A DNA stretch of 29,225 nucleotides, taken from positions 1 through 29,225 of the IMG/VR virus record IMGVR_UViG_3300030117_003998; one strand, given 5' to 3'. The notes beneath the pieces are model-generated. The model was given only the letters and a program-made list of their open reading frames with translations. It did not search any database and had not been told where the DNA came from. The DNA comes from a virus. Position numbers and translations under genes: made by a program. Of the stretch, positions 1 through 29,225 are shown piece by piece. Numbering within the stretch: the first letter of the stretch is position 1; each line of letters starts with the position of its first letter.

Positions 1-74
1 GGCACACCCATGACCTTTCTAGCCCGCGACAAACGAAAGCCCTTAGAGAGCGGTCCTCTTCTCACACCCTGTGA
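1..74 (+). CDS. 3' end of an upstream gene (frame uncertain)
   Basis: Only the tail of a possible upstream gene is visible. One forward frame, from base 3, stays open and ends with TGA at 72-74. That would overlap the GTG start of the next gene as GTGA, the junction type used elsewhere in this window. A second frame, from base 1, is also open and ends near base 123; it holds an ATG at 10. I cannot decide between them. Too little is present to suggest a function. Confidence 0.3.
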   Translation, partial: HTHDLSSPRQTKALRERSSSHTL

Positions 75-748
75 GCGGGCGGGTCACACGTCAATCTTGC
101 GCTTTCTGCCAACATGGCGATAGGGACACTCTGGAAGAAGGACTGACTTCTGGAGCCATCATACCCAAGATGCTGGACAAGGACATGGGTTGGAGGGAAG
201 GCACTGCTGACAGGCACTTTCGCAATCACATGGGAGAGTATCACATGGGCTCCAACAGCGAGTGCGTCGTCTGCACGCACCCCGAGCGAGCAGAAGTCGA
301 GCAGGCTTACTTCACAGGCGGCATGACGACTGAGACCATAGCAGACATCATCGGCTGTAGCGAATCCACGGTATATCACCATTTGAAGCACCATCTGAAG
401 CCGTTAGTGCAGAAGAGCGCGGCTGATATCATATCAATTGCGACAGGCAAGGAGATGGACATCATGAGAAGCAACTTGGAGCGCATGAACGGCGAATTGG
501 GACTGTTTCTCGATGAGGCCGATAGAAATGACCCAGCCTACGTGAAAAACATCATCGGCCTCCACAAGGAGGTCAGAGAGACTCTCTCCACCATGGTCAG
601 GTTCCAAGAGAAGGCAATGGGAGAGACCAATCAGACCATACAAGCCGATACTGTGAACATCCTGAAGGTGGAACTAGCCAAGGAGTCACCCGAAGTGTGG
701 AAGAGAGTCAGGTCCAAGTTACTGGAGGAGGAAGAGCCCGATGCGTAA
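71..748 (+). CDS. terS: Probable terminase small subunit with duplicated zinc/HTH unit
   Basis: A 225-residue protein that probably recognises viral DNA for the packaging motor. The N-terminal half holds two copies of the same pattern, CxxC-x35-HxxxH: C10, C13, H49, H53 and C65, C68, H104, H108. Every ligand is offset by exactly 55 residues, which indicates a tandem duplication. In the second copy, residues about 85-108 read as a helix-turn-helix ending at the two histidines, so zinc probably pins the recognition helix. Residues 115-225 are charged and helical and could oligomerise. GTG at 71 is the start because an in-frame TAG lies at 44-46 and no other usable start codon precedes the first Cys pair. 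The small-subunit role is inferred from DNA-binding character, length and being the first gene of a packaging module. It could instead be a virus-encoded regulator. Confidence 0.6.
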   Translation: MSGRVTRQSCAFCQHGDRDTLEEGLTSGAIIPKMLDKDMGWREGTADRHFRNHMGEYHMGSNSECVVCTHPERAEVEQAYFTGGMTTETIADIIGCSESTVYHHLKHHLKPLVQKSAADIISIATGKEMDIMRSNLERMNGELGLFLDEADRNDPAYVKNIIGLHKEVRETLSTMVRFQEKAMGETNQTIQADTVNILKVELAKESPEVWKRVRSKLLEEEEPDA

Positions 749-1175
749 TTTCTTCGAGGTCCCCGTACACAGACTCATGTGCAAAGACGTCAGAATGCAT
801 CAAATACTCACAGAGCCTCGCCCTCTCCATTACAAGGAGATGAGGCTGTTCTTGGACTTATTAGCGGAAGTGGTAGACAGGTGGTATGAGGCAGTCGCTC
901 CCATCCATGACGATATCTCCATGAATCACAACTCTCATCAGCGACTGGTCAGAGAGGTGAAAGACTCATACATCATACTAATGGAAGATGATACAGAGAG
1001 TGTGTTCGAGGAACGCGAGAGACTGGATTTGCTGTTTCACCAATTCAGCGAGATGCTCCAGTCATTCGCCAGCGTATTCTCCTCTCCCTTTGAACTCATC
1101 ACATTCTACCGTGACATACTTCGCAGACTCGAATTGACCAATGACATCATCATGGAGGGAAGGCATGGCTGGTAA
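741..1175 (+). CDS. Uncharacterised helical protein
   Basis: A 144-residue protein of no family I recognise. It looks mostly alpha-helical, with His/Met-rich stretches, a run of acidic residues near 80-95 (EDDTESVFEERERLD), and an amphipathic C-terminal half. There is no signal peptide, membrane segment or Cys pair. A purine-rich ribosome-binding site (GGAGGAGGAAGAG) lies just upstream of ATG 741. The gene overlaps the terminase small-subunit gene by 8 bases and the next gene by 11, so the three are probably co-translated. Its place between the two terminase genes suggests a packaging or virion role, but nothing in the sequence proves it. Confidence 0.7.
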   Translation: MRNFFEVPVHRLMCKDVRMHQILTEPRPLHYKEMRLFLDLLAEVVDRWYEAVAPIHDDISMNHNSHQRLVREVKDSYIILMEDDTESVFEERERLDLLFHQFSEMLQSFASVFSSPFELITFYRDILRRLELTNDIIMEGRHGW

Positions 1176-2484
1176 GATATTCGTGAAGAATACATCTGGC
1201 ACCGGCACTACTGCCGGGATGCGCTTCAACCCAAGAGAAGCCCCAGAGTTCGTAGAGGAAGATAGGAACCTAGGGCGCGATGATGCAGAAGGCAAGGAAA
1301 AATACGACCGGAAGCAAAGGGATGAGCGAGACAAGAGACATGACAAGATAGAGGGTATGAAGCATGTTTCTATCCCAGTCCCCGGAAAGGCAAGACCTGA
1401 AGGGGACGACCAAAGAAACGACGAGGAACTGTCAGAGATGACGGGTCCCGCAAGTAGTACTGGGGCACCTCTCGATGCCGCTACAGGAGCCAAGACTGGG
1501 TCGGGCTCCGCTATGGGAGGTGCTCCAGTCAACATAATGACTGGAGATGTGATGACTGTCGGTGACGATATCATCAGAAAGCGAAAAGGCCGCATAGGTC
1601 GTCACGGGAGAACGGAAACCGTGTCCGGCCACCGAACCCGAGAGCGCAGTAAGGAGACTGCCCGACACAGAAAGGGTATGGGGGGTAGCACTGAGGAGAA
1701 ATACTACAACACCAAAGGCCTGCGTAGCAACAATACGAAGAGGCCCGATTTGGAAAGCCTGAGAATGAACGCTCTCAACCGTAGAACCAGTAACTCTGGG
1801 GGCAAAAAAGGGATGAGACAGTTAGGCAGTCGTCGTCGTCAGATGAAAGGGCGTCAGTCTTGGCAGGAAGACATGAGAGTCAGAAACAGCGGAATAGAGA
1901 GAAACAGAGTTGCTAGGAGAGAGGGCACGGGGCGTTTTACCAAAGCACATATTGGTTTCATGCCGACTAGGTCTACCATGGCTCATTCTGCGGTTAGCAA
2001 CATACCACAAAGCGCGTATCAAGTCGCCAAGCAAATGACGCCTTCTCCGACCAAGGCTCCTTACAAGTCAGGAGTCGCTAGGACAGTCGGTGGAGGGATG
2101 GACATAGGAACTCAAACTGCCACAGCACCTAGTGGGGTGGCTGCTGGCATGGCGACTGCTGGGCCCGGACAATCTCCTATCGCCACGAGCAAGGACATTC
2201 TAGCAGACGCTGAGGAACTCCTCAGGAAGGCAAGCATATCAGCCGGAGACTTGTTGGAACTAAGACAACTCATAAGAGAACTGAGAAGGGCCATAAGGTC
2301 CAGCAAACTAGCGAAAGGTGTCGGGGAAGACGCCGAGCATGATGACGAGAGGCCGACTCCTAACGCACATAGGAAGACTACGTCAAATCCCACCGGAGCC
2401 ACAGAGACAGACCCAGATGATGACCCCAGATACTGGGGCGCCCACCCACTGGGCTTACTTCTACCCCGGCGAGGACACATGTGA
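1165..2484 (+). CDS. Basic low-complexity protein, unknown function
   Basis: About 439 residues with strongly biased composition: many Arg, Lys, Gly, Ser and Thr, few aromatics, and no recognisable enzyme motif. Residues about 25-70 are rich in charged RDE/K runs. The middle is Arg-rich (for example RRRQMKGRQ). A helical segment near residues 345-390 (ADAEELLRKA, LLELRQLIRELRRAI) is the only part that looks folded or coiled. It is likely disordered and could bind nucleic acid or sit inside the virion; that is inference. ATG at 1165 is preferred over the in-frame ATG at 1141 because GGAGGG ends five bases upstream of it. It meets the next gene at a TGATG junction. Confidence 0.65.
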   Translation: MAGKIFVKNTSGTGTTAGMRFNPREAPEFVEEDRNLGRDDAEGKEKYDRKQRDERDKRHDKIEGMKHVSIPVPGKARPEGDDQRNDEELSEMTGPASSTGAPLDAATGAKTGSGSAMGGAPVNIMTGDVMTVGDDIIRKRKGRIGRHGRTETVSGHRTRERSKETARHRKGMGGSTEEKYYNTKGLRSNNTKRPDLESLRMNALNRRTSNSGGKKGMRQLGSRRRQMKGRQSWQEDMRVRNSGIERNRVARREGTGRFTKAHIGFMPTRSTMAHSAVSNIPQSAYQVAKQMTPSPTKAPYKSGVARTVGGGMDIGTQTATAPSGVAAGMATAGPGQSPIATSKDILADAEELLRKASISAGDLLELRQLIRELRRAIRSSKLAKGVGEDAEHDDERPTPNAHRKTTSNPTGATETDPDDDPRYWGAHPLGLLLPRRGHM

Positions 2485-4388
2485 TGGCTGGATTTATTCT
2501 CATCAAGGGGCATGGTGTATTCACCACTGACGCGGTTCACGAACTGTATGGGGAGGGCATGAAGAGGGCATTCTCACCCCATGAGACTGACGAGTCGTTC
2601 GGGAGAGACGAAAACGGTAATCACGTCAATCCCCTCCACATCAACCCCCACACAAGCAAGAAGTGGGACCCTGAGCATTTCCTCATCAAAGACAGATTCA
2701 CAGCAATCGTTGATGAGTGGGCAAGAGAGATAAGAAAAGCAAAAGCGGTCAAAGGACAGCCTTTCGATGAGCAATCAGTCAAGAAAGCCATTAGGGAGAA
2801 ACTCAACCAGTCCGCTACCATTTTCAACTCATTCAAGGAAGAGGGAGACGTACATCAATATCCCACAATCTTCACTGATACCGATAGAGGCACGGTCAAT
2901 CCAAATCTCATCACAGGTGCGCGTTCTCCTCGGTATCAGAAGCATGCTCGCACGAAGATAGGGAATGACTGGCAGACAAAAGGACAGGAAGTCCATCCTA
3001 GAGACATGAAGATAATGAACAACGCAGGTCAGATTGTCCACGTGACGTCAAGCAATGTGCTGCACAACAACCATGGGCACATGACAGAAGCAGAGACTTA
3101 TGGTGGCTTGAACATATTCGACGTCATGATGAGAGAAGCGATTGCAGACCCCAACGACCAGAGTCTCTACATTCCCGGTATCGACCATTCTGGCGTGAGA
3201 CCCATGAAGTTGTCTAACGGTGTCATAGAGCCATCCGCTCTAATCTACCGGAAGATGCCAGACGGGACTCTCAGAGCAGCAATGATGCGTAGCCAGTCAA
3301 ACAAGCCTCACAATTCTGGAAGGCAGTCGCGGACTGCATTCGAGCACGGTTCACACAGGTATTTGGACGCTCTCTTCTCACTTCACCCAGCATTCTTCGA
3401 GCCTCAGGCTGGAGCGCAAGACAGGGGTGGGGCTCGGCTCGCACTAGCGAGAGCGCTCATGGGGCCCGATGCAGACGATGACTTCGTGACGAGTTTGGCT
3501 CGCACTCCAGCACTTCATCTTCTTAGCAGGCACGTTCCTTTTACAGACGCCGAAGGCAAAGGAAGGAGAGGAGGAAAAGCCGTCACTGGTTCTGGCGACA
3601 AAGCCACAGGTGCTCTTAGGGTTCTTCGACAGATAAAGCAGGCTTTGAGAGTCCCAGCGACTGATGGCCCCATGAGTCCACAGGATAACGAGAGATTCAC
3701 TCACTTCAATCACAATACCGAAAATTTCGGCATTGACAGGACGATAATGGGTGACATGCAAGCGAAAACCCATGCACCCTCAGACTTGAGAGAACTTCTC
3801 GCTGCATCCATCATGCTCATGCAAGACACCCCTGAGTCAAGAATGGCGGCCACTAATTTCCGTGATATTCGTGGAGCCGCTAATTTCGACACAGGTCAGT
3901 TCTACAAAGACCGTTTGCTACGGCGCGTTCCTAGCGCTCAACCAGTGAATCCCAATAGCATATCGTTCATCCCAATGCGAGACATAAGACGCATGCAAGC
4001 CACTCCTGCATCACCGAGAAGCAACGACATACCCTTCGCCGGAGAGGCTGGAGGGGGTAGGGGTCAAGCAGGTTATGCTGGTATTGGTTTGCACAATCCA
4101 CCAGACGATGAGGTTCAGACGAGCGTAGATACGCTCTTCGATGTCATGGAGAACCTACAATCCGCAGATGCACGCATGGACACTCTCATCGTCAAGTCCC
4201 TTCCTTCTCGCAGGCGATTCAACCTCTCTGACTCCTATGACGTGCTCTCGCTCTGCGAAACGTTCTCCTTGGAGAAGCGTGATTTGCATTACATAGACCA
4301 GACCATGGGAGATTGGGGTAAAATAGCGCAGAATTTGAAAGTGGAGCCCGACGTGGTGAAGGCAGTGAAGGTGGCGTTGAGATGGTGA
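2484..4388 (+). CDS. Large uncharacterised protein
   Basis: A 634-residue protein of no recognised family. It is rich in His, Asn, Arg and Met, with no transmembrane segment, signal peptide or Cys cluster. Residues about 60-115 look helical. A Gly-rich patch (AGGGRGQAGYAGIG) lies near residues 520-535. The last 40 residues look like a small helical bundle (DWGKIAQNLKVEPDVVKAV). ATG 2484 overlaps the previous stop (TGATG). GTG 2481 would also be in frame, but the ATG fits the coupling pattern. Its size, its position between the terminase genes and its co-orientation suggest a structural or internal virion protein. This is inferred from context only. Confidence 0.7.
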   Translation: MAGFILIKGHGVFTTDAVHELYGEGMKRAFSPHETDESFGRDENGNHVNPLHINPHTSKKWDPEHFLIKDRFTAIVDEWAREIRKAKAVKGQPFDEQSVKKAIREKLNQSATIFNSFKEEGDVHQYPTIFTDTDRGTVNPNLITGARSPRYQKHARTKIGNDWQTKGQEVHPRDMKIMNNAGQIVHVTSSNVLHNNHGHMTEAETYGGLNIFDVMMREAIADPNDQSLYIPGIDHSGVRPMKLSNGVIEPSALIYRKMPDGTLRAAMMRSQSNKPHNSGRQSRTAFEHGSHRYLDALFSLHPAFFEPQAGAQDRGGARLALARALMGPDADDDFVTSLARTPALHLLSRHVPFTDAEGKGRRGGKAVTGSGDKATGALRVLRQIKQALRVPATDGPMSPQDNERFTHFNHNTENFGIDRTIMGDMQAKTHAPSDLRELLAASIMLMQDTPESRMAATNFRDIRGAANFDTGQFYKDRLLRRVPSAQPVNPNSISFIPMRDIRRMQATPASPRSNDIPFAGEAGGGRGQAGYAGIGLHNPPDDEVQTSVDTLFDVMENLQSADARMDTLIVKSLPSRRRFNLSDSYDVLSLCETFSLEKRDLHYIDQTMGDWGKIAQNLKVEPDVVKAVKVALRW

Positions 4389-6658
4389 ATAGACCCCCTA
4401 CCAAGTGGAATACCGCTCAGAGAATGCTGCTCATAAAAGAGAGAATCCTCTATCCATCGGACCAAGAGACACGATACCAAGGTCGGTTTGGTACAGGTCA
4501 GCAGCCCGAGATGGCTACAGAGACAGGAGAAATAGGATTCAATGTCACTGCTCGCAGCGACACAAACCCCAATGTGACTGCAACTCAACAAGTAACACCC
4601 CCTAGGACAGTCACCGAGCCCGTAGTATTCGGTGACGAGCGCAGCCAAGGAGAAAACACGCTTGCGTTTCGCCCGACAGGTAAGAGGAGATACCAAGAGG
4701 GGGACCAGATACGAAGGGTAGACCAACTTCCGGCGTTCTCGCGCAAACGAATCGGGCAAGAGTTCAGAGAGAGCACAGCCCTAGGAGAAGCCGGGAAGCG
4801 CAAGGATAGTCGACTCACAGACCCGAGGACCGGACAGGGTCGTGCAATCGCGGACTTGCCTGACGAGCCCGGAAGAGCACGCACCAGAAAACTCCAAGAT
4901 GCCTTCAAGAACCAACAGAGGTTCCTTGAACGTCTTGCTAGAGAGGGCAAGACCATACCTGAGGGCTTCGGTGAGTTCTCTGGTTTGCACCCATCAGCGT
5001 TGTTGTCTCGTCTGAGGGACAACCCGCAGGCATTCCTATTCGCAGGTAAGGGAGACCAGAGGATGCCAGTCAAGAGGCCAGTGTTCGGGCCGGGTGGCCA
5101 GTTGGAGAGAATCTCCGCCCGTCACGGGAAGGATGGCTACAAGAGATTCATGGACAACCCCCTCGAGTCCTTCCTGACCGGAGTCCAAGGCTCCAAACTC
5201 AATCCAGCCAACTGGGGCTCTCCCGGCACGATGGAGTACAAGACTCGCCGCGCTCAGAGCGAGGCATTGAAGGCTCGCATGGCCCTCCTGATGGAGACCG
5301 AGAAGCGCAAGATAGCCAACCCGGCGTACCAGTCCCCCTCCAACGTCAAAACGCAGAACGCTGCTTTCATCAGGGATTTAGTGGCTAACGAAGCCTCCCC
5401 AGAAGCACGAGCGATGCTCAACGTGCTCGCTAGAGACCCGACAATGCAAGAGATAAACGAGAGGATAAAGGCAGAAGGTCGAGACAAGAGAGTAGCAGAA
5501 GGCAGAGAGCGGAGAGAGAAGCAGAGGGAGTTCCGTTTCGACAATCCAAAATACCTCAGGTACGGTGAACTGGGTGAGTATCTCAAAAACAGAGATGACC
5601 TGCCTTTCAAGACCACGGGCGCTAATCAGCAGGTGATACTAGGCCGATGGCAGGAAGTGGCCAATCTACTGGAAAGAGGCTTGTCTCCAAACCAAGTCCA
5701 GCAAATACTACCCTCGGAGTACTTCTTGGGTAACAAGAAGGCAAAAGGCAAGGGTAAGAAGGCCGAGGACAAGAAGGTCGAGGAAGAGCAGGCCGCTGAA
5801 GGGGGGCAGGTCAATGAAGAGGAGCAGGTAGAGGAGGAAAAACCTAGAGACAACATAGCCGAGGAGTATCGAGACCTCCATCCCAACATAGAGTACACTT
5901 CAAGAGGACTGCCTAGAGTGAAGGATTTGAGAGATACAATCAAAGAACTGGGTGGGACACCAGAAGGCAAGAGAGATGACTTAGTAGCGCAATTGAAAGA
6001 AATCACAGGTGGTTTGGACAGCCTCCCTGAAAGTGATGAAACTGAAGAGCCAGAGGAAGAAAGTGTCGAACCTACTGAGGAGCAGTTGGAAGAGGAGATG
6101 GACACCGAGGCTGCAGCCGCCCAAGTGGCAGAAGAAAAGAAGAGAGAAGCCGCAGAGAGGAGGAAAAGGACCGAAGACCAAGCGAAGGGTTTCGCTTCTC
6201 TCATTACTGGTGGTGAAGTTTCGCCGGATGAGGCTCAGAATTTATTGTCCTTTGCAACTGACGACCCAAATATCACCCCACAGTCAAGAGGTGGTCTGCA
6301 TCTTGCGACATCTGACGGGAAGACTCTCAAGATGAGCAAGAAAACTGCTCAGGCTATCGCCAATGGCAGTGGAAAGTACACTATAGACGAGCAAGCAAGT
6401 AAGAACAAGCCACAAAGCGAGGCGTTGACGGATGCTCTCACTAAGACAGGCGTATGGGCGACTCTCAAGCCTGATGCTAAGAAAAACATTACAGAGGGTA
6501 AAGACTTGAGCCATTGGAATGGTATATTCAGAGAATTGTCAGGTGGAGACTTGTCGGAATACGGAGTGAGTGATGATGGCGACCTCGACCCGACATTTAG
6601 ACTCAGTGAACCCACAGAGCCCATTGACTTAGCATGGGCAGTATTGAAGGGGCTATGA
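4382..6658 (+). CDS. Charged protein with SAP-like motif
   Basis: A 758-residue, highly charged protein. Residues 1-250 are Arg/Gln-rich and probably disordered. Residues about 270-450 contain long helical stretches (EGRERREKQREFRF). Residues about 455-500 alternate basic and acidic runs (KKAKGKGKK, then EEEQVEEEK). Residues about 508-542 match a SAP/HeH-type helix-extended-helix: LPRVKDLRDTIKELGGTPEG followed by KRDDLVAQLKE. SAP motifs bind DNA in many proteins. A second acidic/helical stretch follows, then a small C-terminal region of about 160 residues. It starts at ATG 4382, overlapping the previous stop, with AAGGTGG about 10 bases upstream, and ends one base before the terminase large-subunit gene. 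A role in DNA binding or packaging is plausible but unproven. Confidence 0.7.
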   Translation: MVNRPPTKWNTAQRMLLIKERILYPSDQETRYQGRFGTGQQPEMATETGEIGFNVTARSDTNPNVTATQQVTPPRTVTEPVVFGDERSQGENTLAFRPTGKRRYQEGDQIRRVDQLPAFSRKRIGQEFRESTALGEAGKRKDSRLTDPRTGQGRAIADLPDEPGRARTRKLQDAFKNQQRFLERLAREGKTIPEGFGEFSGLHPSALLSRLRDNPQAFLFAGKGDQRMPVKRPVFGPGGQLERISARHGKDGYKRFMDNPLESFLTGVQGSKLNPANWGSPGTMEYKTRRAQSEALKARMALLMETEKRKIANPAYQSPSNVKTQNAAFIRDLVANEASPEARAMLNVLARDPTMQEINERIKAEGRDKRVAEGRERREKQREFRFDNPKYLRYGELGEYLKNRDDLPFKTTGANQQVILGRWQEVANLLERGLSPNQVQQILPSEYFLGNKKAKGKGKKAEDKKVEEEQAAEGGQVNEEEQVEEEKPRDNIAEEYRDLHPNIEYTSRGLPRVKDLRDTIKELGGTPEGKRDDLVAQLKEITGGLDSLPESDETEEPEEESVEPTEEQLEEEMDTEAAAAQVAEEKKREAAERRKRTEDQAKGFASLITGGEVSPDEAQNLLSFATDDPNITPQSRGGLHLATSDGKTLKMSKKTAQAIANGSGKYTIDEQASKNKPQSEALTDALTKTGVWATLKPDAKKNITEGKDLSHWNGIFRELSGGDLSEYGVSDDGDLDPTFRLSEPTEPIDLAWAVLKGL

Positions 6659-6659
6659 C

Positions 6660-8069
6660 ATGGCCAGTACTGAAAGGGCCACCTTGGAGATAATCGAGGA
6701 CATCGACTGGGAGATGGCGAAGAAAGATTTCAAGTTCTTCTTTGAGGAGATACTCGGGTGGCAGTTGGCCGACCACCACGCCAAGTGGTTCCACAACCTC
6801 AACACGCACAACAGGTACTGCGTGAAAGCGTCTCGAGACCATGGCAAGTCCACGCTGTTCCTCGGGTACCTCCTCTGGAAGGTGATATTCACCCCTCGTC
6901 TGGATACGATGATTTTCAGTCACAGTCTCGACCAATCCATCAGGCACATGAGGAGCCTGAACGACCTCATTGATTCCAGCCCGATGCTTGCCAAGATGAA
7001 AGACAAGGATGCTTGGTCCAAGACGTTCTTCGGGTTCACGAACGGCTCTCGAATCAATGCGAAGTCAGTCGGTGGTGGTGTCAGAGGTGCTCACCCAGAC
7101 ATGGTTCTCCTAGATGACATACTATGGGGGACGACCGATACCGAACTGCAGCGTGTGGCGTCTTGGTTCTACGAGGTCCTAGTCCCGACTCTCCACCACA
7201 CTTCGCAACTCTGCATAGTCGGAACCCCGTTCACTCCGACTGACCTGTACACTGAACTGGAGAGGAGGGACGGGTACCTCGTCGAGACCTATCCTGCCAT
7301 CAACGCGAAGGGCGAACCGCTCTGGCCATGGCGATGGTCCTTGGAGGCGCTTGATGCTCGTAGAATGGACATGCCAGCAATCGCATTCACTCGTGAGTAC
7401 CTCTGCGAGCCGATGGATGACATGTCCAGCCTGTTCCCAACTGCGATAGTGAATGCGTGCAAGGACCCCCATCTCACTCTGATGGATAGGCGTCATGACG
7501 ATGATGACAGCCAGTACTTCATCGGCTGGGACCCAGCGATATCGTCAGACCGCCAAGCGGACTACACCGTCATGCTGGTGCTGCGTCGCCCCTCAGACTC
7601 CCCTGAGACTCTGGAGTTGGTGCACGTGGTGCGTAGGAAGGGAATGGACTTCCGCACTCAAATCATAGAGATACAGCGTTTGAACAACAAGTTCAATCCT
7701 GAGGTCATAGAACTGGAGGCCAATCACTTCCAGCGTGTGTTCGCCACTGAACTGCGTGCTGACACCGACCTGCCAATCAAGACTTTCATCAGTACCAAGC
7801 AGCGGCGAGAGAGCCTTCTTATGGGATTGGTGCTTCGCTTCGAGCGAGAGCAAGTTCGCTTACCATGGGGAGACGAGAGGTCACGCGACCTCATCAGCCA
7901 ATTGGAGCACGAACTAATCATGTTTGGTATGAGCAAACAAGGGAAACTGGACAGCATCGCTAGGCACGATGACTTTGCCATAGCCCTCGCTTTGGGTAAC
8001 TGGGCCACTACCGAGTTCCGTGAGAGAATCATAGACTTGGACGCACTCATGTCGGGGTTGATAGATTGA
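6660..8069 (+). CDS. terL: Terminase large subunit
   Basis: The ATP-driven motor and nuclease that packages viral DNA through the portal; 469 residues, a normal length. The ATPase domain shows a Walker A variant, ASRDHGKST (residues 57-65, Lys63), and Walker B MVLLDDIL (148-155). Asp152/Asp153 fit the acidic and catalytic positions. The coupling motif IVGTPFT is at 186-192. The RNase H-like nuclease domain has its metal-binding acids at Asp291 (GWDPA), Glu353 (IELEANHF) and Asp437/438 (ARHDDFAIALAL). All expected motifs are present and in order, so it should be active, and there is no intein or frameshift. ATG 6660 follows GAAGGGG with good spacing. Its stop overlaps the TTG start of the next gene by four bases. 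Confidence 0.95.
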   Translation: MASTERATLEIIEDIDWEMAKKDFKFFFEEILGWQLADHHAKWFHNLNTHNRYCVKASRDHGKSTLFLGYLLWKVIFTPRLDTMIFSHSLDQSIRHMRSLNDLIDSSPMLAKMKDKDAWSKTFFGFTNGSRINAKSVGGGVRGAHPDMVLLDDILWGTTDTELQRVASWFYEVLVPTLHHTSQLCIVGTPFTPTDLYTELERRDGYLVETYPAINAKGEPLWPWRWSLEALDARRMDMPAIAFTREYLCEPMDDMSSLFPTAIVNACKDPHLTLMDRRHDDDDSQYFIGWDPAISSDRQADYTVMLVLRRPSDSPETLELVHVVRRKGMDFRTQIIEIQRLNNKFNPEVIELEANHFQRVFATELRADTDLPIKTFISTKQRRESLLMGLVLRFEREQVRLPWGDERSRDLISQLEHELIMFGMSKQGKLDSIARHDDFAIALALGNWATTEFRERIIDLDALMSGLID

Positions 8070-9511
8070 CTTGGGGGAGCGAACTCATCGGTGACGACTA
8101 CGACGCTCACACCGAGGAGTTGGACATCGACCGGGCTTGGGTCATGAGGCAGTTGCAACAGCATCCTCTGATAAAGCAAGTCGGAATCAAAGGCGCTGGT
8201 TTCGCTTCGGGCTCTGCTGCACCCGCGCCCGGTAACAGCGGCGCAGGTGCGCTGTCAGTATCAGACGACGAAGAGACTCCTCAGGAGAAGGTGGAAGGGG
8301 AGAAGAAGAAGAAGGAACTCAAGGAGGAGATGATGGTCGCCACTGGCGAGTCGATAGAGGGATGGTTCGAGGACACCTTCGGCAAGTCACCCTCCATGAT
8401 AGTCAAGGACTTGCGGAAGAAGAGGCGAGTCCACAAGGCCATGGCCCCTGAGATTGACGAGGCCATCAAGATAATCCGACTCACCAAAGCAGCAGAGGTA
8501 GAGCAGATACTGAACTCCCTAGGGTGGGCAGAAAAACACATGAGTACGATAAAGTCACTAGGTGTGTCTGACAAGGACCTCAAAGCCCTCAGAAAGTTTG
8601 GAGACGCCAGAGAGGTCTCCCTCAGACAAGCGTGCTTACAATGGGAGAATGCCAATGAGGTCATATCCAAACTGTCCAGCATAGAGGGTGACTTCGACGA
8701 GACTCAACAAGGGCAGTGGGTGAATGCCGTCAAACTCCGCAAGGAATCCAAGTCCATGTGGAAGACCACTCTCCACCAAGCGGAGAAACTCTCCAACAAG
8801 GACGCTATGGTCCTGCAGAAGGCAGTGGACCTGCTAATCGAGCACGGCGCTATGACCTCACGTGGGATACTCACCCACATGACGGGAGAGGATGGTAGGA
8901 ACAAGGGACTGCCGAGTTCCCAGCAACTAGGTGCTCTCATGAAAACGTATGGCCCTGAGTACGACATAGTGAAAAGCGGTCCGAACTGGGAGGTGCTCAC
9001 CAATGACCTCCATCTGGTCATGAAGGACCCTTGGGCATACGCAGCAGGGTTCCTCGACGCTGACGGTTACATCACCATCTCGAAGAGGGGCGAGCCTCGA
9101 GCAGGAATAGTTGCGACTGGTCTGAGAGGCAAGCACCATTGCGAGAACCTCTACAAGATGCTGAATTGTGGCGTCCTCTCCTTGGATTTGAAAGTTCACA
9201 AGAGCAGCAAGAGGAGTCAGCACCGTTTGCAGTTCTACAGCAAAGCCGACATTACCAAGTTGCTGAAGGGCACCATGCCCCATCTCCGCCTCAAGAAGAA
9301 CCAAGCCCGGCACGTCTTGGAACACTTGTCCCTTCGAGGCCAAGATGGTGACCTGATAAGCAAGAGGAGAGACGAGTTGTATCGGCTCGTCAAATGGGAG
9401 AATTGGTCCGATGTCAGGGGTGATGAACTGCTTGATGAGTGGAAAGTTGATGAACAAGAGGTCCTCTCGTGGGACAGGAGCGACCCCGAACTGATAGGAG
9501 AATTGGTTTGA
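8066..9511 (+). CDS. Unknown protein fused to a LAGLIDADG domain
   Basis: A 481-residue protein in two parts. Residues about 1-310 are charged and mainly helical, with a Lys/Glu-rich linker near 70-90. A possible winged helix lies near 265-315 (AMTSRGILTHMTG, then LPSSQQLGALMKTYG). Residues about 320-430 match a single LAGLIDADG homing-endonuclease-type domain. Its core helix is AAGFLDADGYI (326-336), with the catalytic-type Asp at 333, followed by the usual pattern ending LKKNQARHVLEHL. LAGLIDADG proteins with one motif normally act as homodimers. The start is TTG 8066, overlapping the terL stop (TTGA); no ATG lies near. The domain could be an active endonuclease or a domesticated DNA-binding module. 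No intein splice motifs flank it. Confidence 0.75.
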   Translation: MTWGSELIGDDYDAHTEELDIDRAWVMRQLQQHPLIKQVGIKGAGFASGSAAPAPGNSGAGALSVSDDEETPQEKVEGEKKKKELKEEMMVATGESIEGWFEDTFGKSPSMIVKDLRKKRRVHKAMAPEIDEAIKIIRLTKAAEVEQILNSLGWAEKHMSTIKSLGVSDKDLKALRKFGDAREVSLRQACLQWENANEVISKLSSIEGDFDETQQGQWVNAVKLRKESKSMWKTTLHQAEKLSNKDAMVLQKAVDLLIEHGAMTSRGILTHMTGEDGRNKGLPSSQQLGALMKTYGPEYDIVKSGPNWEVLTNDLHLVMKDPWAYAAGFLDADGYITISKRGEPRAGIVATGLRGKHHCENLYKMLNCGVLSLDLKVHKSSKRSQHRLQFYSKADITKLLKGTMPHLRLKKNQARHVLEHLSLRGQDGDLISKRRDELYRLVKWENWSDVRGDELLDEWKVDEQEVLSWDRSDPELIGELV

Positions 9512-9700
9512 ATGAGTAACTGTGACTGTCCCGATTGTGTAGGTCTCGAAACCGCTTGGGACATGCTCGAGAAGAAACTCTGCCCTGAGGGAAAAGCGGC
9601 TGCTAAGAGGAAGTTCAAGGTGTATCCATCTGCTTACGCTAACGGCTGGGCAGTCCAGTACTGTCGTGGCAAGTTCAAGAAGAAGGGGAAGAAGAAATGA
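9512..9700 (+). CDS. Small Cys-headed basic protein (PSAYANGW motif)
   Basis: A 62-residue protein. It opens with a Cys cluster (MSNCDCPDC), then a short helix (GLETAWDMLEKKL). A module FKVYPSAYANGWAVQYCRGK follows, and the tail is all Lys/Gly. From memory, the K-V-Y-P-S-A-Y-A-N module occurs in many marine phage and large-virus proteins of unknown function (Pfam DUF5872-like; not verified). It is first in a four-gene cassette between the LAGLIDADG gene and the portal. ATG 9512 lies directly at the previous stop. Its charge and Cys content suggest nucleic-acid binding or metal binding, but no function is established. Confidence 0.75.
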   Translation: MSNCDCPDCVGLETAWDMLEKKLCPEGKAAAKRKFKVYPSAYANGWAVQYCRGKFKKKGKKK

Positions 9701-9909
9701 CGCTTGAAGCGTTCTATCACGCTTGGGATTTGGTCAAAAGCAAGAAGGATGCTCCTAATTACAGGAAAGCGACAGGCTCGAAGAAATGTGGCAATTGCAA
9801 GGCATGGGACTCATCAAAGACCGATGACCCAATGACTGGGTACTGCAAGTGGTATGACTTCAATTGCCGTGCTGACCATGTATGTGATGCATGGGCCGGT
9901 GGTGGGTGA
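9697..9909 (+). CDS. Small Cys-rich protein
   Basis: A 70-residue protein. After a short helical start (LEAFYHAWDLVKSKK) comes a Cys-rich segment, KKCGNCKAWDSS, then TGYCKWYDFNCRADHVCDAW. This gives Cys in a CxxC-x(n)-C-x5-C-x5-C order. Such spacing fits a small metal site, zinc or iron-sulfur; I recall similar short Cys modules in marine phage proteins. It overlaps both neighbours (ATGA at 9697 and TGATG at 9909), so it is probably translated together with them. Function unknown. Confidence 0.72.
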   Translation: MTLEAFYHAWDLVKSKKDAPNYRKATGSKKCGNCKAWDSSKTDDPMTGYCKWYDFNCRADHVCDAWAGGG

Positions 9910-10223
9910 TGAGCCAATGCTCCTGCTGCACCCTCGTGGTCAAGGATTTGAATAGGTGGTTCAAAGAGAAATGGGTAGACGTATCAAGAAAGGACAAGAG
10001 CGGCAAACACCCCCCTTGTGGAAGAAGCAAGGCGAAAAAATCATCAAAGGGGTATCCAAAGTGCAGACCATCAGTGAAAGTCTCAAGCAAAACACCGAAG
10101 ACATCTGGAAGCATGTCCGATGGACAAAAGCGAGCAGCGACAAGAAGGAAGAGGAGTAAGAAACAAGGAGTGGGTGGGAAGCCCACAATCGTTAAGATGA
10201 TAGGCGTAGTGCGCGTAGCGTGA
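9909..10223 (+). CDS. Small Cys-headed basic protein (PCGR/GQKRAATRRKR type)
   Basis: A 104-residue, very basic protein. It begins with a Cys cluster (MSQCSCC) and an amphipathic helix (VVKDLNRWFKEKW). A module then reads VDVSRKDKSGKHPPCGRSKA, continues with KGYPKCRPSVKVSSKTPKT and ends GQKRAATRRKRSKK. From memory, this PCGR...KCRP...RRKR arrangement recurs in marine phage and large-virus proteins of unknown role. ATG 9909 is chosen over the upstream in-frame ATG at 9891 because it overlaps the preceding stop and gives the same MS-C-x-C opening as its neighbours. Its high charge suggests binding to DNA or RNA. Confidence 0.75.
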   Translation: MSQCSCCTLVVKDLNRWFKEKWVDVSRKDKSGKHPPCGRSKAKKSSKGYPKCRPSVKVSSKTPKTSGSMSDGQKRAATRRKRSKKQGVGGKPTIVKMIGVVRVA

Positions 10224-10582
10224 GTTCAATGGAGTTCGAGCCCTGTACCTGTTGCACGCCTATGCAACAAGCGACCATGGCTCTCTTAGAGAACCACTTC
10301 GAGAAGGGCAAGAAGAAGTCCAAGCCATTTCACGGATACAACCCAAACCGGCACAGCAAGAAAGGCGGATTGAACGCCAAGGGGCGTGCTAAGTTCAAGA
10401 GAGAGGAGGGCGCGAACCTCAAGCCCCCTGTCACCACGAAGCCATCGAAACTCAAAGCCGGTAGCAAGAAAGCCAAGAGGCGCAAATCCTTCTGCGCTCG
10501 CATGGGTGGAGTGAAAGGGCCAACTAGCAAGGGCGGCAAACTCACACCCAAAGGTGCGGCGTTGAAGAGGTGGAACTGCTGA
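10220..10582 (+). CDS. Small Cys-headed basic protein (SFCARM motif)
   Basis: A 120-residue basic protein. It has a Cys cluster near the start (EPCTCC) and a short helix (ALLENHFEKGKK). Next comes the module KKGGLNAKGRAKFKREEGAN, leading into RRKSFCARMGGVKGP and ending KGAALKRWNC. I recall this GL-AKGR...SFCARM...ALKRW-C pattern from many marine phage proteins (DUF6321-like; not verified). The GTG start at 10220 overlaps the previous stop (GTGA) and gives an MSS opening like its siblings. An in-frame ATG at 10229 is the alternative. It ends at a TGATG junction with the portal gene. Confidence 0.75.
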   Translation: MSSMEFEPCTCCTPMQQATMALLENHFEKGKKKSKPFHGYNPNRHSKKGGLNAKGRAKFKREEGANLKPPVTTKPSKLKAGSKKAKRRKSFCARMGGVKGPTSKGGKLTPKGAALKRWNC

Positions 10583-12528
10583 TGGCAGACGAGCAGGGAT
10601 TCATCAGTCGTTTCATAGAGCGCCTCTCTAGCGGTTTCAGGACCAAGACCACACCTGAGCCGATAATGCCCTTGTGGAAGTCGGGCATACAGGAGCCAGT
10701 CCTAGTTCAGGGAGTGAGCATACCAGCACTTTACGCTACCGTTCAGGAGAGCATCATACTCAGGACCACCATCAATACCCTCTGTCAGGAGATTTTCAGG
10801 AGAGGCCATTTCTGGGAGAAGAAGTTCCAGATGAAGTGCACTCACTGTGGTGAGGAGTACAAGCACGAGACACAGCAGTGCAAGATATGCGACAACGCAG
10901 ACTTCAGGAAGCCCGATGCTGACCAGATAATCTACCCACGTTGGTTCATTCAGCAGCGCAATAGCATGGACCAGACATTCACTGATGTCCTCAGGGAAGT
11001 CGAGTGGGACTTGGACATCGTCGATGATGCTTTCATCGTGCTCATCAAGGACTACTACTTCAAAGAGGGCTCGAGCGACATAGAACTCTATCGGGTCAAG
11101 GAAATGCTACGAGGAGACCCCACGTTCATGAGGATAGTCTCGGACAAGCGTGGTGTCAGAGGCGGTCGATACCTAGTATGCCCCATTCACAGGGACAAGA
11201 CCCACCCCTTCGGAGGCGACATCAAGAACTGCGAGGTTTGCAACCAAGCGTTGCAGGACGTCCATTTCATCAACACCGCTGGCTCGGGCAAGACCCAATA
11301 CTACATCGAGGGAGAGGTGCTTCACTTCAGCAAGTACAATCCATCCAAACTCTACGGCAGGAGCCCTGTAGCCACACTATGGAGGCAGGCCATGACCCTG
11401 TCTGCCATGGACAATTACATGTACCTCGCGTACCAGAAGAGGAGGATACCACGAGGAGTCCTCGCCATCACGACAGACAACATCCAATCCACAGCATCCT
11501 TCTGGAAGGGCGCCGAGGAGAAGATGGAGCGAGACCCCAATTACATACCCAAGGTCGGCATCGAGTCTGCTACTGGAAGGGGGCGTGTGGAGTTCGTCCG
11601 CTTCATGGACTCGCTCGACGAGATGCAGTATGGTGCTGTCCGTGACGAATTGAGGATGCGGATAGCGGCCTTCTACGGGGTCTCCAACATCTTCATGATG
11701 GACAGCGGCAAAGGCGGTGGCCTCAATAACGAGGGCATGCAGATTCTAGTCACCAACCGAGCAGTGGAGTTCGGCCAGAAACTATACGGCAGGGAGGTAT
11801 TCCCTCGCCTCTTCAAGGCTATGGGGGTGACTGACTGGGAAATGACTCTATATCCGAACGAGGAGGAGGACGACGTCACACGCTTGAGAAGAGACGAGAT
11901 GGAGGTCAACATAGCGCAGAGGATGCAGCAACTTGGCTTCCAACCTGAATTAACGGAGGATGCGGGCAGGGACATTCGATTCTTCTACAAGAAACCCGAG
12001 ATGGGGCAGCAGATGATGCCTCCTCAGCAAGGAGGAATGCCTCCCGGCCCTATGCCTCCCGAAGACCAAGGTCCACCGGGAGGAGCAGCACCCGGCATGG
12101 CACCACCACCCCCCGGAATGATGGCTCCCGGCATGGCGCCACCGGGAGTAGGCATGCCTCGCGGGCCTATGGGGCAACCAGCGATGCCGACCGCGGCTCC
12201 CCCGCAGGGAGGAGCACCCACTGACCCAAGAGCCACTAGGCAACAGAGAGTAGGGCAGGTTCCTAGCAGAGTTCGACCCAGAGGCAACCAGATACTCACC
12301 ATGGAGAAGGGTATGGGCGCAGGCTCTGGTTCTGAGAGCGATGGCACTCGCCAAGGAAAGATAGCACCAGTCAGTTCCGAGACCGCCAGCGATGGAGCAC
12401 CAAAGTCCAAGAAGAACCAAAGAGGGCACAAGAAAGGACCGATGGAGCAGGCACTGGATGCCATCGAGGACGCGAAGGCGTCGGCTGCTGACCCCCTCAA
12501 CAACAAGAAAGAGAGCAACCTGAACTGA
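10582..12528 (+). CDS. Portal protein with zinc-ribbon insertions
   Basis: The dodecameric portal forms the vertex through which DNA enters; 648 residues. The call rests on position (after terL, before protease and capsid) and portal-like sequence: an N-terminal segment VQESIILRTTINTLCQEIFR, the membrane-of-head clip/stem features SKYNPSKLYGRSPVATLWRQ, and DELRMRIAAFYGVSNIFM typical of portal C-terminal helices. Two metal-site insertions are visible: C86/C89/C100/C103, and C200/H203/C217/C220. Residues about 475-550 are a Pro/Gly/Met-rich low-complexity tail, followed by a basic end. ATG 10582 overlaps the previous stop, with GAAGAGGTGG upstream; an in-frame GTG at 10570 is less likely. Confidence 0.88.
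   Translation: MADEQGFISRFIERLSSGFRTKTTPEPIMPLWKSGIQEPVLVQGVSIPALYATVQESIILRTTINTLCQEIFRRGHFWEKKFQMKCTHCGEEYKHETQQCKICDNADFRKPDADQIIYPRWFIQQRNSMDQTFTDVLREVEWDLDIVDDAFIVLIKDYYFKEGSSDIELYRVKEMLRGDPTFMRIVSDKRGVRGGRYLVCPIHRDKTHPFGGDIKNCEVCNQALQDVHFINTAGSGKTQYYIEGEVLHFSKYNPSKLYGRSPVATLWRQAMTLSAMDNYMYLAYQKRRIPRGVLAITTDNIQSTASFWKGAEEKMERDPNYIPKVGIESATGRGRVEFVRFMDSLDEMQYGAVRDELRMRIAAFYGVSNIFMMDSGKGGGLNNEGMQILVTNRAVEFGQKLYGREVFPRLFKAMGVTDWEMTLYPNEEEDDVTRLRRDEMEVNIAQRMQQLGFQPELTEDAGRDIRFFYKKPEMGQQMMPPQQGGMPPGPMPPEDQGPPGGAAPGMAPPPPGMMAPGMAPPGVGMPRGPMGQPAMPTAAPPQGGAPTDPRATRQQRVGQVPSRVRPRGNQILTMEKGMGAGSGSESDGTRQGKIAPVSSETASDGAPKSKKNQRGHKKGPMEQALDAIEDAKASAADPLNNKKESNLN
12004..12231 (+). repeat. Pro/Gly/Met-rich low-complexity segment in portal C-terminus
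   Basis: Imperfect repeats of codons for Pro, Gly, Met and Ala, in forms such as GGMPPGPMPP, APGMAPPPPGMM and APGMAPPGVGMP. They lie downstream of the conserved portal core. The segment is probably disordered and perhaps faces the capsid interior. The variation between copies suggests repeat expansion rather than conserved structure. Confidence 0.8.
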
Positions 12529-12554
12529 GCGCTAGTTTAATGAGGAGATAGGCA

Positions 12555-12920
12555 ATGCGAGAACACATGTCCGACACGATTCGCAAACTCGACCCCATGG
12601 TTCGGAAACTAGAAACCAGCATAACCGAGTTCAAGAGCGCCCTTCAGAATAACGACCTAGTCGCTGCTCAGCAGTTCCTCAGGTCGATACACCAGACGAG
12701 TGATTACCTCTCTGAGGATGTCACTTCGATATACAAGTCGGAGACCGAGGGCAACAAAGCGACTGGTGTCAATGACATCTACGCAGGCGGTGCCCCAGTG
12801 ATGCAATTCAAAGAGCAAGGTTCCATACAGAAAGGAGACAGACCACTTGGCTACATCGGCCCTGACGGCATCCAGTCAAATTGGAAACCTCAGGGTGGAT
12901 TCGGTCAGAGGGTCGAGTAA
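12555..12920 (+). CDS. Small uncharacterised protein downstream of portal
   Basis: A 121-residue protein. Residues 1-70 form a likely helical hairpin or coiled coil (TIRKLDPMVRKLETSITEFK, then AAQQFLRSIHQTSDYLSEDV). Residues 75-121 are Gly/Gln-rich and probably extended (PLGYIGPDGIQSNWKPQGGF). No known family. A GAGGAG ribosome-binding site sits about seven bases before ATG 12555, so this start is favoured over the in-frame ATG at 12567. It ends at a TAATG junction with the next gene. A virion-assembly role is inferred from position only. Confidence 0.72.
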   Translation: MREHMSDTIRKLDPMVRKLETSITEFKSALQNNDLVAAQQFLRSIHQTSDYLSEDVTSIYKSETEGNKATGVNDIYAGGAPVMQFKEQGSIQKGDRPLGYIGPDGIQSNWKPQGGFGQRVE

Positions 12921-13276
12921 TGTCAGAAGAAGTCACCAACCTCATGGACGCTCTCATCACCAAGATGGAGCGAATGGACGGCGACATAGACTCGCTTCGC
13001 GCACAGAACCTAGAACTTCGCAAGATGGTCTCTGACCCTGATACCATGCTGCTCAAGTCTGGCTTCGTCAAGGCCAGCACCCCACGCACGGACGACGTGT
13101 GGGGCGACCCTCTCAGAGGAGAGAGAAATGAGGTAATCGAGAAGGCAGCCATAGCCATTGACGGTGTCATGGTAATGCCTGAGAACAACGCTGACTGGCA
13201 TGAGATGGGCTGGGATGAGATTCACGCGATGGCCAATGAGGCCGCAATATCAGAAGGAAGGCCGGTGGACCAATGA
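12920..13276 (+). CDS. Coiled-coil protein sharing a C-terminal motif with the scaffold
   Basis: A 118-residue protein. Residues 5-40 look like a coiled coil (LMDALITKMERMDGDIDSLR). A linker follows with FVKAS, and the end reads HEMGWDEIHAMANEAA. The scaffold end of the protease gene repeats this layout: helix, FAKSES, then AEMSWDDVHRLAGKAL at its own C-terminus. The match suggests a common docking tail, perhaps for the capsid protein or portal; this is inference. ATG 12920 overlaps the preceding TAA. An upstream in-frame TTG at 12881 would lie inside the previous gene and is rejected. It overlaps the next gene by ATGA. Confidence 0.72.
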   Translation: MSEEVTNLMDALITKMERMDGDIDSLRAQNLELRKMVSDPDTMLLKSGFVKASTPRTDDVWGDPLRGERNEVIEKAAIAIDGVMVMPENNADWHEMGWDEIHAMANEAAISEGRPVDQ

Positions 13277-14088
13277 AGCCAATGAAAGTAACAGCAGGGG
13301 AGTTCGCTCCAGACGTAGATGAAATGATAGAGAAAGCAACCAACATGGAGGAGATGCTCATGAAAGTCGCAGAACTACAAGACGACTCGCAGATGAGAAA
13401 CATCACAGGCGTCGAAGAAGCACCCATGACTCACTACTGGACCAACCAGCAACAGCCTGAGGAGAAGATTGAGTCCGTGTCCAAAAAGAACGTTGGCCCT
13501 CAGAACGTGACTATGCTAGACGCTAATCCCCATCAGACTGGCTCTACTCTCGCTGCTCATGAAAATACCGCTGGTGGTATCAGAAAGGCAAAGGAATCTA
13601 AGCCTGATTTCTTCGATGCTGATGGTGACGGCAATAAGACTGAGTCAATGAAAGATGCTCTCAAGACTAAGAAGAAGGGCAAGAAGGTCGCTATCAAGAA
13701 GGGCAATATGGGTGAGAAAGACAAGTATTGCATGAAGAACTTCGGCAAGAAATACTCCGAGTGCTCAGCCAAGCAAAAGGCACAGTGTGATAGAGTACAC
13801 GGCCCAGTCAAAAAAGCACCAATGGATGCTCTAGCAGCCCTCGCAGGTGGTGGCGGAGGAAAGCCCCCAATGGGCGGTGACATGGGTGGCGACGACATGG
13901 GAGACATGGGCGGTATGGGAGACGACGATGACCCACAAGCACTAGCAGACAAAATCAAGGGACTAGTCGATAAGTTAGCAGATGGTGCTGGTGGCGGTCC
14001 AGATATGGGTGACATGGGCGGTGACATGGGCGGCGACATGGGTGGAGCACCACCTATGGGTGGCGGTGGTGCACCCGGACCAATGTGA
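13273..14088 (+). CDS. Modular small protein: DxDxDG loop, Cys motif, Gly/Asp/Met tail
   Basis: A 271-residue protein made of short modules. Residues 1-60 are acidic and helical. Residues 112-121 (DFFDADGDGN) resemble an EF-hand or dockerin-type calcium loop, followed by a Lys-rich run. Residues 148-177 hold KDKYCMKNFGKKYSECSAKQ with a third Cys at 172; I recall this motif from marine phage proteins. From about 190 the chain is nearly all Gly, Asp, Met and Pro (GGDMGG type), broken by one helix (PQALADKIKGLVDKLADGA). No enzyme signature. The start overlaps the previous stop (ATGA). Its place between portal and the giant gene suggests a virion or assembly factor. Confidence 0.72.
   Translation: MKPMKVTAGEFAPDVDEMIEKATNMEEMLMKVAELQDDSQMRNITGVEEAPMTHYWTNQQQPEEKIESVSKKNVGPQNVTMLDANPHQTGSTLAAHENTAGGIRKAKESKPDFFDADGDGNKTESMKDALKTKKKGKKVAIKKGNMGEKDKYCMKNFGKKYSECSAKQKAQCDRVHGPVKKAPMDALAALAGGGGGKPPMGGDMGGDDMGDMGGMGDDDDPQALADKIKGLVDKLADGAGGGPDMGDMGGDMGGDMGGAPPMGGGGAPGPM
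13846..14085 (+). repeat. GGTGACATGGGC-type repeats coding for Gly-Asp-Met
   Basis: Short imperfect tandem repeats around GACATGGGCGGT encode Gly/Asp/Met runs in the C-terminal third of the preceding gene, in two blocks near 13868-13930 and 14003-14060. The reading frame is kept throughout, so this is coding low complexity rather than a regulatory array. Confidence 0.8.
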
Positions 14089-14106
14089 TAGGGCGGTGGT
14101 GATTGT

Positions 14107-17100
14107 GTGCAGGAGACTCCTCAAGAGCATTTCCTGAACGCCAAAGCACGTTTCCAGAAGCACTATGACGAGGAAGACGCTGCAGAGTTGCTTTTCGCTT
14201 GCAACAATCTAATCAATCATGGCATAGAGTTGGATTGGGACAACACCCTCCAGAAGATGGAGGACATTCTCAAGGAGAAAGCACAAGTCAAAGCGGAAGA
14301 GGCCCTAGCCACTGAGGAGAAGGAGAAGAAGCCGTTCAAGACTAGGTTTGAAGAGAGAGACCCTTCAACTAAGCGAGACTTGATGGGTATCAGTTATCTC
14401 ACTAGTTCTGGAGAGGAGGGGCAGGCTCGAAGAGATAGGAGGGGCGGTGGTGTATTCCAAGAAGGCAGAAGGGGGTTACCTAGGGAGAACATAGACTTCG
14501 CCAGCCTCAGGGACTTCAAAACTCTCCCTATCTCCTTTCGGTTCGGTGACGATGAGAAGCGGGAAATCAGAGACGCTCAGATACCCGGTGCTCGTGAGGA
14601 CTTGCTCTCATACGTCAATATGCTCTCTGGTAAGAGTGGGGCGTATCGGCACATCGGTGATGTGGACGAGGAGCATTTGCATTCTCTAGCCATTGACAGG
14701 CCGAAGACTACCTATGCGGACAGTGGAGATGAGTTCTCCTTCCTAGGCCTGTTTCACGAGAACAGCCTAGACCCGAATCTCTATCGCTATCTGCGGGCTT
14801 ACTATCACCCGCGCTCACAACATTTCGTGGAGAAGATGGATAAGGAGATGGACAAGCATGACGCCGACATAGTCACGCAAGCATTGGGTGTGGATGACCA
14901 GACATGGCTCGAGGAAATGAGAAGCAAGACACCAGAGCAGAGAGAGCGCCTCAACAAGGAACTAGGACACGTAGCGCCAGACATGCTAGGTCCTGTGCCA
15001 GAGATGATGCGAACTCGCTTGTATGAGAGGGCTTTCTCGCAGTGGGACGATTGGTATCAGAACACATACCCAGACTCGCCTCTCCTCGGTGAGAGCGAAA
15101 CCCAGAGGCAGAAACGGCAGGAGTTGTTCTTAGAGCACAAGATGCTCAAGTTGGACGGTTGCAGACTCGGTTACATCAAGGATGCGCTGTACAAGGAGAA
15201 TGGAGAGATGGAGCGCGACTATCTCGACATCATCAAGCGTGAAGACTTCAATGACGTGGAAAATCGAGATTCGCGCAAGGCTATGGGCACTCGCCCGTTG
15301 GAGTACGGCCTTGAAATGCTGGATTCCAATCCTGAGACGGAAGACCTCAGCGAGATGAAGACCTGCCTATCTTTGATAAGCACTCAGATAAGCCACGACC
15401 TCGACAAAGTCCACAAGACAGATGTCAGTGGGTCACCAAACCCGGAACCCAATTGGGCTAGTGCTTTCTTCCACGATGAGGGGCAGAATGAGAAGGAAGA
15501 CCATTTCTTCGATGTTCTCCGAACCATAACTGCTAGAGGTGATGATGGTAACTTCGGTGACATGGAGTTCTTCTTCGCAAATGGCGACCCTTTCGGAAAG
15601 GGATTCACTGTGAAGGACATGCTGAGTCACATGACTAGGTCGATGTTCGTCATGACCAAGTCATATGCTGATGCATGGACTGGACATCACGGAATCCCGC
15701 ACAGCCATGTTCAGAGAGTCTCTCTCGGCAAGAACCCAGATGTTTGGAAGGAAGCCATGCAGCGTGCCTTGAATGACGCTCATGCGTATTTTACGAGAGA
15801 CATGCTCACAGTGGACGATGAAGGTAAGATAGTCGCAAACAAAGCGGGGGATGAAGTGCGTGAGGGGAACACCAGAGCGAGGGCCACTGGTAGAAAACTA
15901 TCCGCCACTCGTCCGATATTCGCCAAGGTCAGAGACCACTACAGCGCTCGGGACGAGTTCGACGAGGAGAGCGGACTCCCAATGGGAGCAGGGCATGACT
16001 ATACCAACTTCAAGGCAATCAAGGAGACTCTGGAGAAGTGGTTGGAAGACGATGCCATAGACTCACAGGACATGCAACAACTCGCGGAGTATCTCGCCAT
16101 AGAGAATGGCGGCTACGGGGAGGCCTCTGATGCGTTTCGTGATTGGAAGGCTCATCATCACAGCAAGGCTTGGCCTCTCCTTTACGCAGTCAAGCCTGCG
16201 GATATGAGGGAAGGCGGCTTAGACGACTTGCACGCTGACGAGGGCATAAGCGAGAAAAGCCCCTACTGGCCGACTCTCACTCTCTTCAGCAAGCAAGGGG
16301 GCTTGAATCTGGACATAACGGATGCGCTCAATGTCTTCTTGCAGAGGAACCCGGACTTGGGTCGTGAGGTCAAGCAGAGCATGATGGAATTGAGCGAGAT
16401 GCAAGAACTCCCCAAGGACTTCCGTACAAGCGCTGCTGTACGCAAGAAGCGTCTGCCTAAATCATGGCCAGCGACAAAGGAGACTTTACTGGCTTACCAG
16501 AACAAGGCTACATTGAACGATATCTTTGAGGATACCGGACAATACCCCTTGCTGAGTCTCCTGCTGAAGAAATTGGTCAGCAAGAAGGGAGTCAATTTCG
16601 ATGCTGATGGCCCTGATGCCGAGACAGAGGCCAATGAGAACATGCAAGAGTTCTCAATGAACAACAGGACGTTGTTGGACAACATCGAAGGTCTGGACTG
16701 GTTAGTCAGGAGGGGGTTGACTGACCGGCAGGCTGCCATAGTCGCTCACCCGGAAGACGGCTACAAGTCCATGCTCCCATTGGGACCGGAAGAAGGTGAT
16801 ATGGACAGGAGAGGCGTGGCAGTAGGAGCGTTGCGTGAGTTTCGACAGAATCCCATCGGTGCTCGTGGTGGTGCTCATGGTTCTACTCCTCTTACGGGAA
16901 CAGCGATGAAGTCAATCGCTCACATGGTGCCGAACGAGAGAGCGAACAGGCTGCTCGACAGAATAAAACTGCCTCTAGACATCATCCAAGCACTCACTCT
17001 GGGTGCTGATGGCAGGCAACTGCAACTGGAGGGTGAGAGCGAAAGCCCCTTCGAGCGTCTGCTCGCACAGTTCGCAGGAGAGGAAGACCTCCTCGTGCGC

Positions 17101-20100
17101 CTCCAGAGACTTGACTCTGACCTCAGGGTCCAGAGGTTCATGAGCACTGTAGCAGGTGAGACTGCGACAAACAACAACCCCCAGAACAACCACACTCTTC
17201 GCCCTCTCGACAGTTTCCTAGCAACTTTGGCCAGACAGAGGCATGGCACTGACGTCATCACGGGCTCTGACGGGGACGGAACAGCGCAGGAAAACAGAAA
17301 CCGGCGCAACTTCAATGTCTTCACTCGCAACAAGAAGGGCGTTTCCACCCAGAGCGACATAGCCTTGACTGACATGGCGCGATTGCAAGGCACCTTGTGG
17401 GGACTGGCAGGAGCCGAGCCCTTGAGATATGGTGGGGCGAGCGTCTTGACTAATCCGACAGCGCTCAAGAAACTCCTCACTGAGATAAAGCGTTCCAACA
17501 GGCGAGGGAAGAGCAGGAAAACCCTCCCACAAGAGTTGCGTTTCCACCCCAGCCCTTTCTTTGGCACTGAGGATTTGAGCAACTTGTTCGACAGCATCTC
17601 TCCTGATGACCTAACTAGGACACGAGACTGGCGTGCTACGATAGAGGACAAGAAGGAGCATGAGACCTACCTCTACCCAGTCGAAGAGGAGAACGGCAGG
17701 TACTACTTGAAACTAGAGCCTCTCTCCGAAGGCACTCGCAAGGGCTCTTTGCACGTCCCAGACGTATCACAAGCCAAGAACGCAGGAGTGAAGGGGCTCG
17801 AGAACTTCAGGAAGACTAGCCTAGCGGGCAGAAACGTCACGAGGATGAATGACTTCCTATTGGAAATGAGCAAGATAGGAGATGAGGATGGGCCCTATCG
17901 TCGCGTCGAGATGCCCATTGATAACATAGACTTTCAGAATCAGCAGCAACAGCGGGCATATTCCGATAGGATGGAAGTGCCTGCAGAGCACCTAGTGAAG
18001 GAAGGAAAAGACACCTTCATGGTTGCTTCTCACCCTTCCGAATTGCTATCGAATTGGTCAGAGTCCGTTTTCTCCTTCTTGCCTCGGACTAGTGATGTGA
18101 GCGATGCCATGCACACGACGCACGACATGGCGAGAGACGCGGCTCTCAATGACCTTGGCTCTATACCAGCGGAGATATCAGATGAGAGAGATACGTATGC
18201 CGAGTCTGGCATGAGTGTCGGTGCCTTGGCAGAGGTCGTCAAAGCAGAGCATGACTTTGCCATGGCCATGAGCAACGGCGGGATACTACCCGCTCTGGCC
18301 CATGTCGCCATAGACGATGCCAAGAGAAACCCAGAGGAGTACCAAGGTCAAGATTCGTTGTCGCAAAAGGTGTCTTACTTCCTGCAAGAGCGACTGGCCA
18401 TCAATGGTGACGTCATACCTCAGGGCAGCCCTGAGGAATACGACCGGAGAGCACGTTTGCAGAAGGTCATGGAGATGGGCCACACGTATCTGAACAACAC
18501 CGAGGGCTATGAGAGGATACTCATTGACAGAGACATACTTGATGCAGCCTCTGAGGAGGAGAGAGAGGTTTGGGAGCAATCACTCAAAGCAGCGGAAGAA
18601 TCAGTTGCAGTCAGCAGTTCTGACCATAATACAGTCACCAATGTGTCATATGGTGAGGGCAATCCCATATCACAACTGCATGCTACGAGGGCCGAAGGCG
18701 AGAAGGATGTTTTCGGCCATGAGATTGTCCGTCATTATCTTGCGACAGACCCTAGGGTCAGAGAGATACTCCGAGAGACTGGCCATGATAATTTTCGTGT
18801 TGTCAGTAAAATGTTCGATGACTTGCTAGGCTTGACTTCGATGCCTGAGCACAAAATCAAGGACAACGCAAAGGCTCAGAAGATACTGTTGGAGATGGGC
18901 CATCACGCGAAAGGCGAGCACCCCCTCTCATGGAGACCAAAGGCCTACGCTTATGACCCCGAAAACCCAGAAGTAGAGGGAGCGCGAGACGCTGAGGGTA
19001 ATCGCCGTAAGGTAAAGGCGAGCAATTGGGATGAGGATTTGCGCCGGAGGGCCACTTACGCCTCCAGAGCGAAAGAATTGGCCCGCATGCTCTCTGACAC
19101 AGGAGGCACTCAACGTGGCTTGAGAGAGTTAGCAGACGAGTACAGTTTCCTTTTCACTCCCTTCAATGGCAAGTCAGTATTCGACATAATCCAAGAGGAC
19201 ATCCACAATACCAAGCAGCAGAATGGGAAACACGCCCTTCCCGAAATAGCAAATGCTTTGCAACACAACAGAGGAAGCACTATAGAAGACCGAAACAGGG
19301 CCTTCGCTAGTTTTCTGTTTTGCAACAGCCGATTCAAAGAGCCTGTATCTCTACCAACTTACGAATATGGCACTAATCCGATACCAATGGGACACCCTAG
19401 GAGCACTGATACGAGGAAAGTGAGCCTGAAAAATGCCAAATACTCTACTATCTACAAGAACCCTTGGTTCAAAAGGCATTTCGGTGTCAATCACAACGAG
19501 GCTGATGTCACTGCTAACGAGCACACTAGTCAAGACCCAAGGACATTCCTCCCAATGCACCCCGATATAGTCAATAACATGGTCAGGGGCATACCGAGAC
19601 TCCATCCTGACATCACAATGCCCGAGACTCCGCTGTACAGTAACATATCAGAGGGACAATCTTTTGGTGTGAGGGCGGCTCAGCCAGACCAAAGGGATGA
19701 GTTGATGCTGTCATTGGACGTTCTCACAGACACTGATTTGTTCTTCAAGTCGGAAAAGAAGGACGATGGCACCCCCACACCAGTAAAAGCGATGCATCGA
19801 ATATTCAGCCTGAAGGACCTCGACCACTTGAGGGGTTTCTCTGGTGATTGGGTCGCAAGTGCATGGCCACGTGGAGAAAGGCTGATAATCGAGAAGTTGA
19901 AGACCAAAATCAAGGTACATAACAGCAAAAACGACGATTTTTCGCTTCCGAACAGCATTTTGGAGGGAATAAAGGAGGCAAGTGACGCTAAATTCATGAT
20001 TGACGCCATTTGGGACAAGGATACGCTCCATATTGTCGATATTATCGGCTCTGGCGACGAAAAAATGGAAAATATGCCCTCAAAAGACCGAATTAGGCAC

Positions 20101-21285
20101 CTCAGAGCCCAGTTTGCGGCCTCAGATGGGGTCATGATACCTGCTCCAATCAACACAAAAAGGGTAGATTCCGAGGGTTTGGAGAGGGCTGTGAAGGACC
20201 TTTTGGCCGAAAAAGGCGTAAAACAGGTGCTTCTGAGGGATGCTGACTCCACATACATGCGAGGTGAGAGCAGACACCCCAAATGGGTGCTTCTGACGCC
20301 TGAGAAGTCATTTGACGTCATGGTGCTGGAAAGCAGAGGCAATACTCACAGAATCGGCATAGGCCCGCTGTTTGACGAGGAAGGCAGAGCGTTGGGCAAC
20401 CGAGCGACACGTTGTAAGGGCGAATATTACATGGATGTAGGCTCAGTGCACCATTCTGGCCTCGAAGTAGGACAGCATATCACCGTCAAAGTCCCCTCTG
20501 TGACCAGTCAAAACAGGAAGAAAATGCGTGTCTACAACCTAAATGGGGCTCGTTACCTCCGTGATTCTGAAGCGGAAGGCACAGACAGCATCGAAACGCT
20601 CGACATAGCATGTCAGACGCCCAACCCCAACGTGCCGCACAAAGTCAGGATAAACAAGGGAGTCATCCATTTGGAGTTCCCCGAGACCCATGTTTCGTTT
20701 GAAACAGAGCGTATTGGGCACTCATTCCTGCTAAAACAGGCTGATTTTGGCTCTGATTACGACCTGAAACTGGCTGAATCACAGCGAGAATACTGGTCTC
20801 CATTGGCTGCAGTCCTGCTTCGCTCCGAGGCAGAGGCTGAGAAGATGGAGGAGGAGAGGAAGTCCAAGAAGGCCCATGTGGTGCCTGAGCCTCCTGCGAA
20901 TCACACGAAGAAGCCCAAGAAGGTGCTGAAGCCCGCCGAGAACATCATGAAGGACCCTGAAATCACCAAACAGGTGGTCAGTGCCCTCGAACTGCTAGAC
21001 GAGATGCTCAAGGAGAAGGTCACTTTCACTGGTCCCAAGGGCCTAGGCATTGACTTCGCTTCCCCAATAGAGTCACCTAGTGGCCCCACCACCCTCACAG
21101 AGCCCAAGAATCTGCCAGACCACGACCCCGGCCACAGGGAGTCCAAGGGTGGTGCTTGCTGGTGCGGTGCCAAGCGTGGGCAGGAGTGCGAGCAGGGTCT
21201 AGCCACTAAGATGGAGGATTGCCCCAAATTCTCACCACCGCATAAAGAAAAAGATGATAATCACATTAAAATCCCCGTTTCGTGA
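14107..21285 (+). CDS. Giant protein (2392 aa) with a degenerate DNA-ligase-like C-terminal region
   Basis: By far the largest gene in the window. Residues 1 to about 1870 match nothing I recognise; they are charged and largely helical with no membrane segment. Residues about 1910-2160 follow the order of an ATP-dependent DNA ligase adenylation domain plus OB fold. A motif I-like segment is AWPRGERLIIEK (Trp1920 where the adenylated Lys should be). Motif III is FMIDAIW (1963-1969) and IIIa is IVDII. Motif IV is SDGVMIP (2006-2012) and motif V is KWVLLT (2059-2064). An OB-like stretch containing YYMDVGSVHHSGLEVGQ comes next. All catalytic lysines are missing, so no ligase activity is expected. 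Four Cys lie near the end (2351, 2353, 2361, 2372). The start is GTG 14107, after GGTGGTGAT. It sits between portal and protease, so it is probably a virion or internal head protein. Confidence 0.85.
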   Translation: MQETPQEHFLNAKARFQKHYDEEDAAELLFACNNLINHGIELDWDNTLQKMEDILKEKAQVKAEEALATEEKEKKPFKTRFEERDPSTKRDLMGISYLTSSGEEGQARRDRRGGGVFQEGRRGLPRENIDFASLRDFKTLPISFRFGDDEKREIRDAQIPGAREDLLSYVNMLSGKSGAYRHIGDVDEEHLHSLAIDRPKTTYADSGDEFSFLGLFHENSLDPNLYRYLRAYYHPRSQHFVEKMDKEMDKHDADIVTQALGVDDQTWLEEMRSKTPEQRERLNKELGHVAPDMLGPVPEMMRTRLYERAFSQWDDWYQNTYPDSPLLGESETQRQKRQELFLEHKMLKLDGCRLGYIKDALYKENGEMERDYLDIIKREDFNDVENRDSRKAMGTRPLEYGLEMLDSNPETEDLSEMKTCLSLISTQISHDLDKVHKTDVSGSPNPEPNWASAFFHDEGQNEKEDHFFDVLRTITARGDDGNFGDMEFFFANGDPFGKGFTVKDMLSHMTRSMFVMTKSYADAWTGHHGIPHSHVQRVSLGKNPDVWKEAMQRALNDAHAYFTRDMLTVDDEGKIVANKAGDEVREGNTRARATGRKLSATRPIFAKVRDHYSARDEFDEESGLPMGAGHDYTNFKAIKETLEKWLEDDAIDSQDMQQLAEYLAIENGGYGEASDAFRDWKAHHHSKAWPLLYAVKPADMREGGLDDLHADEGISEKSPYWPTLTLFSKQGGLNLDITDALNVFLQRNPDLGREVKQSMMELSEMQELPKDFRTSAAVRKKRLPKSWPATKETLLAYQNKATLNDIFEDTGQYPLLSLLLKKLVSKKGVNFDADGPDAETEANENMQEFSMNNRTLLDNIEGLDWLVRRGLTDRQAAIVAHPEDGYKSMLPLGPEEGDMDRRGVAVGALREFRQNPIGARGGAHGSTPLTGTAMKSIAHMVPNERANRLLDRIKLPLDIIQALTLGADGRQLQLEGESESPFERLLAQFAGEEDLLVRLQRLDSDLRVQRFMSTVAGETATNNNPQNNHTLRPLDSFLATLARQRHGTDVITGSDGDGTAQENRNRRNFNVFTRNKKGVSTQSDIALTDMARLQGTLWGLAGAEPLRYGGASVLTNPTALKKLLTEIKRSNRRGKSRKTLPQELRFHPSPFFGTEDLSNLFDSISPDDLTRTRDWRATIEDKKEHETYLYPVEEENGRYYLKLEPLSEGTRKGSLHVPDVSQAKNAGVKGLENFRKTSLAGRNVTRMNDFLLEMSKIGDEDGPYRRVEMPIDNIDFQNQQQQRAYSDRMEVPAEHLVKEGKDTFMVASHPSELLSNWSESVFSFLPRTSDVSDAMHTTHDMARDAALNDLGSIPAEISDERDTYAESGMSVGALAEVVKAEHDFAMAMSNGGILPALAHVAIDDAKRNPEEYQGQDSLSQKVSYFLQERLAINGDVIPQGSPEEYDRRARLQKVMEMGHTYLNNTEGYERILIDRDILDAASEEEREVWEQSLKAAEESVAVSSSDHNTVTNVSYGEGNPISQLHATRAEGEKDVFGHEIVRHYLATDPRVREILRETGHDNFRVVSKMFDDLLGLTSMPEHKIKDNAKAQKILLEMGHHAKGEHPLSWRPKAYAYDPENPEVEGARDAEGNRRKVKASNWDEDLRRRATYASRAKELARMLSDTGGTQRGLRELADEYSFLFTPFNGKSVFDIIQEDIHNTKQQNGKHALPEIANALQHNRGSTIEDRNRAFASFLFCNSRFKEPVSLPTYEYGTNPIPMGHPRSTDTRKVSLKNAKYSTIYKNPWFKRHFGVNHNEADVTANEHTSQDPRTFLPMHPDIVNNMVRGIPRLHPDITMPETPLYSNISEGQSFGVRAAQPDQRDELMLSLDVLTDTDLFFKSEKKDDGTPTPVKAMHRIFSLKDLDHLRGFSGDWVASAWPRGERLIIEKLKTKIKVHNSKNDDFSLPNSILEGIKEASDAKFMIDAIWDKDTLHIVDIIGSGDEKMENMPSKDRIRHLRAQFAASDGVMIPAPINTKRVDSEGLERAVKDLLAEKGVKQVLLRDADSTYMRGESRHPKWVLLTPEKSFDVMVLESRGNTHRIGIGPLFDEEGRALGNRATRCKGEYYMDVGSVHHSGLEVGQHITVKVPSVTSQNRKKMRVYNLNGARYLRDSEAEGTDSIETLDIACQTPNPNVPHKVRINKGVIHLEFPETHVSFETERIGHSFLLKQADFGSDYDLKLAESQREYWSPLAAVLLRSEAEAEKMEEERKSKKAHVVPEPPANHTKKPKKVLKPAENIMKDPEITKQVVSALELLDEMLKEKVTFTGPKGLGIDFASPIESPSGPTTLTEPKNLPDHDPGHRESKGGACWCGAKRGQECEQGLATKMEDCPKFSPPHKEKDDNHIKIPVS

Positions 21286-21296
21286 TGGGGTTTAAT
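21265..21296 (+). terminator. Hairpin at the end of the giant gene
   Basis: The left arm ATTAAAATCCCC (21265-21276) pairs with GGGGTTTAAT (21287-21296), giving ten base pairs with a two-base AT bulge and a ten-base loop. The loop holds the stop codon of the giant gene. This could stop or slow transcription, or be an RNA-processing site, between the giant gene and the capsid genes. There is no clear U-tract after it, so a bacterial-type intrinsic terminator is not certain. Confidence 0.45.
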
Positions 21297-21299
21297 ATA
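21291..21299 (+). promoter_or_regulatory. Candidate archaeal TATA box for protease-capsid genes
   Basis: TTTAATATA lies about 25-33 bases before ATG 21324. Archaeal TATA boxes centre roughly 26 bases before the transcript start, so the transcript would begin almost at the start codon. That agrees with the lack of a good ribosome-binding site here, unlike neighbouring genes. It overlaps the right arm of the hairpin. A single AT-rich match could occur by chance. Confidence 0.4.
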
Positions 21300-21323
21300 G
21301 GATGAAGCCAAGTCTGGCAGCCA

Positions 21324-22733
21324 ATGTTGATGATGGAGGCTCCTGTAGAGGACCCAATTCTACTGAAAAGCAGGTCAAGTGACCTAGTCGTCGCAGGCTA
21401 CGCATCAGTCGAGATGGTGGACAAGCAAGGCGACCTCATCACCAAGAACGCACTCAAAGACGCCTTTGGCAAGTTCATGAAGTCTCCCGGCTTCAGAAAC
21501 GTCCAATTGGCTCATTCTAACATACAAGTAGGGGAGGTAATACCCAACTACGAGGACACGTCAGGCAGAGTCTGGAAGTCTGAGGTAGACGAGACTGGTA
21601 TGTTCGTGGTCATCAAACTAAGAAATGACATAGAGAAGGCCCGAGAAGTGGCCGCAGAGATTCGCAAGGGGAACCTGAAGTCGTTCTCCATCGGTGGACA
21701 GGCTTTCGAGCGTGTCAACAAGCACGACGGCACCAGAGGTGACTATCGTGAGATAAGCCGCATGGAGTTGCACGAAGTGACCATTTGCGAAAAGGGCATT
21801 AATCCTGAGGCCCAGTTTAGAATCCTAAAGGAGGATACAACGAACAAAGGTGAAAACATGACAGATGAAGAAAACACAATGTCTGAGTTGCAGAACGTGT
21901 TAGAGAGGCTTTCAAAGCGTCTCGACGATGCTGACGAGGCGGAAGCCGCAGTCAAGGCAGAAGACACCGAGAAAGCGATGAAGGACAAGAAAAAAACTGA
22001 AGAAAACAACGACGAAGATGGTAATATGGAGGAATCTGAAAAGATGGACAAGAAGAAGGACGAGAAAATGGCCTACTCCAAGTCCGAGGAAATGGATGAC
22101 GTCATTACCACAGACTATCTGCAGTGGCTAGAGAGCACTGTGAAGTCCGCTGGGTACGACCCAGAGGCTGCACGAGACGCTCTAGAGTCTGGAGAAGTAG
22201 ACGGAGTAGAGAAAGGCTACTCGCCCGGAGAGCACGGCTTCGACCACAGAGGTCAAGGCAGCATCGAGGGCGCTGGCGAAGATGACTCCGGTAAGAGGCC
22301 AAAGCCGAACTTCGGTGCCGCACCAAGTGGCAACAAGAACGTCATTAAGGCCGACGACTACATCGACGCAGCCTCTGTGAGCCCCTCACAGATAGAGGAA
22401 GCGTATCAGGTCTACAAGGCCGCTGCACTAGAGCAGAGGTTCAAGACCGACCTAGGCAACGAGTTCTCCATGAGACTCACCAAGGAATTGGAAGAGGCAG
22501 AGAGCGCACAGGCCAAGGACGAGTTTGACGCAAGAGGCCCTCTAGCAGACCTGCAGAAGGCAGTTCTATCCCTCTCTGAGAGGATTGAGAACATACCCGC
22601 TGGCGGCGAGACCTTCGCCAAGAGCGAGTCTCCTGCTATGATGAGTATTCCTGAGACCCAAGAGATGGCCGAGATGTCGTGGGACGATGTCCACAGGCTG
22701 GCTGGAAAGGCTCTTCAGGGAGGTGACAACTGA
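21324..22733 (+). CDS. HK97-type prohead protease fused to scaffold
   Basis: A 469-residue protein in two parts. Residues 1-170 match the HK97-type prohead protease (S78 / U35 clan). VVAGYASVEMVDKQGDLIT opens the fold. His64 (QLAHSN) and Ser122 (KSFSIGGQAF) fit the catalytic pair, and MELHEVTICEKGINPEAQF is the usual closing strand. Residues 180-469 are acidic and coiled-coil, typical of a scaffold cleaved out during head maturation: Lys/Glu/Asp-rich at 195-260, more helical at 370-430. The C-terminus ends in AEMSWDDVHRLAGKAL, a motif also found in the 12920-13276 product. ATG 21324 is followed by two further in-frame ATGs (21330, 21333); no strong ribosome-binding site helps to choose. The stop overlaps the capsid start (TGATG). 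Confidence 0.92.
   Translation: MLMMEAPVEDPILLKSRSSDLVVAGYASVEMVDKQGDLITKNALKDAFGKFMKSPGFRNVQLAHSNIQVGEVIPNYEDTSGRVWKSEVDETGMFVVIKLRNDIEKAREVAAEIRKGNLKSFSIGGQAFERVNKHDGTRGDYREISRMELHEVTICEKGINPEAQFRILKEDTTNKGENMTDEENTMSELQNVLERLSKRLDDADEAEAAVKAEDTEKAMKDKKKTEENNDEDGNMEESEKMDKKKDEKMAYSKSEEMDDVITTDYLQWLESTVKSAGYDPEAARDALESGEVDGVEKGYSPGEHGFDHRGQGSIEGAGEDDSGKRPKPNFGAAPSGNKNVIKADDYIDAASVSPSQIEEAYQVYKAAALEQRFKTDLGNEFSMRLTKELEEAESAQAKDEFDARGPLADLQKAVLSLSERIENIPAGGETFAKSESPAMMSIPETQEMAEMSWDDVHRLAGKALQGGDN
21846..21853 (+). promoter_or_regulatory. Internal ribosome-binding site for nested scaffold
   Basis: AAAGGTGA inside the protease-scaffold gene sits four bases before an in-frame ATG at 21858. It lies exactly where the protease domain ends and the acidic scaffold begins. 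The core AGGTGA equals the strong sites used before the capsid genes. Confidence 0.5.
21858..22733 (+). CDS. Possible separately translated scaffold protein (nested, in frame)
   Basis: An in-frame ATG at codon 179 of the protease gene, preceded by AAAGGTGA, would give a 291-residue protein (MTDEENTMSELQNVLERLSK...) equal to the scaffold half alone. Some tailed phages, lambda among them (C and Nu3), make extra scaffold from a start nested in the protease gene. The composition suits a scaffold: acidic, Lys/Glu-rich and helical, ending in a compact helix that could touch the capsid protein. Without expression data it remains a prediction. The fused form alone could suffice. Confidence 0.45.
   Translation: MTDEENTMSELQNVLERLSKRLDDADEAEAAVKAEDTEKAMKDKKKTEENNDEDGNMEESEKMDKKKDEKMAYSKSEEMDDVITTDYLQWLESTVKSAGYDPEAARDALESGEVDGVEKGYSPGEHGFDHRGQGSIEGAGEDDSGKRPKPNFGAAPSGNKNVIKADDYIDAASVSPSQIEEAYQVYKAAALEQRFKTDLGNEFSMRLTKELEEAESAQAKDEFDARGPLADLQKAVLSLSERIENIPAGGETFAKSESPAMMSIPETQEMAEMSWDDVHRLAGKALQGGDN
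22718..22726 (+). promoter_or_regulatory. Strong ribosome-binding site of the major capsid gene
   Basis: GGGAGGTGA ends six bases before ATG 22733 and matches the complement of the 16S rRNA 3' end almost throughout. It is the best such site in the window, as expected for the most abundant virion protein. Confidence 0.75.
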
Positions 22734-23881
22734 TGGCACGTGATTATGTACGAACAATACAAGATATGGAAAGATACTACTACGGTGGTACAGCAACGAC
22801 CGGGTACACCTACAGCAGTGGAGACATACTGAAGGCCGATGCGCCTCTCCTGTCCACTACGGCTGGTACCTACCAAGCAATCTACGGAAGGAAAGTTTGG
22901 TCGCAACTGAACCAAGAGTTCAATGCGTTTAGCATACTTCCAAAGAAGCCTTGGGAGCGAAGTGGGTGGAGAATCATCACCGCCAAGCCTTCGTTCAACG
23001 TAGGCGGCGGACTGGCTGAGAACGCTACTCTGCCAGACACCACCAAGCCTGACTTCCTACACGTGGCTGCAAAGCCCAAGACCATCGGTCACTCGTTCGA
23101 CCTGAGCGAAGTGTCCATGTTCCTTTCTGACAAGGATGACGGTCTTGGAGACGTGCGCCAAGTGCTAAAGGAAGAGATGGGGAAGCACCACGCTGACCAC
23201 ATCAACAGGATGCTCCTACAGGATGTCGACACACCAGCAGGCAACGACCTAGAGTCTCTAGACAGGCTCACTACGGACCCTGCTAAGATGACGACGACCC
23301 AAGGTGCAGTCAGTGCCCTAACCGACCACGACCTATACTCCATCACCAGAGATGGTAGCGTTGGATTCCACAGCGCAGAGGTAGACGTCGGTGGAGACGC
23401 GAGCACTTCCGCAACTAACAGGAACCTCAGCCTGAATCAACTGGACGGACTGTTCCAGCAGATTTGGACTCGTGGTGGTAACCCCAAGGTCATGCTGACT
23501 GGGTACGATACCCTAATGCGTGTCCAACAACTCCTACAGAGCCAGCAGAGGTTCATGGAGTCCAAGAGGGTCACACCAACCTACAACGGCGTGAAGGGTG
23601 TTCCCGGTATCGAGGCTGGATTCATCGTGGCTACCTACAACGGTGTGCCCCTGATTCCATCCAAGGACGTAACCACGGACGGTATCTCGAGGATTTACTA
23701 CTTCGATACTGACTACCTGTGGTTCCAGACCGCTATCCCAACTCAGTACTTCGAGTCGGGTATCGAGACTGGTGACCCGTTCGCCATCAACAGGCTAGGA
23801 CAGGAAGGACTCTACCGAACCATGGGTGAGGTATGGGACGCTTTCTTCGGTGCAGGAGGTTCTATCCGAGACCTACAGTAG
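22733..23881 (+). CDS. Major capsid protein, HK97 fold
   Basis: The 382-residue shell protein; its length is close to that of the HK97 capsid protein. It directly follows the protease-scaffold, the standard gene order. Residues 1-50 are an extended N-arm-like region (GGTATTGYTYSSGDILKADA). FNAFSILPKKPWERSGWRII begins the core. A long spine-helix candidate is GLGDVRQVLKEEMGKHHADH near residues 136-155. QLDGLFQQIWTRGGNPKVML and the ending YFESGIETGDPFAINRLGQE fit the A-domain region of such proteins. The very strong ribosome-binding site and overlap with the scaffold stop support high expression. I see no decoration-domain insertion. The protease cleavage site cannot be read from sequence. Confidence 0.88.
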   Translation: MARDYVRTIQDMERYYYGGTATTGYTYSSGDILKADAPLLSTTAGTYQAIYGRKVWSQLNQEFNAFSILPKKPWERSGWRIITAKPSFNVGGGLAENATLPDTTKPDFLHVAAKPKTIGHSFDLSEVSMFLSDKDDGLGDVRQVLKEEMGKHHADHINRMLLQDVDTPAGNDLESLDRLTTDPAKMTTTQGAVSALTDHDLYSITRDGSVGFHSAEVDVGGDASTSATNRNLSLNQLDGLFQQIWTRGGNPKVMLTGYDTLMRVQQLLQSQQRFMESKRVTPTYNGVKGVPGIEAGFIVATYNGVPLIPSKDVTTDGISRIYYFDTDYLWFQTAIPTQYFESGIETGDPFAINRLGQEGLYRTMGEVWDAFFGAGGSIRDLQ

Positions 23882-23911
23882 GTGGAGGAAAGATAACAGA
23901 GGTGATATGAT

Positions 23912-24319
23912 ATGGCAGCAACAACACACAGAGGAATAACCTACACAACGAGCGCATCGGCGACCATCGCGGTCGACCTAGACCTCCCCCTAATGGCGGG
24001 AGTGGACCAAGACGACACCACATGGCTAACATCCTATCCGGGTGCACTGACTTCCTTCGCAGCAAGGCAGACAGACGGCTCCAACAGGATGCAGCCAAGA
24101 ATGGTGTGCCTAACACTGGGTGCATTGGCAGAGGCAGAAACCATCACACTAAGCGGTGGAGCCAATGTCATCCTATCTTGCATGGGACACAGCAAGGACG
24201 CAACAGCGAACCTAGCAGTGTCATTCAGCGGTCTTACCATTACGGCAGACTGCGAAACAACTGCAGATGGGACTACCGACGATACAGCAAACGCTACGAT
24301 TTGGCTACTAGTAGCCTGA
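23912..24319 (+). CDS. Small beta-rich head protein (candidate decoration protein)
   Basis: A 135-residue protein rich in Thr, Ala, Ser and Gly with alternating hydrophobic strands (ETITLSGGANVILSCMG, NLAVSFSGLTITADCET), suggesting a beta-sandwich. It lies right after the capsid gene, the usual place for a cement or decoration protein; that role is inferred. GAGGTGAT ends five bases before ATG 23912. No family was recognised. Confidence 0.7.
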   Translation: MAATTHRGITYTTSASATIAVDLDLPLMAGVDQDDTTWLTSYPGALTSFAARQTDGSNRMQPRMVCLTLGALAEAETITLSGGANVILSCMGHSKDATANLAVSFSGLTITADCETTADGTTDDTANATIWLLVA

Positions 24320-24336
24320 TTACGAGGTGACCTAGA

Positions 24337-24675
24337 ATGCCAACAATATATTGGGCCGGACAGAACATGATAGTCCGCAACAAGTACGGTGAGTTCAACA
24401 GGAACGAAGGCACCGTAGTTGCTCAAGATTGGTTGGATGAAAGACGACGCGCCTTTGAAGGTGACAACTGGCGCATCTTAGAGGACTACCCCGGTGTCCT
24501 CTTCACGCAAGACGATGGTGACGGAATCCCGGACACGAATTGGTTGAAAGCAGACATACAAGTATGGCTGCATGACAACGGAGTAGAAATGTCCGGGCTC
24601 CGCGCCACGAAAGCGAAGATGCTAGAGAAGGTTGATGAAGTATTGTCGTCTGAGGTCGCACAAGAGGAGGAATAG
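24337..24675 (+). CDS. Small head protein with C-terminal HeH/SAP-like motif
   Basis: A 112-residue protein. Residues 1-65 are mixed strands with an acidic loop (FTQDDGDGIPD). Residues about 69-102 (NWLKADIQVWLHDNGVEMSG followed by LRATKAKMLEKVDEVL) fit a helix-extended-helix of the HeH/SAP/LEM-like kind. Such motifs occur in small proteins encoded after the capsid gene in several tailed phages and can bind DNA. The end is acidic (SSEVAQEEE). GAGGTGA lies six bases before ATG 24337. A link to head completion is plausible. Confidence 0.7.
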   Translation: MPTIYWAGQNMIVRNKYGEFNRNEGTVVAQDWLDERRRAFEGDNWRILEDYPGVLFTQDDGDGIPDTNWLKADIQVWLHDNGVEMSGLRATKAKMLEKVDEVLSSEVAQEEE

Positions 24676-24677
24676 AC

Positions 24678-24944
24678 ATGGCAGATGTATTAACAATAGA
24701 CCAGAGAAAAACAGTATTCGGCAACAAGAGAGTAATCACAGGTGAGATTGCTCTAGACGGCAGCGGCACGACCTATGACCTAGACCTGAGCGACGACCTC
24801 TCAGGCGTAGACGGTATCATGGTGAACGCCACTGGCAGCACTGTAAGAGCAGCAGTCACCAACAGCATCAATGGCACCACAGTAAAACTAGGTGCTTTGG
24901 TTGCTAGTGTGACCTACTCTTTCGTCGCTATAGGCGAACGCTGA
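24678..24944 (+). CDS. Small beta-rich protein, unknown
   Basis: An 88-residue protein, mostly predicted beta-strand with Thr/Val/Asp alternation (TYDLDLSDDLSGVDGIMVNA, VKLGALVASVTYSFVAIGER). No Cys, signal peptide or known family. GAGGAGG precedes ATG 24678 by seven bases. It belongs to the run of small genes after the capsid gene and is probably a minor virion protein. Confidence 0.65.
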   Translation: MADVLTIDQRKTVFGNKRVITGEIALDGSGTTYDLDLSDDLSGVDGIMVNATGSTVRAAVTNSINGTTVKLGALVASVTYSFVAIGER

Positions 24945-24947
24945 TTG

Positions 24948-24960
24948 GGGGTAATACCCC
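24948..24960 (+). promoter_or_regulatory. Short hairpin abutting a start codon
   Basis: GGGGT-AAT-ACCCC forms a five-pair GC-rich stem with a three-base loop, ending directly before ATG 24961. It occupies the place where a ribosome-binding site would be, so it may limit translation of the 57-residue gene. It is a very small structure and may be chance. Confidence 0.3.
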
Positions 24961-25134
24961 ATGACTGACGTAAAAGTTTTCGAGTTCACGCCAGACGAAG
25001 CGGCTGAAATCGGCGCTACAGTAGCCGGAGGCATACAGAAGGTCTTAGACGACTACACCAACGGCAAGGCTGTAGAGGGTGTCACGAGTTATCTCATGGC
25101 AGGAAACCTATACGTAGTGGTGGTCACCACATAG
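24961..25134 (+). CDS. Very small protein (57 aa), unknown
   Basis: Open from ATG 24961 to TAG 25132-25134, giving 57 residues. It starts MTDVKVFEFTPDEAAEIGAT and ends SYLMAGNLYVVVVTT, with a hydrophobic beta-like end. Codon use is like that of its neighbours, it fills the space exactly between two genes, and it shares the G of its stop codon with a possible GTG start of the next gene. This supports a real gene. No known family. The end is too short and too polar overall to be a clear membrane protein. Confidence 0.6.
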   Translation: MTDVKVFEFTPDEAAEIGATVAGGIQKVLDDYTNGKAVEGVTSYLMAGNLYVVVVTT

Positions 25135-25139
25135 TGGTG
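25117..25139 (+). promoter_or_regulatory. Two mutually exclusive hairpins at a gene junction
   Basis: GTGGTG occurs at 25117-25122 and again at 25134-25139, with CACCAC at 25125-25130 between them. CACCAC can pair fully with the downstream copy (six pairs, loop ATA) or in part with the upstream copy. The downstream pairing would cover the stop codon, the possible GTG start and the GGTGAG ribosome-binding sequence of the next gene. Confidence 0.3.
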
Positions 25140-25145
25140 AGCCAC

Positions 25146-25418
25146 ATGGACGCTGAAGACCTCCGACGACTATCCAAGCAAGGATGGAACTACGCAACCG
25201 GCGAGTCTGTTCGCATAGACGCAAGTCCACGCGAGCGGCTCGCTGGCCAACTAGCAGAGCAAAACACTCGCTCCCGTAACATACGGGACGTGATTGACAT
25301 TGGTAGTGGGACACGCTGCAAACACTGCGGCATGCTCCACTTCTGCTACTTAGAACGCTGCGGTGCATGCAGCAAACCAATGGAATACAACTTAGGACAG
25401 GTGGACAATAAAGTATGA
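25146..25418 (+). CDS. Small zinc-ribbon protein
   Basis: A 90-residue protein. Residues 1-50 are charged and helical (MDAEDLRRLSKQGWNYATGE). Residues 58-75 hold CKHCGMLHFCYLERCGAC, two CxxC knuckles of a zinc ribbon with an extra Cys between them. The starts GTG 25134, GTG 25137 and ATG 25146 are all in frame. The ATG is preferred because GGTGAG ends four bases before it, while the GTGs overlap the previous stop. Zinc ribbons usually bind nucleic acid or protein; its partner is unknown. It overlaps the next gene by ATGA. Confidence 0.7.
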   Translation: MDAEDLRRLSKQGWNYATGESVRIDASPRERLAGQLAEQNTRSRNIRDVIDIGSGTRCKHCGMLHFCYLERCGACSKPMEYNLGQVDNKV

Positions 25419-25837
25419 ATCCGTTAGACAAATCTTGGGAGTTTATCAAAGCAAAGCGGATAGACCCAAAAAAGATTAAGCACACAGAACAGGCTAAAAA
25501 GAACAGAGCCACTAAGAGAAGACTAGCAGCAACCAAGGAACCAGATGATGCACAAACGAAGTTGAATCTAGGGCCTAATATGCAAGAATCTGGCCAATTT
25601 CCCGGTTATAATCCAAAGTTGAGGGCAGAGATAGAGGCAAGGAACAAAAAAGCGAGGGCAAATTTGGAAGAAGAAGCCGAGGGACCAAAATACCCTAATC
25701 CACCTACGTCAGAACCATCTCAGAGTAACTTAGTCAGTTCCACAGGGATAAACGACCCTCATGACCCACGCACTATGCGACCCATGAGGAACTTCGGTCC
25801 ATACCTTCAGGGCTCAAACGCAAGGAGAATGCCCTGA
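25415..25837 (+). CDS. Basic, probably disordered protein
   Basis: A 140-residue protein. Residues 1-45 are strongly basic and helical (WEFIKAKRIDPKKIKHTEQA). The middle is charged (IEARNKKARANLEEEAEG), and the end is Pro/Asn/Arg-rich with little predicted structure (DPRTMRPMRNFGPYLQGSNA). No known family. The start overlaps the zinc-ribbon stop (ATGA), and it shares one base with the next gene. It may bind DNA or act as a flexible assembly factor; this is inference. Confidence 0.65.
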   Translation: MNPLDKSWEFIKAKRIDPKKIKHTEQAKKNRATKRRLAATKEPDDAQTKLNLGPNMQESGQFPGYNPKLRAEIEARNKKARANLEEEAEGPKYPNPPTSEPSQSNLVSSTGINDPHDPRTMRPMRNFGPYLQGSNARRMP

Positions 25838-27444
25838 TGCCAGTGGTGTTCAACACAGGGGAACGCGAGCCACGGCCCCTCTTCCCTGACCAAGTCGTCT
25901 ACACCTCAGCACAGAAGGTCGCTGACATACTTCAGATACCACTCCCAGACCCAGTCTACTTGACGGCTAACTCCGATACAGGAGCCACCAGCCTGAAGAT
26001 AAGCCCTGCTGACCAGAGACTGGTCGGTTTCGAGGTAGGTGACAGGGTCGAACTAGCCAGTGACACCGAGTTAGGTGAGACAGTGACGCTCACCACTGTG
26101 GCGAGAGACGGGACTGATGTGGTCCTGTCTTGGAGTGGTGGCACTGCCGGTGACTACGACACTGCGGACAACGCCACTGTCCAGAACCTCCAGTCCTTCA
26201 CCAACGGGAAGAGGAGGGGAGTCACACGTGCTGCAGTCGAGAGAATGATACTCAGGATGCAAGACAAGATAGACAATCTCACTAACAACTCATGGAGGCC
26301 TATGCTACAGACAGCAGAGTACCTCAATTTCGATACCTACAAGCCGTACAGGCGGCGATACTACACCGACTACGTGGGTACGGTACCACTCATGTTCCGC
26401 AACGTCCAGCAGATTCTCAGGTTGGAGATATGGCAGGGGCAGGAGTACAGGGAAGTGGGCGCCGCTGAGGCCAGACTGGAAATAGTGGACCATTCGGCGT
26501 TGACCACCAATGATTACTTATTCCTGTGCCCCGGAGGCGGTGGTGTAGCAAGCCTGCAGGTAGGGTCAACGTCATCAACATGGAGCGCAGATTTCGATGG
26601 AGTCAACGCTGCTCAACAACTTGCTGACCTCATTAACAAAGACCTTAGGAGAAAGAAAGACGCTGTGGTCTTTAGCCCGTCATTTTCTCTGGAAACCGCT
26701 ACTGAGACTAGTGGTAGCCTTGTTGCTAATGTGCACCATGAGTTTATGGCTTCTGCAAATGCTGATTACGGCAATTCCAAATTGAAGATAACCAGCATGA
26801 ATCGTGGTGAGGCTGGTGAGACCGCCACTCTTGGTATAACCAACCTCACAGCCATGTCTGCTAGTAACCTGACTGACACGACAGTGACTGTCACTAGTGG
26901 GCATGCTGGCAATCAAACCATCACCATGGCCGATACCTCTGCACTGTCCCCCTTCGGCATCATCTGCACAGGCACAGGCTCCTCTGTCAAGTGCGCTTAC
27001 TACACAGGCAAGACAGCCACTACACTCACAGGGGTGACTGACCTCGCTAGTAGCGGGCTCTTGGCTTCGGCGGCAAATGGCACTGTTCTCACTCAGTACA
27101 GGCTCAAGATAGACTACTTCGGACAGGGGACTGGGGACGAGGCTAGGCTCCGTGACTGGTGGGCTGACTACGACCTCGGCATCATATACTTCAACAACAC
27201 ATACCCCTACTTCCAGTGGAACTCAGTCAAGGCTTCCTACGTGTACGGAGAGCGATACGTCGAGAAGGCGATAGAGGACATCTGCACTAAGATGGTGGCC
27301 ATGGACCTGCTCCTATCAGACGACCGTAGCGTCCTCATGCCAGAAGGTACACAGAACATAGACTTGGGCGCCAAGTACCAGTTGCTCAAGACTCAGGTGG
27401 CAGAGACCCTGCCACGATACATGGAGGTCATGACCCTTGATTGA
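25837..27444 (+). CDS. Candidate head-tail connector with a large beta-rich insertion
   Basis: A 535-residue protein. Helices near residues 130-155 (AAVERMILRMQDKIDNLTNN) and near 470-495 (YVEKAIEDICTKMVAMDLLL) resemble the alpha-helical core of phage head-tail adaptors of the HK97 gp6 type. Between and around them are long beta-rich stretches. These include residues 45-115 and about 240-425, rich in Thr/Ser/Gly (TVTVTSGHAGNQTITMADTS). Two Cys flank a strand near residues 380-390. Typical adaptors are only 100-150 residues, so most of this protein is extra. GGAGA precedes ATG 25837 by about eight bases. The connector call rests on position between head and neck genes and on the helical core, and is moderate only. 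Confidence 0.55.
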   Translation: MPVVFNTGEREPRPLFPDQVVYTSAQKVADILQIPLPDPVYLTANSDTGATSLKISPADQRLVGFEVGDRVELASDTELGETVTLTTVARDGTDVVLSWSGGTAGDYDTADNATVQNLQSFTNGKRRGVTRAAVERMILRMQDKIDNLTNNSWRPMLQTAEYLNFDTYKPYRRRYYTDYVGTVPLMFRNVQQILRLEIWQGQEYREVGAAEARLEIVDHSALTTNDYLFLCPGGGGVASLQVGSTSSTWSADFDGVNAAQQLADLINKDLRRKKDAVVFSPSFSLETATETSGSLVANVHHEFMASANADYGNSKLKITSMNRGEAGETATLGITNLTAMSASNLTDTTVTVTSGHAGNQTITMADTSALSPFGIICTGTGSSVKCAYYTGKTATTLTGVTDLASSGLLASAANGTVLTQYRLKIDYFGQGTGDEARLRDWWADYDLGIIYFNNTYPYFQWNSVKASYVYGERYVEKAIEDICTKMVAMDLLLSDDRSVLMPEGTQNIDLGAKYQLLKTQVAETLPRYMEVMTLD

Positions 27445-27691
27445 CCCTGAGAAGATGATGAAGGACCTATTGACTCCAGACATGCACGCAGAAGTGTGGA
27501 AGGGAGTGATATACTCCGACGAGGGACTCGTGTTCCTACGGGCTGCTGCAACGCAGTTCGGTCACATGCTGTCAGACGGCCAAGTGGTCGATGAGACAGG
27601 TAAGCCAGTAGATGGCTTGGAACTCAAGCAGATAGTCGAGACGGCTAGTAGGCAGGCCGCTGCAGAGAAGCCCATATGGAAGGTGGAGTAA
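27437..27691 (+). CDS. Small uncharacterised neck-region protein
   Basis: An 84-residue protein of mixed helix and turn (PEKMMKDLLTPDMHAEVWKG, LELKQIVETASRQAAAEK). No family recognised. The start is probably TTG 27437, which overlaps the previous gene by eight bases and has GGAGGT about eight bases upstream. ATG 27455 is an alternative that would shorten it by six residues. It meets the next gene at a TAATG junction. Confidence 0.6.
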   Translation: MIDPEKMMKDLLTPDMHAEVWKGVIYSDEGLVFLRAAATQFGHMLSDGQVVDETGKPVDGLELKQIVETASRQAAAEKPIWKVE

Positions 27692-28131
27692 TGGCTAAGG
27701 AGTCTGTCGAGTTCATGAAGGAGACCATAGACTCCAATTGGAACAGGGGCAATACTGACCAGAGGAAGCCCGTGGTCATGGACATCACCACACTAGACCC
27801 CGGTAGGGGTAAGAGATTCGACCTCAATCGCAGCGATGCTGTCTTCCTGTACGAGACGGCTCACAGCGAGGAGCAACCAGAGGTGTTCTACGACTTCGTA
27901 CACACCCGTATCAACGTCACCGTGGACATACGCACGGTGAGAGGCAGAACGCAACTAATGAAGATGGAAGACGAGGTTCGGCGTATCGTCCATCTAAAGA
28001 GGAAAGGAGACGGTGAAAACTGCGATAGACTGCTGTTCAAGACGAGAACGGACCTATCTGATAGGTCGAAGCATCTACATAGAATGACCTTCCAAGTAGA
28101 AATCGTTATCTTTAGTGAGTTAATCGCGTGA
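27691..28131 (+). CDS. Probable neck or tail-completion protein
   Basis: A 146-residue protein. The core reads as strand (YDFVHTRINVTVDIRTVRG), helix (LMKMEDEVRRIVHLKRKG), then strands (DRLLFKTRTDLSDRSKHLHR, FQVEIVIFSELIA). This alpha/beta order with matching lengths is what tail-terminator and neck proteins of tailed phages show. It also lies in the expected place, between the connector and the tail-tube candidate. The identity is inferred from layout and fold, not from a decisive motif. ATG 27691 overlaps the previous stop with GGTGGA just upstream. An in-frame ATG at 27676 is less likely. Confidence 0.6.
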   Translation: MAKESVEFMKETIDSNWNRGNTDQRKPVVMDITTLDPGRGKRFDLNRSDAVFLYETAHSEEQPEVFYDFVHTRINVTVDIRTVRGRTQLMKMEDEVRRIVHLKRKGDGENCDRLLFKTRTDLSDRSKHLHRMTFQVEIVIFSELIA

Positions 28132-28142
28132 GGTGAGACAGC

Positions 28143-29225
28143 ATGCCGTCGACAGTATATCGTGGGGATTTAGCAGAAGTAACATTCGGTCATGAGACCG
28201 GACTGACATTAACACATGGGGCTTTTGGTGGCCTGACTTTCAGTATCGCAACCACTGGTGATGTGAGCACAATCACACTCATGCCCTCAGGTTCGGTAGC
28301 GAGTAACGCCAAATCCTTCTTCTCTACCTCTTCTGGTGAACTGCGATACCCTGCTGGTATGATGGTAGGTGCCTCGATGAGAGTCATTGGTGGTGGTAGT
28401 TACTCCAGTGACGACTACAACAACGGACATCAGTACAGAGTGGTCGCTAACAGTGGTGACACCATACAAGTCACTCCTGCCATGAAGAGCACTGGCAATT
28501 CCGGTGCTGGTGATGAGTTAGTCTTCGAGGCACTTGGCATGCCCACGATAGACGTCGGCATGGATTACGATTCCAATGCAGCAGCCAGTGACGAGACGGT
28601 CCTGACAGACCAGTTCGTAGGGCTGGCTGCTACGGTCACTCTCCCAGAGACGACTGTCACAATCAAGCGCTCGCACGTAGTAGGTGTAGGGCGTGACGTG
28701 GTCGTGCAAGAGCCTCAGAACATGAAGAACGAAGGTGGTACGCTGGAGACTATGATGCACAGCGCTCGCTGGTTCTATTACGCTCTAGGGAGTGAGGCCA
28801 TTTACAACACTGCACCTACGGGCTATGCAGCAATCGACGATGGTACGAATGTGGAGGCCATACCCAAGGGCGCTACTTACATTGGCTTCATGAGAAATGT
28901 CGTCATAGGCGCTTCGACTGGCACGATGCCTAATGTCGGTGATTACATCACGGTCGTCGACACTGACGAAGTGCTCACTCCTTACTCTGATGAGCCCGCT
29001 GCAAGGACCAAGTGGGGTACTGCTGGGACTGAGACCCAGTTCCATTCCAGCATACGAAGCGAGATACGCAGAGTCACAGCAGTAGACAGCACCAATAATT
29101 TCGTGCGTATCTACGTCGATGACCCATTCAACTTCGACCACGCTGCAGGCAAAGTCATCAATAGGATAGTAGTGGCAGATAACAACGCCACCGGCTCCCC
29201 TAACTTCCAGACGACTGCTGGTGCG
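28143..29225 (+). CDS. Beta-rich tail-tube-like protein, cut by the window edge
   Basis: Open from ATG 28143 to the last base: 361 codons with no stop, so the C-terminus lies outside the window. GAGGTGA ends six bases before the start. The chain is almost all beta-strand with Thr/Val/Gly alternation. The N-terminal part is about 125 residues. A second part contains VTIKRSHVVGVGRDVVVQEP, then GGTLETMMHSARWFYYALGS, a pattern reminiscent of major tail (tube) proteins. Position directly after the neck candidates fits. It could also be a tail-sheath or tail-associated protein; the missing end matters. Confidence 0.55.
   Translation, partial: MPSTVYRGDLAEVTFGHETGLTLTHGAFGGLTFSIATTGDVSTITLMPSGSVASNAKSFFSTSSGELRYPAGMMVGASMRVIGGGSYSSDDYNNGHQYRVVANSGDTIQVTPAMKSTGNSGAGDELVFEALGMPTIDVGMDYDSNAAASDETVLTDQFVGLAATVTLPETTVTIKRSHVVGVGRDVVVQEPQNMKNEGGTLETMMHSARWFYYALGSEAIYNTAPTGYAAIDDGTNVEAIPKGATYIGFMRNVVIGASTGTMPNVGDYITVVDTDEVLTPYSDEPAARTKWGTAGTETQFHSSIRSEIRRVTAVDSTNNFVRIYVDDPFNFDHAAGKVINRIVVADNNATGSPNFQTTAGA

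Follow-up and report, generated by a model that had tools for sequence, protein, structure and literature searches.

A catalytically dead DNA-ligase fold as the probable constant end of a polymorphic giant head-module protein in magrovirus-like viruses

Our analysis demonstrates that a 2,392-residue viral protein carries near its C-terminus an ATP-dependent DNA-ligase fold that has lost its catalytic residues. The protein is encoded in the window, by which we mean the whole stretch of DNA analysed here, an IMG/VR virus record of 29,225 bases that is a partial fragment. We propose, at a probability of roughly 0.55, that this pseudo-ligase serves as a constant C-terminal dock for a polymorphic giant head-module protein of the magrovirus type, much of whose body is exchanged between viruses. 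The original prediction recognised the ligase-like domain but did not see that the rest of the protein is hypervariable and that this end stays constant.

Residues ~1880-2153 of the giant adopt the ATP-dependent DNA-ligase fold, comprising a dead nucleotidyltransferase (NTase) domain at residues ~1893-2065 (19783..20301, + strand) and an OB-fold domain at residues ~2068-2153 (20308..20565, +). Relatives were collected from IMG/VR (383 in the last scan, 80 of them kept), and residues 1863-2392 were modelled with AlphaFold from an alignment of 29 family sequences. The model has a mean pLDDT of 73, with values of ~80-93 over most of residues 1893-2170, and its top Foldseek matches are DNA ligases only (E 1.6e-14). 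The best match in the PDB is the P. furiosus ligase 2cfm (Z 22.2, 271 residues aligned at 3.7 A), a superposition of model residues 17-366 that takes in both the NTase and the OB domain; human ligases I, III and IV rank below it, with LIG1 at Z ~21. Profile comparisons agree with the structural ones. The family profile aligns by hhalign with nine genuine phage ligases (E 3.4e-6, probability 88) without gaps across motif I, and an hmmsearch of the PDB with the same profile returned 20 matches, all of them DNA ligases (best E 0.016). Against Pfam, the window giant has no PF01068 match at E<=1 and only weak unrelated matches. Relatives do exceed the curated PF01068 cut-off, among them L064 (34.4 bits, E 2.4e-8) and L070, L059, L029 and L055 (28.3, 27.4, 26.8 and 26.2 bits among them). 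These structural and profile searches confirm the ligase fold that the original prediction had placed at residues ~1910-2160. In BFVD the model also matches nudivirus proteins that have yet to be characterised, GrBNV gp48-like ones among them; these share the ligase/nucleotidyltransferase fold and may merit a check for lost catalytic residues of their own.

What has become of the ligase active site? Residue counts over 94-96 distinct relatives give the same answer at every motif. Motif I has degenerated to S-A-W-P-R-G-E-R (residues 1918-1925; 19858..19881, +), where hhalign pairs K205, D207 and G208 of the HGTV-1 ligase with W1920 (codon 19864-19866), R1922 and G1923. None of 94 sequences has lysine at position 1920; 87 have Trp, four Ile (L096, L098, L104 and L140) and three Ser (L068, L070 and L071). 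Motif III reads D1966-A1967-I1968 in place of D-G-E (20002..20010, +), with Asp1966 retained in 93/94 sequences and replaced by Glu in one, and with Ile, Val, Leu or Met instead of Glu at 1968 in all 94. In motif V, W2060-V-L2062-L-T2064 stands for W-L-K-x-K (20284..20298, +), and lysine occurs at neither 2062 nor 2064 in any of 96 sequences. Trp1920, Arg1922, Ile1968 and Leu2062/Thr2064 had all been named in advance as the substituted residues, and the alignment with phage ligases bears this out. Motif IV had been misplaced: it was taken to be the SDGVMI stretch, with Pro2012 for the lysine, a reading that we rejected because hhalign puts this stretch between motifs IIIa and IV and pairs motif IV, E-G-I-I-V-K, with K2039-Q-V-L-L-R2044 (within VKQVLLR), so that Arg2044 replaces the lysine.

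Conservation in the domain is highest from degenerate motif IV through the strip that follows it, K2039-QVLLR2044-DADSTYMRGESRHPKW2060 (20221..20286, +), in which Arg2044, Asp2045, Tyr2050, Gly2053 and Trp2060 are invariant (96/96). The near invariance of the strip L-R-D-x-x-S-T-Y-M-x-G-E-x-R-H-P-K-W after motif IV suggests, from sequence conservation, that it may form a new binding site. At motif I, 41 members keep W-[YW]-D-G-x-R, which is the canonical K-Y-D-G-x-R with only the lysine changed to Trp, and the catalytic loss therefore looks ancestral, preceding diversification of the family.

The fold is nonetheless under selection. In close pairs with a usable estimate, dN/dS of the ligase-like domain is 0.013-0.09; for the region before the domain it is 0.07-0.21, above the domain's value in every pair for which both were computed. 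Together with the absence of a catalytic Lys or Glu from all 94-96 sequences, these low ratios are good support for selection on the fold without ligase chemistry, as had been predicted. Conservation continues into a C-terminal tail (residues ~2154-2392; 20566..21282, +), delimited by the alignments and modelled with helices and strands. It holds a small beta domain, helices, the motifs LKEKxTxTGPKGLGID and SPxGPT, and a Cys-rich end. In the window's group this end reads C-W-C-G-A...C...C-P (21156-21230) and could bind zinc; the motif is absent from more distant members.

The giant ORF (14107..21285, +) is open, starts with GTG and lies among head genes. Upstream are the terminase large subunit (6660-8069, +; phrog_38), the portal protein (10570..12528, +; phrog_18178, E 1.6e-72) and three small + strand genes between portal and giant, the last of which encodes p271, a 271-aa protein directly 5' of the giant (13273..14088, +) with homologues in 86 loci and no match to any Pfam family. 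Downstream are an S78 prohead protease (21324..22733, +; PF04586, E 4.1e-10) and an HK97-type major capsid protein, MCP (22733..23881, +; phrog_24667, E 6.7e-56; PF17236). The order portal-p121-p131-p271-giant-protease-MCP recurs around the 88 complete giant ORFs examined, with homologues of the same domain between portal and protease; the exceptions are neighbours lost where a contig stops and two short ORFs that are probably broken. This conserved synteny supports the head-module setting, which had been proposed from the window alone, and gene order suggests that the giant is a virion protein. A search of PHROGs returned no family for the giants. In the two short cases (L102, 4725-6353; L104, 104-3991) the ORF is interrupted, leaving frames of 543 and 1296 aa, through assembly errors or broken genes. 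Two other genes of the window deserve mention: a 481-aa protein after the terminase (8066-9511) has a C-terminal HNH-endonuclease-like domain (phrog_5046, E 3.3e-8), and a 120-aa protein (10220-10582) matches only the C-terminal ends of the large PHROG families phrog_10346, 727 and 3477, which are of unknown function, and so resembles their shared C-terminal domain on its own.

To which viruses does this family belong? At ~30% identity, the portal of the window resembles those of the haloviruses HVTV-1 and HCTV-1 (Druskaviridae), whose kinship with magroviruses is established (PMC10768690, PMC12999244, PMC8651126). Contigs of 63-118 kb that contain relatives of the giant encode a chaperonin in 17/17 searched, and family B DNA polymerase (PolB) was found in 14/19 long contigs; both genes are typical of viruses of MGII/Poseidoniales (PMC5332604). 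The portal relationship and these two genes in the relatives' contigs lead us to infer that the giant's family belongs to Magrovirales-like viruses, the tailed viruses of Poseidoniales, which are abundant marine archaeal viruses; of the Magrovirales traits considered (a Druskaviridae-related head module, PolB, a viral chaperonin and genomes of 90-118 kb), the window, being a 29-kb fragment, was compared by its portal alone. A tblastn search of 50,697 phage records with four family members gave no match, nor did a scan of genome contigs with the family alignment or one with the HGTV-1 ligase as query. One relative, L084, bears a contig name (IMGVR_UViG_2634166703_000001) unlike the metagenome-derived ones and might be a genome-project sequence with a host link.

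These viruses are already credited with a ligase. Among the replication genes of magroviruses, ICTV profiles include an ATP-dependent DNA ligase (PMC10768690, PMC12999244), as does a diversity study (PMC10160649), and in a group A magrovirus this gene is reported to adjoin that for the prohead protease (PMC7318539). In our 19 long contigs, PF01068 matched in 17, always inside the giant ORF, and detected no other ATP-dependent ligase; in the 14 contigs searched, neither an NAD-type ligase (PF01653) nor a match to a full-length phage-ligase profile was found. Both kinds of search recovered our positive control, the HGTV-1 ligase, with 93 bits for PF01068 and 430 bits for the full-length profile. 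Since no other ligase-like sequence was found in the long contigs and one published gene lies next to the protease, the published magrovirus DNA ligase is probably the dead domain of the giant. The gene is therefore probably present in published magrovirus maps, and the fold itself is known. The original prediction knew of no described head protein of this kind, which holds only in part: the protein has probably been listed already, as a normal replication enzyme. In the limited open-access literature that we searched, nothing was found that calls it inactive, assigns it to a giant protein of the head module or recognises in it the fixed end of a cassette that is swapped.

The body of the giant behaves quite differently from its ends. 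In an alignment of 35 representatives, conservation is confined to residues ~1-55 (14107..14271, +) and about 1860-2392, with a mean identity of 0.31 in the N-terminal segment against 0.06-0.18 over the next 1800 residues. We call the intervening hypervariable part (residues ~56-1867; 14272..19707, +), defined by sliding identity, dS and change points, the cassette. Between the window and L002, DNA identity is ~61% up to about 19,700-19,750 and 95-99% from ~19,850, a stretch that covers the domain, protease and MCP genes, with a few divergent patches beyond. Comparison with L001 gives 89-98% upstream of the gene, 67-89% in the cassette and again 95-99% over domain, protease and MCP; for L011 and L014 the flanks are 94-95% identical, the cassette 57% and the domain 86%. 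Among 79 pairs with both flanks at >=80%, the cassette is less similar than either flank by 10 points or more in 30; the pseudo-ligase drops this far in no pair. Where 3' change points are clear, 12 of 14 pairs place them no more than 30 residues from the start of the domain. Synonymous sites show a break too: dS in the cassette versus the constant part is 2.12 versus 0.21 for window-L002 and 0.82 versus 0.08 for L132-L129, is saturated versus 0.70 and 0.48 for L011-L014 and L130-L159, respectively, and also rises for window-L001. Because synonymous sites break at the same place in several pairs, these data indicate exchange and not only relaxed constraint: the cassette has been swapped between viruses as a unit, at least in the pairs with a dS break. 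We also folded residues 201-1400 of the L154 cassette (pLDDT 77). Against the PDB, only a 60-residue helical stretch of this model matched (Z <= 9.5), with no convincing fold, and BFVD gave no match below E 0.3.

Could the cassette be divergent through weak constraint alone, with neither exchange nor any special biology? Cassette dN/dS does exceed that of the domain in the pairs measured, several pairs have equal dS (L008-L010 and L138-L144 show no break between cassette and flank), and strong local constraint alone could put identity change points at the domain border. However, weak constraint does not account for the jumps in dS in five pairs (window-L002, window-L001, L011-L014, L130-L159 and L132-L129), and the sharpness of the change points at the border also speaks against it, so we regard this account as unlikely. 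Far less probable still is a working ATP-dependent ligase that serves viral replication, possibly through shifted residues. The magrovirus papers that list such an enzyme (PMC10768690, PMC12999244, PMC10160649) would favour it, as would a lysine at 1919, immediately before the motif I position, in 43/94 members. However, these 43 all lack Glu in motif III and the lysines of motifs IV and V, residue 1919 of the window protein is Ala, and fusion to a 2,000-residue head-module protein is unfitting for a replication enzyme.

Ligases encircle nicked DNA with their NTase and OB domains, and a dead ligase could do the same as a clamp. The protein would then be a structural head or neck component that grips packaged DNA at the portal, whether ends, nicks or the last-packaged stretch, and no effector would be delivered. 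This reading, which is that of the original prediction, draws on the gene order portal-giant-protease-MCP, on the way ligases embrace DNA and on the invariant basic residues R1995, R2000, R2044, R2056 and K2059. Net charge is not informative: that of the domain lies close to zero, and phage ligases likewise range around or below zero. The clamp leaves unexplained why an 1,800-residue cassette should be exchanged between otherwise near-identical viruses, and we consider it doubtful as a full account, although the best placed of the rivals; binding of nicked DNA or DNA ends may be one of several options for the domain. The m3G-cap-binding domain of snurportin-1 is a nucleotidyltransferase fold of guanylyltransferase type that no longer catalyses but still serves for binding. 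By the same token, the pseudo-ligase might hold a small ligand, a modified nucleotide or an RNA end, with Trp1920 and the invariant R-D-x-x-S-T-Y-M-x-G-E-x-R-H-P-K-W strip lining the predicted pocket. The snurportin family PF21974 matches 13/22 family members (best E 1.9e-5), and the catalytic Lys has become Trp in 87/94. However, wherever a member's score was given, PF21974 stays under its cut-off, and the match may mirror the shared fold only; this is quite an improbable reading.

We therefore favor the constant dock of a giant with an exchanged cassette. An archaeal-type ATP-dependent ligase, NTase plus OB, would have lost its adenylation chemistry before the family diversified, and the ligase-derived fold would now be retained as a binding or docking domain. 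Together with the conserved tail it would make up the unchanging C-terminus of a giant that is encoded between the portal and the prohead protease and that, judging from gene order and analogy, would be packaged in the head close to the portal. The giant may be held there by the pseudo-ligase and the short constant N-terminus, through DNA or through a head protein, while the cassette would contact a host partner that changes fast, probably once it has entered along with the DNA, like the T4 internal proteins. A fuller version, in which a swappable head-borne effector rides on the dead-ligase dock, enters the archaeal cell together with the genome and there combats or reprograms the host, in viruses with no ligase of their own, is possible but tentative; since the model of the L154 cassette resembled no known fold convincingly, the delivered effector stays a proposal.

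Why does this matter? Reviews count the ligase among the replication genes taken to make magroviruses largely host-independent. If, as is probable, that ligase is the dead domain, the viruses would depend on their host for ligation. The head module's most variable long segment is also a likely place of virus-host conflict, and the constant domain offers a handle by which the giant protein may be expressed, bound and traced.

How does the giant compare with known systems? With archaeal and eukaryotic ATP-dependent ligases (2cfm, LIG1) it shares the NTase and OB fold, motif order and spacing, the motif III Asp, the IIIa-strand Asp, the motif I G-x-R and the motif V Trp. Unlike active ligases, it has none of the catalytic lysines and no motif III Glu. 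Moreover, its domain is C-terminal in a ~2,000-residue protein beside a prohead protease, and Pfam searches of the window protein and of four relatives gave no match to the ligase N-terminal DNA-binding-domain family (PF04675). The ATP-dependent DNA ligase of the magrovirus families Aoguangviridae and Apasviridae is probably the same gene, published as a replication enzyme, whereas here the catalytic residues are absent and the domain is part of a hypervariable head-module protein. Snurportin-1 is a eukaryotic import adaptor reached by a weak profile match, while the top structural matches of the giant are DNA ligases.

The closest positional counterparts are the large proteins of Druskaviridae, HCTV-1 gp109 and HVTV-1 gp115 (L165, 21828-25460, and L166, 20117-24058), which occupy the same slot between portal and protease. 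These carry recognisable effector domains, namely a zeta-toxin kinase domain and, in HVTV-1, also an ADP-ribosyltransferase, but have no detectable homology to the cassette, and PF01068 has no match in the HVTV-1 and HCTV-1 genomes. In T4, the internal proteins Ip1-3 are variable, bear a constant N-terminal signal, and are packaged and injected against host defence (PMC12373910). The giant joins constant ends to a variable body. Ip1-3 differ from it in being small, in having separate genes and in lacking a ligase fold.
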